In this document: positions 1 to 64,000 of the stretch, piece by piece
How the letters are laid out: every line of letters begins with the position of its first letter
How positions within the stretch are numbered: the first letter of the stretch is position 1
Assembly: GCA_902787575.1 (NCBI GenBank)
Contig: CADAGX010000014.1
Location: forward strand, 1 to 64,000
Source of the DNA: an uncultured Bacteroidales bacterium
Lineage (GTDB): Bacteria; Bacteroidota; Bacteroidia; Bacteroidales; Bacteroidaceae
DNA length: 64,000 bases
Reading direction: 5' to 3'
Made by a program: the position numbers and the translations under genes
Notes under the pieces: generated by a model
The model's database searches: none
What the model was told of the DNA's origin: nothing
Seen by the model: only the letters and a program-made list of their open reading frames with translations

Positions 1-252
1 CAGTTCGCCCAGTTTCACCACCTTGCCCTCGAGCAGCATCTCGCGTGCGCAGTCTACGAGCGAAACGATGACTGCGGTGATGTCTCCGCGCGTGAACTTG
101 GAGCCGTGGGCTGCGATGTGAGCGGCCAGTTCAGATTCTGTCAAAGTTTCTGTACGCTGCAGCACAGGGTAAGCCTTCGTGCTCCGGACGTTAATCTTCT
201 TCGTGCCCGGCTTAGCGGAACGAATGGCAATGCTGTAAGGAATCTGTCCCAT
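1..252 (-). CDS. HU_rel family DNA-binding protein (3' end outside window)
   Basis: This is a histone-like DNA-binding protein of the Bacteroidota HU-related family, expected to bend or coat DNA. The 84 visible residues begin MGQIPYSIAIRSAKPGTKK and include a TLTESELAAHIAAHGSKFTRGD helix region and the DCAREMLLEGKVVKLGEL stretch typical of the HU dimerisation fold. The ATG lies at 250-252 and the gene runs off the left edge, so the beta-arm region is not visible. A TAACTTTG -7 box lies upstream on the same strand at 371-378. In Bacteroidota such HU_rel genes often sit beside primase or helicase genes and an amidase of small mobile loci; the repeat-rich 1.1 kb upstream may be what is left of such a locus (inference). 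Confidence 0.85.
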   Translation of the reverse strand, partial: MGQIPYSIAIRSAKPGTKKINVRSTKAYPVLQRTETLTESELAAHIAAHGSKFTRGDITAVIVSLVDCAREMLLEGKVVKLGEL

Positions 253-315
253 AATCAGTTGTTTTTTTAGTTGGTTAATACTCTGTTCTCACACACGTGT
301 CTGAGAGGTCGAAAT

Positions 316-381
316 GCCAAGCGTCGCAGGCGCCCACGCGACGCGTCGCTTTCATCTCTGTGACACGTTGCAAAGTTACGA
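316..381. repeat. 22-bp phased repeat, 3 units
   Basis: Related units begin at 316, 338 and 360, exactly 22 bp apart. Each starts with a 12-bp core resembling GCCACRCGTSGC; the unit at 338 has the perfect palindrome GCGACGCGTCGC. The third unit runs into the HU_rel -7 box. The same family is seen at 22021, 29513, 33331, 40617, 51328 and 54371. Confidence 0.7.
371..378 (-). promoter_or_regulatory. Bacteroidota -7 box (TAACTTTG) for the HU_rel gene
   Basis: On the minus strand this reads TAACTTTG and matches the TAnnTTTG consensus of the primary Bacteroidota sigma factor. It lies about 118 bp upstream of the HU_rel start. The leader it would produce runs through the 22-bp phased repeat at 316-381. 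Confidence 0.6.
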
Positions 382-522
382 CATTGAGTATGCGGTTTTC
401 GAATTTTAGCGTATCTTTATTTTGAAAAACGTTCATTACTTTGATGATGTAACTGGTATAGCTCTTCTTACATTCCGTTCATAGACCCAACTTCTCCAAA
501 ACACACAATAGTCTTCATGTGT

Positions 523-667
523 TGTTACAGTGTTACAGTGTTACAGTTCTTGTGTAAGTGTTGTTAAGACTAAAAAGAAAATGCTATATATATATTATAT
601 ATAATATATATATAGATTATTATATACACACTTTTGGTTCGCTATTATGAACTGTAACACTGTAACA
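523..667. repeat. TGTTACAG iterons flanking a 32-bp AT palindrome
   Basis: Three tandem copies of TGTTACAG (523-546) face two inverted copies, CTGTAACA, at 652-667. Their inner parts form a perfect 19-bp inverted repeat (531-549 against 649-667). Between the arms, 584-615 is a perfect 32-bp palindrome made almost entirely of alternating T and A. Short iterons around an easily melted AT palindrome resemble a replication origin or an operator of a plasmid or mobile element, but no initiator gene is visible beside it. Confidence 0.7.
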
Positions 668-689
668 ATTGTAACGTTTGTGTCTGTAG

Positions 690-1125
690 TGGTCCTTGGC
701 CTTGCGCAGCATCGTATCGAGGCCTTCGAGGCCTTCGTGGATGCGCGGGACCGCCAATATTCTCCTTGTCGGGTTGGCGGCCATTGGTGAGCGTAGCCCG
801 AAGGTGGGGCTTGTCAAAGACCGCATGGCAAGAAACACCAAGCCCCCTCCTAACCTCCCCGAGGGGAGGGAAGCCCTCACCCTGCCACTTGTTTCGCTTC
901 AAGGGTAGGGAATTTGCTTGTCAAATTCCGAAACGCGAACACGACTTGCCATGCCATGTGAGATTCCTCCTGTCGTCGGAATGACACGTGAGAGGGACCA
1001 AAAGCCAAAAGCCAAAGTCCCCCTCCCCTCGGGGCAATCGCGCGTTATGTGTTCAAGCGATTGGTGAGGGCGCAGCCCGAAGGTGGGCAAAGGCTGGGGA
1101 GGGGGCTTGCACTATGCACTAAGAA
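690..1125. repeat. Mosaic of dispersed palindromic repeats, no convincing gene
   Basis: The stretch has no credible gene and consists of repeat fragments. ATTGGTGAG followed by AGCCCGAAGGTGGG occurs at 783-808 and 1060-1086. GC-rich palindromic blocks of the CTCCCC/GGGGAG type lie near 851-872 and 1019-1037. A stem-loop element related to copies at 10014 and 42953 is at 903-930, and a partial copy is near 810-823. A minus-strand open frame (620-880) reads partly through these repeats and could preserve the tail of a decayed gene, but I recognise no family in it. Confidence 0.55.
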
Positions 1126-1147
1126 CCCCTTCCTAAAAGTTTTTCCC

Positions 1148-1353
1148 CGAAAAAACCTACACGCCTACACTTTTCTGCCCTAACAGCCTGACTTGCTGCA
1201 CGGTAAGAGGGTGTAGGTTTTGGTGTAGGTTAGGCCAAACCGTGTAGGTAAACCTACACTCGAACCGCTTGCCTACACCCGAACCTACACGCCCCAAACG
1301 CACTGGCACACAACGCAATACGTGTGCGAAGTGTAGGCGTGTAGGTTTTTTCG
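1148..1353. repeat. 206-bp element with perfect 23-bp inverted ends and ten GTGTAGG boxes
   Basis: Bases 1148-1170 and 1331-1353 are perfect inverted copies of each other over 23 bp. Ten copies of GTGTAGG or its complement lie in and between them, at 1156, 1164, 1211, 1223, 1242, 1253, 1272, 1284, 1331 and 1339, arranged as five pairs. The pair at 1242-1259 forms an 8-bp stem with a 2-base loop. The right end is 34 bp from the stop codon of the restriction-like gene. It could be a miniature mobile element, an iteron array or a multi-site operator. Confidence 0.75.
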
Positions 1354-1386
1354 CGCAAAATTTCTTGGGAGAGAGGATATGGATGT

Positions 1387-4300
1387 TTATTCCATAGGTT
1401 TAATCATTGACTCGATAAATGTTATTTCATCATCCGTAAGACCGTATCTCTCATAGAGATCTGTGTCAGTCCAAGAACGAGTAAAATCCTGCACGGGGAC
1501 GAGATCAAAAGTTCTTGCCGAAACATCTGGTGAAACAATGGTTACTTGGCATAATATTCTGAAAAACTTCGTTTTAAGGTAAGACAAGCAATTCTGTGCT
1601 AATTGCTCCTGCTTAAAGGAAGCGACAACGACGTACGATTCTGTCACTACTGAACCTGGTTCCGATATGAAGGTCTGCACCGCACGCAACACCTGTCCGT
1701 TATCTTCTTCAGGTACTGACGTACTTCTTGAAGTTACCACTTTCCACTCGTCTATATATTCCGCATTCTTGGTAACTTCATCTCGCGATACATAGCCAAA
1801 TCCTTCTTTTTCTTTCTTAGTATAGATTTTTATTTCCCCACTTTCTTTGAATCCCATATAATTTGTTCTAAAGCCAAACGGCTTCTGTGAGAAAGACAGA
1901 GAAGACATTTTGGCTTCACCTATGGCGAATACTTTGTAAATAATGCTTCGGACGATATTGTCTCTGATTAGAAACTCTAATCCGAACTCCTTCTTGGGGC
2001 GTAGTTGCGATGGAGCAGTCATCGGCATATTAGTGATCTCTATCCTATCATCATTGTACTTTGTATCCCACAAAATATAACAAACGCCTCCGCCTATTCT
2101 AATGCCAGGAAAGCAATCACCGCCATTTCTGAAATCAAACATCTTACTGAAATGCTTGTCTGTTAACATACTTTCGCGGAAGCCATCCAATCCTCTTCCA
2201 CTCACTGACCAACGCGAGGGCATAATCATTGAAATATATTGAGGTTTCATCAATCTGGCAGCATTTACAAAATGCTGATATACAGGCATGGCACTTGCAT
2301 TGTTTCCCCCATCAAGTTCTTGATATGGCGGATTGCCTACTATTGCGTCTAACTTCATGTTCTCATTCTGGTTAATACCCCAAAAGCGGCGGCCGTCGCG
2401 CAAGGTATTAACGACTGCCTCTGGGTGTTCTGTAATGTTTTGTATAAGGTCGGGATAATATTGGGCATTTACTCTGGCGTCCGTAAATCCAGCAAGGGTG
2501 CGCTTGGTGATGCTCTTTGCCATCGGAGTCTTGCAGACAACAAGAATATTTTCTGCCAAAGTGAGGTCCCATAGGCTCTTGGCAAAGCCGTGGCTGACTT
2601 CGCCATACTTGGCGCGAGCCTCTTCCACTCTCTTCCTATATATATTATAGGCCACATAAAGCGGATATAGTCCGCTTTTGGAGTTGATTTCCAGTACGTG
2701 GCTCTCGGACCGGAACACATCCTTCGTCACCTGCCCGCGATCCACCCAGCGCGGTGCAGACAGGGTGTGTTGGAACTCATCGTCGTAGAAGCACCAGCCG
2801 CCCAGGCAGTCGCTCATGTGCATATTCACCACACGCCAAGGTGTGAGCACCGTCTCCTTATCCGGATTGCGAAACGTATTGAAGATGGCCGTAATGCGTT
2901 CTATACGTTCCTCGATGGTGAACTTGTCCGCAGCGCGAGCCATCTCGCGAATGCGGCGGCCAGCCTCGCGGAAGATGTCAGGGTCGTAGTATTTCTTGAA
3001 CTTCTCGAACTTCTCTTTATCCACGCCCTTAGGCATAAACTCTTCCCACGACGCATCGTCTATCAACGATGCAAAGTTATGGATGGTTATTTCGGCCTCA
3101 TCCACGAGTTCCGCACCGTATATCAGCAGTGGCATACGAATGCTGATGCCACGCAGTATCGAGATGGCCGTTCGCCGCTGATTGCCCATGGCTTTGAGTT
3201 CTTCAAGCCGGGCTTTCTCTTCGGGCGTCAGGTCTTTCTTTTTCTTCTCTAATCGTTTCTTCTCTTCGTATTGCTCGTTGGTGAAGCCCTGTTTGTTTAC
3301 GTCGATGTCGCCCGTTTTGGCCATCGCTTTGGTGGTGCCGATGGTGCGTTTCAGGTCGTCGAAGTCGCGCAATTCCACGTCCGTCAGTTTCAACAGCTCG
3401 TCGTTATAGAGCGCTCCGTCCTCGAATCCGCATTGCACCACTTTCTCTATCTGAGCCTTCTTCAGCTGGCTCATCATCTTGTTCACATCGTATGCCTTCA
3501 TCCGGCTACCGTCGATGCTGATAATAGGGCAGAAATTCAAAAAATCGCCCAATAAGCGACGGTCTTCCTCTGTCTGCTTTCCGGCCTTGGCCGACACCTT
3601 GGCCGTTTCGGCCAGCACCCTCAACGTTCGGTCTGGAGCGAAGTCGAAGGCGTAGCACTGTTCCTTCATGCGTCCGTTGCAGGTGAAAGGTGTCTGCACA
3701 CGGAAGATGGTCTGCATATACTGTGCTGCCGAGGTACTGAACGAACCAGCCATCATGAAGACTGCCGTCCACGGTTTAATGCTGACGCCCGTTGTCAGTC
3801 GTCCGCAACTGAGCGTAATGGTATAGGTCTCGTCGGGGTGGTCGCCAATGGCCCGGTTCACCATACTGAGCGCCTCGGTGTTTTCCTCGTCCTCGTCGCC
3901 GTTTCCTGCCACATTCACTATCTGGAACATACCAAAGACAGGGTGCTGCTTCAGTTTGCTGCTCAATGCACGGGCTGCCTTCACACCCGGCACCAGCCAC
4001 AATGTATGACGAAAGATACGGCGGAACGTGTCGTTGCTGTACGGATAGAGGCTGTCCTTGTCTTCCTTGCAAAGCAGATTGAGGAAACTATCTACGTCCC
4101 TATCGTGGATTAAGGTGTCATCCTCCTTGGTGCGGAAGAACTCGCGGAAGTTGAAAGCCTTCTCGTCCTCCATATACTCCGACATCAGCGAGCCGAGGTC
4201 GTAGGTATAGATGTTGATGGCTGGCAACGAGGCGTATGGGTTGGGCTCGTATGGATTATCTGTGGCCCATGCCTGCTTGGCACGCTGTTCCATCACATAG

Positions 4301-5298
4301 TCCCAAGTGAATATCTCTTCTTCGGTGTAGTCGTCGAAGAGATTGAAGGGTGTGCCCGAGAGTTGCAACACTTTGGTATTCTCTCGGATGAGTTCTTTCA
4401 GCACGTTCTGTCCGAGTTCGGTCTTGGTGCCTTCGTGCGCCTCGTCCACAATGACGAAGTCCCAAGCCGTCTGAAAGATTTCGTTGTTCTTGTCGAACTT
4501 GCCACCCACCTGCTCCGAGCCACGGAGGTCTTGCATCGAGGCAAAATAGACATACTTGCCACCCGCAGCCGCCTTCTTCTCCAGCACTCGGAACGCCTCG
4601 CCTCTGCCCTTAGAACCATAACTAAAGTCTTTCCTATCGCAGAAAATCTTGTTGAAATCTTCGAACCAGCCTTCATCCACCACAGGACGATGTGTCAGGA
4701 TTAGGGTTCGGCTGAATTCCTCTTCCTTCACCACCTGCAAGGCTGAGAGCGTCTTGCCGAAGCGCATCTTGGCGTTCCACAGCATCTGGTTGCCCTTCTT
4801 AAACCGTTTGCGAGTCTTCGAGATAGCTTCCTGTTGCTCGGGACGGAAGATAATAGGCGTCTGGCCATGCGTAATGTCCGATGGATGCAAACTCGTCTCG
4901 CCTTGCTTCACCGCACGAATTGCTTTCTTCACCGTCTCCAAATCGCAGCAGTACCACTCGTCGGCTCCCTTCACGCCGTCGAACTCTTTCTTCTTGATGC
5001 CGCTACGTTCCAGCACTTTATGCACCTGTTTGTCGTTAAAGGTCATAATCATGCCGTTGCGCACGAAAATGCTGATTCCGGTGTAGAGCAACTGATAGGC
5101 AATGCCTGCAGTCTTGGTGTACTGGCGGATGCGCTTGTGAGCAGCCTTCTGCAGTGCTTCTGTATTGTTGAACAGGTTGCTGCCATCGTCTTCGCTGATG
5201 GTGGTCTCACCAATCTTCAGGCAGTCCCGATGCCGCTCGTCGTTGATGGCAAACACATAGATGAGTTTGGACTTCAGTGAGGATTCGAATGTGGACAT
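1387..5298 (-). CDS. Large restriction-modification-like protein: GIY-YIG-like, SF2 helicase, NPPY methylase and recognition region
   Basis: This 1303-residue protein looks like a DNA translocase/nuclease joined to part of an adenine methyltransferase. Residues about 10-70 resemble the T5orf172/MUG113 branch of GIY-YIG nucleases (LIYVFAIND, LKIGET, AHKRIRQY). A superfamily 2 helicase follows: Walker A MRFGKT with K182, DEAH at 285-288, then LSGTPF and a GRLTTGVSIKPW motif VI region. A basic coiled stretch (EEKKRLEKKKKDL) follows. The Eco57I-like methylase catalytic motif NPPY is at 989-992, and a target-recognition-like C-terminus ends TDDEITFIESMIKPME. No clear AdoMet motif I is seen here; a candidate is in the upstream gene, 24 bp away. 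The last kilobase is visibly AT-richer than the rest. Domain order resembles type ISP enzymes, but the nuclease differs and the methylase is split. Confidence 0.8.
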   Translation of the reverse strand: MSTFESSLKSKLIYVFAINDERHRDCLKIGETTISEDDGSNLFNNTEALQKAAHKRIRQYTKTAGIAYQLLYTGISIFVRNGMIMTFNDKQVHKVLERSGIKKKEFDGVKGADEWYCCDLETVKKAIRAVKQGETSLHPSDITHGQTPIIFRPEQQEAISKTRKRFKKGNQMLWNAKMRFGKTLSALQVVKEEEFSRTLILTHRPVVDEGWFEDFNKIFCDRKDFSYGSKGRGEAFRVLEKKAAAGGKYVYFASMQDLRGSEQVGGKFDKNNEIFQTAWDFVIVDEAHEGTKTELGQNVLKELIRENTKVLQLSGTPFNLFDDYTEEEIFTWDYVMEQRAKQAWATDNPYEPNPYASLPAINIYTYDLGSLMSEYMEDEKAFNFREFFRTKEDDTLIHDRDVDSFLNLLCKEDKDSLYPYSNDTFRRIFRHTLWLVPGVKAARALSSKLKQHPVFGMFQIVNVAGNGDEDEENTEALSMVNRAIGDHPDETYTITLSCGRLTTGVSIKPWTAVFMMAGSFSTSAAQYMQTIFRVQTPFTCNGRMKEQCYAFDFAPDRTLRVLAETAKVSAKAGKQTEEDRRLLGDFLNFCPIISIDGSRMKAYDVNKMMSQLKKAQIEKVVQCGFEDGALYNDELLKLTDVELRDFDDLKRTIGTTKAMAKTGDIDVNKQGFTNEQYEEKKRLEKKKKDLTPEEKARLEELKAMGNQRRTAISILRGISIRMPLLIYGAELVDEAEITIHNFASLIDDASWEEFMPKGVDKEKFEKFKKYYDPDIFREAGRRIREMARAADKFTIEERIERITAIFNTFRNPDKETVLTPWRVVNMHMSDCLGGWCFYDDEFQHTLSAPRWVDRGQVTKDVFRSESHVLEINSKSGLYPLYVAYNIYRKRVEEARAKYGEVSHGFAKSLWDLTLAENILVVCKTPMAKSITKRTLAGFTDARVNAQYYPDLIQNITEHPEAVVNTLRDGRRFWGINQNENMKLDAIVGNPPYQELDGGNNASAMPVYQHFVNAARLMKPQYISMIMPSRWSVSGRGLDGFRESMLTDKHFSKMFDFRNGGDCFPGIRIGGGVCYILWDTKYNDDRIEITNMPMTAPSQLRPKKEFGLEFLIRDNIVRSIIYKVFAIGEAKMSSLSFSQKPFGFRTNYMGFKESGEIKIYTKKEKEGFGYVSRDEVTKNAEYIDEWKVVTSRSTSVPEEDNGQVLRAVQTFISEPGSVVTESYVVVASFKQEQLAQNCLSYLKTKFFRILCQVTIVSPDVSARTFDLVPVQDFTRSWTDTDLYERYGLTDDEITFIESMIKPME

Positions 5299-5322
5299 CT
5301 TGTATATTTACTATTTACGGAT

Positions 5323-6318
5323 TTACGATTTGATGAGGTCGATGAAGCGTATTTTCTTTTTGTCGTTCGCCCAGTCGCGAATAAGGCAGTAGGTTCCATT
5401 GTGGCGACGAAGATTTTCCTGCTGACAGCCTACACACTGGATAGTCTGTTCTTCTTCGCCAAAAAGGGTTTGGACTGTCTCTGTCACTCCGTTGCGGCAG
5501 CTGTCTGGCACCACCCCTTTCAGCCCATCCATCTGAAACAGATTCCACGAAATGATATAGGCGATATAGTTGATGGATTTCTGCAGCGGAACCTTGCCAA
5601 ATTTGGCCTGATAATATTCAATGAAAGAAAAAAGCAATGCTTCGCGAGCCAACAGCAGGTTGTCGCCCTGCCATTCAAAGCCGTAAGTATTCTTGTAGGC
5701 CGTCTGTGCCCAGTCGAGCCAATCGCCGCTGGTTTCTGTATTTTCGCTGACGACACGCAGTTTGCGGTCGAGCAGACCGATGCGTTGCCGAAGTGGAATC
5801 ACCTCGCCTGTGGTAGCATCGTATCGGCTGACGAGATAAGGAGCCTCGCCGCAAGTCAGTTCCATACGGGTGGCGCGGACATAGTCTTTCCACGTCTTTC
5901 CTACGGGGAAAATGATTTTGTCGGGATTGGATTGCCAAGTATGGTCGGACGTGTGCTCTACATTAAATACATCTTTCCGTCCAAACCATGCTTCATCCAC
6001 AAGATTGTTCTGAGCGTTGCAAACCCACGAAGGCGTAAACACCTCTGCCATATCCTTAGCACGGTCTGTCTGCTCAGCTTTGGTCTTAAGCACACGAGGA
6101 CGTATGACCATGCCGTGCTCGCCCGTAATCAGATGGGGTAGTATCTCGGAATGGTAATCATACGCTGGGCCGAGCGCCTCATAGTCGTGCGTCGCCCAAA
6201 AGATGTTCTTGCCTGTGGTATGGTCGCGCAGCAGTATGTCGAGCACTGCTGCCGACAATGCCTGCAAGTCGTCCTCCCTGATATCCACGCTGGAAGGACT
6301 CGCGTCTTTGTTTGGCAT
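5323..6318 (-). CDS. Methylase-like small subunit of the restriction-modification unit
   Basis: This 331-residue protein is transcribed just before the large subunit and probably supplies the front half of its adenine methyltransferase. Residues 92-96 read EVFTP, as in the N-terminal motif X region of N6-adenine methylases. Residues 155-160 read TCGEAP, followed by YLVSRYD, a plausible AdoMet-binding motif I. Residues 208-226 (YKNTYGFEWQGDNLLLARE) resemble the helix after that site. It has no NPPY catalytic motif, which lies in the next gene. Similar proteins are usually called restriction endonuclease subunit M in Bacteroidota. The motif assignment is by eye and the split is an inference. 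Confidence 0.7.
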   Translation of the reverse strand: MPNKDASPSSVDIREDDLQALSAAVLDILLRDHTTGKNIFWATHDYEALGPAYDYHSEILPHLITGEHGMVIRPRVLKTKAEQTDRAKDMAEVFTPSWVCNAQNNLVDEAWFGRKDVFNVEHTSDHTWQSNPDKIIFPVGKTWKDYVRATRMELTCGEAPYLVSRYDATTGEVIPLRQRIGLLDRKLRVVSENTETSGDWLDWAQTAYKNTYGFEWQGDNLLLAREALLFSFIEYYQAKFGKVPLQKSINYIAYIISWNLFQMDGLKGVVPDSCRNGVTETVQTLFGEEEQTIQCVGCQQENLRRHNGTYCLIRDWANDKKKIRFIDLIKS

Positions 6319-6700
6319 TCTTCGCGCTTATAGCTTTAGGACAATAAGCACTTATCGGAATACTTTTGGGCTATATGCATCAAAGCCTCTACGAACGAAA
6401 AAAGCGTGTCCGCTCCTTACCGAACATAGAGGCCCTGAGATAGCCCGGTTGATGATAAGTGACGTCCACGCCAAAAGCGCGAACAATCACAATTATCAGT
6501 AATCAACACTATTTAGAAATTTCTCAGGTTTCTATGTTCTTCTAATAACTGCTCATGTCGTTATTGTTTCCACAAAAATGACACCGGTGCCTCCTCTGAG
6601 GTTCAAACGTCTGTTGCAGCACGATGGCCGGTACTTGCCTGCAAAAATACAAAAAGAAATTGAGAACAAAAGATATTCTGCTATTTTTCTACCAAAAAAG
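6319..6700. other. Spacer upstream of the restriction unit, no gene seen
   Basis: I see no coding sequence in this stretch between two minus-strand genes. A possible minus-strand -7 box TATTTTTG lies at 6642-6649; if used for the restriction unit the leader would be over 300 nt. No TAnnTTTG box is apparent nearer the start at 6318. Confidence 0.4.
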
Positions 6701-6738
6701 AATGGGGAGTTTCGCTCTGTCTGCTGAAACTCCCCATT
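6692..6738 (-). terminator. Rho-independent terminator of the beta-barrel gene
   Basis: A 13-bp perfect stem, 6701-6713 against 6726-6738 (AATGGGGAGTTTC and its complement), is followed on the minus strand by CTTTTTTGG. It starts 4 bp after the stop codon of the outer membrane gene. Confidence 0.85.
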
Positions 6739-6742
6739 CCTT

Positions 6743-9700
6743 TCAGAAGCGTCCGCCTCGGTTGCCACCGCCACGGCCGCCGCCAAAGCCGCCGCCACGA
6801 CCGCCACGACCCTCGCCAAAGCCGCCGGGGCCGAACTGACCACGCACATCGCGGTTGCCAAGCAGGTTGAGACGATAGATGAAGTGGACCATCACGTAGC
6901 TGTGGATGGCACGGGTGTACGTATCGCTCCGGCTGATGGCGCTGAGCGAACGGCTGATGTTGCTACGCTCGCGCAGAATGTCGTACCACTGCACGGAGAT
7001 GGTGGCGGCCTTGTTCTTGAGGAAGCTCTGGCTCAGCTGCGCGTCCCAGATGAGCTCGTTGGTGTTCATAGACGTGTCGTCGTAGCCGCGACGGCACTGC
7101 TCGGTCAGACTGGTGGAGAAGGCGGTGCCCCACGGGCAGGTGAGCTGGAAGTTGCCGCCATAGCTGAAGAACCACGTGTCGAGGTTGGCATTGCGCTGCA
7201 TGTCGCTACGCGCGTGCTGATAGTTGTAAGAGCCGTTGGTGCCTACCTCTACCCAGTCGTTGCGGAAGTTCACGCGCAGGTTCTGACCTATGCTGGTGGA
7301 ACGGGTGGTGGCGCGCAGCAGTGGCGTATGAGCGAAGAGGGCTCGCATATCTACGCCTCCGTCGGGACCGGAAGTGAGGTACTGGCGGCCGAGGCTGTCG
7401 AGGTTGCTGCTGATGTAGCCCACGGAATGGGTGTGGTTGAGGTTGGTGCCGAAGTTGAGGTTGAACATCTTCTTGGCGCCCAAAGCGGAGTTGAAGCCCA
7501 TCCACGTGCCGCCGTTCCAGTTGCCATTGATGTTCATCGGACGCGAGTAGTTGGCACCGGTCTGGGTGTCGTAGATGGTGGCATTGGAGATGGTGCGACG
7601 GTTGATGTTGCCCCAGCCGCCAAGGTTCCAACCCATCTGGAGGGACGGGATGTAGTCGTTGTAGAAGACGTTCATGCGGTCGGACCACGAGCTCTGCAGA
7701 CCGGCATTGCCGACACTGATGTGCAGCGGATTGCTGGTGTCCATGGTCTCGATGAGGTTGGTCATGGAGGGCTGGTTCATGGAGCCGAAGTAGCGCACGC
7801 GCAGGGTGCTGGTGTTGCTTATCTTCCAGCGGATGTCTATGCGTGGCGCCCAGTTCTGGGTGTGGCGCACGGTGTCCACGTTGAGCAGGTTCTTCTGGTA
7901 CTTCATGTGGGTCTCCTGCGGCTGGAACGAGACGCCGGCATTGAGGTGGAGGCCCTCGAGCGTATAGCGGAACATCAGCGAGGCGTCCTGATTGAACTCC
8001 TCGTACTTGGCATACTGGCTGTTGGCGATGTCGCGCACAAGGGTAGTGAGGTCTACGCCATAGTTCTGGAGGTCCACGCCCGAGACGTTGCCCACATAGA
8101 GGTTGTAGGCCGAGATGTTGCTGAGGCCGTACTTCTGGAGGGTGTCGGCCAAGTGCTCATAGACCATCATGGTGCGGTCGCTGTCTTGGAAGCGGCGCTG
8201 GGCCTGATAGCTGAACTGGAGGTTGGCTCCGGCAAACAGGGGCTCGGAGTAGCTGAGACGGCCCTGGAAGTTGTAGCGCTCGGAGGGCGAGGTGGTGTTC
8301 TGATAGGTGGCGGTGCGCGAGGAGCGCTGATAGTACTGCACCATGGCGCGGCTGTAGGAGTTGTTCTCGCTGCGGCTGTAGCGCCCGCCTACGTTGAGCG
8401 TGATGTTGCGGCCGGGGCGACCTATCTGGCGATTGATCTGCAGGTCGGCGTCGCCACTGTTGGAGCGCGAGTCGCCAAAGGAGATGCGCTCGTTGGAGTT
8501 GACGCGGATGCTGTCGGGGTCGGCAAACGTGGCGTACTGCGACAGGGGGTCGGAGAGCCCGGCACGGTAGGGGTCGCTGTTGAACGTGGCCTGCAGGCTG
8601 CGCCCGAAGTTGTCGCTCTGGTTGTGGCTGAAGTTGGGACGCAGCAGGATGTTGGTGAGCGAGTCGGGCAGCCACTCGAAGCGGAAGTTGGCCTCCACAT
8701 TGGCCGAGTGCGTGACGCTGTGGTTCTGCTGGTTGGAGAAGGTGCTGGAGGAGGAGGTGAGGAAGGTCTCGCTGTTGGAATGGGTGTCGGTGGTGCTCTT
8801 GGTCTGATTCCAACGCACATTGCCGCCTATCTTCAGCAGGCCGGCCGAGTACTCGGGACGACCGTTCTCCCACGCAAAGTTGGCTCCGGCCATGCTGCTG
8901 GTGACGATGCCGCCACCGCCGCCCCAGCCACCACGGAAACCGCCACCCGGGAAGCTGCGGTCATTGACATTGTTGCGGCTGCCTATGACGGAGAACTGGA
9001 AGTTGTCGAGAAAACGGTGGAGGTTGGCCTTCAGCGAATAGCGGCTCTCGGTGCCGCCGGCTTCGTCGAGATTGAGCAGCCAGCCCTCTTGTGCGCCCTT
9101 CTGCAGGGTGAGGTCGAGCACGGTCTCCTCCTCGCCATCATCTATACCCGTGACGCGCGTGTAGTCGCTCTTGCGGTCGTAGGCCTTGAGCTTCTTCACC
9201 ATCTTGGTGGGCAGGTTCTTCATGGCCATCTTGGTGTCGTTGTTGAAGAACTCCTTGCCCTTGACCATTATCTTGCTCACGGTCTTGCCGTTTATCTTGA
9301 TGGTGCCGTCTTCGTCCACCTCGGCACCGGGCAGCTTCTTCACCAGCTCCTCGAGCGCCGAGCCTTCGGGCAGGCGGAAGGCGTCGGCATTGAAGACGAA
9401 GGTGTCCTCCTTCATCTCCACCTGTGCCAGCTTGGCCACCACCTCGGCCTCCTTCATCAGCTGTGCGTCCTCCTGCAGCGTGATGGTGCCCACATCGGGC
9501 TTCTTCTCGCTCTTGGTGAGCGTGAGCGTCTGGTAGTGTGTCTGATAGCCTACGTACGAGATGCGCAGTATGTAGCGACCGGAACGCACCGTAGGCAGCG
9601 TGAAGCGACCCTCGAGGCCCGTGATGGCGCCCGCCTGCTGCGCGCTGTCCTTAGGCGTGAGCAGCACCACACTGGCTCCGGGCAGCGGCTCGTTGGACGT

Positions 9701-9844
9701 CCCGTCCATCACAAGGCCACTGACGGCTATCTTCTGTGCACTGACAGACGAGAAGCAACCCAGGAACAGCAACAGCAAAACAAATATCCTCGAAACCCTC
9801 TCCTCTGCCCTCACGCAAGGGGAGGGAGTAAATAGTAAACTCAT
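6743..9844 (-). CDS. Outer membrane beta-barrel protein with regulatory-like N-domain and Gly/Arg-rich tail
   Basis: This is an outer membrane protein of the TonB-receptor-like beta-barrel type (OMP_b-brl_3 class), about 1033 residues. After a signal peptide (LLLLFLGCFSSVSAQ) there is a carboxypeptidase-regulatory-like domain (VSGLVMDGTSNEPLPGASVVL), a plug-like region (ALEELVKKLPGAEVDEDGTI) and a long barrel with many N/S-rich strands. The C-terminus is a run of GGFGEGRGG-type repeats ending in RF; a second glycine-rich insert (PGGGFRGGWGGGGG) lies early in the barrel. An upstream GTG at 9914-9916 overlaps the -7 box at 9916-9923, so the ATG at 9844 is chosen. The ligand is unknown. A terminator follows directly. 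Confidence 0.8.
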   Translation of the reverse strand: MSLLFTPSPCVRAEERVSRIFVLLLLFLGCFSSVSAQKIAVSGLVMDGTSNEPLPGASVVLLTPKDSAQQAGAITGLEGRFTLPTVRSGRYILRISYVGYQTHYQTLTLTKSEKKPDVGTITLQEDAQLMKEAEVVAKLAQVEMKEDTFVFNADAFRLPEGSALEELVKKLPGAEVDEDGTIKINGKTVSKIMVKGKEFFNNDTKMAMKNLPTKMVKKLKAYDRKSDYTRVTGIDDGEEETVLDLTLQKGAQEGWLLNLDEAGGTESRYSLKANLHRFLDNFQFSVIGSRNNVNDRSFPGGGFRGGWGGGGGIVTSSMAGANFAWENGRPEYSAGLLKIGGNVRWNQTKSTTDTHSNSETFLTSSSSTFSNQQNHSVTHSANVEANFRFEWLPDSLTNILLRPNFSHNQSDNFGRSLQATFNSDPYRAGLSDPLSQYATFADPDSIRVNSNERISFGDSRSNSGDADLQINRQIGRPGRNITLNVGGRYSRSENNSYSRAMVQYYQRSSRTATYQNTTSPSERYNFQGRLSYSEPLFAGANLQFSYQAQRRFQDSDRTMMVYEHLADTLQKYGLSNISAYNLYVGNVSGVDLQNYGVDLTTLVRDIANSQYAKYEEFNQDASLMFRYTLEGLHLNAGVSFQPQETHMKYQKNLLNVDTVRHTQNWAPRIDIRWKISNTSTLRVRYFGSMNQPSMTNLIETMDTSNPLHISVGNAGLQSSWSDRMNVFYNDYIPSLQMGWNLGGWGNINRRTISNATIYDTQTGANYSRPMNINGNWNGGTWMGFNSALGAKKMFNLNFGTNLNHTHSVGYISSNLDSLGRQYLTSGPDGGVDMRALFAHTPLLRATTRSTSIGQNLRVNFRNDWVEVGTNGSYNYQHARSDMQRNANLDTWFFSYGGNFQLTCPWGTAFSTSLTEQCRRGYDDTSMNTNELIWDAQLSQSFLKNKAATISVQWYDILRERSNISRSLSAISRSDTYTRAIHSYVMVHFIYRLNLLGNRDVRGQFGPGGFGEGRGGRGGGFGGGRGGGNRGGRF

Positions 9845-9915
9845 AAATCTGTAAATCCGTAAAATATATCTGTGTAAATAGACCTCAAACGACGCTTTTG
9901 GTTTAAAACGGCGCA

Positions 9916-9923
9916 CAAAGTTA
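9916..9923 (-). promoter_or_regulatory. -7 box TAACTTTG for the beta-barrel gene
   Basis: The minus strand reads TAACTTTG. Transcription from here would begin after the upstream GTG, which favours the ATG at 9844 as the start, with a leader of about 65 nt. Confidence 0.6.
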
Positions 9924-9966
9924 GCACTTTTTTCGCTCTGTCACTCATTTTTACGTACAAAATCAT

Positions 9967-9974
9967 TAACTTTG
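9967..9974 (+). promoter_or_regulatory. -7 box TAACTTTG, probable aroB promoter
   Basis: TAACTTTG on the plus strand, divergent from the box at 9916-9923. The aroB start is about 165 bp downstream, and the interval is filled by repeat elements, as if they had been inserted between promoter and gene. Confidence 0.5.
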
Positions 9975-10013
9975 CAGCGTTATACTGGTATCTGTTAGAT
10001 TGGGGCGCGTCAC

Positions 10014-10088
10014 GGGTAGGGTCTTTGCTTGTCAAAGACCGAAAAGACAAGCGTGCCAAACGGAATTTGACAAGCAAATTCCCTACCC
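10014..10088. repeat. Inverted pair of CTTGT stem-loop elements
   Basis: The left element begins GGGTAGGG and folds as GGTCTTTG-CTTGT-CAAAGACC (about 10020-10040). The right element (10062-10088) is an inverted copy with stem GGAATTTG/CAAATTCC around the same loop. Related elements are at 903-930 and 42953-42980. Stem bases differ between copies but remain paired. Confidence 0.7.
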
Positions 10089-10142
10089 GAGGCGGGGCTT
10101 TAACTATGGACTATGAACTATGGACTATGAACTAAAAAAGAC

Positions 10143-11231
10143 ATGAGTAAATTAAACATATATTATTCTCTCCCTCCCCTCGGGGAGGGCTCGGGAAGGG
10201 GGCTTGGGCTTGGGCATGAGCTTCTTTCCTCCCTGATTGGCTCGCCCGACCGCCTGTTCGTGCTCACGGACGAGACCACACGACGCCTCTGCTGGCCACT
10301 GGTGGCCCAACTGCCTTGTCTGGCTGAGGCACAGCACATCACCATTCCGCCAACGGACGAAAACAAAACACTGCAGACGCTGGCCAGCGTCTGGACTGCC
10401 CTGCAGCAGGGAGGAGCCACACGCCACTCGCTGCTCATCTGTCTGGGCGGAGGCATGGTGTCCGACCTCGGAGGCTTTGCGGCCAGCACCTTCAAGCGAG
10501 GCATCGCGTGCATCAACATCCCCACCACCCTGCTCAGCATGGTGGATGCCAGTGTGGGAGGCAAGACGGGCATCAACTTCGGCGGACTGAAGAACGAAGT
10601 GGGCACCTTCTGCCAGCCGCGAGCCGTGATAATCGACACGCAGTTCCTGCGCACGCAGGACACCGCAAATATGCTCTCGGGCTACGCCGAAATGCTGAAG
10701 CACGGCCTCATCAGCAACGAAGAGCACTGGGCCGAGCTGCTCCGCTTCGAACCGGAAAGTCCCGACCTCGGACTGCTCTCCGAGATGATAAGCCGCAGCG
10801 TGGCAGTGAAGGAGCGCATCGTACTCGAAGACCCCACCGAACAGGGCATACGACGAGCACTGAATCTGGGACATACGGCCGGACACGCCTTCGAGAGCTT
10901 CGCACTGGCCAAAGGGCAGCCCGTGCTGCACGGCTATGCAGTGGCTTGGGGACTGGTGTGCGAGCTGTATCTGAGCGTGCGCAAATGCGGTTTCCCGCAA
11001 GACAAAATGCGGCAGACACTGCAGTTCGTGCGCAGTCGCTACGGAGCAATGGCCTTCGGCTGCAAAGACTACGACCGACTGCTCAACCTCATGCAACACG
11101 ACAAGAAGAACACAGCCGGCATCATCAACTTCACGCTGCTGGGCGGCATCGGAGACATACGCATCGACCAGACCGCCACGCCCGAAGAAATCCGAGACAT
11201 GCTGGACTTCTATGCCGACTGCTTTGCCTGA
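10143..11231 (+). CDS. aroB: 3-dehydroquinate synthase
   Basis: AroB converts DAHP to 3-dehydroquinate, the second step of the shikimate pathway, using NAD and a divalent metal in the cytoplasm. The core is clear: CLGGGMVSDLGGFAAS, KRGIACINIPTTLLSMVDAS, VGGKTGINFGGLKNE, and the metal-ligand regions NLGHTAGHAFE and LHGYAVAWG. At 362 residues it is near normal length. Residues about 9-24 (SLPPLGEGSGRGLGLG) are not AroB-like: they are the translation of a GC-rich palindromic repeat at about 10169-10214 that resembles non-coding copies near 851-872 and 1019-1037. No in-frame ATG occurs between this repeat and the conserved domain, so the start at 10143 stands. aroA lies about 11 kb downstream. 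Confidence 0.93.
   Translation: MSKLNIYYSLPPLGEGSGRGLGLGHELLSSLIGSPDRLFVLTDETTRRLCWPLVAQLPCLAEAQHITIPPTDENKTLQTLASVWTALQQGGATRHSLLICLGGGMVSDLGGFAASTFKRGIACINIPTTLLSMVDASVGGKTGINFGGLKNEVGTFCQPRAVIIDTQFLRTQDTANMLSGYAEMLKHGLISNEEHWAELLRFEPESPDLGLLSEMISRSVAVKERIVLEDPTEQGIRRALNLGHTAGHAFESFALAKGQPVLHGYAVAWGLVCELYLSVRKCGFPQDKMRQTLQFVRSRYGAMAFGCKDYDRLLNLMQHDKKNTAGIINFTLLGGIGDIRIDQTATPEEIRDMLDFYADCFA
10169..10214 (+). repeat. GC-rich palindromic repeat inside aroB
   Basis: The segment contains CTCCCCTCGGGGAG followed by G-rich sequence (GGGAAGGGGGCTTGGG). It is read in frame as residues about 9-24 of AroB. Similar blocks lie in non-coding DNA at about 851-872 and 1019-1037. Confidence 0.6.
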
Positions 11232-11327
11232 AGCACACGAAGCGCTTTTGTGTTACCAAGGAGCGCGAAAATGTTAAAAAAAGCGTGTTTTATCTCCGTT
11301 CTGTGCGGAGAATCGGAAGAAAAGCAT

Positions 11328-11335
11328 TATCTTTG
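11328..11335 (+). promoter_or_regulatory. -7 box TATCTTTG before the calpain-like gene
   Basis: TATCTTTG matches TAnnTTTG and lies 85 bp upstream of the ATG at 11420, separating this transcript from aroB. Confidence 0.55.
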
Positions 11336-11419
11336 TCCCCAAAGAGCATGCAGAAGAGAGTCCACAAATCCCCTCTGGGGCAAACGGAGAAAAGAGATAA
11401 ATAAGTAAATATAATTCGA

Positions 11420-12916
11420 ATGAAACTGAGAAAACTACTTTTTGCGCTGGCGGCTGCCGCATGCTGCCTCCAGCCTTGGAAGGCCGCAGCACAGGGTTTC
11501 GTAATCCACCATTCAGACGGCACGGTGACTCCCGTCCCGACCACAAACGTGGAGAGCATCACCATGGTGGGCGAAGACGACACCTACATCTTCGGCACGT
11601 GGTATCTGGGATTCTGGAAGAACGGCTCGTCGGTCCAACATTACGACGGCACTGAGTACATGGTCTTTGCCGGAAAGGAGCTCTACTGGGGCGGCAAGGG
11701 AGACGGCAAAATAGAGACCTACACTCTGCGATTCTTCACCCGCAGCGGATACTTCCTGGCAATGGGAAAGAACGGCACTTCGGGCTCACTGAAGTGGAAC
11801 ATCACCCGCAACACGGACAAACTGCTCGTACTGCAAGACGGCACCTCGTACCGCTACTTCTACCGCTCGCAGGCAGAGGCTGCCAACGCCATGATGGAGC
11901 TCGACCCACCAAGCCACAAGGAGACCAACAGCATCACCACCATCATGAAGTACGCATCGGGCAAGAGCACCAGCACCGTTACGCCCATGGGCAAGCACTT
12001 CGAAGGCAAACACCAGACCACAGACGAAGACCGCACATGGCTGGCTAATGCCGCAAACGAGCCCGACAAGGTGGCCGGACTGACACAATGGGTGGCTAAG
12101 ACCGTGAACCTCTACCCATTCGGTAGCCCAGTGGCGGCAGACATCAACCAGCACGCGATAGGCGACTGCTGCGCATGCGCCGTCTTTGCCTCGATGGCAT
12201 ACCTCTTCCCCGACTACATCAAACACATCATCAAGGACAACGGAAACAACACCTACACCGTGACGATGTACGACCCGCAAGGCAAACCAGTGGAGGTCTG
12301 CGTCTCGAACAAGATTCTCTGCAACTCGGGCGGAGGCATCGGACAGGTGACCAGCAAGAACAACGTAGTGGCATGGTCCACCATACTGGAAAAGGCCATG
12401 ATGAAGTACATGAAAATCTACCAGACGAACGGCATCGAAGGCATCGGCACCGAACACGTGGCACCGCTCTTCACGGGCTGCGGAGACAGCTTCGCCTTCT
12501 CGCCCAACTCGCTCTACACCTCCGAGCTGAAACTGGCCATCGAACACTGCCTCTCGCAAGGCATGATTTGTGTGGGCGGATTCAACGTAGGCGACCTGCT
12601 GTGCGGCACACTCAAGACCGTCACCGGACACGCCTTCACCTACATGCTCTCGACAAAGGAATCGTCCGTCTTTGCAATGCGCAACCCGTGGGGAGTGGAG
12701 GATGTGGACGGAGTGCTGGAGATACCAGACGAGCGGACAATCGTGCAAACCATAGACGCACGAATCGTTTACCCGGGCGCTGCAGAACCTTACCTGAGAG
12801 CTGACCTGCAACCCTACACACCGCCACGCTTCATTCGCCGACCCACAGACATCGGAGTGGCACCGCGACTGCTGAACCGCCATTTGTTAATGCCTAACGC
12901 CACAGAACTATGGTAA
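11420..12916 (+). CDS. Secreted calpain-like (C2 family) cysteine protease
   Basis: This 498-residue exported protein has the calpain catalytic signature. The nucleophile region is NQHAIGDCCACAVFAS with C250, the histidine is H404 in TGHAFTYM, and the asparagine is N422 in FAMRNPWGV. The order and motifs fit calpain domain II; Porphyromonas Tpr is a known calpain-like protease of this phylum. A signal peptide ends near residue 25 (KAAAQ). Residues 26-120 (HHSDGTVTPVPTTNVESI, then FGTWYLGFWKNG) form a beta-rich prodomain-like part. No calcium-binding EF hands are seen. The stop overlaps the start of the next gene by 7 bp, so the two are probably co-translated. Substrate is unknown. Confidence 0.75.
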   Translation: MKLRKLLFALAAAACCLQPWKAAAQGFVIHHSDGTVTPVPTTNVESITMVGEDDTYIFGTWYLGFWKNGSSVQHYDGTEYMVFAGKELYWGGKGDGKIETYTLRFFTRSGYFLAMGKNGTSGSLKWNITRNTDKLLVLQDGTSYRYFYRSQAEAANAMMELDPPSHKETNSITTIMKYASGKSTSTVTPMGKHFEGKHQTTDEDRTWLANAANEPDKVAGLTQWVAKTVNLYPFGSPVAADINQHAIGDCCACAVFASMAYLFPDYIKHIIKDNGNNTYTVTMYDPQGKPVEVCVSNKILCNSGGGIGQVTSKNNVVAWSTILEKAMMKYMKIYQTNGIEGIGTEHVAPLFTGCGDSFAFSPNSLYTSELKLAIEHCLSQGMICVGGFNVGDLLCGTLKTVTGHAFTYMLSTKESSVFAMRNPWGVEDVDGVLEIPDERTIVQTIDARIVYPGAAEPYLRADLQPYTPPRFIRRPTDIGVAPRLLNRHLLMPNATELW

Positions 12917-13329
12917 GACTGACTGCCCTCATATCATGCCTGTTGTGCTTCGCCCTCAGTGGCGTGGCACAACAGCAGCTGAACATCTACACCACCACAC
13001 GGGGAGTGGTATGCTTCAGCTTCGCCGAAACACCAAAAGTAACCTTCCCCACTGGCGAGACACTGGCAGTGGAGGCAGGCGACGTGAAAGTGGAGTTTCC
13101 ATTCAGCGAAGTAGAGAAACTGACGTTCGAAGACGGAGTGACTGCCATCGCCACACTGCAAGTAAGCGAGAAAGGCAACGCTCCCATCTGCATCTATGAC
13201 ACCGCAGGCCGACTGGTGAGCAAAACGGCTCCAACAAAGGGCACCGCCACAGCCGACCTATCTACACTACCCGCCGGAACATACGTGGTGTCCGACGGAA
13301 AGAGAACCTACAAAGTCCTGAAACGCTGA
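12910..13329 (+). CDS. Small secreted protein with T9SS-like C-terminal domain
   Basis: This 139-residue protein has a signal peptide (LISCLLCFALSGVAQ), a short beta-rich region (TTTRGVVCFSFAETPKVTF) and a C-terminal half that looks like a type A T9SS sorting domain (ICIYDTAGRLVSK, LPAGTYVVSDGKRTYKVLKR). It overlaps the calpain-like gene by 7 bp. Its first half resembles the region just after the protease signal peptide, suggesting shared ancestry. Since the protease has no obvious tail of its own, this protein could be a carrier, chaperone or inhibitor for it (inference). Confidence 0.65.
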   Translation: MVRLTALISCLLCFALSGVAQQQLNIYTTTRGVVCFSFAETPKVTFPTGETLAVEAGDVKVEFPFSEVEKLTFEDGVTAIATLQVSEKGNAPICIYDTAGRLVSKTAPTKGTATADLSTLPAGTYVVSDGKRTYKVLKR

Positions 13330-13416
13330 CCGGCGTTTCGGGACTTCCGGTATAATGAAATACCTGTACGACCGAATTAAAACTGTTAAGCCAAAACAAC
13401 AAAAAGCAAACAACAA

Positions 13417-14847
13417 ATGAAGCGCAAAACAATCTTTCTGGTGAGCCTCCTCTGCTTGGCTCTGAACATGGCAGCCCAAGAGCGGGCAAAATACGTATTC
13501 TACTTTATTGCTGACGGCATGGGCGTAAACGAAGTGAACCTAGCCGAGCACTATCTGGGCACAATGGAAGGCCGCATCGGCATCGGCGAACTGTGCTTCG
13601 CCAGTTTCCCACACTCGGCCTACGTGACAACATATAGCGCCACGAGCATCATCACCGACTCGTCGGCTGGAGGCGTGGCACTGGCCAGCGGACACAAGAC
13701 GAAGAACGGAGCCGAGGGCGTACTGAAAGACTTGGTGACGCCCATCACCAGCATCGCTGACTGGGCACACGCAGCAGGAGCCGCAGTGGGAATAGCCACC
13801 AGCGTGACCGTGGACCATGCCACACCGGCTGCCTTCTATGCTCACGTGGCACACAGAAGCATGGCCTACGAAATTGGTGAGCAGCTGACGCGCAGCAACT
13901 TCGACTTCTTTGCAGGTTCTGACTTCACCAAACCGCAGAACCCGAAGGAAGGCGGACCCGACCTGTATCAGCAAGCCAAAGACGCCGGATTCACAATTGC
14001 ACGCGGCTACAAAGACTACCAGAAGAAAGCCAAGAAAGCACAGAAAATGATTCTGCTGCAGAGCGAGGAAGCCAGCCGCCTCGACCGCAAGAGCATCCCC
14101 TACGCCATAGACCGCACGAAAGACGACCTCTCGCTCTGCGACATCACACGCGCCGGCATCAACTACCTGATGAAGAAACAAGGCGAGAAGGACGGCTTCT
14201 TCCTGATGGTGGAAGGCGGAAAGATCGACTGGGCCTGCCACTCCAACGAACTGACCTACATTTCCGAACTCATAGACATGGACAACGCAGTGAAGGTGGC
14301 CTACGAATTCTATCAGCAGCATCCCGACGAAACGTTGATTGTCATCTCGGCCGACCACGAAACGGGCGGTATCGTGCTGGGACGCGGCTCGTATAACATG
14401 TATCTGGACGTAATAAGCCACCAGCGCATGAGCATCGGCAAACTTGGTCGCGAGCTCCACAATCTCCACGAAAAGTATGGCGAGAAGTACAACTGGCAGG
14501 TGGTGAAAGACTTCCTGACCGAGAACTTCGGATTCTGGGACAAAGTAAAAGTCACAGACGAGCAGACACAACGGCTGGAAAAGGCGTTTAAGAACATCAT
14601 GGAGGGCAAGGGAAAGGACACCACGACCCTCTATCAGAAAGACGACGAACTGGCACAGACCGTCAAGACGATAATCAACGAGTGTGCACGCATCACTTGG
14701 GCCACAACGGGACACAGTGCCGGCTACGTTCCGGCATTTGCCATCGGAGTCGGAGCCGAAAAGATTAGCGGCCGACTCGACAACACGCAGATTCCGCTCC
14801 TGATGACCAAAGCCGCCGGCTGGCCCGTGACGGAATACGGGAAGTAG
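13417..14847 (+). CDS. Alkaline phosphatase
   Basis: A periplasmic or exported alkaline phosphatase that hydrolyses phosphomonoesters. Residues 1-20 form a signal peptide (LVSLLCLALNMAAQ). The metal-binding start FIADGMGVNEV and the catalytic serine motif ITDSSAGGVALASG are present, with D81 and nucleophile S82. Further metal ligands are in VEGGKIDWACHSN and ISADHETGG, and a late histidine in TTGHSAGYVP. The length (476) fits the bacterial family. No -7 box or Pho-box-like repeat was recognised in the 87-bp gap upstream. Confidence 0.92.
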   Translation: MKRKTIFLVSLLCLALNMAAQERAKYVFYFIADGMGVNEVNLAEHYLGTMEGRIGIGELCFASFPHSAYVTTYSATSIITDSSAGGVALASGHKTKNGAEGVLKDLVTPITSIADWAHAAGAAVGIATSVTVDHATPAAFYAHVAHRSMAYEIGEQLTRSNFDFFAGSDFTKPQNPKEGGPDLYQQAKDAGFTIARGYKDYQKKAKKAQKMILLQSEEASRLDRKSIPYAIDRTKDDLSLCDITRAGINYLMKKQGEKDGFFLMVEGGKIDWACHSNELTYISELIDMDNAVKVAYEFYQQHPDETLIVISADHETGGIVLGRGSYNMYLDVISHQRMSIGKLGRELHNLHEKYGEKYNWQVVKDFLTENFGFWDKVKVTDEQTQRLEKAFKNIMEGKGKDTTTLYQKDDELAQTVKTIINECARITWATTGHSAGYVPAFAIGVGAEKISGRLDNTQIPLLMTKAAGWPVTEYGK

Positions 14848-14923
14848 AGAACGGGATTAGAGATTAGAGATTAGAAGAGAGGGAGTAAATCGCAATCCCG
14901 CAAATCGGTAAGTCAGAAAAGAT

Positions 14924-17638
14924 ATGTTACGTCACATTTTCTTCGCATCATGCCTGTTGCTCCTCGGCACTCTCACACTGAGTGCCGAGGGCGGCAAGAG
15001 CCAGATTCCGCTGGCCGACCCTTACATCCTACTCGACGGAGACAAGTATTACGCCTACGGCACACACGATGCCAGCGGCATACGGTGCTACTCGTCCGAC
15101 GATCTACGAAGCTGGAAGGACGAAGGACAGGCACTCAACAAGGCAAACACCACCGAGACACAGTGGTTTTGGGCACCCGAAGTGTACCACATCGGAGACC
15201 GCTACATCATGTATTACTCGGCCAACGAGCATCTCTTTGCCGCCACAGCCACCAGCCCGAAAGGTCCCTTCAAGCAAGTGGATACGTACCAGATGAACGG
15301 GCTGCTGGGCAGCGAGAAATGCATCGACTCGAGCGTTTTCTTCGACGATGATGGCACGGCGTGGCTCTTCTTCGTCCGCTTCACCGACGGCAACTGCATC
15401 TGGCAGTGCAAGCTCTCCGACGACTACATTACACCCGTGGCCGGCACACTACGCAAGTGCTTCGCAGCGTCGCAAAGTTGGGAGCTCATACTCGGACGAG
15501 TAAACGAGGGACCGAACATTGTCAAGTACAATCGTCGCTACTACCTCACCTATTCTGGCAACGACTACCGCAGTCAGGACTACGCCGTAGGCTACGCCAC
15601 CGCCACCAGCCTCACCGGTTCGTGGACAAAATACACCGGAAATCCCATTCTTCGCCGCTGGGACGACCTCGTAGGCACGGGCCATCACTCCATCTTCACA
15701 GACAAGGAAGGAATACTCCGCATCGTGTTCCATGCACACAACTCCACGGAGGAGGTGGGCAATCGTCTCATGTACATCGGCACGTTGCAATTCTCTGGCA
15801 GCCGCCTGCAGATGTCCAACGAGCCCATCATCCGGCCGACGCTCGAAAAGCTACCTTACAATCCTGAGGTCATCGACCGCGAGAAAGGCATGGACCACGG
15901 AGCAACCACCTGCGTAGACCTCAACAACGACGGGCATCTCGACATTGTGGGCGGTGGATTTGGCAACGCCGAGACGCAGGAAGCACAAGACGAACAGACG
16001 CGTCGCCGCATGACATACGTCTCGCTCTTTGGCCCATCCACGCACAAATGGCTGTCGCCTTCGGTGACGCCGCCCTTTCGCGTGGCAGACCGACCAAGCC
16101 TCATCCCATGCGACATCAATAACGACGGAAACATGGATATCGTGGCCTTCGAAAATGTGGGCACCGATAGCGAGGCCGAAGCTTACGCCGACGCTTTCAG
16201 CCGCCAAGGCATTTTTCTGGGTCGCGGCAATGGCACCTTCGACGAGGCAACGCTGGTTTTTTCGGTTCCCGACGGCTTTGGTTCCTTCGACACGAAGGGG
16301 CCGTGTAGCGCCGACGTGATTGACATCGACAACGACGGGCGCCTGGACATAGTATGTGCAGGGCATCAGGGAACACAGAACTACAATGTAATCCTGCACA
16401 ACGCAGGAATAGACAGCGCCGCCGGCACGATTCATTTCAAGGTTGAACCGTACGAAACGGAGTTCACTTTCGCCGAAGCTATCGTGCAGGCCGCCGACCT
16501 GAACAACGACGGTTTTCAGGATTTTGCTCTCGCTGCCACAGTGCTTGGAGTGGAAGGCCGCAGCTGCTTTACCGACATTTATCTCAACGACACATTAAGC
16601 CACGGCCGCTTCGTTCGCCTCAATCTGGGTGAGCGCGGAGCCACTTTTCGCCCCAAGACACACGGTGCCCTGCAGCTGGCAGATTTCAACTGCGACGGGT
16701 GGACCGACATCCTGCTTACCGGCACAGGCGACGCAGCATCCGGCGAAACAGCCATGCGGCAAAGAATGTACCTAAACCGTAAACAGACGAAGCCCACTTT
16801 CGCAGCCACCACAAATAATTTTACGGCCGACAACTTCGACGTAGCCACCAGCGTACAAAATGCCGTAGGTATCTTTGACTGGAATGGCGACGGATATTTC
16901 GATATCTTTCTCGGCGGTACGCCTTCCGGCGGACAGACTACCAGCGGCTGGCTTTATACGAACACTTCCATCGGTCGCCCCACGCGTGCGGCAGCCATCC
17001 CCGGAGCTACCTCACCCACCGTCATTTTTCCCGACTGGAACGGCGACGGCCGCAAGGACTACGTTGCAACAGGCCTCTGCACCGACGCCAACTACCTCAC
17101 AGAGCAGCAACAGGGCCGCGTGCAGATTCTCTGCTACAACCTCGCGCCCACACCGTTGCGACCCGACGCCCCCATCAATCCGGCGGCCACTGTGCAACGC
17201 GGTGGTGTGACGCTGACATGGGACGCACCTGAGACGGTAAAGAAGACCGCCACCTATGAAATCTACATCACCGACTCACTGGGTCGACAGCTCAATGCCA
17301 CGCCTGCGTTCGTGGGTGGTGACAGCGACGGAGTGCGCAAACTCAACCGTACGGGGCGGGCGGGAAGCACCGGCGCATGGACTTTCTGTCCCACCACAGC
17401 CGGCACGTACCATTGGGGCGTTCAGACCGTGGATGCCGCATACAACGGCTCTACTTTCACGGCCGGCCCTGCTTTTACCGTCGCCGAGACTGATTTGGCT
17501 GACGCTATCGAGACACCCCGCTTCGTGTCCACCGATGCGACGCGCTACTACACACCAGGTGGTGTCGGCCTTCCCACCGCACGTCGTGGCCTGAACATCA
17601 TTCAGGACAGGAATGGGACACGAAAAGTAATCAAATAA
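14924..17638 (+). CDS. GH43-family glycosidase fused to VCBS/FG-GAP repeats
   Basis: A secreted 904-residue enzyme. A signal peptide is followed by a five-bladed GH43 domain (about 25-300) with the three expected acids: D32 in ADPYI, D135 in CIDSSVFFDDDG and E195 in VNEGP. GH43 enzymes release arabinose or xylose, or cut arabinan. About 320-740 holds seven calcium-binding repeats of the form DxNxDGxxD (for example DLNNDGHLDIV, DINNDGNMDIV, DWNGDGRKDYV), likely a beta-propeller. A fibronectin-like domain follows (VTLTWDAPETV). The end, GLPTARRGLNIIQDRNG and RKVIK, looks like a short T9SS-type tail. Confidence 0.85.
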   Translation: MLRHIFFASCLLLLGTLTLSAEGGKSQIPLADPYILLDGDKYYAYGTHDASGIRCYSSDDLRSWKDEGQALNKANTTETQWFWAPEVYHIGDRYIMYYSANEHLFAATATSPKGPFKQVDTYQMNGLLGSEKCIDSSVFFDDDGTAWLFFVRFTDGNCIWQCKLSDDYITPVAGTLRKCFAASQSWELILGRVNEGPNIVKYNRRYYLTYSGNDYRSQDYAVGYATATSLTGSWTKYTGNPILRRWDDLVGTGHHSIFTDKEGILRIVFHAHNSTEEVGNRLMYIGTLQFSGSRLQMSNEPIIRPTLEKLPYNPEVIDREKGMDHGATTCVDLNNDGHLDIVGGGFGNAETQEAQDEQTRRRMTYVSLFGPSTHKWLSPSVTPPFRVADRPSLIPCDINNDGNMDIVAFENVGTDSEAEAYADAFSRQGIFLGRGNGTFDEATLVFSVPDGFGSFDTKGPCSADVIDIDNDGRLDIVCAGHQGTQNYNVILHNAGIDSAAGTIHFKVEPYETEFTFAEAIVQAADLNNDGFQDFALAATVLGVEGRSCFTDIYLNDTLSHGRFVRLNLGERGATFRPKTHGALQLADFNCDGWTDILLTGTGDAASGETAMRQRMYLNRKQTKPTFAATTNNFTADNFDVATSVQNAVGIFDWNGDGYFDIFLGGTPSGGQTTSGWLYTNTSIGRPTRAAAIPGATSPTVIFPDWNGDGRKDYVATGLCTDANYLTEQQQGRVQILCYNLAPTPLRPDAPINPAATVQRGGVTLTWDAPETVKKTATYEIYITDSLGRQLNATPAFVGGDSDGVRKLNRTGRAGSTGAWTFCPTTAGTYHWGVQTVDAAYNGSTFTAGPAFTVAETDLADAIETPRFVSTDATRYYTPGGVGLPTARRGLNIIQDRNGTRKVIK

Positions 17639-17721
17639 CATTTTTCTTGAAAAGAATAGCTTCTGGGGATACTCACTTAAACATTAATAAAAAACTGTTC
17701 ACAATCAAAACACTAACTCCT

Positions 17722-19101
17722 ATGAAAAAGAGAAATTTATTTGCAGCAGTAATGCTGTGTGCTCTCAGCACACCGGTTTTCACGTCCTGCGGCGACGACG
17801 ACCCCGTTACGACCCAGAATGGCAACGGAGGAAACGGTACTCCCACGAACACCGTCTTAAGTACCACGGAACAGAAAGAATATCTCGAGGATGTCGGCAT
17901 CGAGTTTGTGCGCAAAATCAAGGCAAACGACTTCCGACACTACAAAGACCTGGCCGAGTATCTCGACGAGACATACAGCGACTACGATACGGACGACCTA
18001 GACGACTGGGCTTCCGACACGTGGGAAGCATTGCGCGGCAGTTCGATTGGCACGTCCACTGAAAGGGAAAGCGAGGAATACGGCGGCTACACCTATACCT
18101 ACGTTTATCATTATACAGACTTCAAGGCCGTAATTCTGGCCTCGAACTTTACAGGCCGTTGGGAGGCGCGCGATGGAAAATGGAATCGTACAGATGCTGC
18201 CGACCTGTCGTTTGTCTGCAAGAATCAGAACGGTCAGGAATGCGTACTCCGCCTGACAACCAGCGGCACCGTAACAAGAGTTCATCTCTACGACGAAACG
18301 GAGTGGAAAGACTATGAATATGAAGATGGCGTGAGCAACGAGTATTACGACCGCACGCAGTACACAATTGGCGTACCGCAGAACATCACCCTCACTCTGA
18401 CAGAAGGCGGCACCACGCTGTTGAGCACCGTTGTAAGCATCAACCTTAGCGGCATCAACAACGAAGAGTTCGACCTTGGACGCAGCGCCTTCACTGCAAG
18501 CTGCACAACCACGCTGAACAACGGTTACACCATCAAAACCGACAATCTGGCCTACACAAGCAGCAGCGTTACAGCCCAATTTACATTTATCAAGAATGGC
18601 GAGACGCTTCTCACGAGCACTACGAGCTGCGGCTTGAAAAACATTCCCAGTGTGGCGCTCACCAAACTCTACGACATGGATGACGACGAACTGGACGACC
18701 TGTTCCGCAACACCGACGGCAGCGTGAACGCATTCAGCATCGACGTGCTGGGCAAAGTGCAACTGAAGGGAAGCCTGACCGGCGTACGTCAATTGATAGA
18801 CGACTTCGATACAGCCGATGACGACGAAGAGAACGAAAGCCGGTTCAAACAGGACGTAAACAACATCAACAGCCACATCCGCGCAGAAATCTTCTATAAC
18901 GGCGGTGCAACGAAGCAAGGCGAATTTGTGTTCCTCCCGTTCGAAGACAAATGGGGCAGCTACTCGGAATGGTATATGGAGCCGGGAATCCGCTTCCCGG
19001 ACGGCTCGTCTTACACGCTGGACAAGTTCTTCAACGGAGACGACTTCAGGGATTTGATTGACAGCTTTGAGAATCTGATCGAGGACTTCGACAATTTGTA
19101 A
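17722..19101 (+). CDS. Putative lipoprotein of unknown function
   Basis: The frame is open from 17647, but the ATG at 17722 starts a normal lipoprotein signal (MKKRNLFAAVMLCALSTPVFTSC, with C23 as lipid site), so 459 residues are annotated. The mature part starts GDDDPVTTQNGNGGNGTP, a flexible acidic linker, and continues as beta-rich sequence with many T/S residues and acidic clusters (DMDDDELDDLF, FDTADDDEENE). I recognise no family. It is followed after 22 bp by a TonB-dependent receptor and may be a surface partner of it (inference). Confidence 0.75.
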   Translation: MKKRNLFAAVMLCALSTPVFTSCGDDDPVTTQNGNGGNGTPTNTVLSTTEQKEYLEDVGIEFVRKIKANDFRHYKDLAEYLDETYSDYDTDDLDDWASDTWEALRGSSIGTSTERESEEYGGYTYTYVYHYTDFKAVILASNFTGRWEARDGKWNRTDAADLSFVCKNQNGQECVLRLTTSGTVTRVHLYDETEWKDYEYEDGVSNEYYDRTQYTIGVPQNITLTLTEGGTTLLSTVVSINLSGINNEEFDLGRSAFTASCTTTLNNGYTIKTDNLAYTSSSVTAQFTFIKNGETLLTSTTSCGLKNIPSVALTKLYDMDDDELDDLFRNTDGSVNAFSIDVLGKVQLKGSLTGVRQLIDDFDTADDDEENESRFKQDVNNINSHIRAEIFYNGGATKQGEFVFLPFEDKWGSYSEWYMEPGIRFPDGSSYTLDKFFNGDDFRDLIDSFENLIEDFDNL

Positions 19102-19123
19102 ACCGCAAGACGAAATACCAGCA

Positions 19124-21139
19124 TTGAAGCGGATCCTGACATTCTGCGCTGTGGCTGTTCAGGTGCTGCTTGCCCTGGGGCAGACGCAGCCCGACACAAC
19201 GTCACGGCGAGACATGAAAACGGTGGTGGTTACCGGCAAGGCAGCCACCACTGCCGTTTCGATGCATCACGACGGCGAGATGCGCTGGGACAGCCGCGTC
19301 TTCCACGACCTGCCCAAGGTGTTGGGGAACGCAGACCCTGTGCGCTACGCGCAAATGACGCCTGGCATACAGACAAATTCAGACATGGACGCCGGCCTTC
19401 ACATACAAGGCAGCGACCAGACACACAACATGTTTTCCATCCACGAAGTGCCAATCTACAACGCGGCACACATGCTGGGCATCTTCTCGGTCTTCAACGC
19501 TTCGCACTACACAGCCATGACACTGAAGAAGCACGCGCAGCTTGCCAAAGACCCCGCGCGGCTGGGTGGAATGCTGAACATGGAACTCTCAGAAACGACG
19601 ACCGACAGCGTGTCGGGCGAAGTCGCCGTGGGATTTATCTCCTCGCAGGGAACACTGCGCCTGCCCACGGGAAAACGCTCGTCGCTCACACTTTCGGGCA
19701 GAACATCGTATCTGAATCTGCTATACGGCCGTTGGCTGAGCGAAGACGACATGCAGATGAAGTATTCCTTCTTCGACGCCAACGCCACTTGGACGTGGCA
19801 GCCCTCGTCAAGGCACTCCGTTTTGGCCGACTTCTACGCGGGAAACGACCGGATGCACATGGACGAGAACGAATATATGGCCCGCATGCGGCTTCGCTGG
19901 GGTAACACCATGGCGGCCGTGCACGTGCTGTCCGACCTCGGAGGGCGGCAACTTCGCAACAGCGTTTACTTTACGTCCTACCGCAACCGCCTGCAGCTCT
20001 CGCAGGCCGAGGCTGTATTCCGCCTGCCCTCCGACATCAACGATCTGGGCTACAAGGGCAGCATCTCCTGCGGTCAGTTTTCGGCCGGCGCAGAAGCCAC
20101 ATGGCACAACCTGCTGCCGCAAGACCCCGTTGCCGAAGGGATCTACAACACCCAGCTGTCGCGCCAGCCGCGCTATCACACTCAGGAATACGCGCTCCAC
20201 GCCGATTATCACAAGACGGCCTTCGGGATGCTGGACATTGCAGCCGGCTTGCGCGGAAATGCCTACGTCGATTTTCAGGACAAGTGCCATCTCTCGGCCG
20301 ACCCGTCTCTTGGCTTCTCGCTGACGCGCAGCAAATGGAATGCCACCCTATCCTACGCCGTCCGACACCAGTATCTTTTCCAGACCGGCACGTCGTCGCT
20401 GGGTATGCCAACCGAGTTCTGGACGTCTATCGGCGGTGACATCCGTCCGCAGTGGGGGCACGGCCCGTCGCTCTTGGCCAACGTGTATGTGGCCAGTGGG
20501 CGTGTCCGTCTCTCTGCCGAAGCCTATTACCGACGACTCACACACCAAATTGAGTACGACGGCGATATAATGAAATTTCTCAACACGGACTACCGACTGG
20601 AAGAGAACCTGCTACGTGGAAAAGGAGAGAACTACGGTTTTTCTGTGATGGCCCACAAGCTCAGCGGCAAGGTGACGGGATGGGTGAGTTATGCCTACGG
20701 ACGTGCCAGACGGCACTTCAGCGAAGGAACTGTAGCAGGCACTTTCCCGGCCAACCACGAGCGGCCGCACGAAATCAACGCTCTGGCCACGTGGCACCAA
20801 AGCCAGCGATGGACCTTCTCGGGCGTCTTCACCTACGCCTCGGGCACGCCATTCACGGCTCCCGAACATTTCTACGTGATGAACGGCATGCTGCTGGCCG
20901 AATACGGCGAGCACAACGCGCACCGCCTGCGGCCATACTACAGGCTCGACCTCTCGGCCAATTTTCTCTTCCGCAGCCGAGCGCTGGAACACGGCCTGAA
21001 CCTGTCGGTCTTCAACGTCACAGGACACAACAACGACGTCACATGCCGGCTTAAGATATATCATAGCAGATATAAGTACGCCCACTATTCGCTGCTTAAG
21101 TTCCCGCTGCCCTCCATCAGCTACTTCGCAAAATTCTGA
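19124..21139 (+). CDS. TonB-dependent outer membrane receptor
   Basis: A 671-residue receptor, starting at TTG 22 bp after the lipoprotein gene. A signal peptide (AVQVLLALGQ) is followed by a TonB-box-like MKTVVVTGKA and a plug domain (VFHDLPKVLGNADPVRYAQM, GLHIQGSDQTHNMFSIHEVP). Then come barrel strands ending YHSRYKYAHYSLLKFPLPSISYFAKF, with a terminal aromatic typical of BAM substrates. It lacks the usual carboxypeptidase-regulatory N-domain of larger SusC-like proteins. Its partner, 6 bp downstream, is a DUF4249 lipoprotein, a recurrent pairing in Bacteroidota. Substrate is unknown. Confidence 0.88.
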   Translation: MKRILTFCAVAVQVLLALGQTQPDTTSRRDMKTVVVTGKAATTAVSMHHDGEMRWDSRVFHDLPKVLGNADPVRYAQMTPGIQTNSDMDAGLHIQGSDQTHNMFSIHEVPIYNAAHMLGIFSVFNASHYTAMTLKKHAQLAKDPARLGGMLNMELSETTTDSVSGEVAVGFISSQGTLRLPTGKRSSLTLSGRTSYLNLLYGRWLSEDDMQMKYSFFDANATWTWQPSSRHSVLADFYAGNDRMHMDENEYMARMRLRWGNTMAAVHVLSDLGGRQLRNSVYFTSYRNRLQLSQAEAVFRLPSDINDLGYKGSISCGQFSAGAEATWHNLLPQDPVAEGIYNTQLSRQPRYHTQEYALHADYHKTAFGMLDIAAGLRGNAYVDFQDKCHLSADPSLGFSLTRSKWNATLSYAVRHQYLFQTGTSSLGMPTEFWTSIGGDIRPQWGHGPSLLANVYVASGRVRLSAEAYYRRLTHQIEYDGDIMKFLNTDYRLEENLLRGKGENYGFSVMAHKLSGKVTGWVSYAYGRARRHFSEGTVAGTFPANHERPHEINALATWHQSQRWTFSGVFTYASGTPFTAPEHFYVMNGMLLAEYGEHNAHRLRPYYRLDLSANFLFRSRALEHGLNLSVFNVTGHNNDVTCRLKIYHSRYKYAHYSLLKFPLPSISYFAKF

Positions 21140-21145
21140 CCACAC

Positions 21146-22018
21146 ATGAAAAGATTCTTGCCCTTCCTCGTTTTCCTGCTGCTTCACATGCTCATGGCCT
21201 GTACGACCGACTATGAGGTGGAAAACCAGCCGTCGCTGGTGGTGGAAGGATGGGTGGACGACGGAGAATTCCCCGTCGTAATACTCACAACCACGCTTCC
21301 CGTCTCCGAAAAGCGCCACGACGTTTCCGAAATCAAAGAGCACATAGCGCGCTGGGCAACCGTGACAGTGGACGACGGCGAGCGACGCGTCGTGCTTACG
21401 GGCAAGGTGGACAAAAAATATCTCCCGCCGTATATCTACACGACGAGCGAGATGCGTGGCCGTGCCGGGCGCACTTATCGGCTTACGGTGGAGTACAAAG
21501 ATTTCCACGCCGAGGCCGAAACTTACGTGCCACAGCCCGTGGCACTGGATTCGGTGCGTGTGTTGCCGTGCGACGACGATACGCTCTATCAGATTAAAGC
21601 GTGGTTTCGCGACAATCCAGCCGAGAAAAACTACTATAAGTTCTTCACCTGCGTCGGAACAGGCTCACGCATGTGGCTCAGCTCGTACATGCAAACACTG
21701 GACGACGCCATGTTTTCTCCCGGCGAAGAGGTGTGCCACACGGTATTCAAAGGTCGCATCGTGATGCACCGCGACCGCTACGTACCGTACTACACGAGTC
21801 GCGACACGTTGCTCGTGAAGTTCGCGCAGATGGACAGTGTGTCTTTTGCGTTCTGGAACCAGATGGAACACAACATGACGCTCGGCAACTCGCCACTCAC
21901 AGCCTCGCGTCGGAATCCCAGCTTCAACGTGCGCGGTGCCTTGGGCTACTGGTGCGGTTATGGCGCCACCGTCTGGCCTGTGACGATAGGCGACAGCATT
22001 CGCCACATGCAGAAATAA
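21146..22018 (+). CDS. DUF4249-family lipoprotein
   Basis: A 290-residue outer membrane lipoprotein with lipobox LHMLMAC (C19) and the DUF4249 start pattern (TTDYEVENQPSLVVEGWVDD). It has repeated beta-sandwich-like segments (YRLTVEYKDFHAEAETYVP) and a typical late region NPSFNVRGALGYWCGYG. It lies 6 bp downstream of the TonB-dependent receptor and is probably its surface partner. Function of the family is not established. Confidence 0.85.
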   Translation: MKRFLPFLVFLLLHMLMACTTDYEVENQPSLVVEGWVDDGEFPVVILTTTLPVSEKRHDVSEIKEHIARWATVTVDDGERRVVLTGKVDKKYLPPYIYTTSEMRGRAGRTYRLTVEYKDFHAEAETYVPQPVALDSVRVLPCDDDTLYQIKAWFRDNPAEKNYYKFFTCVGTGSRMWLSSYMQTLDDAMFSPGEEVCHTVFKGRIVMHRDRYVPYYTSRDTLLVKFAQMDSVSFAFWNQMEHNMTLGNSPLTASRRNPSFNVRGALGYWCGYGATVWPVTIGDSIRHMQK

Positions 22019-22020
22019 AA

Positions 22021-22108
22021 ATGCCACGCGTGGCAACTAAGAATGCCACACGTGATAATTACGAATGTCACACGTGATAATTACGAATGCCACACGTGAT
22101 AAAAAAAA
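22021..22108. repeat. 22-bp phased repeat, 4 units
   Basis: Units begin at 22021, 22043, 22065 and 22087, exactly 22 bp apart, with the core GCCACACGTG or a variant; the first has the perfect palindrome GCCACGCGTGGC. The array starts 3 bp after the DUF4249 stop codon. Confidence 0.8.
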
Positions 22109-22144
22109 CGCGGCACGGAGAAAATTCTCTGTGCCGTGTAAAAG

Positions 22145-22218
22145 TCGGGATGACAAGATTCGAACTTGCGACCACACGCCCCCCAGACGCGTACTCTACC
22201 GGGCTGAGCTACATCCCG
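22145..22218 (-). tRNA. tRNA-Pro(GGG)
   Basis: The minus strand folds as a 74-nt tRNA: acceptor CGGGATG paired with CATCCCG, D-arm with GCTC/GAGT, anticodon loop CTGGGGG giving GGG, and T-loop TTCGAAT. CCA is not encoded. A TACCTTTG -7 box lies at 22236-22243 on the same strand. Confidence 0.93.
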
Positions 22219-22235
22219 CTCTTGTTTTGCGTCTG

Positions 22236-22243
22236 CAAAGGTA
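22236..22243 (-). promoter_or_regulatory. -7 box TACCTTTG for tRNA-Pro
   Basis: The minus strand reads TACCTTTG, 18 bp before the tRNA 5' end. Confidence 0.6.
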
Positions 22244-22274
22244 GGGCATTTTTTTTATCCGACCAAATATTTTC

Positions 22275-22627
22275 GCAACTTTAACGTATTGGAATGTCGA
22301 AATTACATCCACTCGGCAGAAAAAAGAAACGACTTTCTTTTGTTCTGCACTCGACTTTTCGTAACTTTAACGTGTGGGAATGTTGAAGTTACTCCGGCTC
22401 GGCAGAAAAAAGAAACGACTTTCTTTTGTTCTGCACTCGACTTTTCATAACTTTAACGTGTGGGAATGTTGAAGTTACTCCGTCTCGGCAGAAAAAAGAA
22501 ACGACTTTCTTTTGTTCTGCACTCGACTTTTCGTAACTTTAACCTGTGGGAATGTTGAAGTTACTCCGTCTCGGCAGAAAAAAGAAACGACTTTCTTTTG
22601 TTCTGCACTCGACTTTTCGTAACTTTG
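22275..22627. repeat. Four tandem 86-bp repeats before aroA
   Basis: The block beginning GGCAGAAAAAAGAAACGAC recurs at 22315, 22401, 22487 and 22573, an exact 86-bp period; the first copy is more diverged. Each unit has a short hairpin (AAAGAAA-CGAC-TTTCTTT) and a second inverted repeat formed by GTAACTTTAAC and GTTGAAGTTAC. Units end in a near-promoter TAACTTTA; the last junction reads TAACTTTG (22620-22627), a proper -7 box. Confidence 0.9.
22620..22627 (+). promoter_or_regulatory. -7 box TAACTTTG for aroA
   Basis: TAACTTTG at the end of the 86-bp repeat array, 36 bp upstream of the aroA ATG. Confidence 0.6.
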
Positions 22628-22663
22628 TGCGCAAATAGGTGAAAAAATCAAGCATCGGAAATT

Positions 22664-23905
22664 ATGAGCATCCTCTTGTCTCCTCCAGAAAGACTGCACG
22701 CCGACGTACGGCTGCCTGCAAGCAAAAGTCTGTCGGCTCGCGCGCTGGTGCTGGACGCGCTCTCTGGCGCTGGTGGAGAGGGACTCAGCAATCTCTCGGA
22801 CTGCGACGACACGCGAGCCATGCGTTCGGCCTTCGCTGCCACCGGAGACACCATCAATATCGGAGCAGCGGGCACGGCTATGCGCTTTCTCACGGCCTTT
22901 CTAAGCGTCACCGCTGGCAGCCGCACGCTCACTGGCACTGAACGCATGTGTCACCGCCCGATTGGCATCCTTGTGGAGGCGCTTCGCAGCCTTGGCGCCG
23001 ACATTGCGTACCTTGGCGAAGAAGGTTTTCCGCCGCTGCGCATCACAGGCCGGACGCTGAACGGCGGACGCATAGAGGTGGACGGTAGCATCAGCAGCCA
23101 GTATGTCAGTGCACTGCTGATGATAGGGCCGACATTGCGTGGCGGACTGACACTTTCGTTGCGCGGTCACATCGCCAGCCGCCCGTACATAGAGATGACA
23201 ATGGCCTTGATGCGGCAATTCGGAGCCTGTGTGGACTGGACAGACGAACGCACCATCGCGGCCAGCGGCAGCTACCGTCCCACGCGCTACAGCGTGGAAG
23301 CCGACTGGAGTGCTGCCAGCTATTGGTACGAGGCAGTGGCTTTGAGCCAAGACGACAGCGCGGAGGTACGGTTGCACGGCCTGCAGGAGAAAAGTCTGCA
23401 GGGCGACAGCCTTGTCAGCACGCTCTTCAAACCACTGGGTGTGAGGACAGAATTCTGCTGCGACGCATCGGGACCGAGCATCCGCCTCACGAAACGCGGT
23501 AAAGCGGCTGCACGAATGGAACAGGACTTCGCCATGCAGCCCGATTTGGCCCAGACGTTTGTGGCGTGCTGCACGCTGCTGGGCACACGGTTCCGCTTCA
23601 CAGGTCTGGAAAGCCTGCGCATCAAGGAGACCGACCGCCTGCGCGCGCTGCAAAACGAGCTGCGAAAACTGGGCTTTGTGCTCTACGAGCCCACCTGCGG
23701 CACACTCGTCTGGGACGGCGAGACGTGCGACGTACAGCCTGTGGCGCTTGACACCTACGAAGACCACCGCATGGCAATGGCACTCGCACCCGTCGCATTG
23801 CGGACAGGCAGCCTACGCATTAACAATCCCGAAGTGGTGAGCAAGTCGTATCCACGCTTCTGGGACGATCTGGTGGCCGCCGGATTTCGGATAGCAGAAC
23901 AATAA
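22664..23905 (+). CDS. aroA: 3-phosphoshikimate 1-carboxyvinyltransferase (EPSP synthase)
   Basis: AroA joins phosphoenolpyruvate to shikimate-3-phosphate, the sixth step of the shikimate pathway. The 413-residue sequence has the expected landmarks: LPASKSLSARALVLDAL (phosphate-binding lysine and serine), GAAGTAMRFLTAFLS, TGTERMCHRPIGILVEAL, DGSISSQYVSALLM, LRIKETDRLRALQNEL and TYEDHRMAMALAPVAL. The glycine-rich motif reads GAAGTAMRF rather than the GNAGT(A/S) form common elsewhere. It is preceded by a four-copy tandem promoter-region repeat and followed by a small membrane protein gene 29 bp on. Confidence 0.95.
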   Translation: MSILLSPPERLHADVRLPASKSLSARALVLDALSGAGGEGLSNLSDCDDTRAMRSAFAATGDTINIGAAGTAMRFLTAFLSVTAGSRTLTGTERMCHRPIGILVEALRSLGADIAYLGEEGFPPLRITGRTLNGGRIEVDGSISSQYVSALLMIGPTLRGGLTLSLRGHIASRPYIEMTMALMRQFGACVDWTDERTIAASGSYRPTRYSVEADWSAASYWYEAVALSQDDSAEVRLHGLQEKSLQGDSLVSTLFKPLGVRTEFCCDASGPSIRLTKRGKAAARMEQDFAMQPDLAQTFVACCTLLGTRFRFTGLESLRIKETDRLRALQNELRKLGFVLYEPTCGTLVWDGETCDVQPVALDTYEDHRMAMALAPVALRTGSLRINNPEVVSKSYPRFWDDLVAAGFRIAEQ

Positions 23906-23934
23906 AAAGAAAATAACTCGAGTCAAAGACATAC

Positions 23935-24345
23935 ATGCTGTTCCTACTTATCTTTCTGGCACTCGCCGTACTGGGCATCACAGCCGCAGTGGTGCACCGC
24001 TGGCCCTCGAACGAGGAAAAAGAAGAAGACGCACCCGAGACAGAGCTGGCTCGCGTGCTGGACATGGAGTGCTGCGGCCAGCACGAGGTGTGCGAGAAAG
24101 ACAGTTTGCTGGCTGCGCTGAGCAAAAAGATAGAGTATTACGACGACGAGGAACTCGACCGATTCCGGGGCCGACAGGCCGATGAATACACGGCGGCCGA
24201 GGCAGACGAGTTTCGAGAGGTGCTTTACACGATGCGTCCCGACGAAGTGGCCGGCTGGGCGCGAAGTCTGCAGCTGCGTGCCGTGGAACTGCCAGACGAG
24301 GTGAAAGACGAGGTGTATCTCATCGTGGGAGAAAGAAGAAGCTGA
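23935..24345 (+). CDS. Small single-pass membrane protein, conserved in Bacteroidales
   Basis: A 136-residue protein with one N-terminal membrane segment (MLFLLIFLALAVLGITAAVV) and an acidic soluble domain. The notable motif is CCGQHEVCEKDSL, possibly metal-binding, followed by KIEYYDDEELDRFRGR and a repeat-like helical part. Homologues next to aroA and porW are sometimes named phospholipase without clear support, as I recall; I see no phospholipase motif. It lies between aroA and porW, all on the same strand. Confidence 0.6.
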   Translation: MLFLLIFLALAVLGITAAVVHRWPSNEEKEEDAPETELARVLDMECCGQHEVCEKDSLLAALSKKIEYYDDEELDRFRGRQADEYTAAEADEFREVLYTMRPDEVAGWARSLQLRAVELPDEVKDEVYLIVGERRS

Positions 24346-24363
24346 GTGCGCAAAGCAATATTT

Positions 24364-24387
24364 CGCGCGCACGCGCGTTATTAATAA
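24364..24387. repeat. GC-alternating/AT motif upstream of porW
   Basis: CGCGCGCACGCGCG is joined to TTATTAATAA. Similar blocks lie at 43497-43515 before porT and at 51018-51042 in the lptF leader. Confidence 0.45.
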
Positions 24388-24423
24388 AGGTAAGGTTAGA
24401 AAAGGCCGAACGAAGAAAACAGA

Positions 24424-27351
24424 GTGATAAAGACGCGACGATACGTTTGCCTGCTGTGCGGACTGCTTATGGCAGCCCTGCTGCCATCGTGCTCCACGAA
24501 GAAAAACAATTCCGGCACGCGGTTCTACCATTCTGTGACGGCACGCTTCAACACCTTCCACAACGGAAAAATGGCCTTCAACGAGGCCGAAGACGCACAA
24601 CAGAAGGGACACAAAGAAGACTACACCAGATTGCTGCCGATGTTCATCAGCACCAACAAAGTGACGGCCAATCTGGGAAAAAGCAACTACGAGACTGCAA
24701 TTACCAAGTGCGAGAAAGCCATTAAGGTGCACAGCATCAAGAAGCGCCCCACGGTGAAAGGCAACAAACGACGCACGCCAAAGCAGAAAGCCTACCTTGC
24801 CCGCAAGGAATTCAACCCGTTCCTTTATCGCGTGTGGCTCTTGATGGCCGAAGCGCAATTCCGCAAGGGAGAATTTATCGAGGCCGCTTCCACCTACAAC
24901 TACATTCTGCGACTCTACAGCACACAGCCCGAAGTGGTCGGGCCGGCCAAGGCAGGACTGGCGCGATGCTACGTAGCGCTCGATTGGCCCTACGATGCCG
25001 AAGATATCCTGAACAAAATGAAGCGCGACACCATTACGTCGCGCGGCGCCAAAGAGCGCGATAAGACTTCTGCCGCGTACTATCTGCTCACCGACCAGCC
25101 CGCAGAAGCCATTCCATACGTAAAGAAATCCATACCACACACACGCGGCAAACAGGCTAAAGCACGCCTGCACTTCCTGCTGGGTCAACTCTATCAGAAG
25201 ACGGGCGACAACCGTCAGGCCTACAAGTCGTTTGGCCGCGTCGTCAAATGCAGTCCGCCCTACGAAATGGCGTTCAATGCCCGCATACAGCAGACAGAGG
25301 TGATGTCGGAAGGCAAATTCAAGCAAATGATAGCCCGTTTGCGCCGTATGGCGAAGAGCGACAAGAACAAAGACTACCTCGACAAAGTTTACTACGCCAT
25401 CGGAAATATTTATCTGAGCGCGCAAGATACGGCGCGATGCATCGGAGCCTACGAGAAAGGCGTGGAACTTGGAACGCGAAACGGCATCGACAAAGCCGTC
25501 CTGCTGTTGCGACTGAGCCAACTATACTGGAAAAAGGAAAATTATATCGAGGCAGCTCGCACTTACAAGCAATGCGTCTCGATGCTCGACAAGGAGCACG
25601 AAGAATACGAAGAGTCAGAGCGCCGAAGCAAAATCCTGACCGAACTGGAACCGCACCTCAGCGCCATAAAACTGCAGGACAGCCTGCAGGCGCTGGCGCA
25701 GATGGATGAACCCGAGCGCCTTGCGGCCATAGACCGCGTCATCGAAGCGCTGAAAAAGAAAGAGAAGGAGGAGGAAAAGAAAGCGCTGAAAAATGCACAG
25801 CAGCAGAACACTGGCGGCAATATGGCAGGTGGCAACACAAACATGGCGGGCGGCGCTCCGCAAACGCCCTTTGGTGGTGCCACAATGGGCGGCCAGAAAG
25901 GCGAGTGGTATTTCTACAATCCTAACGTTGTGGCGCAAGGCGTCAAGGAATTCCAACGCCGATGGGGACAGCGCCCCAACGAGGATAATTGGCGCTTCAG
26001 CAACAAATCCACACTGCCGGGCGAGAATACCACAGCCACCGAAGAACCTATCGACGAAGCAAAGAGCGACAGCCTCTACGGCGCGGCCGTGGAACAACTT
26101 TCGAGCGAGGACCAAGCACTAAAGGACTCGTTGGAAAACGACCCGCACCAGCGCGAATACTACCTGAAACAGATACCTTTCGACGAAGAGCAGCTGGCAG
26201 CATCGAATGCCATACTTGCCGACGGGCTCTACAACGCGGGGATCATCGAACAGGAACAGTTGGAAAACTTTCCGCTGGCCGAGCAGACGATGCTGCGACT
26301 GCTGACAGCTTTCCCCGAGCACGACAATCTGGATAATGTGTACTACCATCTGTTCCTTTTGTGCGGACGCATGGGGCACGACGAGGATGCCGAGCGATAT
26401 CGCCAGCTGTTGCTGGAGAGCTACCCCGAGAGCCGCTACGCCCAGCTGCTGGGAAATCCGAACTACGACATGATAGCGCGCGAAGGCAAGCACGTCGAAG
26501 ATTCGCTCTATCAGTGGGCATACGAGCTCTATCAGGCCACAGCCTACCCCACCGTGGAGGAAATCTACCAATACTGCACGCAGAATTTCCCCGAAGGCAA
26601 GAACCGCGCCAAATTGCTATTCATCAGAGCCATGAGTCAGTTGTATGGCGGCGAGCGCGACTCGTTTATGGTCTCGCTGGAGGACGTGATAAAAAATTAT
26701 CCCAAAGAGGAGATAACCGAGCTGGCAAACTCCATCGTGAAAGGTCTGAAGGATGGCCGCATATTGGCCGACGACCGCTACGACGCCAGCAGCATATGGG
26801 GACGACGGAAACAACGGGTCGAAAACGACAGCACGGGTGCCGCACCGCAGCTCTCGGACGAGCGATACACAGGTTTTGCCTTTGTGGTGGCATATCCCAC
26901 GGATAGCAACATCGACGAGGACCAGTTGCTCTACGAGATGGCACGCTACAACTTCACCAGTTACATGGTCAGGAACTTTGAAATCGAAGTGTCGGACCTC
27001 GAGGGCCTCAGCCTGATGACGATTCGCGGCTTCCAGTCTTACGACGAAGTACACGCGTATGCACAGAAACTGTACCTCGACAGCCACATGGCGCGCGTGC
27101 TCGAAGGACTTCGCACGCTGCTAATCTCGGATGACAACCTGAAAATGCTGGGCAGCGAATTCAGTTTCGACGAGTACAAAGCGTTCTACGACGAAAAGTT
27201 CGCGCCGCTGGAAGTTCCCGAAGACCTGCAGCTCGACGAACCGACCGACCTGGAAATCATAGATCCCGACGAAGAGCAGCCTCAGAAGGAGAAAGAAAAG
27301 GAAACCGAAGCCGAGCCGGCGGTGGAAGACGACTTCCCGTTTGGATTCTAA
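24424..27351 (+). CDS. porW: T9SS-associated TPR lipoprotein PorW (SprE-like)
   Basis: PorW is an outer membrane lipoprotein of the type IX secretion system, thought to link the secretion core to its motor or energy source. The start is GTG. The lipobox is ALLPSCS with C23, followed by the conserved RFYHSVTARFNTFHNGKMAF opening. Helical TPR repeats run through most of the 975 residues (for example RVWLLMAEAQFRKGEFIEAA, LDKVYYAIGNIYLSAQDTAR). A Gly/Asn/Met-rich linker (QQNTGGNMAGGNTNMAGG) sits near 460-480, and the C-terminus is an acidic Lys/Glu-rich tail (EEQPQKEKEKETEAEPAVE). The gene lies 48 bp before porX. Confidence 0.85.
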   Translation: MIKTRRYVCLLCGLLMAALLPSCSTKKNNSGTRFYHSVTARFNTFHNGKMAFNEAEDAQQKGHKEDYTRLLPMFISTNKVTANLGKSNYETAITKCEKAIKVHSIKKRPTVKGNKRRTPKQKAYLARKEFNPFLYRVWLLMAEAQFRKGEFIEAASTYNYILRLYSTQPEVVGPAKAGLARCYVALDWPYDAEDILNKMKRDTITSRGAKERDKTSAAYYLLTDQPAEAIPYVKKSIPHTRGKQAKARLHFLLGQLYQKTGDNRQAYKSFGRVVKCSPPYEMAFNARIQQTEVMSEGKFKQMIARLRRMAKSDKNKDYLDKVYYAIGNIYLSAQDTARCIGAYEKGVELGTRNGIDKAVLLLRLSQLYWKKENYIEAARTYKQCVSMLDKEHEEYEESERRSKILTELEPHLSAIKLQDSLQALAQMDEPERLAAIDRVIEALKKKEKEEEKKALKNAQQQNTGGNMAGGNTNMAGGAPQTPFGGATMGGQKGEWYFYNPNVVAQGVKEFQRRWGQRPNEDNWRFSNKSTLPGENTTATEEPIDEAKSDSLYGAAVEQLSSEDQALKDSLENDPHQREYYLKQIPFDEEQLAASNAILADGLYNAGIIEQEQLENFPLAEQTMLRLLTAFPEHDNLDNVYYHLFLLCGRMGHDEDAERYRQLLLESYPESRYAQLLGNPNYDMIAREGKHVEDSLYQWAYELYQATAYPTVEEIYQYCTQNFPEGKNRAKLLFIRAMSQLYGGERDSFMVSLEDVIKNYPKEEITELANSIVKGLKDGRILADDRYDASSIWGRRKQRVENDSTGAAPQLSDERYTGFAFVVAYPTDSNIDEDQLLYEMARYNFTSYMVRNFEIEVSDLEGLSLMTIRGFQSYDEVHAYAQKLYLDSHMARVLEGLRTLLISDDNLKMLGSEFSFDEYKAFYDEKFAPLEVPEDLQLDEPTDLEIIDPDEEQPQKEKEKETEAEPAVEDDFPFGF

Positions 27352-27399
27352 GGCCCGGCAGCCAGCTGCGAAGCGTAAAACGCAAAAGAAGCACACGAA

Positions 27400-28941
27400 A
27401 TGAAAAAATTACTCTGGATAGACGACGAAATAGAACTGCTGAAAGCACACATTCTGTTTCTGGAGAAAAAAGGCTACGACGTGGAAACCGTGACAAACGG
27501 CTACGACGCACTCGAGCGCTGTGCTGCGCAAACGTTCGATCTCATCTTGCTGGACGAAAATATGCCGGGTCTGAGCGGACTTGAGACACTAAGTCGCATA
27601 AAAGACATCACGCCGAGCACACCAGTAGTGATGGTGACAAAAAGCGAAGAAGAGAACATAATGGAGCAGGCCATAGGCGCCAAGATTGCCGACTACCTGA
27701 TAAAACCCGTAAACCCAACGCAGATTCTGCTGACGCTGAAGAAGAATATTCACCAGCGACAGATAGTAACCGAGGTTACGCAGTCTGCTTACCAGCAAGA
27801 CTTCGGCAAGATTGGAATGCAAATAAATGACTCAATGACACTCGACGAGTGGATTGAGGTATACAAACGGCTGACGTACTGGGAACTGCAGCTGTCGGAA
27901 ACAGACAGCGGCATGAAGGAGATGCTCTCGATGCAGCGCACGGAGGCGAATACGGAGTTTGCCAAGTTCATTCGCAAGAATTATATGAAGTGGATGGACA
28001 GCCCGGAAACTCGGCCGCTGATGAGCCCGGACATTTTCAAGCGGCACATCTTTCCGCATCTGAACGAGGGAGAGAAGGTTTTCCTGCTCGTCATCGATAA
28101 TTTCCGCTACGACCAGTGGAGAATTCTCTCGTCGGAACTGGCGGATTTATTCACCTTCGAGGAGAATCTCTACTGCAGCATTTTGCCCACGGCCACGCAG
28201 TACGCGCGAAACGCCATCTTCAGCGGACTGATGCCGAACATCATAGCCAAGATGTTTCCCGATCTTTGGGTGGACGAGGACTCCGAGGAAGGAAAAAACC
28301 TCAACGAGGCGCCGCTCATCCGCACGCAGTTTGAGCGCTACAGGCGGCGAAACACCTTCACGTATCACAAGATAAACGACTCGGCGGCCGCCGAGAAACT
28401 GCTCCACACCCTGCCGTCGCTGCAAAAGTACGACTTAAACGTGGTGGTGCTGAACTTCATAGACATGCTCAGCCACGCCCGCACAGAGAGTCGCATGGTG
28501 CGAGAACTGGCACGCAACGAGGCCGCATACCGGAGTCTCACGCTCAGTTGGTTCCGCCACTCGGCTGTGGGCGAACTTTTCCGCGCGTTGGCGGCCAGCG
28601 ATTATCGCGTCGTTCTGACCACCGACCACGGCAGCATCCGTTGCTACAACCCGATAAAAGTGGTGGGAGATCGCAACACAAATACAAATCTGCGCTATAA
28701 GTTGGGCAAAAACCTCTCGTACAACCAGCGCGAAGTATTCGAGATAAAAGATCCGCTGCGTGCCGGACTGCCAAGTCCCAACCTCAGTACGGCCTACATC
28801 TTCGCGACGGGAGAGGACTTCTTTGCCTACCCAAACAACTATAATTACTACGTTCAGTACTACAAAGACACGTTCCAGCACGGCGGCATCAGCATGGAGG
28901 AGATGCTCATACCGCTCATAACCCTGCAGGGCAAGCACTAA
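27400..28941 (+). CDS. porX: T9SS response regulator PorX with PglZ domain
   Basis: PorX is the response regulator of the PorXY system that controls type IX secretion. The receiver domain (1-120) has the acidic pocket WIDDE (D8, D9), the phospho-acceptor D52 in LILLDENMPG and lysine in LIKPVN. A helical linker (TYWELQLSETDSG) leads to a C-terminal PglZ alkaline-phosphatase-like domain with the metal-binding motifs LLVIDNFRYDQW, PTATQYARNAIF and LTTDHGS. The length of 513 is usual. porW lies directly upstream and tsaE directly downstream; the histidine kinase porY is not in this window. Confidence 0.93.
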   Translation: MKKLLWIDDEIELLKAHILFLEKKGYDVETVTNGYDALERCAAQTFDLILLDENMPGLSGLETLSRIKDITPSTPVVMVTKSEEENIMEQAIGAKIADYLIKPVNPTQILLTLKKNIHQRQIVTEVTQSAYQQDFGKIGMQINDSMTLDEWIEVYKRLTYWELQLSETDSGMKEMLSMQRTEANTEFAKFIRKNYMKWMDSPETRPLMSPDIFKRHIFPHLNEGEKVFLLVIDNFRYDQWRILSSELADLFTFEENLYCSILPTATQYARNAIFSGLMPNIIAKMFPDLWVDEDSEEGKNLNEAPLIRTQFERYRRRNTFTYHKINDSAAAEKLLHTLPSLQKYDLNVVVLNFIDMLSHARTESRMVRELARNEAAYRSLTLSWFRHSAVGELFRALAASDYRVVLTTDHGSIRCYNPIKVVGDRNTNTNLRYKLGKNLSYNQREVFEIKDPLRAGLPSPNLSTAYIFATGEDFFAYPNNYNYYVQYYKDTFQHGGISMEEMLIPLITLQGKH

Positions 28942-28989
28942 TTGGCCGCTACGGGCCGCAAGCCCATGCCCACAAAGGCACAAAGAGAT

Positions 28990-29409
28990 ATGAATCAGGA
29001 ATCAGAAATAATTTTCGGCCTCGACGAGATAGACCAGGCGGCGACCCGTTTTCTGGAAGCACTGGGCGAGAGGCGCATTGTGGCCTTCTACGGCTCTATG
29101 GGCGCAGGCAAGACCACGTTCATCCGCGCGCTGTGCCGCCAACTTGGCGTGGAGGACACCGTGACGTCGCCCACGTTTGCACTCGTCAATGAGTATCGCA
29201 ACCGTCAGGGCGACAGCATCTTTCACTTCGACTTCTACCGCATTCGCCGACTTGCGGAGGCCATCGACATGGGTTGCGACGAGTACTTCCAGAGCGGCCA
29301 CCTGTGTCTGATAGAATGGCCCGAGCTGGTGGAAGAACTGCTGCCCGCCGAGACGCTGCGAGTCGCCATTCAGGAGACGCCCGACGGCCTGCGACACCTG
29401 ACGCTCTGA
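28990..29409 (+). CDS. tsaE: tRNA threonylcarbamoyladenosine biosynthesis ATPase
   Basis: TsaE is the ATPase that supports the TsaBD complex in making t6A at position 37 of ANN-decoding tRNAs. The 139-residue protein has Walker A GSMGAGKTT (35-43), the switch motif SPTFALVNEY and the conserved FHFDFYRI and IEWPEL motifs. An in-frame TTG at 28942 abuts the porX stop, but the ATG at 28990 starts the family-like sequence and is preferred. It lies about 48 bp after porX and is probably co-transcribed. Confidence 0.93.
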   Translation: MNQESEIIFGLDEIDQAATRFLEALGERRIVAFYGSMGAGKTTFIRALCRQLGVEDTVTSPTFALVNEYRNRQGDSIFHFDFYRIRRLAEAIDMGCDEYFQSGHLCLIEWPELVEELLPAETLRVAIQETPDGLRHLTL

Positions 29410-29453
29410 CGCACAAAAAGGGGCTATCGCTTGCACGTTCGCCAAAAACTGCG

Positions 29454-29461
29454 TACCTTTA
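29454..29461 (+). promoter_or_regulatory. Possible -7 box (TACCTTTA) for metF
   Basis: TACCTTTA differs from TAnnTTTG at the last base; a TTG about 20 bp upstream (29431-29433) could act as the -33 element. The leader would be about 120 nt and contains a 22-bp repeat array. I could not match it to a known riboswitch. Confidence 0.3.
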
Positions 29462-29512
29462 CAGCCAAAACGACGGGCAGCGGCCAATCCGACTGCCTGT
29501 GAAAAATTTTAT

Positions 29513-29578
29513 ACCACACGTCGCAATTCCGGATGCCACACGCAGAAACGAAAAAACGACACGTGGAAACAACGAAAA
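29513..29578. repeat. 22-bp phased repeat, 3 units, in the metF leader
   Basis: Related units begin at 29513, 29535 and 29557 (ACCACACGTCGC, GCCACACGCAGA, CGACACGTGGAA), spaced exactly 22 bp. The array ends 5 bp before the metF start codon. Confidence 0.65.
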
Positions 29579-29582
29579 GGCG

Positions 29583-30536
29583 ATGAACGTAACGCAACTC
29601 TTGCAGCAGAAAAACGGCACAGCATTCTCGTACGAAGTGCTGCCACCGCTCAAAGGCACCGGCACGGCCAGCCTCTTTGAGACCGTGGAGCGCTTGGCAG
29701 AATTCCAGCCAAGCTACGTAAACATCACCACACACCGCAGCGAGTACGTCTATCGCGAGCGGCCAGACGGACTTGTCGAGCGGCTGCGCATACGCCGCCG
29801 CCCAGGCACCATCGCCATAGCCGCAGCCATTCAGCAGCGATACGGCATCCACGTGGTGCCGCACGTGGTATGCAGCGGCAACGACCGCGAGAGCATCGAG
29901 TACATGCTGCTCGACCTGCAGTTTCTGGGCGTCAGCGACCTGCTGGTGCTGCGCGGCGACAAGGCGCGCGAGGAAGCCAGTTTCCATCCCACGGGCGACG
30001 GGCCGCGATTTGCCACCGAACTCATCGAGCAAATAAACGCGTTCAACAGCGGACGATTCGCCGACGGCTCGAAAATAGAGGTGCCGGGCGAACCTTTCCG
30101 CTTTGGTGTGGCCTGCTACCCCGAGAAGCACGAAGAGGCGCCAAACATGGAAAGCGACATGGCCGTGCTTCGCAAAAAGCAAGACATGGGCGCCGGCTAC
30201 GCCGTCACGCAGTTGTTCTACGACAATCAGAAGTTCTTTCGTTTCGTGGAGCGAGCCCGCGCCGCCGGTATCACCATTCCGATTATTCCGGGCATCAAGC
30301 CGCTAAGTAAAAAAAGTCAGCTCACAACGCTGCCCCGCACGTTTCGTTGCGACCTGCCCGAAGCGTTGCGCGCCGAGGTGGCACGTTGCGCATCCGACGA
30401 AGAGGCCAAGCAAGTGGGCATCGAGTGGTGCATCGCCCAGTGTCGCGAACTGATGCAGTACGGCGTGCCGAGCCTGCATTTCTACACGGTGAGCGCCGTA
30501 GACAGCATTTGCCGCATAGCAAAAGAAATATACTGA
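29583..30536 (+). CDS. metF: Methylenetetrahydrofolate reductase
   Basis: MetF reduces 5,10-methylene-THF to 5-methyl-THF with FAD and supplies the methyl group for methionine. The frame is open from 29274, but the ATG at 29583 begins the family sequence (MNVTQLLQQKNGTAFSYEVLPPLKG), giving 317 residues. Conserved segments are SYEVLPP (catalytic Glu region), YVNITTHRSEY, DLLVLRGDKARE and GYAVTQLFYDNQKFFRFVE, with IPGIKPLS near the substrate site. Upstream lies a 173-bp spacer with a 22-bp repeat array; holB follows 27 bp downstream. Confidence 0.94.
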   Translation: MNVTQLLQQKNGTAFSYEVLPPLKGTGTASLFETVERLAEFQPSYVNITTHRSEYVYRERPDGLVERLRIRRRPGTIAIAAAIQQRYGIHVVPHVVCSGNDRESIEYMLLDLQFLGVSDLLVLRGDKAREEASFHPTGDGPRFATELIEQINAFNSGRFADGSKIEVPGEPFRFGVACYPEKHEEAPNMESDMAVLRKKQDMGAGYAVTQLFYDNQKFFRFVERARAAGITIPIIPGIKPLSKKSQLTTLPRTFRCDLPEALRAEVARCASDEEAKQVGIEWCIAQCRELMQYGVPSLHFYTVSAVDSICRIAKEIY

Positions 30537-30563
30537 GGAGAGTATTTCCGTACGACAGGAAGA

Positions 30564-31685
30564 ATGAAGTACAGCGAAGTCATAGGACAGGAAGAAGTGA
30601 AGCAGCGTCTGTGGCAGATGACGGCCGAAGACCGCGTGCCGCACGCACTGATGCTCTGCGGCCCACAGGGCGCCGGCAAATTGCCGCTGGCACTGGCACT
30701 GGCATCACGCCTGCTGTGCGAGAATGCGCAGGGCGACGAACCGTGCGGAGAGTGTGCCAGCTGCCAGATGGTGCGCGAATGGGCACACCCCGACCTGCAC
30801 TTCTCGTTCCCCGTATACAAGAAAAAGGCCACTGACGCAGCCGTTTCCGACGATTTCCTGCCGCAGTGGCGCGAACAACTGGCCGAGAATACCTACTTCG
30901 ACATGGAGACGTGGCTCGCCGACATCAAGGCGGAAAATCAGCAGCTCGTGCACTATGTCACAGAAAGCGACGCGCTACAGCGCAAGTTGGCGCTCAAGGC
31001 CAGTCAGGGCGGCCGTCGCGTGGTGATAATCTGGCTGCCGGAACGCATGAAGGTGGAGATGGCAAACAAACTGCTGAAGGTGCTGGAAGAACCGCCTGCG
31101 CTGACCCACTTCATCCTGGTGAGTGAGGAGCCCGAGAACGTGCTCGGCACCATACAAAGCCGCGTGCAGCGACTACCGGTTCCGGCCTTGAGCGAGGACG
31201 ACATCAGCACGGCGCTGACAGAACGATACGGCACGGACGAGACTACGGCCCGCGACATTGCCCACGTGGCACAAGGCAGCTTCACGACGGCACTGGCTCG
31301 CATACGAGGCGGCGAGGAGAAAGCCTTCTTCGAACTCTTCGTGCAACTGATGCGACTCGCGTACGGACGTCAGGTAAAGGAGCTGCGCGCCTGGGCGGAC
31401 GCTGTTTCCGAACAGGGACGCGAACGGCAGAAACGTATGACAGCCTACTGGCAACATCTCGTGCGCGAAAACTTCATTCACAACTTCCGCCGCCCCGAAA
31501 TGTCGTATCAGACACGCGAAGAGACACAATTCAGCCAGCGTTTCGCACCCTTCATCAACGAACGCAACGTGATACATATAATGGACGAACTCGACGACGC
31601 ACAACGCGACGTGGAACAGAACGTGAATGCCCGCATGGTGTTCTTCGACTTCGCCCTCAAGATGATAATTCTCATTAAACAGTAA
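30564..31685 (+). CDS. holB: DNA polymerase III delta' subunit
   Basis: This is the clamp-loader delta' subunit (373 residues), which helps load the sliding clamp at replication forks. The RFC-like opening MKYSEVIGQEEVKQRL is followed by a P-loop-like GPQGAGKL (33-40), in which the usual Thr/Ser after Lys is Leu, fitting a subunit with little or no ATPase activity. Zinc-type cysteines are at 52, 61, 64 and 67. The sensor region reads LLKVLEEPPALTHFILVSEE, and IQSRVQRLPVPAL follows. The neighbouring ricT starts 7 bp later. Confidence 0.88.
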   Translation: MKYSEVIGQEEVKQRLWQMTAEDRVPHALMLCGPQGAGKLPLALALASRLLCENAQGDEPCGECASCQMVREWAHPDLHFSFPVYKKKATDAAVSDDFLPQWREQLAENTYFDMETWLADIKAENQQLVHYVTESDALQRKLALKASQGGRRVVIIWLPERMKVEMANKLLKVLEEPPALTHFILVSEEPENVLGTIQSRVQRLPVPALSEDDISTALTERYGTDETTARDIAHVAQGSFTTALARIRGGEEKAFFELFVQLMRLAYGRQVKELRAWADAVSEQGRERQKRMTAYWQHLVRENFIHNFRRPEMSYQTREETQFSQRFAPFINERNVIHIMDELDDAQRDVEQNVNARMVFFDFALKMIILIKQ

Positions 31686-31692
31686 CCGAAAG

Positions 31693-32850
31693 ATGGACTT
31701 GGAATACGATAGCGGATGCCGCGGCCGCGGACTTTGTGCACGTGGCGCCAACAGCGGGCACTATTGCCAGCTGAATACCTACGATTATTTGGCAGATATC
31801 CCGGGCAACGACCAGTGGACCGACCTTGTGGAAGTTCAGTTCAAGAACACGAGAAAAGGATATTACCACAACATAAATGGGCTGCCACTGGTGAAAGGCG
31901 ACATTGTGGCCGTCGAAGCCTCGCCCGGACACGACATCGGAACCGTGACGCTGACCGGAAAACTCGTGGAACTGCAGGTGAAAAAGGCAAATCTGAAGAG
32001 CACCGACGAGATTCGCCGCATTTACCGCAAGGCACGCGAAACGGACATGGAGAAATATGCCGAGGCAAAAACGAAGGAACACGACACCATGATTCGCAGC
32101 CGACAGATAGCAAAAGATTTGGGACTCGAGATGAAGATTGGCGACGTGGAGTACCAGGGCGACGGCAACAAGGCGATTTTCTATTACATCGCGGACGGGC
32201 GCGTAGACTTCCGCCAACTCATCAAGGTGCTGGCCGAGGCATTCCACGTGCGTATCGAGATGAAGCAGATCGGTGCACGTCAGGAGGCAGGCCGCATAGG
32301 TGGTTTCGGTCCCTGCGGACGCGAACTCTGCTGCGCCACGTGGATGAAGAATTTTGTGAGCGTCGGCACTGGAGCTGCACGCTTTCAAGGCCTCAGCCTC
32401 AACCCGCAGAAACTGGCCGGACAATGTGCAAAACTAAAGTGTTGCATCAATTACGAGGTGGATCAGTACGTGGAGGCTTCGCGCCAGCTGCCGACGAAAG
32501 ACGTGGTACTACAGAGCATGGAGGGAGATTACTACTTCTTCAAGGCAGATATCTTGAGTCGAATGGTCACCTACTCCACCGACAAACGCATCGCAGCAAA
32601 CCTCGTAACCATTCCTGCCACACGCGCCTTTGAGATTCTGGAACTCAACCGCAAGGGCGAGAAGCCTGCCACCATCGAAGAGGGCGGCCACCAAGAACCA
32701 GAACGACCCATCGATCTTGCGACGCAGGAGGACCTGAACCGCTTCGACAAGAAGAAAAAGAAGAAAAAGAAGAAGAACAACCGACAGCACGATGAGCAGC
32801 GAAAGGCAAACAGTCAGCCCGCAGCGGAAGAAGGCACGCAAGAGAATTAG
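31693..32850 (+). CDS. ricT: PSP1-domain protein RicT (YaaT-like)
   Basis: A cytoplasmic PSP1-family protein related to RicT/YaaT, a subunit of an iron-sulfur regulatory complex in Firmicutes; the role in Bacteroidota is not settled. The N-terminus has cysteines in GCRGRGLCARGANSGHYCQ. The central part has GDVEYQGDGNKAIFYYIADG and RIEMKQIGARQEAGRIGGFG, and a conserved cysteine cluster reads CGRELCCATWMKNF, then CAKLKCCINYE. The C-terminus (about 350-370) is an uninterrupted lysine run in an A-rich DNA tract that could slip. The end overlaps gldH by 59 bp. Confidence 0.88.
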   Translation: MDLEYDSGCRGRGLCARGANSGHYCQLNTYDYLADIPGNDQWTDLVEVQFKNTRKGYYHNINGLPLVKGDIVAVEASPGHDIGTVTLTGKLVELQVKKANLKSTDEIRRIYRKARETDMEKYAEAKTKEHDTMIRSRQIAKDLGLEMKIGDVEYQGDGNKAIFYYIADGRVDFRQLIKVLAEAFHVRIEMKQIGARQEAGRIGGFGPCGRELCCATWMKNFVSVGTGAARFQGLSLNPQKLAGQCAKLKCCINYEVDQYVEASRQLPTKDVVLQSMEGDYYFFKADILSRMVTYSTDKRIAANLVTIPATRAFEILELNRKGEKPATIEEGGHQEPERPIDLATQEDLNRFDKKKKKKKKKNNRQHDEQRKANSQPAAEEGTQEN

Positions 32851-33304
32851 CCTCGTGGCCGTGGTGGCCCTTCTGGCCACAGCCTGCACGCACGAAACGT
32901 TCTTCCACTCTTATCGCCACATCGCGCCGAACGGTTGGCGATACACCGACACGCTGGAATTCCTTCTCCCGCCAGCTCCACAAACCGAGGCCTACGCCCT
33001 GAGCGTAGGCCTGCGCATTGATGCCTGCTTCCCATACCAATCGCTCACACTGGTGGTCGAAACAAAGGCCGACAGCCTCAGTCTGCTTCGCAAGGACACG
33101 CTCTTCTGGCCGCTGACGCAGGACGACGGCACACTGGGCGGCAGCGGAGTAAATCTTTTGCAGTTCGAGACGCCGGCCGGACACCTGCAGTTGCGCGAAG
33201 GGCAACAGGCGCGCGTACGCATCTATCACATCATGTCGCGCGAAACGATGCCTCACATCCACGATGTCGGCCTTCGCTGCTCGCGTTCTGACGAGGGAGC
33301 GTGA
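32792..33304 (+). CDS. gldH: Gliding motility lipoprotein GldH
   Basis: GldH is a lipoprotein required for gliding in Flavobacterium and retained next to ricT in many non-gliding Bacteroidota. The 170-residue protein has a basic N-terminus and lipobox ALLATAC (C32). The family opening FFHSYRHIAPNGWRYTDTLEF is clear, and the rest is beta-rich (LRIDACFPYQSLTLVVET, VRIYHIMSRE). The start lies 59 bp inside ricT, so translation is probably coupled. Whether it acts in secretion here is unknown. Confidence 0.85.
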   Translation: MSSERQTVSPQRKKARKRISLVAVVALLATACTHETFFHSYRHIAPNGWRYTDTLEFLLPPAPQTEAYALSVGLRIDACFPYQSLTLVVETKADSLSLLRKDTLFWPLTQDDGTLGGSGVNLLQFETPAGHLQLREGQQARVRIYHIMSRETMPHIHDVGLRCSRSDEGA

Positions 33305-33330
33305 CGCGAGCACAGCACGTCCCCGAATTT

Positions 33331-33418
33331 GCCACGTGTAGTTTCATCAAAAACTACACGTAGTTTTTGCTCATGCCACGTGTAGTTTTTCATCACGCGA
33401 CGCGTCGCATTCAGAGCG
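33331..33418. repeat. 22-bp phased repeat, 4 units
   Basis: Units begin at 33331, 33353, 33375 and 33397, each 22 bp. Cores are GCCACGTGTAGT (twice), ACTACACGTAGT and the perfect palindrome GCGACGCGTCGC. The array ends at the stop codon of rodA and separates convergent gldH and rodA, where the paired cores may also act as a bidirectional transcription stop. Confidence 0.8.
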
Positions 33419-34900
33419 TCAACGCTGCATGCGGTTGCGTGCGGCGTCGATGCGCAGGAAAATGAAGAGCAGAATGGTGAATCCCCACAGCGAGGAGCCG
33501 CCGTAACTGAAGAAGGGAAGCGGGATGCCGATGACGGGCGTCAGGCCCAGCACCATACCCACGTTGATAAACACATGGAAGAGGAAGATGCTCAGCACGC
33601 AGTACCCGTAAATCCGCCCGAAGGCGAAAGGTTGTCGCTCGGAGAGATGTATCAGCCGTAGTATGAGCGCCAGGAAAAGGAAGAGCACCACGGCACAGCC
33701 CAAGAATCCTTCCTCCTCGCCCACCGTGCAGAAAATAAAATCTGTGTCCTGCTCAGGCACGTATTTGAGCTTCGTCTGAGTGCCATTGAGGAATCCTTTT
33801 CCGCGTAACCCGCCCGAGCCAATGGCAATCTTCGCTTGGTTTACGTTGTATCCCTTGCCCTGCGGGTCGTCGAGAAGGCCCAGAAGCACCTGTATGCGCT
33901 TTCGTTGGTGGTCTTCGAAGATGTGGTTCATGGCGTAATCGGCCGAGTAATGTACTCCAAGCGAGCCCAGCGCGAAGAGTGCGACGTAGAGATACGACAT
34001 CAGCCGGTCGCGCAAAGCCAGATACAGCAAGGTCAGAATAATAATGATACACGCAGAGAGCTGCACCCACACGATGTCGAACGGAATGACATAGCGCGAG
34101 AAAAGATAGGCCACAAGCGTGGTACCGACTCCGCCGGCAAGCACGCCGCGGAAAACGGAGCGTCGCTCTGTGTAGCGCCACAGCAGGAAGGCTGTAAATG
34201 CCTGTATGAGAAGCAAGACCAGGAAGGGTCCCAAGTGAGCCGTCGGCACGCCGGAGAGCGGAACCTCAGCGAAGCGAACGCCCACGACAAAGTACACAAC
34301 GGCAGACACGGCGGCAAAGAGCAGGCAGCCGGGCATTCCCTCGCGATAAAACATCAGGAAGAAACTCAGGTACACAAGCGCCGAACCGGTCTCCTTCTGC
34401 AGCACGATGAGCAACATGGGCACCACAATGACGGCTGCCGCAATGACGAAATCGCGCCAGCGGCCGACATTGAAGCCGTTGCTACTCATCACCTTGGCCA
34501 CGCAAAGCGCCGTTGCAAACTTGGCGAACTCCGCCGGCTGAATGCTGAAAGCACCGATTTTTATCCACGACAGGGAGCCTTTGATGTCGCGGGCAAAGAA
34601 AGGCGTGGCAATGAGCACAATAATGAAAAGCAAATAGATGAAGTAGGAAAGCCACTCCATGAAGCGGTCGTCAATCGACAGCAGGATGAGGGCAATGACA
34701 AGCGAGCTGCCAATCCATACGACCTGCATCCCGGCGCGTGTGGAGAAGTCGAAAAAATCCAGCGGCTGGCCGAAATCGTAGCTGGCACCGCACACGCTGA
34801 GCCATCCCAAGCCCATCAGCACGACGTAGATGAGTATCGTGAGCCAATCAACGGACCGCAGGAGTCCGGGCTGCCTATTGTTTTGAATCTGGTTCGGCAT
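33419..34900 (-). CDS. rodA: Peptidoglycan glycosyltransferase RodA
   Basis: RodA is the SEDS-family polymerase that makes glycan strands during cell elongation with PBP2. An earlier ATG exists at 34939, but MPNQIQNNRQPGLLRSVDWL at 34900 is the likely start (493 residues). Multiple membrane spans are visible, and family motifs include GSLSWIKIGAFSIQPAEFAKF, LQKETGSALVYLSFFLMFY, QAKIAIGSGGLRGKGF, EQDTDFIFCTVGEEEGF and IPLPFFSYGGSSL. The start overlaps the 3' end of mrdA by 26 bp. It is the last gene of the shape cluster. Confidence 0.94.
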   Translation of the reverse strand: MPNQIQNNRQPGLLRSVDWLTILIYVVLMGLGWLSVCGASYDFGQPLDFFDFSTRAGMQVVWIGSSLVIALILLSIDDRFMEWLSYFIYLLFIIVLIATPFFARDIKGSLSWIKIGAFSIQPAEFAKFATALCVAKVMSSNGFNVGRWRDFVIAAAVIVVPMLLIVLQKETGSALVYLSFFLMFYREGMPGCLLFAAVSAVVYFVVGVRFAEVPLSGVPTAHLGPFLVLLLIQAFTAFLLWRYTERRSVFRGVLAGGVGTTLVAYLFSRYVIPFDIVWVQLSACIIIILTLLYLALRDRLMSYLYVALFALGSLGVHYSADYAMNHIFEDHQRKRIQVLLGLLDDPQGKGYNVNQAKIAIGSGGLRGKGFLNGTQTKLKYVPEQDTDFIFCTVGEEEGFLGCAVVLFLFLALILRLIHLSERQPFAFGRIYGYCVLSIFLFHVFINVGMVLGLTPVIGIPLPFFSYGGSSLWGFTILLFIFLRIDAARNRMQR

Positions 34901-36746
34901 ACACGAATGGTTTATACAGGTGTCTGTTTTCCAACTCACTGGCCCGCGCCTCGCTGGCAGGGCTCAGCGTGCCGTTGATGTACTGCTCCATCATCAGCGC
35001 GCCGATAGGCACACCGAATGTGGCGCCCCAGCCGCCGTTTTCCACATAGACGCAAATGGCAATCTGCGGGTCATCCTTAGGGGCGAAACCCATGAAGACG
35101 CTGTGATCCTGCCCATGCGGGTTCTGCGCCGTGCCTGTCTTTCCGCACACTTCATACTGCGAATTATTGGCCAGACGGCACGTTCCGCCAGTCACTGCGG
35201 CCCGCATTCCTTCCGCCACCACTTCGTACCAACGGCGATCGGTCATGGTATAGCGCGGTTTGGTGTATAGCGTATCCAGCGGCTCACCTTCTATGGCTTT
35301 TACCACGTGCGGCGTGATGAAGTATCCGCGGTTGGCAATCGTGGCGCCAAGGTTTGCAATCTGGAGCGGCGTGAGATTCACCTCGCCTTGCCCAATGGAG
35401 ATGCTGATAATCGTAAGGCCGTTCCACGAGCCGCGATACGCCTTGTCGTAGAATGCCGCGTTCGGAATCATGCCGCGCTTCTCGCCCGGAAGGTCAATGC
35501 CAAGCGCATAACCGAAACCCATCGACACCATAAAATCCTTCCAGCGTGTCATGGCGTCCTGTACCGTAGGATATTTTTGCCGATTTCCCAGCATGTGGTA
35601 GAGTCCCCAGCAGAAGTAGCCGTTGCACGACGTGGCAATGGCCGGAACCAGCGGCAGCGGAGAGCCATGGCCGTGGCAGCCGACCGTCAAATGTCCGAAA
35701 TGAAATCCGTGACTGCACGGGTAGGAAGTGGCCGGCGTAATGACGCCCTCCTGCAGGAACGTGAGCGCCTGACTGGTTTTAAACGTCGAACCAGGCGGAT
35801 ACTGACCCATAATGGCGCGGTTCAGCAGCGGCTTGTGAGGGTCGCGACCCAAGATATTGAAGTTTTTGCCACGTTGCCGTCCCACCATGAGCCGCGGATC
35901 GTAAGTCGGATTCGAGACCATACACAAGACTTCGCCCGTCTTAGGTTCGATGGCAACTATGCTACCGAGTTTTCCGCTCATCAATCTTTCGCCCAACGCC
36001 TGCAGGTCGAGGTCGATGCCAAGCGTCAGATTTTTGCCGGGAACGGGCGCTTGGTCGAATTCGCCGTCCTTATACCTGCCTTTTATGCGGCCGCGGGCAT
36101 CGCGCAGCAGTATCTCCGAACCCTTTACGCCACGCAGTTGTGTCTCGTACGAGCGCTCAACGCCAAGTTTCCCAATGTAGTCGCCGCCCTGATAATAGTC
36201 GTCGCGCTTCACGTCCTCAGGTCCCACCTCGCCTACATCGCCCAAAATGTGCGCTGCGTAGGGATATTGGTACTGGCGGATGCTGCGCTTCTGCACGTAA
36301 AAACCGCTGAAACGGAAGAGTTTCTCGCGGAAGCGGCTGAATTCCTCGGTCGAGAGTTGAGCCATGAAGAGCTGCTGCGTGTAGGCACTATAGCCGGGAT
36401 TTCGGCGGCGGTCCTTGATTTCCTCCATGCGACGTGCGTACCACTCGGGCGTGATGGAGAGACTTTCGCACAAATCAAGCGTGTCAACTCCCACTTGCTC
36501 GTTCATCACCACCATTATGTCGTACGCCGGCTGATTATACACAAGGAGCTTTCCGTGGCGGTCGCTGATGGCACCGCGGGCGGGATACTGTATTCGCTTC
36601 AGAAATGCGTTTGAATCTGCGTTACGCTTGAAGTCCTCGCTCAGCATTTGAAGCGAGAAAAGTCGCAAAAGATAGACCAGCACGATGGCTATCGCCACGC
36701 CGCCGAGCACGTACTTGCGCTTCTCGAGTTCGTAGTTCGTAGCCAT
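34875..36746 (-). CDS. mrdA: Penicillin-binding protein 2
   Basis: The elongation transpeptidase, which cross-links peptidoglycan made by RodA. The ATG at 36746 gives MATNYELEKRKYVLGG and 623 residues; the frame remains open upstream, but that stretch overlaps mreD and looks non-coding. One N-terminal membrane segment (VAIAIVLVYLLRLFSLQML) is followed by the PBP dimerisation domain. The transpeptidase has the SxxK motif in PPGSTFKTSQ, SxN in ATSCNGYF and the KTG box in CGKTGTAQNP. It is located between mreD (8 bp upstream) and rodA. Confidence 0.95.
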   Translation of the reverse strand: MATNYELEKRKYVLGGVAIAIVLVYLLRLFSLQMLSEDFKRNADSNAFLKRIQYPARGAISDRHGKLLVYNQPAYDIMVVMNEQVGVDTLDLCESLSITPEWYARRMEEIKDRRRNPGYSAYTQQLFMAQLSTEEFSRFREKLFRFSGFYVQKRSIRQYQYPYAAHILGDVGEVGPEDVKRDDYYQGGDYIGKLGVERSYETQLRGVKGSEILLRDARGRIKGRYKDGEFDQAPVPGKNLTLGIDLDLQALGERLMSGKLGSIVAIEPKTGEVLCMVSNPTYDPRLMVGRQRGKNFNILGRDPHKPLLNRAIMGQYPPGSTFKTSQALTFLQEGVITPATSYPCSHGFHFGHLTVGCHGHGSPLPLVPAIATSCNGYFCWGLYHMLGNRQKYPTVQDAMTRWKDFMVSMGFGYALGIDLPGEKRGMIPNAAFYDKAYRGSWNGLTIISISIGQGEVNLTPLQIANLGATIANRGYFITPHVVKAIEGEPLDTLYTKPRYTMTDRRWYEVVAEGMRAAVTGGTCRLANNSQYEVCGKTGTAQNPHGQDHSVFMGFAPKDDPQIAICVYVENGGWGATFGVPIGALMMEQYINGTLSPASEARASELENRHLYKPFVYAEPDSKQ

Positions 36747-36754
36747 AGTCAGCG

Positions 36755-37261
36755 TCAGGACGTTTTGCCCCGCAAGGTTTCGAGGGTCGCAATCAGAAGG
36801 ATGGACAACGCTGCGCTGCAGACATACGACAGAAGGAGTTCCAGCGGATGCCAGAACGAAAAACTCTCGAGCAGGAAAAACACTGCGTGCTCCACCAACA
36901 CCAGAAACACGATGTAGCGGAAGTGCGCCCACGTGCCCATCGTGGTGTAGGTGGGTTGCATATTGTCGGCTGCGTCGCGTGGCGCCATCATGTCCAACAG
37001 CAGCGGCTGCAGAAATGCCGTGAAAGTCATGGCGGCAGCTGTCATGCCAGGTGTGTTGGAGAACGTGTCTACGATCAGGCCAAGGGCGAAAGCCCACAAA
37101 AGTGTGCCCGTACGCGACGCATCGAACGGGAAGTAGAGCAGAAATGCCACGCTGACCATCGGCGTGGCAAGGCCGAACAAATGGATATGATTCAGCACCA
37201 GAATCTGCAACGCAGCCAATGCCAACATTTGCAAGAGTCGTATGATTTGTCCGACAAGCAT
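36755..37261 (-). CDS. mreD: Rod shape-determining protein MreD
   Basis: A 168-residue integral membrane protein of the elongasome. Several hydrophobic segments are visible (LLQMLALAALQILVL, VAFLLYFPFDASRTGTLLWAFALGLIVDTF, FRYIVFLVLVEHAVFFLL), along with the family phrase ALGLIVDTFSNTPGMTAAAM. Sequence conservation in MreD is weak, so the call rests partly on position between mreC (7 bp) and mrdA. Confidence 0.88.
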   Translation of the reverse strand: MLVGQIIRLLQMLALAALQILVLNHIHLFGLATPMVSVAFLLYFPFDASRTGTLLWAFALGLIVDTFSNTPGMTAAAMTFTAFLQPLLLDMMAPRDAADNMQPTYTTMGTWAHFRYIVFLVLVEHAVFFLLESFSFWHPLELLLSYVCSAALSILLIATLETLRGKTS

Positions 37262-37268
37262 CTTCCTG

Positions 37269-38096
37269 CTATTTAACTATCATAGAATCCAATTCCTCGT
37301 GCTCCCGCCGCACCACCACACATACATCGCGCACATTCGACAGGTCGGTACTGAGTTTAACTTCGAGTTGAAAAGCCAGTCCGTCGGCACTGTTTCGAAT
37401 CTTCGACACGCGACCCACGAAGATGCCGGGCGGGAAGACACTGCTGAATCCACTCGTTTCCACCGTGTCTCCCACGTGAAAACGTGCATGGCGAGGTATG
37501 TCGTCGATGAATGCAGCGAGCGGGCTCCCGCCGTTCCACTTGAGATATCCGAAATACTCCGTGCCGCGCAGTCGGCAGCTGATGCTGCTTTGACGATTCA
37601 GCACGGACATCACCTGTGCGTAGTGCGGACTGACCTTGCAAACGATGCCCACCACACCAAGTCCGGACAGCACGCCCATCTCGGGCCGTACGCCGTCGCG
37701 GGCACCGCGGTTGATGGTTAGGAAATTCTCGTCGCGGCGTACGCTGTTTGCAACCACGCGAGCTGGGATGCTACGCAGGCTGTCCGTCAAAGAGAGGCCG
37801 ACAACTGCTGATTCTCCCTGTGGCATCTGCCGTAGCGCCTGTCGCAGTGCTTCGTTCTCCTGCTGGAGGGCTATGTTACGACCTGTGAGCTCTGCGTTCA
37901 GCTCGCCCAGATGCAGGTACGCCACCACGTCTTCTTCCCATTCCAGCACCTTGCCAGCCACAATGTTGGCCTGTGTAAACCAGACGCTGTGCTGATAATG
38001 GTTGAAACGGAACAGCAACACGCCACAAAACAGCTCCAAGAGGAGAAAAACCAGCCAGTGGACATGTCCGACCAGACGCTCCAGAAATTCCTCCAA
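37269..38096 (-). CDS. mreC: Rod shape-determining protein MreC
   Basis: A 275-residue periplasmic scaffold protein anchored by one N-terminal membrane segment (WLVFLLLELFCGVLLF). A coiled-coil (LNAELTGRNIALQQENEALRQAL) precedes the MreC beta domain (IPARVVANSVRRDENFLTINRGARDGVRPEMGV, GIVCKVSPHYAQVMSVLN, VETSGFSSVFPPGIFVGRV). The start is one base after the mreB stop, so they are one operon. Confidence 0.93.
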   Translation of the reverse strand: MEEFLERLVGHVHWLVFLLLELFCGVLLFRFNHYQHSVWFTQANIVAGKVLEWEEDVVAYLHLGELNAELTGRNIALQQENEALRQALRQMPQGESAVVGLSLTDSLRSIPARVVANSVRRDENFLTINRGARDGVRPEMGVLSGLGVVGIVCKVSPHYAQVMSVLNRQSSISCRLRGTEYFGYLKWNGGSPLAAFIDDIPRHARFHVGDTVETSGFSSVFPPGIFVGRVSKIRNSADGLAFQLEVKLSTDLSNVRDVCVVVRREHEELDSMIVK

Positions 38097-39116
38097 CTAC
38101 ATCAAGAATGTGAAATTGTGAATGTTCTTGAGCGCGATTCCTGTGCCCTTTGCTACGCTATGAAGCGGGTCTTCGGCCACGTGGAAGGGGATATTTATCT
38201 TGTCCGTGAGTCGCTTTGCCAAGCCGCGCAGCAGGGCGCCGCCGCCCGTCAGGTAGATGCCGTTATGTACGATGTCGGCGTACAGTTCTGGCGGTGTCTC
38301 CTCGAGGGCGTTCAGTATGGCAGTCTCGATGATGCCCACGGTACGTTCCAGACAGTGTGCAATTTCCTGGTAGCACACGTGCACTTCCATGGGAAGCGCC
38401 GTAATCTTGTTGGGACCGTAAACGGTGAAATCGTCGGGCGCCTCCTCACCGAGGTCGGTCAGCGCGGCACCCACGTTTATCTTGATACGCTCGGCCATAC
38501 GCTCGCTCACCTTGACGTTGTGCTGGCGGCTCATGTATTCCTGAATGTCGTTCGTCAGTTCGTCGCCTGCCACGCGTATGCTCTTATCCACGACGATTCC
38601 GCCCAGCGAAATGACGGCTATTTCGGTGCTGCCGCCGCCGATGTCCACCACCATATTGCCTTCGGGCGCCAATACATCGAGGCCGGCACCGATGGCTGCG
38701 GCCATAGGTTCATAGATAAGATACACCTCGCGTCCTCCGGCGTGCTCAGCGCTGTCGCGCACGGCGCGCAACTCCACTTCGGTGCTGCCGCTGGGAACTC
38801 CGATTACCATCTTCAGGTACGGACGAAAGAGCCTACTGCCCGAGTGTATCATGCGTATCAGGCCGCGAATCATCTGCTCGCAGGCGTTGAAGTTGGCGAT
38901 AACGCCGTCGCGCAACGGGCGGATGGTGATGATTTCGGGGTTCGTCTTCTCGTACATCTGCTTTGCTTTTTCGCCGACGGCAATCATCTGTTCCGTCCTG
39001 CGGTTCAGCGCCACCACACTTGGTGCGTCAACGGCTATCTTTCCATCGCTGATAATGATGGTGTTGGCCGTTCCAAGGTCCATGGCTATCTCTTTGTTTA
39101 ACGAAAACCAGCTCAT
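38097..39116 (-). CDS. mreB: Rod shape-determining protein MreB
   Basis: The bacterial actin that guides lateral wall synthesis. The 339-residue sequence has the nucleotide-binding motifs AMDLGTANTIII, VVDIGGGSTEIAVISLGG and YLTGGGALLRGLAKRL, with MVIGVPSGSTEVELRAV and EPMAAAIGAGL. It follows purH after about 70 bp and leads the mreBCD-mrdA-rodA series. Confidence 0.97.
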   Translation of the reverse strand: MSWFSLNKEIAMDLGTANTIIISDGKIAVDAPSVVALNRRTEQMIAVGEKAKQMYEKTNPEIITIRPLRDGVIANFNACEQMIRGLIRMIHSGSRLFRPYLKMVIGVPSGSTEVELRAVRDSAEHAGGREVYLIYEPMAAAIGAGLDVLAPEGNMVVDIGGGSTEIAVISLGGIVVDKSIRVAGDELTNDIQEYMSRQHNVKVSERMAERIKINVGAALTDLGEEAPDDFTVYGPNKITALPMEVHVCYQEIAHCLERTVGIIETAILNALEETPPELYADIVHNGIYLTGGGALLRGLAKRLTDKINIPFHVAEDPLHSVAKGTGIALKNIHNFTFLM

Positions 39117-39186
39117 GTTATTCTGTTTCTTGTTTGTAGATTTTTCTTTTCGAGTGTCACTCTCACAGTTACCGTGTGCCGCATCC

Positions 39187-39783
39187 TTATTCTCCGTTGA
39201 AGTAGGCCAGGATTGCCGTGTCGTAGTGGCTGCTCACGCTGAAGGCGCGAGTGGCGAACCAGCGTCTCTGTTCGATTTCGCTCTGTGCGCCTTGCTTTGT
39301 GAGCAGGTCGAAGAGCGGTTTGTACTCGCTCTTTGAGGGGACAATAAGCACGTCGCGGAAATTCTTGGCTGCCGCACGAATAAGGCTGATGCCACCGATG
39401 TCTATTTTCTCTATGATGTCTGCTTCGCTGGCACCGCTTGCCACGGTGTCTTCGAATGGATAGAGATCCACCACCACGAGGTCTATCTCGGGTATCTCGT
39501 ACTGTGCCATCTGCTGGCGGTCGCCGTCCAGCTCGCGCCGGCCGAGGATTCCGCCAAACACTTTGGGATGAAGCGTCTTCACACGCCCGCCAAGGATGCT
39601 GGGGTAAGTCGTCACGTCCTCTACCTTCTTGCAGGGAATTCCAAGGCTCTCGATGAAAGCCTGCGTGCCACCCGTGCTAAGCAGTTCTACGCCCTGTGAA
39701 TGGAGAGTGCGCAGGATGTCGTCGAGCCCGTCCTTGTGGAAAACCGAGACCAAGGCACGCTTGATTTTTCTTGTTTCTGCCAT
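39187..39783 (-). CDS. purH: IMP cyclohydrolase (PurH N-terminal domain only)
   Basis: The protein corresponds to the MGS-like IMP cyclohydrolase half of PurH, which closes FAICAR to IMP. The 198 residues have KRALVSVFHKDGLDDIL, LSTGGTQAFIE, GGRVKTLHPKVFGGIL, VVVDLYPFEDTVASGA and KIDIGGISLIRAAAKNFRDV. Typical bifunctional PurH is about 510 residues; here the gene stops at AYFNGE, and no transformylase sequence is visible in the 70 bp before mreB. The AICAR formyltransferase must be encoded elsewhere if the pathway is complete. A -7 box (TACCTTTG) lies at 39824-39831. Confidence 0.88.
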   Translation of the reverse strand: MAETRKIKRALVSVFHKDGLDDILRTLHSQGVELLSTGGTQAFIESLGIPCKKVEDVTTYPSILGGRVKTLHPKVFGGILGRRELDGDRQQMAQYEIPEIDLVVVDLYPFEDTVASGASEADIIEKIDIGGISLIRAAAKNFRDVLIVPSKSEYKPLFDLLTKQGAQSEIEQRRWFATRAFSVSSHYDTAILAYFNGE

Positions 39784-39823
39784 ATCTTTTTTGTTTGTTT
39801 ACAGTTATTTTGGGGAAAGTGCA

Positions 39824-39831
39824 CAAAGGTA
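39824..39831 (-). promoter_or_regulatory. -7 box TACCTTTG for purH and the shape cluster
   Basis: The minus strand reads TACCTTTG 41 bp upstream of the purH ATG. It is the only clear promoter seen for the six-gene minus-strand run down to rodA. Confidence 0.6.
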
Positions 39832-39876
39832 CGCAATTTCCCTCGTTTTAACGAAGAAACAGCCAACTTTTTTCGC

Positions 39877-40536
39877 TCAATGATCGCGGGCCGGCAATTC
39901 GGGCGTTCGCGTGGTGTGCGGAAGCGGCTGCAAGTCAGCGTCATGGTATCGCGTGAACGAAAGCCCGAGATTCAGCATGGCACCTTCGGTCAGACGGATG
40001 CCCAGTTCGCCGCCCACCGTAGTGGACGGGCCGAGCAAGGGACACGTCATATGCATCGGGCCATGCTGCCCGAGCACGCCAAAGTCGTGCATCACAAAAC
40101 CACTCACGTCCAGCCGCTCATTGATGCGATAATCCACCATTCCCATCAGTCCGAGGCTGTTGGTCTGGCTGCCCCAGAGCCGGTAGTTGGCGTGATAACC
40201 GCCTACGGCAGCCGTCCAGCGGCCGTCCTTGCTCAGCGGCATGGCATAAAGAGCAGCCAGATGCGAGAAGAACGACGCTCCGCGCCAAGGGTTGTGCCGT
40301 CCCCAACCCACACGCACACCGGCTCCCACCTGTGCATTCAAGCCCGGATGGAGGTCCCAGAAGCCGAGGCCGCCCAGCCCGTAGCTGTAAACCGTCGGCG
40401 AGAAGAATGAGGCACGCGGCTGTACACCCAACGGCACGCTCATCGCCGCGGGAGCCAGCGTATCTGGTTCCGTATCCTGCGCCCACGCCAAGCGAGGCAG
40501 CAGCGCCACGACGAGTAGAAGCCACAAGTGTTTCAT
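39877..40536 (-). CDS. Predicted outer membrane protein of unknown function
   Basis: A 219-residue exported protein with signal peptide (LWLLLVVALLPRLAWAQ) and alternating aromatic/glycine strands suggesting a small beta-barrel (GLGGLGFWDLHPGLNAQVGAGVRVGWG, TAAVGGYHANYRLWGSQTN, GMLDYRIN-like GMVDYRINERLDVSGFVMHD). I do not recognise the family. A TATTTTTG box at 40541-40548 is very close to the start and would leave almost no leader, so the promoter is uncertain. Confidence 0.65.
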   Translation of the reverse strand: MKHLWLLLVVALLPRLAWAQDTEPDTLAPAAMSVPLGVQPRASFFSPTVYSYGLGGLGFWDLHPGLNAQVGAGVRVGWGRHNPWRGASFFSHLAALYAMPLSKDGRWTAAVGGYHANYRLWGSQTNSLGLMGMVDYRINERLDVSGFVMHDFGVLGQHGPMHMTCPLLGPSTTVGGELGIRLTEGAMLNLGLSFTRYHDADLQPLPHTTRTPELPARDH

Positions 40537-40616
40537 GCCGCAAAAATATAGATTCCCCGAGAAGGTGCAAAATTTAGCACGTTAAACTTTCTGAAACGAC
40601 CTGTAATTTTTCATTT

Positions 40617-40682
40617 GCCACGCGTCGCAGCGCGTCTCGCCACACGTGGCATTTCGTCACGCCACAGGTCGCAAAAGAGGGT
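40617..40682. repeat. 22-bp phased repeat, 3 units
   Basis: GCCAC begins at 40617, 40639 and 40661, exactly 22 bp apart (cores GCCACGCGTCGC, GCCACACGTGGC, GCCACAGGTCGC). A degenerate unit may precede at 40595. The last unit runs into the rplS terminator. Confidence 0.75.
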
Positions 40683-40706
40683 GTCGCACCAGTGTGTGAC
40701 ACCCTC
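40671..40706 (-). terminator. Terminator of rplS
   Basis: Stem GAGGGTGTC (40677-40685) pairs with GACACCCTC (40698-40706) and is followed on the minus strand by CTTTTGC. It lies about 40 bp after the rplS stop. Confidence 0.75.
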
Positions 40707-40745
40707 CGTTTGATTTGTTCGCGCGCTCACGCAGCGCATGGGGCC

Positions 40746-41120
40746 TTAAGCCTCCTTCTCGGCAACAACAGCCGTGTACTTCTCGGCGATGCGAGCCTTC
40801 TTACCGGTGAGATTACGCAGATAGTAGAGTTTGGCGCGACGCACCTTACCTACCTTGTTTACGGTAATACTTTCGATGTTCGGACTTTCGATGGGGAAGA
40901 TACGTTCCACACCAACGGTGCCCGACATCTTACGAACCGTGAAGCGACGCTTCTCCTGGTGGCCGCTGATTTTAATCACCACGCCACGATAAAGCTGGAT
41001 TCGCTCCTTGTTACCCTCGACAATTTTGTATGCCACAGTCACCGTGTCACCTGCCTTGAAGGCGGGATGGCTCTTGCCAGTGGCAAACGCTGCTTCCGCA
41101 ATTTTTAGTAAATCAGCCAT
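40746..41120 (-). CDS. rplS: 50S ribosomal protein L19
   Basis: Ribosomal protein L19 sits at the 30S-50S interface. The 124-residue product starts [12 protein letters not shown] at 41120 and has the family motifs [48 protein letters not shown] and [18 protein letters not shown]. The upstream open frame to 41267 contains the promoter and is not coding. Confidence 0.97.
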
Positions 41121-41207
41121 TTTACTGGTTTTTAAAGGTTGTTTGTCGATCACACACGGGCATAACAGGTCTCTCTTTCCTGCCAGCGACCCATGGGAAA
41201 GCGGGTG

Positions 41208-41215
41208 CAAAGGTA
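41208..41215 (-). promoter_or_regulatory. -7 box TACCTTTG for rplS
   Basis: The minus strand reads TACCTTTG, with a TTTG about 19 bp upstream that can serve as the -33 element. The leader would be about 88 nt. Confidence 0.65.
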
Positions 41216-41278
41216 GCAATTTTAGTTTAAACTGCAAAGTTTCGCGTGCAAAGTTTTGCCAAATCACACGCTTTTTTG

Positions 41279-41286
41279 TAATTTTG
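41279..41286 (+). promoter_or_regulatory. -7 box TAATTTTG for the 5'-nucleotidase pair
   Basis: TAATTTTG fits TAnnTTTG, 23 bp before the ATG at 41309, and is divergent from the rplS promoter. Confidence 0.55.
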
Positions 41287-41308
41287 AACTCGCAAAAAGG
41301 GAAATCTC

Positions 41309-42049
41309 ATGAACAGAAACATCCTTCTGGGCCTTGCCTTCGTGCCCGTCCTGCTCTGCGCGCAGGAGAAATATAAGGTGCGCTCCATCGCATGGGAGCG
41401 GCTCGAGGTGACGGCTGCGCTCGATGCTACGCCCGAGGCCGAAGCCTTCGAAATTGTGAAGCCTTACAAGCACAGCGTGGACAGCGTGATGATGCCTTTC
41501 CTCGGCGTCAGCCGCACAGCCATGAGTGCCGGACGTCCCGAAAGCCTGCTCGGCAACTGGGCGGCCGACGTGATGGTGGAAACTTCCACCGCCACCGGCC
41601 TCGAACGCGCCGACTTGGGTGTGGTGAATGTGGGCGGGCTGCGCAACAATATGCCCGAGGGCAACGTGCGCCGAGGCGACGTAATGCTCATTTCGCCCTT
41701 CCAGAACAACGTGGTGGTCACCGAGATGAAGGGCAGCGACCTGCAGCAACTCATGTGCGACATCGCAGCCGTGCACGGCGAGGCTGTCAGCTCCAGCGTG
41801 CGGCTCGTCATCACCAAGGACGGCAAGCTCGTCAGCGCCACCATAGGCGGTCAGCCCATCGACCCCATGCGCACTTACCGACTGGCCACCATCGACTATC
41901 TGCTCGACGGCAACGACAAACTCTACTCGATGAAGCGTCACGGGAAAGTCTATCCGATGAACATGCTTTCGCGCGACGCCATGTCTGAGTATATCATCAA
42001 GACGAAAGTCATAGACAGCAAGCTCGAGGGCCGAATTGTGGTGCAGTAA
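41309..42049 (+). CDS. 5'-nucleotidase C-terminal domain protein
   Basis: This exported 246-residue protein is the substrate-binding half of a UshA-type 5'-nucleotidase, encoded alone. After a signal peptide (LLGLAFVPVLLCAQ) come LLGNWAADVMVE, GVVNVGGLRNNMPEGNVRRGDVMLISPF and NNVVVTEMKGSDLQQLM, characteristic of the family's C-domain. The metal-binding catalytic half is the next gene, 36 bp downstream, so domain order is reversed relative to the usual fused protein. The two probably assemble in the periplasm. Confidence 0.85.
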   Translation: MNRNILLGLAFVPVLLCAQEKYKVRSIAWERLEVTAALDATPEAEAFEIVKPYKHSVDSVMMPFLGVSRTAMSAGRPESLLGNWAADVMVETSTATGLERADLGVVNVGGLRNNMPEGNVRRGDVMLISPFQNNVVVTEMKGSDLQQLMCDIAAVHGEAVSSSVRLVITKDGKLVSATIGGQPIDPMRTYRLATIDYLLDGNDKLYSMKRHGKVYPMNMLSRDAMSEYIIKTKVIDSKLEGRIVVQ

Positions 42050-42085
42050 GGCAGACAACAGACTACGGACAACAGACATTAGACT

Positions 42086-42928
42086 ATGAAAAAAATATTC
42101 CTTCCCCTACTTCTCCTTGTGGCACTTGCCGCCACATCGGCTTTTGCCCAACAGCGACGGCTGTTCATCGTTCACACGAGCGACACGCACTCGTGCATCG
42201 AGCCTATCTCGCCCAATTTCAGCGACACGATGCAGGCCAACAAGGGCGGCTACATACGGCGCTCGGCATTGCTGAAGAAGCTACGCAGCGAGAATCCCGA
42301 CCTGCTGCTGCTCGACTGCGGCGACTTCTCGCAAGGCTCGGCCTACTACAATCTCTTCAAAGGCGAGGTCGAAGTAAAGTTGATGAACCAGATGGCCTAC
42401 GACGCCTGCACCATCGGCAATCACGAGTTCGACTTCGGGCTCGAAAACATGGCACGCCTGTTTCGCATGGCCAAGTTTCCAATCGTGTGCTGCAATTACG
42501 ACTTCACCGGAACGCCCGTGGAGGGACTCGTCAAGCCATATATTATAAAGGAACGCGCGGGCGTGCGCGTAGGAATCATCGGCGTGGCGCCGCAACTCGA
42601 AGGTTTGGTGTCCAAGTCTTCCTACGGCCAGACGCGCTACACGCCACCCATCAAGGCGGCACAGCCCGTAGTGGATTTCCTGCGCGAGAAAGAGCACTGC
42701 GACGTAGTCATCTGCCTGAGCCACTTGGGCTGGGGCGACAAAGCCGAGGAAGACCGAGGATTTATAGCAGGCACCACGGGCATAGATGTGGTGCTGGGCG
42801 GCCACAGCCACACGTACTTCGAGCACGCCGCCTACCTCAAGAACAAGGAAGGACACGAGGTGGTGGTGGAGCACATGGGCAAGAACGCACGCTTCCTCGG
42901 CACGCTCGAACTCAGCATCGAGAAATAG
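42086..42928 (+). CDS. Metallophosphoesterase, 5'-nucleotidase N-terminal half
   Basis: An exported 280-residue calcineurin-like phosphoesterase matching the catalytic half of UshA-type 5'-nucleotidases. Metal-site motifs are FIVHTSDTHSCIEP, LLLDCGDFSQGSAYYN, TIGNHEFDFGL, VICLSHLGWGDKAEED and VVLGGHSHTYFE. The signal peptide is LLLLVALAATSAFAQ. It follows the gene for the C-terminal half. A CTTGT stem-loop element begins 25 bp after its stop. Confidence 0.9.
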   Translation: MKKIFLPLLLLVALAATSAFAQQRRLFIVHTSDTHSCIEPISPNFSDTMQANKGGYIRRSALLKKLRSENPDLLLLDCGDFSQGSAYYNLFKGEVEVKLMNQMAYDACTIGNHEFDFGLENMARLFRMAKFPIVCCNYDFTGTPVEGLVKPYIIKERAGVRVGIIGVAPQLEGLVSKSSYGQTRYTPPIKAAQPVVDFLREKEHCDVVICLSHLGWGDKAEEDRGFIAGTTGIDVVLGGHSHTYFEHAAYLKNKEGHEVVVEHMGKNARFLGTLELSIEK

Positions 42929-42952
42929 AGGATTTGCAAGACGCGGCATCAC

Positions 42953-42980
42953 GGGTAGGGAATTTGCTTGTCAAATTCCA
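42953..42980. repeat. CTTGT stem-loop element
   Basis: GGGTAGGG is followed by a stem GGAATTTG/CAAATTCC around loop CTTGT. It is nearly identical to the element at 903-930 and the right arm at 10062-10088. Confidence 0.7.
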
Positions 42981-43036
42981 TAACGCACTGGCGTCACATC
43001 CGACCCGTTGCATACAAAGGGGCACAAATAAAAAGA

Positions 43037-43064
43037 GAGGGACGAGCCGTATGGCTCGTCCCTC
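43037..43064 (-). terminator. Terminator of the ferredoxin gene
   Basis: A 12-bp perfect stem GAGGGACGAGCC/GGCTCGTCCCTC with a 4-base loop, followed on the minus strand by CTTTTTATTT, lies 25 bp after the ferredoxin stop. Confidence 0.85.
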
Positions 43065-43089
43065 CTTATTCCAATACTTTCGCTGCTGC

Positions 43090-43254
43090 TTAGAGCGAAA
43101 TAGCACCGCTGGGGCATGCGTCTGCACACGTGCCGCACTCAGTGCACTGCTCGGGGTCAATAGAATACTTCTCGCCCTCGGAGATTGCTCCAACGGGGCA
43201 TTCGTCGATACATGTGCCGCAAGCAACACAGTCATCACCAATTACGTAAGCCAT
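43090..43254 (-). CDS. Small 2[4Fe-4S] ferredoxin
   Basis: A 54-residue electron carrier beginning MAYVIGDDCVACGTC. Two complete cluster motifs are present: CVACGTCIDECP and CTECGTCADACP, each CxxCxxC...CP. The protein is the typical clostridial-type size. It is encoded between a terminator and its own TATCTTTG promoter (43298-43305), so it is monocistronic. Confidence 0.95.
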   Translation of the reverse strand: MAYVIGDDCVACGTCIDECPVGAISEGEKYSIDPEQCTECGTCADACPSGAISL

Positions 43255-43297
43255 AGTTCTACTCGTTTTTTAAAAGTTTATACCTGTTTTCTGCGTG

Positions 43298-43305
43298 CAA
43301 AGATA
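43298..43305 (-). promoter_or_regulatory. -7 box TATCTTTG for the ferredoxin gene
   Basis: The minus strand reads TATCTTTG 44 bp upstream of the ferredoxin ATG. Confidence 0.65.
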
Positions 43306-43496
43306 ACTAAATTTAGTGATTCCGGCCTAATCTTTTCGAAAGTATTTTGCCCTAATCACCAAAAATAGTGAGAAAGTCACTCGCTGTGTCAGCACGCCAG
43401 CAGAAGTTTTCCGCGTCGCATCTCAGAGTTTCACGTGTGCAAGCCAGCATTCCATCGTCTTACCAAAAATGGAACGAAAGACAATAAAGGATGCCT

Positions 43497-43515
43497 CGCG
43501 CGCGTTATATAATAA
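43497..43515. repeat. GC-alternating/AT motif before porT
   Basis: CGCGCGCG is joined directly to TTATATAATAA, ending 3 bp before the porT ATG. Similar blocks occur at 24364 and 51018. Confidence 0.45.
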
Positions 43516-43518
43516 GGT

Positions 43519-44235
43519 ATGGGATGCGTAAAACGATTTTCACTGCTTCTGTTTGCTGCCTTGCTGTGTGCGGCACCACTCGGTGCGCAGCAACGTAAGG
43601 TGCAGAACCGCCCGTATCTCGACCAGCGCCGCCTGCACTATGGTTTCCTCTTCGGAATCCACATTCAGGACATGGAGTTGGAGAACAACGGCCGCATAGA
43701 CCCTGCGTCTGGAGAGCAGTGGTACGCAGACGTGGACAACTACAATCCGGGCTTCAGCGTGGGCGTGCTGGGCGAGCTGCGACTGACGAATCACTTCTCG
43801 CTGCGCGTGTCGCCTACCATGCACTTCGGGCAGAAGCACGTGCTCTTTCACGAGCAGATTTCGGGACGCGACACGACGCAGAACCTCAAAAGTACTTACT
43901 TTGCCCTACCCATAGACATAAAGTTCGCTGCGCCGCGCTACAACAACTTCCGCCCGTACCTGATTGGCGGCGTAAGTCCCACCATAGACCTGACAACGCA
44001 CAAGCACCGCGCGCTGATGGCCAAAATGATGGACTGCTATTTGGAAATCGGCATGGGGTGCGACATCTACCTGCCCTACTTCAAACTCAATCCCGAGCTG
44101 AAGTTCTGCTTCGGTTTGACCGACATCCTGAAGCACGACCGCTCCGACCTCATCGACGCCACGTTGCCGAAATTCACCGAAGCGCTCGACCGCGGAAGTT
44201 CCAAGATGATTGTACTTACGCTCAACTTTGAATAA
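43519..44235 (+). CDS. porT: T9SS outer membrane protein PorT
   Basis: PorT is a small membrane-associated barrel protein required for type IX secretion and gliding. The 238-residue protein has a signal peptide (LLLFAALLCAAPLGAQ) and the family opening NRPYLDQRRLHYGFLFGIH. It continues as a barrel (GFSVGVLGELRLTNHFSLRV, STYFALPIDIKFAAPRYNNFRPYLIGG) and ends MIVLTLNFE. The call is by sequence pattern; a generic outer-membrane-beta-barrel name is the alternative. Confidence 0.8.
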   Translation: MGCVKRFSLLLFAALLCAAPLGAQQRKVQNRPYLDQRRLHYGFLFGIHIQDMELENNGRIDPASGEQWYADVDNYNPGFSVGVLGELRLTNHFSLRVSPTMHFGQKHVLFHEQISGRDTTQNLKSTYFALPIDIKFAAPRYNNFRPYLIGGVSPTIDLTTHKHRALMAKMMDCYLEIGMGCDIYLPYFKLNPELKFCFGLTDILKHDRSDLIDATLPKFTEALDRGSSKMIVLTLNFE

Positions 44236-44245
44236 AAAGTCTCAC

Positions 44246-44276
44246 CCTCAGCTCCTCTCGAAGGAGAGGTGAGCCC
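44246..44276. repeat. Palindromic repeat between porT and the GH3 gene
   Basis: CTCACC ... CTCCT and AGGAG ... GGTGAG form a bulged hairpin 10 bp after the porT stop. It resembles the GC-rich palindromic family seen near 851, 1019 and inside aroB, and might terminate porT transcription. Confidence 0.4.
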
Positions 44277-44293
44277 TAATCAATCAAGAGCCA

Positions 44294-46552
44294 ATGTTAT
44301 CCAACAAGCAATTCTTTTTTGCCTTCGTGCTGACAACCGCCATGGCCTGCCCTTCGCAAGGACGGCAGAAGAGCAAGTACCAAGACCCGAGCCTGCCAGT
44401 GGAGAAAAGAGTGGATGACCTGATGAGCAAGATGACACTGGAGGAGAAAGCCGAACAGGCCAGCGCACAGCTGCTGTTCTATAAAAATTTCTACCAGAAG
44501 CGCGATTACGCCAAAGGCCACATACGCAACGTGGGACACTTCCTATGGGAAGGCAATGTGCCAAACGATGCAAAATCGGTGGCAGAGCACATCAACGAAG
44601 ACACCAAGCGTTCCATCGAAGCCAGCCGATGGGGCATACCCGTCTTGCAACACGGCGAGGCACTGCACGGAGCGCAGTGGGGCAACGCCACCTGCTTTCC
44701 CCAAAGCATTGCCATGGCTGCCACGTTCGACGACAGCCTCTACTATCAGGAAGGACTGGTCGTGGCCAAGGAGCTGAGGGCTGTCGGTGTCCGGCAGGTC
44801 TATGCACCCGTGGTAAATATCACCCGCGACCAGCGTTGGGGACGCGGTCAGGAGAGCTACGGCGAGGACGTGCTGCTGAATTCCCGATTCGGCGTTGCCT
44901 ACGTGAAAGCCCTTGAGGGCAGCGGCATCGTGGCTACGCCCAAACATTTCGTGGACAACTATGGCGAAGGTGGCCACGACTCCTACGCCTCCCCCACTTC
45001 GTGGCGCGTGCTGCGCGAGGTATATCTCGAGCCCTTCCGCGCCTGCATTCAAGAGGGTGGCGCACGTTCCGTAATGGCAGCCTACAACTCTGTGGATGGC
45101 ATACCCTGCAGCAGCAATCACCGCCTGCTCACGGACATACTGAAAAAGGAATGGAACTTCCGCGGCTACGTCGTATCGGACTACGGTGGCGTTGAAATCG
45201 TGGCCAAGCAGCACCGCATGGCCAAAGACGCGAACGATGCCACTGCCCAATGCATGGCGGGCGGCCTCGACTTGCAGCTTGCAAGCTCGAACAAGAACCT
45301 TGCACAACTGGTGCGCGAAGGTAAAATTAGCGAAGAGACGCTCGACGAAACGGTGCGCCGCATCCTGCGTATCAAGTTCGAGCTGGGACTTTTCGACGAG
45401 CCATACGTGGACCCCGAGAAAGCGCTCCAGACGGTTCGCTGCACCGAGCATCGAAAACTGGCCGAGGAGTGCGCCCGCAAGTCCATGACACTCCTCAAGA
45501 ACAACGGCATCCTGCCGCTTCGCGAAGGAGAAGTCAAGAAGATAGGACTCTACGGCCCCGCAGCCAACACCCTAAACGTGGGCGACTACAGCGGCGGACG
45601 TGGCGGATGGCGTGGCGAAGGCGGCGTAACACCCTACGAAGGTCTGAAGAAAGCGTTGGAAGGCAAGGCGCAGGTAATGCTCAGCGCCACTGGGCAAGAT
45701 GTCAACCCACTGGCCGAGGAGTGTGACGTACTGATATTCTTCCCCTCCATCACCGAAGAAGAAGGTAGCGACCGCAGCAGCTTCAAATTGCCGTCGGCCA
45801 ACATGAAACGCAACCGCGAAGAAACGGGCGCCCTCATCATCGCAGACCAGCAGGAAACGAAGATACGCATAGATCAGGAGCGCATGGTGCGCGACCTCAT
45901 AGCCACCGGCAAACCTGTCATCGTTGTGCTGCATAACGGCGCCGTGGTGGACATCAGCGACTGGGTGGACGGCACGGCGGCCGTGCTTGAGGCATGGTAT
46001 CCGGGCGAGCAAGGCGGTACAGCCATTGCCGATGTGCTGACCGGAAAGTACAATCCAGGCGGACGACTTCCCATGAGCTGGGTAAAAAACATCGGCCAGA
46101 ATCCCATGTACTACTCCATCAAACCCAGCGGACGAGGCTATGGCTACGTCGAAAACGACGGCAAGCCGCTCTTCCCCTTCGGCTACGGGCTAAGTTATAC
46201 AACCTTCGAATACGAAAACCTGCAGATACCCGATACGCTGCAGAAGGACGGCACGCTCCGCCTCAGCGTCAATGTCACCAATACGGGGAAGGCCGACGGC
46301 GACGAGGTGGTGCAGTTGTATATACACGACGTACTGGCCTCTGTAGCTCGCCCAATAAAAGAGCTGGTGGCATTCAAGCGCGTAACGCTGGCTGCCGGAG
46401 AAACCAAGAAGGTGGAGCTCGAGGTCCCCTACCGCAGCTTCTGCCTGTGGGACGCAGACATGAACTTCCGCGTAGAGGAAGGCGAGTTCGACATTTGGCT
46501 TGGACGTGATGCCGAGCAGCGCATTGCCGGCAAGAAGGTCTATGTGAAATAG
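44294..46552 (+). CDS. GH3 family beta-glucosidase-like enzyme
   Basis: An exported glycoside hydrolase of family 3, 752 residues, probably acting on beta-linked oligosaccharides. The N-terminus could be a lipoprotein signal (TTAMAC, C19). The catalytic barrel has GIPVLQHGEALHG, VRQVYAPVVNITRDQRWGRG, ATPKHFVDNYGEGG and the nucleophile D296 in YVVSDYGG. The second domain has PLREGEVKKIGLYGPAAN and a WYPGEQGGTAIADVL segment, with a fibronectin-like C-domain (VNVTNTGKADGDEVVQLYI). It has no neighbour on the same strand other than porT. Confidence 0.92.
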   Translation: MLSNKQFFFAFVLTTAMACPSQGRQKSKYQDPSLPVEKRVDDLMSKMTLEEKAEQASAQLLFYKNFYQKRDYAKGHIRNVGHFLWEGNVPNDAKSVAEHINEDTKRSIEASRWGIPVLQHGEALHGAQWGNATCFPQSIAMAATFDDSLYYQEGLVVAKELRAVGVRQVYAPVVNITRDQRWGRGQESYGEDVLLNSRFGVAYVKALEGSGIVATPKHFVDNYGEGGHDSYASPTSWRVLREVYLEPFRACIQEGGARSVMAAYNSVDGIPCSSNHRLLTDILKKEWNFRGYVVSDYGGVEIVAKQHRMAKDANDATAQCMAGGLDLQLASSNKNLAQLVREGKISEETLDETVRRILRIKFELGLFDEPYVDPEKALQTVRCTEHRKLAEECARKSMTLLKNNGILPLREGEVKKIGLYGPAANTLNVGDYSGGRGGWRGEGGVTPYEGLKKALEGKAQVMLSATGQDVNPLAEECDVLIFFPSITEEEGSDRSSFKLPSANMKRNREETGALIIADQQETKIRIDQERMVRDLIATGKPVIVVLHNGAVVDISDWVDGTAAVLEAWYPGEQGGTAIADVLTGKYNPGGRLPMSWVKNIGQNPMYYSIKPSGRGYGYVENDGKPLFPFGYGLSYTTFEYENLQIPDTLQKDGTLRLSVNVTNTGKADGDEVVQLYIHDVLASVARPIKELVAFKRVTLAAGETKKVELEVPYRSFCLWDADMNFRVEEGEFDIWLGRDAEQRIAGKKVYVK

Positions 46553-46594
46553 AAGCAAAGAACCTTCACTCGAATTTGCTCACACCACAAAAAG

Positions 46595-46636
46595 CATCCC
46601 CTTAGCACCCCGTCACAAGCGGGAGCTAAGGGGATG
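46595..46636 (-). terminator. Terminator of the aminotransferase operon (possibly bidirectional)
   Basis: A 12-bp stem CATCCCCTTAGC (46595-46606) pairs with GCTAAGGGGATG (46625-46636). On the minus strand it is followed by CTTTTTGTGG. It lies between the convergent GH3 and aminotransferase genes. Confidence 0.8.
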
Positions 46637-46654
46637 ACTTCGATTTGCAACCTG

Positions 46655-47851
46655 TTACTTCAGGCGTGCCAGCGTTTCCTTGATGCGACGCATGGCCTCG
46701 ACGATATTCTCGTCGCTCGTGGCGTAGCTCATACGGAAGCACTCGGGCGAGCCAAATGCATCACCGCCCACCGTAGCCACATGTCCCACCTCCAGAAGGT
46801 ACATGGCCAAGTCTGTGCTATTCTGTATCAGTCGGTCGCCATCGCGCTTGCCAAAGAAACTGCTGCACTTGGGGAAGAGATAGAAGGCACCCTGAGGATC
46901 GTTCACCTCAAGACCTGGAATTTCGCGTGCCAGCCGAACAATAAGGTTCTTGCGGCGTTCGAAAGCCTGACGCATCTCTTCGACACACTCTTGTGGTCCG
47001 GCAAAGGCAGCCTCGGCTGCTTTCTGCGAAACGCTGCACGGGCCGCTGGTGTACTGGCCCTGCAGTTTATTGCAGCCCTTCACCACCCACTCGGGAGCAG
47101 CAATGAAGCCGATACGCCAGCCCGTCATGGCATAAGCCTTGCTCACGCCGTTTATCAGCACAACGCGGTCTTTAATTTCGGGGAACTGCGCCATCGATGC
47201 ATGTTCGCCCACGTAGTTTATGTGCTCGTAGATTTCGTCGGCCACTATCATCACGCGCTCGTGGCGCAGCAGCACGTCCTTCAACGCCTCCAACTCGGCG
47301 CGGCTATAGACGCTGCCCGTAGGGTTGCTGGGCGAGCAGAGGATAAGCGCACGGGTGCGCGGAGTAATGGCAGCCTCCAACTGCTGAGGCGTTATTTTGA
47401 AGTCCTGTTCGATGGTGGCCTCGACAAAGACCGGCGTTCCCTCGGCCAGCAGCACCATCTGCGGGTAGCTCACCCAGTAGGGCGCGGGGATGATAACCTC
47501 GTCGCCAGCGTTCACCAGCGCCATCAGCGTGTTGCACACGCTCTGTTTTGCGCCGTTGGAGCAGAGAATCTGTGAGGGAGCGTACGTAAGCCCGTTCTCG
47601 CGCTGCAGTTTCTCCACGATGGCCTTACGAAGTTCGGGGTAGCCGGGCACGGGGCTGTAGCGGCTGTAATTTTCCTCCACGGCACGGATGGCAGCCTGCT
47701 TGATATGGTCGGGCGTATTGAAGTCGGGTTCGCCCACGCTCATGTTAATCACATCCACGCCTTGCGCTTTCAGTTCGCTGCTGCGCTGACTCATGGCCAG
47801 TGTAGCACTGGGTGCCAAGCGATTCAATCTGTCAGATAATTGCATTTCCAT
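46655..47851 (-). CDS. Class I pyridoxal-phosphate aminotransferase (aspartate aminotransferase-like)
   Basis: A 398-residue PLP-dependent transaminase, probably aspartate or aromatic aminotransferase. Fold-type I landmarks are ILCSNGAKQSVCNTLMAL, IIPAPYWVSYPQM, ALILCSPSNPTGSVYS, VIVADEIYEHINYVG-like MIVADEIYEH, the PLP lysine in NGVSKAYAMTGWRIGF, and the C-terminal arginine in FRMSYAT. It is the third gene of a minus-strand series lptF-ribBA-aminotransferase, 48 bp after ribBA. Substrate preference cannot be read from the sequence. Confidence 0.88.
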   Translation of the reverse strand: MEMQLSDRLNRLAPSATLAMSQRSSELKAQGVDVINMSVGEPDFNTPDHIKQAAIRAVEENYSRYSPVPGYPELRKAIVEKLQRENGLTYAPSQILCSNGAKQSVCNTLMALVNAGDEVIIPAPYWVSYPQMVLLAEGTPVFVEATIEQDFKITPQQLEAAITPRTRALILCSPSNPTGSVYSRAELEALKDVLLRHERVMIVADEIYEHINYVGEHASMAQFPEIKDRVVLINGVSKAYAMTGWRIGFIAAPEWVVKGCNKLQGQYTSGPCSVSQKAAEAAFAGPQECVEEMRQAFERRKNLIVRLAREIPGLEVNDPQGAFYLFPKCSSFFGKRDGDRLIQNSTDLAMYLLEVGHVATVGGDAFGSPECFRMSYATSDENIVEAMRRIKETLARLK

Positions 47852-47899
47852 ATTCTTATTTAGCCATTTAAAATGTTTTCGTTCTCCGTGAACTGTCGT

Positions 47900-49094
<1,195 letters not shown>

Positions 49095-49102
<8 letters not shown>

Positions 49103-51008
49103 GGATATGTTTCTTTTCTATTCGTTCTCTGATTTGTGTTCCTAATTTTTGTATCTGCTGCATGTCGTGCCAGAGCCGCAGGCGATAGCGCCAGATGCGG
49201 AAGAAGAAGAACAGCCCGAGCGGCAACAGTAAGCCCACGACCAGATTGTAGCGTGCATTGCGGAAGGGCCGCGTATGTGCGTCCGGCACCAGAATTGGCA
49301 AGTCGTTCAGGCGAGCCAATATCACTTTGTCTCGCGTATTGTGCAGCTCGTCCACAATGGCCTCGAGGCGGTCGTTGAGTTCTATCACATCCTTGTCCTC
49401 GGCGTAATGGAAGAAAAGCCGCAAGTAATTGGGCATCATGTAGAGGCGAGCCTTCTCTGAATACTGGGCACAGCTCTCCGTGAGATTCTGCAACTTGCCA
49501 ACCAAAGCGGGATAGTCGGGGTCCTGGATGACGACTTCCTTCGGATTCAGGCGACGATGTGCCCTGAGGCCGAGCAAACGCTGGAAGAAGGTGCGATAGC
49601 CTTCGATGTTGAAGACCACGCTGTCCTTGTTGGCGCGGTTGATGAGGAAAATGCCAATGGGCAGCAACACAGCCGAGCTGAGCCACACGCCGGAAATGAT
49701 ATTCCACTGACCAGTCTTGGACATCTTCTCGCCGCCCACGTTTACTATGTAGTAGAAAATAAAAATCAGCACGCTCACCACCACTGGCACGCCCAGTCCT
49801 CCCTTGCGGATAATGGCGCCCAGCGGAGCCCCGATGAAGAAGAAAAGCAGGCACGCCAGCGAGAGGGTGAACTTGCGGTTGGCTTCTATCTTGTGTTTAC
49901 GGAGCGTGAGGTTGTTGTCCGCACTTATCGTTCCACGGAAGTCATATTCTGACTGCATGAACTGCGCCTTGCGCAACGCGTTACGCCAGGCCGCCGTTCT
50001 CTTTTCTTCGGTGAGACGAGCATAAATGGAGTCGAGCGTCTCTCGGCTTTCGGCCGTTTCCTGCACAATGGCAGCCGAGTCTTGCAGCCCGCTGGGCAGT
50101 TCGCGCTCGAGGTACAAACGTCGAGCGTTGGAGGCCACAGCATGTCCGATGCTGTCTGTCATCACGGTCAGCGAGTCGATGCCCTGCACTATCTCGGGCA
50201 GTTTCTTGGTGGCTGCGTTTCCGGCGAAAAGGCTGGCGTCCATCATATTGAAGTTGCCGTCAAAGGGGATAAGGTCCACCTCGGTGATGAACGACTCGCG
50301 CATGTACGGCACGTTGGCCCGCAGCATACTGCCGCTCTGCGACTCCATGTTGCGAAAGCGCTCGCCGTTGAAGAGCGTCAGCTTGAGGTGCATCTTGTCG
50401 GCTGTGCTCTGCAGTCGCGCACTGTCGGCCAGCACAATCTGTGCGTCCTCGTAGCTGTTGGTGTTGTTGTAAATCATCACACCGTAGAGCATGCCCGTGT
50501 CTGGGTCCTTGTGCTCCACGAAAAGATTGTAGCCGGGAATCTCGTTGTAGAAGATACCTTCTGGAATTTCCAGTTCGGGCGACTTCTGCTTCATGCTCCA
50601 GATGAGCGTGGCCAGTTGCTTCGTGGCCTCGGGGCCAATCTTGTTCTGGAAATAGAAACTACCACCGCAGACCAGCAGAACGAAGCAGAAAACGGGCTGC
50701 AGGATGCGCACCAGCGGCACGCCGGCGGCCTTCATAGAGAGCAGTTCGAACTTCTCGCCCAAATTGCCAAACGAGATAAGGCTGGCCAGCAAGATGGCCA
50801 GCGGCAACGACATGGGCACGAGCGTGAGGCCGCTGTAGTAGAAAAACTTGCCCAACACGTCCCACGAGAGGCCCTTGCCGATAAGTTCCTCCACATAACG
50901 CCACATAAACTGCATCATGAAGATGAAGAGGCAGATGAAGAACGTGCCTGCGAAAAGCAGCAGGTAGGACTTCAGGATGAAGGCATCGAGCTTGCGAATA
51001 AGTCTCAT
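49095..51008 (-). CDS. LptF/LptG family permease with long C-terminal extension
   Basis: A YjgP/YjgQ-type permease, which with LptB pulls LPS from the inner membrane. The chosen ATG at 51008 gives [20 protein letters not shown] and 637 residues; the frame is open further but crosses the -7 box. N-terminal spans, a large periplasmic domain and a second set of spans ([42 protein letters not shown]) match the family. About 170 extra residues follow (coiled, [14 protein letters not shown]) with one more span ([18 protein letters not shown]). Proteobacterial homologues are near 360 residues. Confidence 0.88.
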
Positions 51009-51017
51009 GTGTGCGTG

Positions 51018-51042
51018 GCGCGCGCGTACGCGATTATATATT
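51018..51042. repeat. GC-alternating/AT motif in the lptF leader
   Basis: A GCGCGCGCG-type block, TACGCG, then ATTATATATT, lying between the lptF -7 box and its start codon. Similar blocks precede porW and porT. Confidence 0.4.
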
Positions 51043-51047
51043 GTGTG

Positions 51048-51055
51048 CAAAGGTA
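51048..51055 (-). promoter_or_regulatory. -7 box TACCTTTG for lptF-ribBA-aminotransferase
   Basis: The minus strand reads TACCTTTG 39 bp before the lptF ATG. Confidence 0.65.
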
Positions 51056-51150
51056 GCACAAATGGCGCAAAGTACAAAGGCGGCGGCTCAAAGTTTGGCA
51101 TCGAGATACAAAAAACGTCGTTTTTTCTTGTGTGAAACGAAAAATCTGTT

Positions 51151-51158
51151 TACCTTTG
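51151..51158 (+). promoter_or_regulatory. -7 box TACCTTTG for tRNA-Met
   Basis: TACCTTTG 19 bp upstream of the tRNA 5' end. Confidence 0.65.
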
Positions 51159-51177
51159 CAACCGCAAATCGCAGGAT

Positions 51178-51251
51178 GGCGGGATAGCTCAGCTGGTTAG
51201 AGCGTCGGATTCATAATCCGAAGGTCAAGGGTTCAAGTCCCTTTCCCGCTA
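51178..51251 (+). tRNA. tRNA-Met(CAT)
   Basis: Folds as a 74-nt tRNA: acceptor GGCGGGA paired with TCCCGCT (one G-T), D-arm GCTCAGCTGGTTAGAGC, anticodon loop TTCATAA giving CAT, and T-arm AAGGG-TTCAAGT-CCCTT. A modified-C tRNA-Ile with the same CAT anticodon cannot be excluded, but the anticodon arm TCGGATTCATAATCCGA resembles elongator tRNA-Met of Bacteroidales. Confidence 0.9.
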
Positions 51252-51273
51252 CAGAGAGAAAAGAGAATGCAAT

Positions 51274-51309
51274 CCCCGGAAGTTTGGACCGTCCACTTTC
51301 GGGGTTTTT
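51274..51309 (+). terminator. Terminator after tRNA-Met
   Basis: Stem CCCCGGAAGT (51274-51283) pairs with ACTTTCGGGG (51295-51304), followed by TTTTTC. Confidence 0.85.
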
Positions 51310-51327
51310 CTGTTAAAAACAGAAAAA

Positions 51328-51371
51328 CGACACGCTAAGATAAGAAAAACGACATGAAGAAGCTACTCCTT
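51328..51371. repeat. Degenerate 22-bp phased repeat reaching the GH3 start codon
   Basis: CGACACGCTAAG at 51328 and CGACATGAAG at 51350 are 22 bp apart. The second unit contains the ATG of the GH3 gene at 51354. Confidence 0.4.
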
Positions 51372-53573
51372 TCTGCAGTGCTCTTGTGCGCAGCCACACT
51401 GAGCGCACAGACTCCCATCTATCTCGATGAGACAAAAAGCACAGAGACACGTATCTCGGACGCTATGCAACGCATGACGCTGGCCGAGAAGATTGCACTC
51501 ATCCACGCTCAGAGCAAGTTTTCGAGCCCCGGCGTGAAGCGTCTGGGCATACCGGATTTCTGGACCGACGACGGACCTCACGGAGTGCGACCCGACGTGC
51601 TCTGGGACGAGTGGCGTCAGGCCGGGCAGACCAACGACTCGTGTGTGGCTTTCCCTGCACTGACGTGTCTGACCGCCACATGGAATCCCGAACTGAGCCG
51701 CCTCTACGGCCATAGTCTGGGCGAGGAAGCGCTCTATCGGGGCAAGAACATGATTCTGGGTCCGGGTGTGAACATCTATCGCACTCCGCTGGGCGGCCGG
51801 AACTTTGAGTACATGGGCGAAGACCCGTACCTGAGCAGTCGCATGGTGGTGCCTTACGTGCAGGGAATGCAAGCGCTGGGAGTGGCCTCGTGTGTGAAAC
51901 ATTTCTGCCTGAACAACGACGAGGAATATCGCCATCAGGTGAACGTAGTAGTCAGCGACCGCGCCTTGCACGAGATTTACCTTCCCGCCTTCGAGGCCGC
52001 AGTAAAGGAGGGCCACGCGTGGGGCATCATGGGCGCCTACAACCTATACAAAGACCAGCATAACTGCCACAACGAGATTCTCCTGAACCAGATTTTGAAG
52101 CGCGACTGGGGTTTCGACGGTGTGGTGGTGAGCGACTGGGGCGGCGCACACGACACGGAACAGGCCGTGAAGAACGGGCTCGACATGGAGTTCGGCACGT
52201 GGACGGACGGCCTGCAGATGGGTGCCACGAATGCCTACGACAATTACTTTATGGCTAAGGCGTATGCCGACGCCATCCTTGCCGGCAAGTACACCACGAA
52301 GGAACTGGACGACAAGGTGCGTCGCGTGCTGCGGCTCTTCTTCCGCACCAGCATGAACCGCAATCGCTCGAATGGTTTCCTGTGCTCCGAAGCGCACTAC
52401 GAAGCCGCACAGAAGATTGCACACGAGGGCATCGTGCTGCTGCAGAACGAGGGCAACGTGCTGCCCATCGACGTGGAGAAGACGCACCGCATACTGGTAG
52501 TAGGCGAGAATGCCATAAAGATGATGACCGTGGGAGGCGGTTCGAGCAGCCTGAAGGCACAGCACGAAATCTCGCCGCTGCAGGGACTGAAGGAACGGCT
52601 GGCAGGCAAAGTAGAGATAGATTACGCTCGCGGATACGTGGGCAGCACACGCACAAGCTACAACGGAGTAAGCACGAAAGAGGACCTCAACGAGACACGT
52701 TCGGCAGCCGAACTGCGAGCCGAAGCCGTGGAGAAGGCCAAGGGAGCGGACTACGTAATCCTCTTCGGCGGCCTCAACAAGAGTTCATACCAAGACAGTG
52801 AGGGGCACGACCGCAAGCAGATGGAACTGCCCTACGCGCAAGACAGCCTCATCGTGGCGCTGGCGCAGGCCAACAAGCGCCTGGTATATGTGAACATCTC
52901 GGGTAACGCAGTATGTATGCCCTGGAAGAAGCAGGTGCCGGCCATCGTGCAGGGTTGGTTCATCGGCAGCGAAGCCGGGCATGCACTGGCCAGCGTGCTG
53001 GTGGGAGACGTGTGTCCCAGCGGCAAGTTGCCCTTCACATGGCCCAACAGCCTGCAGGAAGTGGGCGCGCACGCGCTGAACACCTACCCTGGAACGTGGC
53101 GAGAAGACAAGAAAATCATCGACGAGGAATACAAAGAGGGCATCTTCGTGGGCTACCGCTGGGCCGACCGACAGAAGACGAAGCCCTGCTTTGCTTTCGG
53201 GCACGGCCTGAGCTACACCACATTCCAGATTTCTAATCTCTGCGCCGACAGGAAGGAAACCACAGACGGCAACATCAACTTCACGGTGAACGTGCGCAAC
53301 ACGGGCAACAGGGAGGGAGCCGAAGTGGTGCAACTCTACATCAGCGACACGAAGTGCAGCGTGGAGCGACCCGTGAAGGAACTGAAGGCGTTCCGGAAAG
53401 TTTGGCTCAAACCCGGAGAAAGTCGCGACGTGACACTCAGCATCGACCGCCGCGCCCTCTCGTTCTGGGACGAGACGAAGAACGGATGGACGGCCGAGCC
53501 GGGCGAATTTGTAGCCCTGGTGGGCAACGCGTCCGACAACCTGACATGCAAGACCAAATTCACACTTAAATAA
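51354..53573 (+). CDS. GH3 family beta-glucosidase-like enzyme
   Basis: A second exported GH3 hydrolase, 739 residues. The signal peptide is LLLSAVLLCAATLSAQ. Barrel motifs are LGIPDFWTDDGPHGVRPD, KNMILGPGVNIYRTPLGGRNFEYMGEDP, VASCVKHFCLNNDEE and nucleophile D261 in VVVSDWGGAHDTEQ. The second domain has RILVVGENAIKMMTVGGGSS, and the C-domain is fibronectin-like (FTVNVRNTGNREGAEVVQLYI). The motifs GRNFEYMGEDP and DGPHGV match the classical beta-glucosidase branch, so it differs in subgroup from the GH3 enzyme at 44294. An SGNH-hydrolase-like gene follows after 8 bp. Confidence 0.93.
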   Translation: MKKLLLSAVLLCAATLSAQTPIYLDETKSTETRISDAMQRMTLAEKIALIHAQSKFSSPGVKRLGIPDFWTDDGPHGVRPDVLWDEWRQAGQTNDSCVAFPALTCLTATWNPELSRLYGHSLGEEALYRGKNMILGPGVNIYRTPLGGRNFEYMGEDPYLSSRMVVPYVQGMQALGVASCVKHFCLNNDEEYRHQVNVVVSDRALHEIYLPAFEAAVKEGHAWGIMGAYNLYKDQHNCHNEILLNQILKRDWGFDGVVVSDWGGAHDTEQAVKNGLDMEFGTWTDGLQMGATNAYDNYFMAKAYADAILAGKYTTKELDDKVRRVLRLFFRTSMNRNRSNGFLCSEAHYEAAQKIAHEGIVLLQNEGNVLPIDVEKTHRILVVGENAIKMMTVGGGSSSLKAQHEISPLQGLKERLAGKVEIDYARGYVGSTRTSYNGVSTKEDLNETRSAAELRAEAVEKAKGADYVILFGGLNKSSYQDSEGHDRKQMELPYAQDSLIVALAQANKRLVYVNISGNAVCMPWKKQVPAIVQGWFIGSEAGHALASVLVGDVCPSGKLPFTWPNSLQEVGAHALNTYPGTWREDKKIIDEEYKEGIFVGYRWADRQKTKPCFAFGHGLSYTTFQISNLCADRKETTDGNINFTVNVRNTGNREGAEVVQLYISDTKCSVERPVKELKAFRKVWLKPGESRDVTLSIDRRALSFWDETKNGWTAEPGEFVALVGNASDNLTCKTKFTLK

Positions 53574-53581
53574 ACTACATC

Positions 53582-54334
53582 ATGCACACTACAAACATTC
53601 GCACGCTCTGCGTGCTTCTGCTCCTGGCCGCCGCTGGCATCACGGCTACGGCCGAGGACAAAGTGCTCTGCGTCGGCAACTCCTTCACGTTTGTGAACGA
53701 CGCACACCTGCGACTGGCCGAACTGGCCGAGAGTCAGGGCCGCGACATCAAGGTGAAGGCCGTCTTCGAGGGCGGGTACACCTTCCGCCGCCATCTCTGC
53801 AACGACAAAACGCTGAAAGCACTCTCGGGCGGTCCATACGACTACGTGTTCCTGCAAGACCAGAGCCAGACGCCGGCCTATCTGGCCGAGTCGCCAAAGC
53901 GCTGCCGCCTGGTGCTGCGCGATGCAAAGGAACTGGCCGACCGCGTTCGTATCTATTCGCGCGATGCCAAGATATGGATCGAGCAGACGTGGGCCTACGA
54001 AAAGGATAACTTCGGCAACTTCGGCTCGTGGGAGAACTTCGACCGTATGCTGCGCCGCGGCGCAAAGAAGATGGCTCGCAAGTCGCATGCCAGCGTCTCG
54101 CCCATCGGCGATGCCTTTGCCCTCTGCCGGCAGGAGCGTCCCGACATCTCGCTCTACAAGGACGACCGCCATCATCAGTCCGAAGCAGGTGCATACCTGA
54201 AGGCCTGCGTGAACTATCTGCTCATCTACGGTGAGCCGTTCAACGCCGAAGCCACCGCCTGCGGACTCGATGCCGAGCAAGCTGCCTACCTGCGCCACGC
54301 AGCCGAGCGCATCGTACTGAAACTGAAAGACTAA
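53582..54334 (+). CDS. SGNH-hydrolase-like DUF4886 protein
   Basis: An exported 250-residue protein with the SGNH/GDSL outline: a nucleophile-type block VLCVGNSFTFVND, then GGYTFRRHL, FLQDQSQTPA, and a late D-x-x-H block KDDRHHQSEAGAYL. This fits the DUF4886 group, proposed to be carbohydrate esterases or related hydrolases. The signal peptide is LLLLAAAGITATAE. It begins 8 bp after the GH3 gene, suggesting that the two act on the same glycan (inference). Confidence 0.8.
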   Translation: MHTTNIRTLCVLLLLAAAGITATAEDKVLCVGNSFTFVNDAHLRLAELAESQGRDIKVKAVFEGGYTFRRHLCNDKTLKALSGGPYDYVFLQDQSQTPAYLAESPKRCRLVLRDAKELADRVRIYSRDAKIWIEQTWAYEKDNFGNFGSWENFDRMLRRGAKKMARKSHASVSPIGDAFALCRQERPDISLYKDDRHHQSEAGAYLKACVNYLLIYGEPFNAEATACGLDAEQAAYLRHAAERIVLKLKD

Positions 54335-54370
54335 GCCAGCCGAACGGCTCGCTACAAGACGAGCTGAAAA

Positions 54371-54480
54371 ATGCGACGTGTGGCATGACGAAATGCGACG
54401 TGTGGCGTGACGAGATGCGACGTGTGGCGTGACGAGATGCGACGCGTGGCGTGACGAGATGCGACGCGTGGCGTGAAGCG
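54371..54480. repeat. 22-bp phased repeat, 5 units
   Basis: ATGCGACG begins at 54371, 54393, 54415, 54437 and 54459, exactly 22 bp apart. Read on the other strand the unit core is GCCACRCGTCGC followed by ATCTCGTCAC, the same family as the arrays at 316, 22021, 29513, 33331 and 40617. Confidence 0.9.
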
Positions 54481-54502
54481 AAACTACACGTCGCGTGAAA
54501 AC

Positions 54503-54540
54503 AAAGAACGCGTTCTTCCATCGGGAAGGACGCGTTCTTT
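54503..54540. terminator. Bidirectional terminator between convergent genes
   Basis: A 15-bp stem AAAGAACGCGTTCTT pairs with AAGGACGCGTTCTTT (one mismatch), flanked by CTTTTTC on the plus side and by TTTGTTTTC on the minus side. It lies between the SGNH gene and the fasciclin gene. Confidence 0.85.
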
Positions 54541-54568
54541 CTTTTTCTTCGTCAGCAAGACGCGGAGG

Positions 54569-56716
54569 TCACCAAGTGTCTTCGGGCGTCTCGGGATTGT
54601 CGTAAATCTCCTTCGGACAGAGTTCGATGTAGTCGAGATAGAACTCGTTCGTATTCTGGTCGAGTATAGATTTAAACCGCAGATAGTACGTCTGGTTGGG
54701 GTCCAACGTCTGGCGCGTGAGAATTCGGCGCTGGATGCGCGGGTCGCGACGCTCGGTCTCATATCCGTCGCCCTTGATGCCGTTGATTCCCTTCATTGCA
54801 CCGTTGTTGCGCATACGCTTGTCCACCTCGGCCGTATAGTCCAAATCGTCGTTATCGGGCTCATAGCCAGACTCCCACGCATCGAGATTCTTGCGAATGT
54901 CGATGGGAATACCGGTGATGGGCAGGTTTTTGGGGTTGGAACCAAAGTACACCTGCATGATACCACGCGAAGGAGTGGCCAATACCTTGTATCGCACCTC
55001 GTAAACACCGCGACGCGGCACAGGCGGGAGCGTAATCATCATGTCGTAGTTGCCCACAGCCTTCATCTCGTCGTTGCGATAGAGCAGCCAGCCGTAGCCG
55101 TAGCCGTTGAAGTACACGAACTTGGCATCTTCGTTGATGCTGAAATTATTGAAATACTTGTACACGTGGTCGGGTGCGATGTAAACGTACTGATAACGAG
55201 ACTCGGTGGAGTTCTTGCGGCGAATCTCGTTGGTCATAGCCTCGGGGAAGAGCGACATTCCGTCGAATCGGATGCGATCTTTGGCCAAACGGTCGCGCGT
55301 GATATCGTCGTAAGCAAGCGGCGCATCGATGGGATAAACCGCAGCATTGACGATGTCATTCACGATGGTCAGCGAGTCATCGCGCAGCACCCTACAACCC
55401 ACCTTTCCGGGATCGCAGTCAATCTCGTAGCCTGTGCCCTTGCGACCGTTGTCGCAAATGGGGAAACGATTGAGGCACACACCGTTGCTCATAGACGATT
55501 CGTAAATCTTTATGAGGCGACGCTTGCCCATCGTGGTGTAATACTCGTAAACGGGCACAGTGTACTTGTACGGCGTGCTACGATTGTAGCCAGCCTCGTT
55601 CTCGTGGTAAACCAGTTTGTCGGCTGCCACGCGGAACGGCAGGATGTGGTACGTGAGCCACTGATAGAGCATGTTGGAGGACGACGTGTAGTTGTCGTCG
55701 GCCACAAAGTTGTCTTCGTCGGAATACTGATGATTGTCCACAATCCACTGCATGAGCTTCTCCAGTGCATCGGGTGCCGTCGGGTCGATGCCCTGCGAAC
55801 GCCAGAACTCGTCTTTCTCGGGGAAGAGTGTGAAACCGTACTTGCGGTGCTCGGGCATACAAGCCGATGCGCCACGATAGGTGCCGTCCTTCTGGTCCGA
55901 GAACCATCCGCCGTCCACTCTCAGGAAGTGGTCCAAGTCTTTGATTTCGCCACGCTGATAGAGGTCTTCGTACACCTCGTCGCGTACCTTCTCGAGCGTA
56001 TCCATCAGACCGCAGGCTTGCAGCGCGCGGCAGAAGAGCAGGATGCCCTCTTGCTTTGTCTCTACAATCTCCTCGAAATACGAGGCGGCATTGATGTCGT
56101 TGGGTGCAATGACCTTGTGAACCTGATACAGCACACCGTTGAGCACAAGGATGTTGCGATTCCGCTCGTCTATCTCGCACTCCCCATTGATGTAGTAGTG
56201 GTCGAGCTCCGTCTCAGGCCAGTAAACAGTAAGCTTACGGTCGTTGAGGTTGGCCAGCGGGAACTCGCTGTTGTTCTCGGTGGGGAAGAGACCCAGCACA
56301 TAGCGCTGCGTGTTCTCATCCTTGCCGTCGATAATGCTGTTGCGCACAATGACGGCCCGGATGGAGTCGAGCTTCGTGCTGTCGGGGAAAGCTTTGAAGG
56401 CGTCCCACGTCGAATCAGCTATGACCTCCTGCTCCACCAGCGTCTTCAGATACTCGTGGATAGCCTGGTTCGTGGGCACGAAACAAGTGAAGTTTCCACG
56501 CGCAGAGAGCAACTGATAAACCGTAGAAGTACTCAGTCGGCTGACGGGCACCTTCTTGAGCATGTACAAGTACTCGGAATACACATCGCTGTGATTCTCG
56601 AGATAGGAGATGACTGTACTCTCCCTGAAGACGTATCGCGCAGAGGTGTCCACCTCTTCCTTGCAGCCGGCGAGCAGCAACAGGAGGCAAATGCACGAAA
56701 GAAAGATTCTTTTCAC
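54569..56716 (-). CDS. Fasciclin-domain lipoprotein
   Basis: A 715-residue surface lipoprotein (lipobox LLLLAGC, C18). Residues about 30-200 match a fasciclin (FAS1) domain: VISYLENHSDVYSEYLYMLKKV, GNFTCFVPTNQAIHEYL and ILVLNGVLYQVHKVIAPND. A second FAS1-like part may follow (YLHMLEKV-like DTLEKVRDEVYEDLYQ). The C-terminal third is beta-rich (RGVYEVRYKVLATPSRGIMQVYF, YYLRFKSILDQNTNEFYLDYIELCP), suggesting a carbohydrate-binding-like module. Such lipoproteins often accompany Sus-like surface systems. It lies 144 bp downstream of the giant discoidin-like gene on the same strand. Confidence 0.78.
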   Translation of the reverse strand: MKRIFLSCICLLLLLAGCKEEVDTSARYVFRESTVISYLENHSDVYSEYLYMLKKVPVSRLSTSTVYQLLSARGNFTCFVPTNQAIHEYLKTLVEQEVIADSTWDAFKAFPDSTKLDSIRAVIVRNSIIDGKDENTQRYVLGLFPTENNSEFPLANLNDRKLTVYWPETELDHYYINGECEIDERNRNILVLNGVLYQVHKVIAPNDINAASYFEEIVETKQEGILLFCRALQACGLMDTLEKVRDEVYEDLYQRGEIKDLDHFLRVDGGWFSDQKDGTYRGASACMPEHRKYGFTLFPEKDEFWRSQGIDPTAPDALEKLMQWIVDNHQYSDEDNFVADDNYTSSSNMLYQWLTYHILPFRVAADKLVYHENEAGYNRSTPYKYTVPVYEYYTTMGKRRLIKIYESSMSNGVCLNRFPICDNGRKGTGYEIDCDPGKVGCRVLRDDSLTIVNDIVNAAVYPIDAPLAYDDITRDRLAKDRIRFDGMSLFPEAMTNEIRRKNSTESRYQYVYIAPDHVYKYFNNFSINEDAKFVYFNGYGYGWLLYRNDEMKAVGNYDMMITLPPVPRRGVYEVRYKVLATPSRGIMQVYFGSNPKNLPITGIPIDIRKNLDAWESGYEPDNDDLDYTAEVDKRMRNNGAMKGINGIKGDGYETERRDPRIQRRILTRQTLDPNQTYYLRFKSILDQNTNEFYLDYIELCPKEIYDNPETPEDTW

Positions 56717-56860
56717 GATGTCTTTAATGTTACAATGTGAGTAATCTGTTTTAGCGGAGATTCCCGGGCAGCCAATTTCTCTGACTGCCCAGGAACCATT
56801 TCAGTGGTATCTGTCGGCGCGTCCGCCACGTGTTGCGAGCGGACTATGCCAACAGAGGAT

Positions 56861-59800
56861 TTACTTCACAAGCACCTTGCGGCCGTTGATGATGTAGAGG
56901 CCACGAACAGGCTTCTCGACGCGTACGCCGGTGAGGCTGTAGATGCCGCTCTGCTGCAGCTGCGTGGGAGCGTTGATGCCCTCGATGCCGGTGATGAACG
57001 AGCCACCCTCGGCTTCCATCTGAGCCTTAGTAATTACGAGGAAGTGACGTGCCTTCATTGTCTGCGCGGTGCCGTTGTTCACGTACCAGCGGAGCCAGTT
57101 GGCAGTGTTGTCACCCCACTTGTAAGCCTCGCGTGCGGTGGAGATGTCTACGTATACCTTCTTCCAGTCGTCGCTGGCTGTCAGGTCTTCGAACACATCC
57201 TTACGTTCTGCGTCGAACGAGCCAGCCACATAGTAGAGCGTACCGGCCTGCACAGGTGCGGCAGCGCTGTACTCGAACGTGAGCACGGTCTCGTCCTCAG
57301 CGAGTGCCTCGTACAAGCCAGAGAGGGCGAAGTACGGGTTGCGGCCGGTGACATTGATTTCGTAGCTGAAAGGCTCGGCATCGATTTCGGTTACCGTCAC
57401 GTTGGAGCTCTTGGCCTTCGTATTGTCGTATGCCAGATAGCCGGGATACATAGCTAAGAATTCATCCTTCTTGGCCAGTGCCTGCTCTGCAGTGTAGGAG
57501 CCGTCGTAGAGGCCGTCCTCCAGTATACCCAGGTCGTCGAGGAACTTATCCATCTGCTCCGGAGTCATTGCCTGGTTCGAACCCCACTTGTCCATCACCT
57601 TCATGTCGGCCTCGAAGAGCGTCACGTAAGCAGGTTTGGTCACATAGATGCGGTTGAAGATTTCGGTGAAGGTCTTCACCAGTTCGTACTTCTCCTGAGC
57701 CGTAGTGGCAGCCTCCACGTCGCCGATGGCCTTCTCCAGTGCTTCGCGGTCGGCCATAGCGTAGTTAGGAGTCTTCTTGTAGGTCTCGGCCTGATAGTCG
57801 GGTTCCCAAGTGAGCAGTGTCTGAGCACGTGCTGTGTCGCAGGCCAGTGCACGGTCGATACCTTCGACGCTCTGAGACGTACCCAGCTCGCCGAGGTAGA
57901 ACAGACGCGTATTGCCGAAGCCTGTCCACTCGTTGGCAGTGTCGCTGGTGCCCGGGTCTTTGATACCCAGCTTCAGCGTGCCGTCGGTCACATTCACCAC
58001 AATTGTGTTCTCGTAGCGGCCGTGAGCAAAGGCATTGGCACTACCCTTCACGCCCCAGATGACCCAAGACGTGGTGTCGTTCGACAGTACATCCACGATG
58101 GGCTTGTCGGCAATCTCGCCCTGCCAAGAAGTCTCCATCAGAGAAGCATCCTCGCTGACGCCCATCACGTAAACTGAATTCTCGTTAGCATAGAGCTGAG
58201 CAGCATAGTTGGTGCTGTAGATATCGCCATTGGGACGATAGCCGGCATTCATGCGCACTTCGTAGAGTCCGTTCTTCAGGCCGGTAAGCGTCTGGCTGAT
58301 GTCCATGCGATGGTGAACGTTCTCGGCAGCAGACATGCCCACCTCGTCGTTCGTACCGAAGCTATAGCCAAACAGAGGTTTGCCCTCGTCGTCGTTCAGG
58401 TTGGAATCCCAACCGGTCCATCCTTCAGCAAAGCTGGGGTTCTTCAGCATCTTGGTGATTTCCACACCAGCCACATAGCCGGCCACCACAGCTTCTTCGA
58501 GCAGCGCGTTCATAAAGTCGATTTCGGCATAGACAGCGCTGTCGTTGAGCACGTGCTCGTCCATCACGATTGTGAAGGAGCCGTTGGGGAACACGTCGCC
58601 CGGCTCTACCGACCCGTCCAGATAGTCAGTCAACTTCACCAGAGCCTCGCTGTCGTCGAGCTCATTTTCTTCCAGATACAGCTTCACGAGGTCTTGAGCT
58701 GCCACGTACTCGTCGTAAACGCTTGCGCTCTTGGTGATGCCGTCTTGCAGAGCAATGGCTGCTTTGTAGTTGTCGAAGAGAGCCTCCATATCTGCAGATT
58801 CCTGTACCTGACCAACAGCAGCTTCATACTCGTCGAGCAGAGTCTGACAGGCTACGATGTCACCGACAAAGAAATCAGCTGCAGACTGTGCGTACTCTGC
58901 ACGGATGTCATTGAACTCATCCTCGGTGCCGAGCTTCAATTCGGTCATCTGAATGCCGTCGCCCGAGTAAGCAGCACTAACTTCCACGCGGAAGTAGCGA
59001 TACGACTTCTGTAGTGCGCCTTCGGTGAAGCCGAAGTGTGCCCAGTAGAGGTTCTCGGCGGGCAGACGGTCGCGGCCCACATTCTCGCGGCTGTCTATGA
59101 GTTCCCAACCTTCGGCATCGCGAGTAGCCTGTCCGTTGGTCTCAAAGTTACCGCCATAGAGCTTCCATGTCTTCCAGTTACGGCCGGTGTAAGTTTGGGT
59201 ATCACCACCCGTCAGCAACGAGTAGAAGAAGGGCTGCAAGTTTTCGGTAGCCTTGAAGATAGAGTAGGCTCCCACTTCGGGGTTCAAGGTGCCGCCCCAC
59301 TTGGTTTTCTCGTCTCCATCCACCAGTTTGCCCCAGTTCTCGTTGTCGCTCCAACCGGTATTACCCGTCAGCACGATGAAGCCACCTTCGTTGATTACAC
59401 GCTGCAGGTCTTCGATGACGCGCATCTCCTCCTTCAGTTGAGTCTCGCTGAACTCGTGTTTTTTCATAATGTTCTGGTACGAACCGTTGACGTAACGATC
59501 GCCCGGCTCCACATCTTCAGTGAAGTAGCCTACCATGCTGGCATCGATTTCCTTCAGGTCCTCGAGATAAACTTCGATGAACTCTTCTACCAATTCTTTG
59601 TAGCTCTGATAAGCCTCGCCCGAGGCCAGAATCTTCTCTACCAGTCCGTCGAGTTTTTTTCTCAGGGCCTTCATTTCAGGTTCGCTGCCGAGCGTTGGAA
59701 TCTTGGCCACGTTCTCGGTGTACTCATCGATGAGCGACTGCTGCACCGTAAGGTCGGAGTAGTCGAACTCGCTGTACTCGAGATACATGTCGCGACGCTG

Positions 59801-61771
59801 CACGATAAGGTTGGCGGCGTTGGAGAACGAGAACTCGCCCATCTGCAAGAGCGTGCCGCTGACGGCAGCCGTGATTTCGATCTTGTAATACTCGAAGGGA
59901 GTGTCGGAGGGATTGCTCAGATAGAGGTAGCACTCTGTCTTGTTGGCAGCAGGAATCTGGTCGGGACCGATGTTCTGCTTGTCGTCAATCAGCACCCAGC
60001 CCTCGGCATCCTTCGCAGCTGCATCGTCGCTGGCAAAGTTACCACCATAAATCTTATAGTCTTTCCAGTTACGGCCGGGGTTGCCGCCCGTGTCATTACC
60101 CGTGAAGAGGCGATAGTACGTCGGAGCAATGGGACCTGCATCGGCCTTGAAGATTACGTAAGGCACCACTCCTGCAGCAGGATTCAGACACCACTTCGTG
60201 TCGTCGTTGCCATCAATCAGTTTGTCGGGATTCTCAGCTTCACCGAACCCGTCTGTACCCTCGAGGAAGATGTAACCCGTCTCGAAAGCACCTTCGGCAG
60301 CGTCGGCTGCATAGGTCTCAAAGAGCTGCTGCACGAAGGCATTCTCCTTGGCAATGGCATCGTTGTCGAGCGAGAGGTTCTCCATGATGTAGGCATACGT
60401 GCCGTTGGCGTACGTAGCGCCGGGAGCCTCGTTGCTGTTCAGATAGTTGCCCACCACTGTGCGGCCTTCGCCTGTGATGCAGGTGTGGTTTTCGAAGTGG
60501 TAGCGCAGGTTGGCCACGAGGTTTGCATATTCTCTGTAGGCTGTCACCGAAGCGGCAATCTGCTCCTTAGCCTTATCTAACTGAGCTTTGGCTGCATCCA
60601 ATTGTGCCACGCTGGTTACTGAAGCGAGACCGGGCAGCAGAGAAGTGTATGCTTCGAGGTAGCCCTTGTAAGCAGCCTGATTCAGGTCGTACTCGGCATA
60701 CTCGTCTGCAATGGGCTTGACGTAATCGGGGAACTGCTCGGGCGTGCACAGTGTCATCTCAGACATCTGCATGTAGTTAGCTCCGTTGATAGTGGATACC
60801 ACCACCTTGTAGTACTGGTACTCGCCTGTGACGCCCTGATTGAAGTCGAACAGCACCTGATAGTTGTTGCGGTCGGGCAGCACGTCGGTGCCAATGTTGT
60901 CGCGGCTGTCGAGCAGCACCCAGCCTTCGGCATCGTTAGTGGCAGCTGCATCGTTGGCAAAGTTACCTCCGTAGATGTCCCACTTTCTCCAGTTACGGCC
61001 TGTGTAGGCCTGGCTGTCACCACCCGTCACGAGTGCATACCATGTGGGAGTGTAGGCCTGGCTGGCCTTGAAGACGAGCCATGCGGGCAGCGAGCCCGAG
61101 CCCCACTTGTTGTACTTGTTGCCGTCTATCAGCTTACCGGCGTGCTCGTTGCCAGTGAATTCGCCGGCACTGCAGGTCAGCTCGGTGAACGTGACATCCA
61201 CCACGGGCTTCACAATCTTGCCGAAGCGGAACTCTGCCATCTGTGTCCAGTTGGCACCCTGATTGGAAATCACTTCAATCATGAAGTACTGGTATTTCTC
61301 TGTGGGCAGCTCTGTGCTGGTGAACTGCACCTCGATGCAGTTCTTGTCGGGGAGCTCCACTTCGCTGATGCCGGACTGCTCGTCGATGAGCACCCATTTG
61401 TCGGACGTGCGAATAGCATCCTCGTCGTTTTCGAAGTTAGCAGCATAGATCTTCCAGTTGCTCCAGTTACGGCCAGTAAACTGCTCGGCGTCCGAACCTG
61501 TGGTCAGCACATAGTTCGTCGGCACCAGCGCCTCCGAAGCCTTGAAGATGGCATAGAGGTCGTCCGAGGAGCTTTCGCCCCACTTCGTACCGTCCTTGCC
61601 GTCGAACATACAGGGAATACCCTCGCCCGTGTCCATACGCGAACCGCTCAAAGCCGTCAGTTTGATGTCGTTCTGAGCTTGAACGGCCGAAACGCCGAGG
61701 AGGAGCATCACCACGGTGAAGAGTGCGGCCTTGGCCCGACTCATCACTGAAAGAGTAGTTGTTCTCATCAT
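56861..61771 (-). CDS. Giant secreted protein with four discoidin-like (F5/8 C) modules and T9SS-like tail
   Basis: A 1636-residue exported protein with no recognised catalytic domain. After the signal peptide (LFTVVMLLLGVSAVQAQ) there are four modules with the hallmark GRNWxxWxIYGGNF (FTGRNWSNWKIYAANF, YTGRNWRKWDIYGGNF, NPGRNWKDYKIYGGNF, YTGRNWKTWKLYGGNF), resembling F5/8 type C or CBM32 sugar-binding folds, each followed by helical spacers. A further beta module follows (NPSFAEGWTGWDSNLNDDEG, NGLYEVRMNAGYRPNG). It ends YSLTGVRVEKPVRGLYIING and RKVLVK, a T9SS-type tail. The promoter is at 61855-61862. Likely a surface adhesin or glycan-binding scaffold (inference). Confidence 0.82.
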   Translation of the reverse strand: MMRTTTLSVMSRAKAALFTVVMLLLGVSAVQAQNDIKLTALSGSRMDTGEGIPCMFDGKDGTKWGESSSDDLYAIFKASEALVPTNYVLTTGSDAEQFTGRNWSNWKIYAANFENDEDAIRTSDKWVLIDEQSGISEVELPDKNCIEVQFTSTELPTEKYQYFMIEVISNQGANWTQMAEFRFGKIVKPVVDVTFTELTCSAGEFTGNEHAGKLIDGNKYNKWGSGSLPAWLVFKASQAYTPTWYALVTGGDSQAYTGRNWRKWDIYGGNFANDAAATNDAEGWVLLDSRDNIGTDVLPDRNNYQVLFDFNQGVTGEYQYYKVVVSTINGANYMQMSEMTLCTPEQFPDYVKPIADEYAEYDLNQAAYKGYLEAYTSLLPGLASVTSVAQLDAAKAQLDKAKEQIAASVTAYREYANLVANLRYHFENHTCITGEGRTVVGNYLNSNEAPGATYANGTYAYIMENLSLDNDAIAKENAFVQQLFETYAADAAEGAFETGYIFLEGTDGFGEAENPDKLIDGNDDTKWCLNPAAGVVPYVIFKADAGPIAPTYYRLFTGNDTGGNPGRNWKDYKIYGGNFASDDAAAKDAEGWVLIDDKQNIGPDQIPAANKTECYLYLSNPSDTPFEYYKIEITAAVSGTLLQMGEFSFSNAANLIVQRRDMYLEYSEFDYSDLTVQQSLIDEYTENVAKIPTLGSEPEMKALRKKLDGLVEKILASGEAYQSYKELVEEFIEVYLEDLKEIDASMVGYFTEDVEPGDRYVNGSYQNIMKKHEFSETQLKEEMRVIEDLQRVINEGGFIVLTGNTGWSDNENWGKLVDGDEKTKWGGTLNPEVGAYSIFKATENLQPFFYSLLTGGDTQTYTGRNWKTWKLYGGNFETNGQATRDAEGWELIDSRENVGRDRLPAENLYWAHFGFTEGALQKSYRYFRVEVSAAYSGDGIQMTELKLGTEDEFNDIRAEYAQSAADFFVGDIVACQTLLDEYEAAVGQVQESADMEALFDNYKAAIALQDGITKSASVYDEYVAAQDLVKLYLEENELDDSEALVKLTDYLDGSVEPGDVFPNGSFTIVMDEHVLNDSAVYAEIDFMNALLEEAVVAGYVAGVEITKMLKNPSFAEGWTGWDSNLNDDEGKPLFGYSFGTNDEVGMSAAENVHHRMDISQTLTGLKNGLYEVRMNAGYRPNGDIYSTNYAAQLYANENSVYVMGVSEDASLMETSWQGEIADKPIVDVLSNDTTSWVIWGVKGSANAFAHGRYENTIVVNVTDGTLKLGIKDPGTSDTANEWTGFGNTRLFYLGELGTSQSVEGIDRALACDTARAQTLLTWEPDYQAETYKKTPNYAMADREALEKAIGDVEAATTAQEKYELVKTFTEIFNRIYVTKPAYVTLFEADMKVMDKWGSNQAMTPEQMDKFLDDLGILEDGLYDGSYTAEQALAKKDEFLAMYPGYLAYDNTKAKSSNVTVTEIDAEPFSYEINVTGRNPYFALSGLYEALAEDETVLTFEYSAAAPVQAGTLYYVAGSFDAERKDVFEDLTASDDWKKVYVDISTAREAYKWGDNTANWLRWYVNNGTAQTMKARHFLVITKAQMEAEGGSFITGIEGINAPTQLQQSGIYSLTGVRVEKPVRGLYIINGRKVLVK

Positions 61772-61854
61772 GTTTGAAACGTTTTTGTTAAAATGGTTAA
61801 TACTTTGTTTTATGTTTTATTTTGTATATTTTTTTGCGCTACACGCTGTGTTGG

Positions 61855-61862
61855 CAAAGATA
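61855..61862 (-). promoter_or_regulatory. -7 box TATCTTTG for the giant discoidin-like gene
   Basis: The minus strand reads TATCTTTG, 84 bp upstream of the ATG at 61771; the leader is very AT-rich. Confidence 0.65.
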
Positions 61863-61930
61863 CGCTAATTTTTCTTAACTGCAGGTACTTTCTTTGTTAA
61901 AGATTGTAAACGGCCGACACGCCGCCTCTC

Positions 61931-64000
61931 CTACTTCACCAATATCTTGCGGTCACCAACTATGTAAACGCCGCGTTGGAGCGACGGATGCGACACGTCG
62001 TTTTTCTGAATCTTGCGGCCCTGCAAATCGAAGATGGCTGTGCCGTCAGGAGAGACGTCGCGTCGAACTCCGCCCACTGCATCAGGCCAAGCGAAGAAGA
62101 AGGGGTAGAGGCAATAGTTGACGGCTCCCATCGTGGTGTCGTCGGTGTGCGAATCCAGTAGCACCCACGAGCCATCCTGCTCGTTCTGCGTCTTCACGTT
62201 GCTGCCCCAGAGTGTCCACGTGGCAGGATTGCGACTGGGGTATTTCTGTGTATCGTTGGCTGTGTACATGCAGTATCCAACGGGCTTGATGATGCTGCCC
62301 GCATCGAAGAAACAGCGGACGCCCATGCTGGGGACTGCTGCACAGAACTTGGTGTGTGTATCCTTGTCGCAGAGTTTATCCCACGACTCGGTGGTCTTAT
62401 ATCCCTCCTGCGTGCAGTAGTAGATGCTTAGGTCTGCGTACGACTGGAACGCTTCGTCCATCAGTTCGAATTCGCCAAGCTGCATGCCAGTGCCACCCAT
62501 CTGCATGGCTGCTATGTGTAGCATGTAGTACTGGAAGCCGTCGGGAGCAGGACTGACGGTGACACGACACTGCGAGAAGATGCCTTGCATTCCGGGCACC
62601 TCCACGGTGATAATGGCCTCGCCTTCGGCCACAGCTGTCACCACACCGCCCTTATCCACCACAACCACTGTCTCGTCGCTGCTGCTCCAGCGCAGGTTCT
62701 CCAGTGCGGCAGTGGCCGGTGTGGCTACGACGCTGAGCTGTGTGCGACCGCCCACCACCATCTCGCAGACCGAGGGTTGCACGGCGATGGATTGGATGCT
62801 GCGGTCGAGCAGGAAGTCGTAGGGCATAAAGTTGGTGGCTTTGAGCACGGACGAGTACACTTGCTCGTCGAGCACCTCCCACACATCAGCGTCGGGGTCT
62901 TCGGTATAGACGTCGCTATACGAGAGCGTCCACGAGACAGGGTTTCGTCCGCTGTTGGACTGCGTATCGTTGGCCGTATAGATGCGATAGCCGTAGGCAT
63001 CGACGTCCTCTCCGGCATCGAAGAGGAAATATGCGCGACCGTAGAAGACCGAGCAGTACTTGGTGCCGGTGGAGTTGTCGGCCACGAGCGGCCAGTCTTC
63101 GGCTGCTATGCTACTTGGTGTGGCGCCATAGACGCGCAGGTTCTCCATCTCCTCCATGCTACCGTCCAGCAGGTCGAACTCAGAGAACTGTATCAGGTTG
63201 CCACTGGCCACGGCCGAGATGTCGAGTTTGTAGTAGCGGTGACCGTGTGCGTTGGGATTTTCGTTCGTGTATCGGCCGTCGGCATAGTACACCCTGCCGT
63301 GTCGTATGCTGAGCACGGGATGGCTGTCGCGTCCCTTACCATTGTCGAGATTCTGGCGCCAGAGCGGAGCAGAGAGTGGCTCGTTCAGCATCCAGCAGAG
63401 CTCGCCGTTGGCCAGTTGCGCGGCCGTGAAAAGTGTGGCTTGCGGGTACTGCAGGTCGAAGCAGCCTTCGAGCATCAGGGTGGACGAGGCTGCAAACTCG
63501 CTGCCACCCGTAGCTCCTGCCACGGATGCTGTGTTGTAGCAGCCGCTCAGTGTGGCCTTGCCACTCGTGTTCCATCCCATCATGGCAGCCGCCAGAGAGT
63601 CGGACGATACGAGGCCCGTGTTGTAGCAGTTCTCCATCACCACCTCGGCGCGGTAGCCAGCACCCAAGATGCCGCCGGCCATAGAAGTGCGAGCCAGAAC
63701 GCTGGCTTCGTTGCCACAGGCGCGGAAGCTGACAGCGCCACGCTGTGCACGTCCGGCAATGCCACCCACATACGTGTCTCCCACAAAGGAGCACGAGGCA
63801 TCGAGCACCAGATTCTCCACCTCGGCACCGTCGCCAAGGAAGCCGAAGAGTCCCACATAGCGAGTGCCTTCTACATGCAGGTTGCGAATGGTATGCCCGC
63901 GGCCGTCGAAGTGCCCTTTGAAGGGCCATGCCGCCGTGCCCGCCGGCTGGAACTTACTGCCGAAGAACGACATGTCGAGGTCAGCATTCAACTGCACTTT
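61931..64000 (-). CDS. Secreted GLUG / discoidin-like / BIG2 protein with T9SS-like tail (5' end outside window)
   Basis: The frame is still open at the right edge, so the N-terminus and signal peptide are missing; about 690 residues are visible. The first part has GLUG-type repeats (VEGTRYVGLFGFLGDGAEVE, TYVGGIAGRAQRGAVSF, TSMAGGILGAGYRAEVV). Two discoidin-like modules follow (NDTQSNSGRNPVSWTLSYSD, NDTQKYPSRNPATWTLWGSN) around a bacterial Ig-like BIG2 domain (SVCEMVVGGRTQLSVVATPA, WSSSDETVVVVDKGG). The end is LQRGVYIVGDRKILVK, like the neighbour's tail. The two large proteins are probably related surface glycan-binding proteins. Confidence 0.8.
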   Translation of the reverse strand, partial: KVQLNADLDMSFFGSKFQPAGTAAWPFKGHFDGRGHTIRNLHVEGTRYVGLFGFLGDGAEVENLVLDASCSFVGDTYVGGIAGRAQRGAVSFRACGNEASVLARTSMAGGILGAGYRAEVVMENCYNTGLVSSDSLAAAMMGWNTSGKATLSGCYNTASVAGATGGSEFAASSTLMLEGCFDLQYPQATLFTAAQLANGELCWMLNEPLSAPLWRQNLDNGKGRDSHPVLSIRHGRVYYADGRYTNENPNAHGHRYYKLDISAVASGNLIQFSEFDLLDGSMEEMENLRVYGATPSSIAAEDWPLVADNSTGTKYCSVFYGRAYFLFDAGEDVDAYGYRIYTANDTQSNSGRNPVSWTLSYSDVYTEDPDADVWEVLDEQVYSSVLKATNFMPYDFLLDRSIQSIAVQPSVCEMVVGGRTQLSVVATPATAALENLRWSSSDETVVVVDKGGVVTAVAEGEAIITVEVPGMQGIFSQCRVTVSPAPDGFQYYMLHIAAMQMGGTGMQLGEFELMDEAFQSYADLSIYYCTQEGYKTTESWDKLCDKDTHTKFCAAVPSMGVRCFFDAGSIIKPVGYCMYTANDTQKYPSRNPATWTLWGSNVKTQNEQDGSWVLLDSHTDDTTMGAVNYCLYPFFFAWPDAVGGVRRDVSPDGTAIFDLQGRKIQKNDVSHPSLQRGVYIVGDRKILVK

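Follow-up and report, generated by a model that had tools for sequence, protein, structure and literature searches.

Intergenic arrays of palindromic units at a constant 22-bp step in a genus of Bacteroidales: candidate operator-like clusters at transcription-unit borders

Introduction

Iterons of Rep3-type replicons recur at a 22-bp step on one face of the DNA and lie beside the replication gene. REPs, as characterized in the accessible sections of their description, are species-specific intergenic palindromes that occur near gene ends and in convergent gaps, with several types per genome (PMC3733652). BrickBuilt of Porphyromonas gingivalis is a tandem repeat of one sequence family with a 23-nt step, 19 copies and up to 22.8 units, and features a leader and a tail with inverted-repeat ends, according to the accessible part of the report (PMC4596501). 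The TAACTGA direct repeats of Beggiatoaceae and some Bacteroidetes display one heptamer across phyla, and most of those in the main genome immediately precede start codons (PMC4679880, accessible part). In addition, the helically phased sites of H-NS have made cooperative nucleoid-protein binding nucleated at phased sites an accepted idea (PMC5418058, accessible part).

A stretch of 64,000 nucleotides from an uncultured Bacteroidales bacterium (hereafter named the window) contains intergenic arrays that were compared with these systems. They resemble REP/BIME elements in being extragenic, species-specific, palindromic, present in many copies, near gene ends and of several types in one genome. 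However, they run head to tail at a fixed 22-bp step that persists where the sequence does not, are as frequent in divergent as in tandem gaps, do not maintain stem pairing in the source species (variable pair at chance, centre below chance) and lack a constant association with RAYT. On inspection, GTAG and CGTC occur inside the units and appear to lie within the core, and not as an unpaired foot. Like BrickBuilt, as far as the accessible text describes it, the arrays are tandem repeats of comparable length that lie between genes, are dispersed through one genome in the Bacteroidales and are confined to one species (PMC4596501), whereas the 23-nt step is found neither among the exact-core distances nor among 113 steps in the source species. 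Inspection of 36 chains with short flanks showed no evident flank common to arrays. The TAACTGA repeats likewise form many intergenic sets of short direct repeats beside unrelated genes (PMC4679880, accessible part). The H-NS case differs in that a single operon has two high-affinity sites separated by about 10 turns, with no genome-wide fixed-step arrays in the accessible text (PMC5418058). A Rep3 iteron copy in the congener G149 is not palindromic, and Rep3 was not found in the source genome.

REP/RAYT elements, BrickBuilt and Rep3 iterons each differ from the arrays in a feature that was tested, and the helical phase of the arrays is fixed regardless of sequence, as would be expected of a cooperative operator array. 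No description of such arrays was found in the open-access literature, which is not proof of their absence from it; a constant step with changing sequence is not described in the accessible portions of PMC3733652, PMC4596501, PMC4679880 and PMC5418058, and the accessible text of PMC5771137 contains no 22-bp repeat.

Materials and methods

The source genome is a draft of 2,645,154 bases (2.65 Mb) in 34 contigs with a completeness of 86.9%, and the window corresponds to bases 1-64000 of its contig C14. The sample of this genome, 464 kb, comprised the window and parts of contigs C1, C2 and C3. The comparison set consisted of 139 genomes of the genus, namely the source genome and 138 congeners. 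The first congener sample covered 800 kb from 30 species, on contigs known to be long from earlier matches and read from base 1; the enlarged sample covered 1.452 Mb from 36 species after the addition of stretches of seven species (G116, G046 and more of G005, G149, G035, G130 and G152), some of them chosen for cores or arrays seen there.

Arrays were detected either by a motif-free lag scan, in which segments self-similar at a given lag are compared across lags, or by a motif-based unit search that retained units scoring high or having a partner 22 or 44 bp away. The latter favours 22 equally over 21 and 23 and cannot gauge the rarity of other steps, whereas the list of exact-core distances carries no such filter and by itself supports the argument on the step. 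Two-unit chains, which had a loose threshold and lay in many cases inside genes, were left out, and contexts are based on arrays of at least three units or on the lag scan. Gene calls in the location counts came from a purpose-made dicodon caller.

Arrays in the window

Seven arrays with an exact 22-bp step had been noted in the window, six of which were borne out with three to six units each (Table 1). The claimed seventh, at 51328, was too weak and was not accepted, as 51327..51360 contains two partial units, the second of which overlaps a start codon at 51354. The step of 22 holds mostly, and single steps of 21 occur between 29535 and 29556 and between 40596 and 40617. With one mismatch allowed, the window contains 23 cores and seven pairs at +22, versus a mean of 5.9 cores (maximum 14) and zero +22 pairs in 100 order-2 Markov sequences.

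Table 1. Arrays and a neighbouring hairpin in the window (positions from the first base of the window)
Feature	Position	Strand	Units and remarks
3-unit array	316..371	.	cores 316, 338, 360; possible degenerate fourth near 294 (by reading)
4-unit array	22016..22102	.	units 22023, 22045, 22067, 22089
3-unit array	29513..29567	.	units 29513, 29535, 29556; steps 22 and 21
4-unit array	33331..33408	.	units 33331, 33353, 33375, 33397
Array, three strong units and one weak	40596..40672	.	40617, 40639, 40661; weak 40596, step 21
6-unit array	54371..54494	.	units 54373, 54395, 54417, 54439, 54461, 54483
Terminator-like hairpin with T tail	54503..54540	+	directly after the array at 54371, separate from it

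The array at 22016 lies directly past the stop of a forward gene (21188-22018; DUF4249, PF14054) and faces a reverse-strand tRNA-Pro gene at its 3' end, while that at 29513 is flanked by a tsaE-like gene (28990-29409) and an MTHFR-like gene (29583-30536), both on the forward strand. Two arrays follow reverse-strand genes: the one at 33331, which contains both half-site types, GTSGC and GTAGTT, is 11 bp past the stop of a rodA/ftsW-like gene (33419-34900), and the one at 40596 is 74 bp past the stop of the gene for ribosomal protein L19 (40746-41120). The units of the array at 54371 are near-identical (96% matches), and this array occupies a convergent gap between the genes 53582-54334 (+) and 54569-56563 (-), the former of which is present in 4 of the 139 genomes, the source genome included. 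The search that returned the terminator-like hairpin at 54503 found one such element versus a mean of 0.5 in shuffles.

Core and step across the source genome

The exact 12-bp core GCSACRYGTSGC occurs in 300 copies in the source genome versus 9 for the reversed-pattern control, so that the genome-wide recurrence expected from the window is seen as an enrichment of about 33-fold. In the 464-kb sample, 65 exact cores were found, and their distances of up to 120 bp were 22 (28 cases), 44 (20), 66 (8) and 88 (3), the remainder being 43 (2), 65 (2) and 87 (1). Variable spacing in other arrays would have spoken against the original prediction; the exact-core distances are multiples of 22 or a single base short of one. 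The deviations are one-sided, with -1 in five cases (43, 65 and 87) and never +1. Allowing one mismatch raised the number of cores to 127 and added the distances 21, 33 and 91, one of each. The motif-free scan of the same sample gave 17 segments at lag 22, 12 at the harmonic 44 and at most two at any other lag of 12-43.

Arrays of at least three units by motif number 35 in 464 kb, about one per 13 kb (~75 per Mb). Their 113 steps comprise 101 of 22 and 9 of 21, with 42, 43 and 44 once each; steps of 20, 23 and 24 are absent from these 113, in a search biased towards partners at these two distances, 22 and 44. In relaxed B-DNA, two turns measure 21 bp. A CRISPR array was ruled out, as the spacer bases recur and one whole 22-mer is matched at 31 places with no more than three mismatches.

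Unit architecture

In the source species, an RY centre separates the two inverted half-sites of the unit (GCSAC-RY-GTSGC), and AACTAC/GTAGTT occurs as an alternative half-site. Across 148 units, the conserved bases are AC-RY-GT, flanked by C and G. In the same units, Watson-Crick pairing at the variable positions 2/9 is seen in 29% versus 34% expected (association p=0.65), and the centre pair is complementary in 26% versus 51% expected (AC 58, GT 47, GC 37, AT 2). Bases within a half-site are tied to one another (0 and 2, p=1.3e-9; 11 and 9, p=6.5e-11; 148 units). Across the dyad, positions 0 and 11 are weakly associated (p=0.015), and 0 and 9 are associated at p=1e-4; the near-invariant positions 6 and 8 also correlate. 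The most frequent words among 188 half-sites are GCGA (76), GCCA (49) and ACTA (25). Since variable dyad partners do not covary and bases within a half do, the half-sites of the source species are words that combine nearly freely; a hairpin would forbid such mixing, whereas a dimer reading each half separately would allow it.

A second dyad in the spacer was considered and dropped, because the apparent peak at 11 bp from the core dyad arises largely from identical base comparisons counted twice in a periodic sequence. With permuted unit columns, 39 of 77 arrays were above the 95% level, and no clear symmetry of the spacer emerged. A wider search past the array ends for foreign dyads in register gave 0.281 at 22, but 0.294 at 11 and 0.282 at 60.

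Arrays in congeners

The exact core of the source species occurs in 0-22 copies in each of the 138 congeners (reversed control, 0-19), and the richest congener, G116, contains 22 versus 1 for its control. In the motif-free scan of 36 congeners (1.452 Mb), lag 22 gave 93 segments, lag 21 gave 8, lags 18 and 36 gave 7, and every other lag of 14-43 gave fewer than 7. At least one lag-22 segment was present in 22 of the 36 congeners, and the samples of 14 contained no array. In the first sample of 30 species (800 kb), 35 segments were found at lag 22 and 31 at lag 44, no other lag of 12-43 exceeding 7; in 20 genomes from other families of the order (273 kb), lag 22 gave one segment and lag 23 gave three. 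The congener units are mutually unrelated in sequence, as exemplified by GGTTAACC in G024, AACACGTTAACTTCGAAAACTT in G052, TATACGTATA in G003, inverted AAGCGC/GCGCTT in G053 and CTGCAG in G022. That the sequence varies between arrays and the step does not, originally proposed from the window, is upheld far beyond it by this comparison.

The sequence turnover extends to close relatives. G005, G149 and G035, with RodA identities of 97-98% among them, gave 55 segments at lag 22 in 360 kb and six in all at the other lags of 14-30; 11 of the 24 lag-22 segments of G149 fall in one plasmid-type replicon region (L271:12573-16964), so that not all of them are arrays of the chromosomal type. Each of the three genomes holds several families, CCCTATAGGG, AAGGAATACTAATACCTT and AAAGACCTATACCTCTTT, plus an NNCRYGNN group with differing flanks. 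In the same 255-bp gap, with flanks 97-98% identical, G005 carries five CCCTATAGGG-type units and G149 carries four GGCGTGCC units and a degenerate fifth. The same-family distances in the three genomes are 22 (48 cases), 44 (34), 66 (11) and 65 (1). Moreover, unrelated unit families share one register in two arrays (L265 near 11361-11427 and L278 near 11700-11744), and a third mixed array (L271 near 7310) contains related words in one register. Seven of nine inter-family distances of up to 70 bp are 22, 44 or 66, several of these distances stemming from one array and at least one lying between related words. The half-site words of G149 and G005 include TTAA (31), TCGA (22) and ATGG (16) among 154, as well as TTGG and others, often mixed within a unit.

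Genomic location

Among 99 arrays found by the motif-free method in 11 genomes, 95 lie between genes, one is mainly in a gene and three are at a contig edge; by the motif method, 6 of 35 arrays of the source genome overlap a called gene. Among the gaps of at least 100 bp in the 11 genomes, an array is present in 21 of the 44 that are convergent, in 43 of the 209 tandem ones and in 16 of the 77 divergent ones (convergent versus remaining gaps, p=2.5e-4). In tandem gaps, the array is closer to the stop in 39 of 46 cases, with a median of 24 bp to it versus 196 bp to the next start. Mapping to gene ends thus places the arrays near stop codons and most commonly in convergent gaps. TAnnTTTG, a Bacteroidetes promoter-like motif, separates the array from the start that faces it in 75 of 92 cases, with a density 2.7 times higher in the gene direction than against it; before control starts, it is present in 181 of 288. 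Considering that arrays lie near stops, with this promoter-like motif between the array and the facing start, they stand between transcription units.

The flanking genes are unrelated and include those for RodA, L19, MTHFR, TsaE and sigma-54, among others (20 scanned). In 49 gaps with both neighbours conserved between the source species and a congener, an array was present in both in one case, in the source species alone in 8 and in neither in 40, the nine cases with an array in the source species stemming from only three of its gaps; with one shared array in 49, positional conservation is not claimed. After rodA, a 22-step array stands at the same place in 9 of 30 loci, the source locus included, with differing sequences, and the two nearest relatives by RodA, G157 and G025 (76 and 74%), have no array after rodA. 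Upstream of rpoN, 6 of 30 loci have a lag-22 score of at least 22, and after rplS an array is present in the source locus only, of 30.

Proposed mechanism and alternative explanations

With somewhat more belief than doubt, we regard the arrays as operator-like clusters for a putative cooperative dimeric protein, marking the borders of transcription units. Each unit would offer two inverted half-sites to a putative dimer, and dimers every 22 bp, or two helical turns, would bring neighbours onto one face of the DNA and permit cooperative binding. The constancy of the step across unrelated sequences, the one-sided errors, the half-site words and the near-exclusion from genes point to dimers touching along one DNA face. 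The preference of the protein would drift and its sites would follow, giving each species its own words, while the protein-protein geometry would hold the step. A border function, as a roadblock or insulator between neighbouring units or as a chromosome-domain anchor, would be the likeliest job, because the arrays are located at transcription-unit borders, near stops, outside promoters and mostly in convergent gaps. Selection on phasing, through cooperative binding on one face or a chromosome-organising site, had been suggested from the window and is supported by the enriched core and a step that outlasts the sequence. Among 722 predicted proteins, a search of paralogs, clusters and small basic proteins for the binding protein gave nothing specific.

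Neutral or selfish minisatellites, arisen by tandem duplication and spread by some route, would owe their 22 bp to the duplicating machinery and not to selection on binding; we judge this explanation unlikely. Tandem duplication contributes to the arrays, because adjacent spacers of one array resemble each other more closely than spacers of different arrays do (5.2 versus 3.6-4.6 of 10), and the near-identity of the units at 54371, the differing unit number at the same place in close relatives (four in G149, two in G035) and the mostly non-conserved array position agree with it. However, minisatellites would not be expected to keep one length in many unrelated families and species, to place different families in one register, to mix half-site words inside units, or to show one-sided step errors and near-exclusion from genes.

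An RNA-level element, in which tandem hairpins in 3' untranslated regions protect or end transcripts, is a still less probable explanation. The start of arrays shortly past the stop in tandem gaps and their abundance between convergent genes would suit it, and arrays fold better as RNA than array-less gaps do (mean z -2.86 for 91 arrays versus -0.94 for 143 gaps). In addition, two overlapping terminator-like matches on the reverse strand (22022-22055) are built of array units themselves, and most dyad position pairs correlate in three congener groups (G149+G005; G035; G052+G130+G152), as a hairpin predicts. This correlation, which may come from the pooling of families, was counted against the binding-site reading, as were the fruitless search for a binding protein, the associations 0/11, 0/9 and 6/8 in the source species, the RNA folding, the spacer likeness, the mostly non-conserved positions, the motif-based arrays that overlap genes, the frequency of TAnnTTTG before control starts and the congener samples with no array. 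Contrarily, arrays are as frequent in divergent gaps, which have no 3' untranslated region, as in tandem ones, covariation of the variable dyad positions is lacking in the source species, nothing evident in RNA would call for a fixed 22-bp step, and the terminator-like hairpin at 54503 is separate from its neighbouring array.

A REP family mobilised by a RAYT-type transposase, or a MITE, is very improbable as the source of the arrays. The arrays share with REPs, as these are presented in the accessible part of PMC3733652, the species-specific, palindromic and intergenic character, the several types per genome and the placement at gene ends and in convergent gaps, and RAYT-like matches at E<=0.001 were found in 88 of 139 genomes, the source genome included (67 bits, cut-off 80). 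However, the RAYT model is above its cut-off in 9 of 139 genomes only, and the array-bearing congeners G024, G012, G054, G130, G036 and G014 gave no RAYT match, single absences being weak in such drafts. Y1_Tnp is above its cut-off in 18 of 61, with the G035 copy being of the IS200 type, and on either side of the RAYT-like gene of the source genome (C1:149938-150339) more than 3 kb intervene before the nearest exact cores, at 146711 and 153450, exact cores alone being considered.

Chromosomal iterons, serving as sites for Rep3-type plasmid initiators or as decoys against such plasmids, are the least credible source, for although 22-step iteron-like repeats adjoin a Rep3 initiator and ParA in G149 and 30 Rep3 loci (102 kb) hold 23 segments at lag 22, along with 13 at lag 24, Rep3 matches occur in 31 of 139 genomes and are absent from 108, including the source genome (86.9% complete) and the array-bearing G016, G054, G003 and G027, and the units of the source species are palindromic and recur in about 75 arrays per Mb.

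The operator-like reading can be extended to a genus-wide, fast-rewritten border code, a tentative proposal that we doubt somewhat more than we credit, in which a putative cooperative protein or paralogs forming mixed dimers would coat arrays of fixed pitch at transcription-unit edges, the words changing and only the 22-bp pitch being conserved. Each genome would then possess a small vocabulary of half-sites, with words that differ between close relatives. If true, bacteria would have an insulator system that keeps its geometry although its sequence evolves in the manner of eukaryotic centromeres or recombination hotspots. Conservation of the spacing and not of the sequence reverses the usual picture of repeats and binding sites. 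If the arrays are read by a protein, a pull-down in a single species would be enough to uncover a new nucleoid or insulator protein of gut Bacteroidales, and the many species that use different words at the same pitch would constitute a natural experiment in which a DNA-binding domain and its sites change together.

Other repeats observed

Several further repeats were encountered. In the window, an 86-bp unit in 4.2 head-to-tail copies (95% matches) lies at 22270-22626, shortly beyond the tRNA-Pro gene. After rodA in G032, G125 and G131 (L205, L207 and L211), inspection showed repeats of about 40-41 bp on CCCGGG-type hairpins and no 22-bp arrays. In G141 (L201 and L231), the words AACTAC and TGCGAC of the source species recur, by inspection, next to AGCAAGCAG, a partner that does not complete the palindrome, as though half of the unit had been replaced. 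Contig C3 of G149 contains a plasmid-type replicon (L271:11072-16964) beside GH43 and GAF genes, comprising a Rep3 initiator (PF01051), a ParA-type ATPase, a small partner and many 22-step repeats, including the iteron-like GGTGCGAAACTTCGGAACACAT.

The uncultured Prevotella sp. Red_deer_2_mag_11 (L016 and L113-L115) contains 191 exact cores in 4.9 Mb versus 5 for the control, and five lag-22 segments were found in 60 kb of its sequence; the 22-bp array phenomenon may thus reach a second lineage. Of 25 core-matching loci, eight belong to Isosphaera sp. PR.3.33 (L013, L019, L021, L022, L024, L028, L031 and L032) and comprise two cores within a single long palindrome; most of the remaining matches outside the Bacteroidales look, by inspection, like single pairs. 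The Isosphaera palindrome, about 42 bp in length and starting with GTTAGCGACGCGTCGC, is dispersed over eight contigs, perhaps as a small mobile palindrome of that planctomycete.
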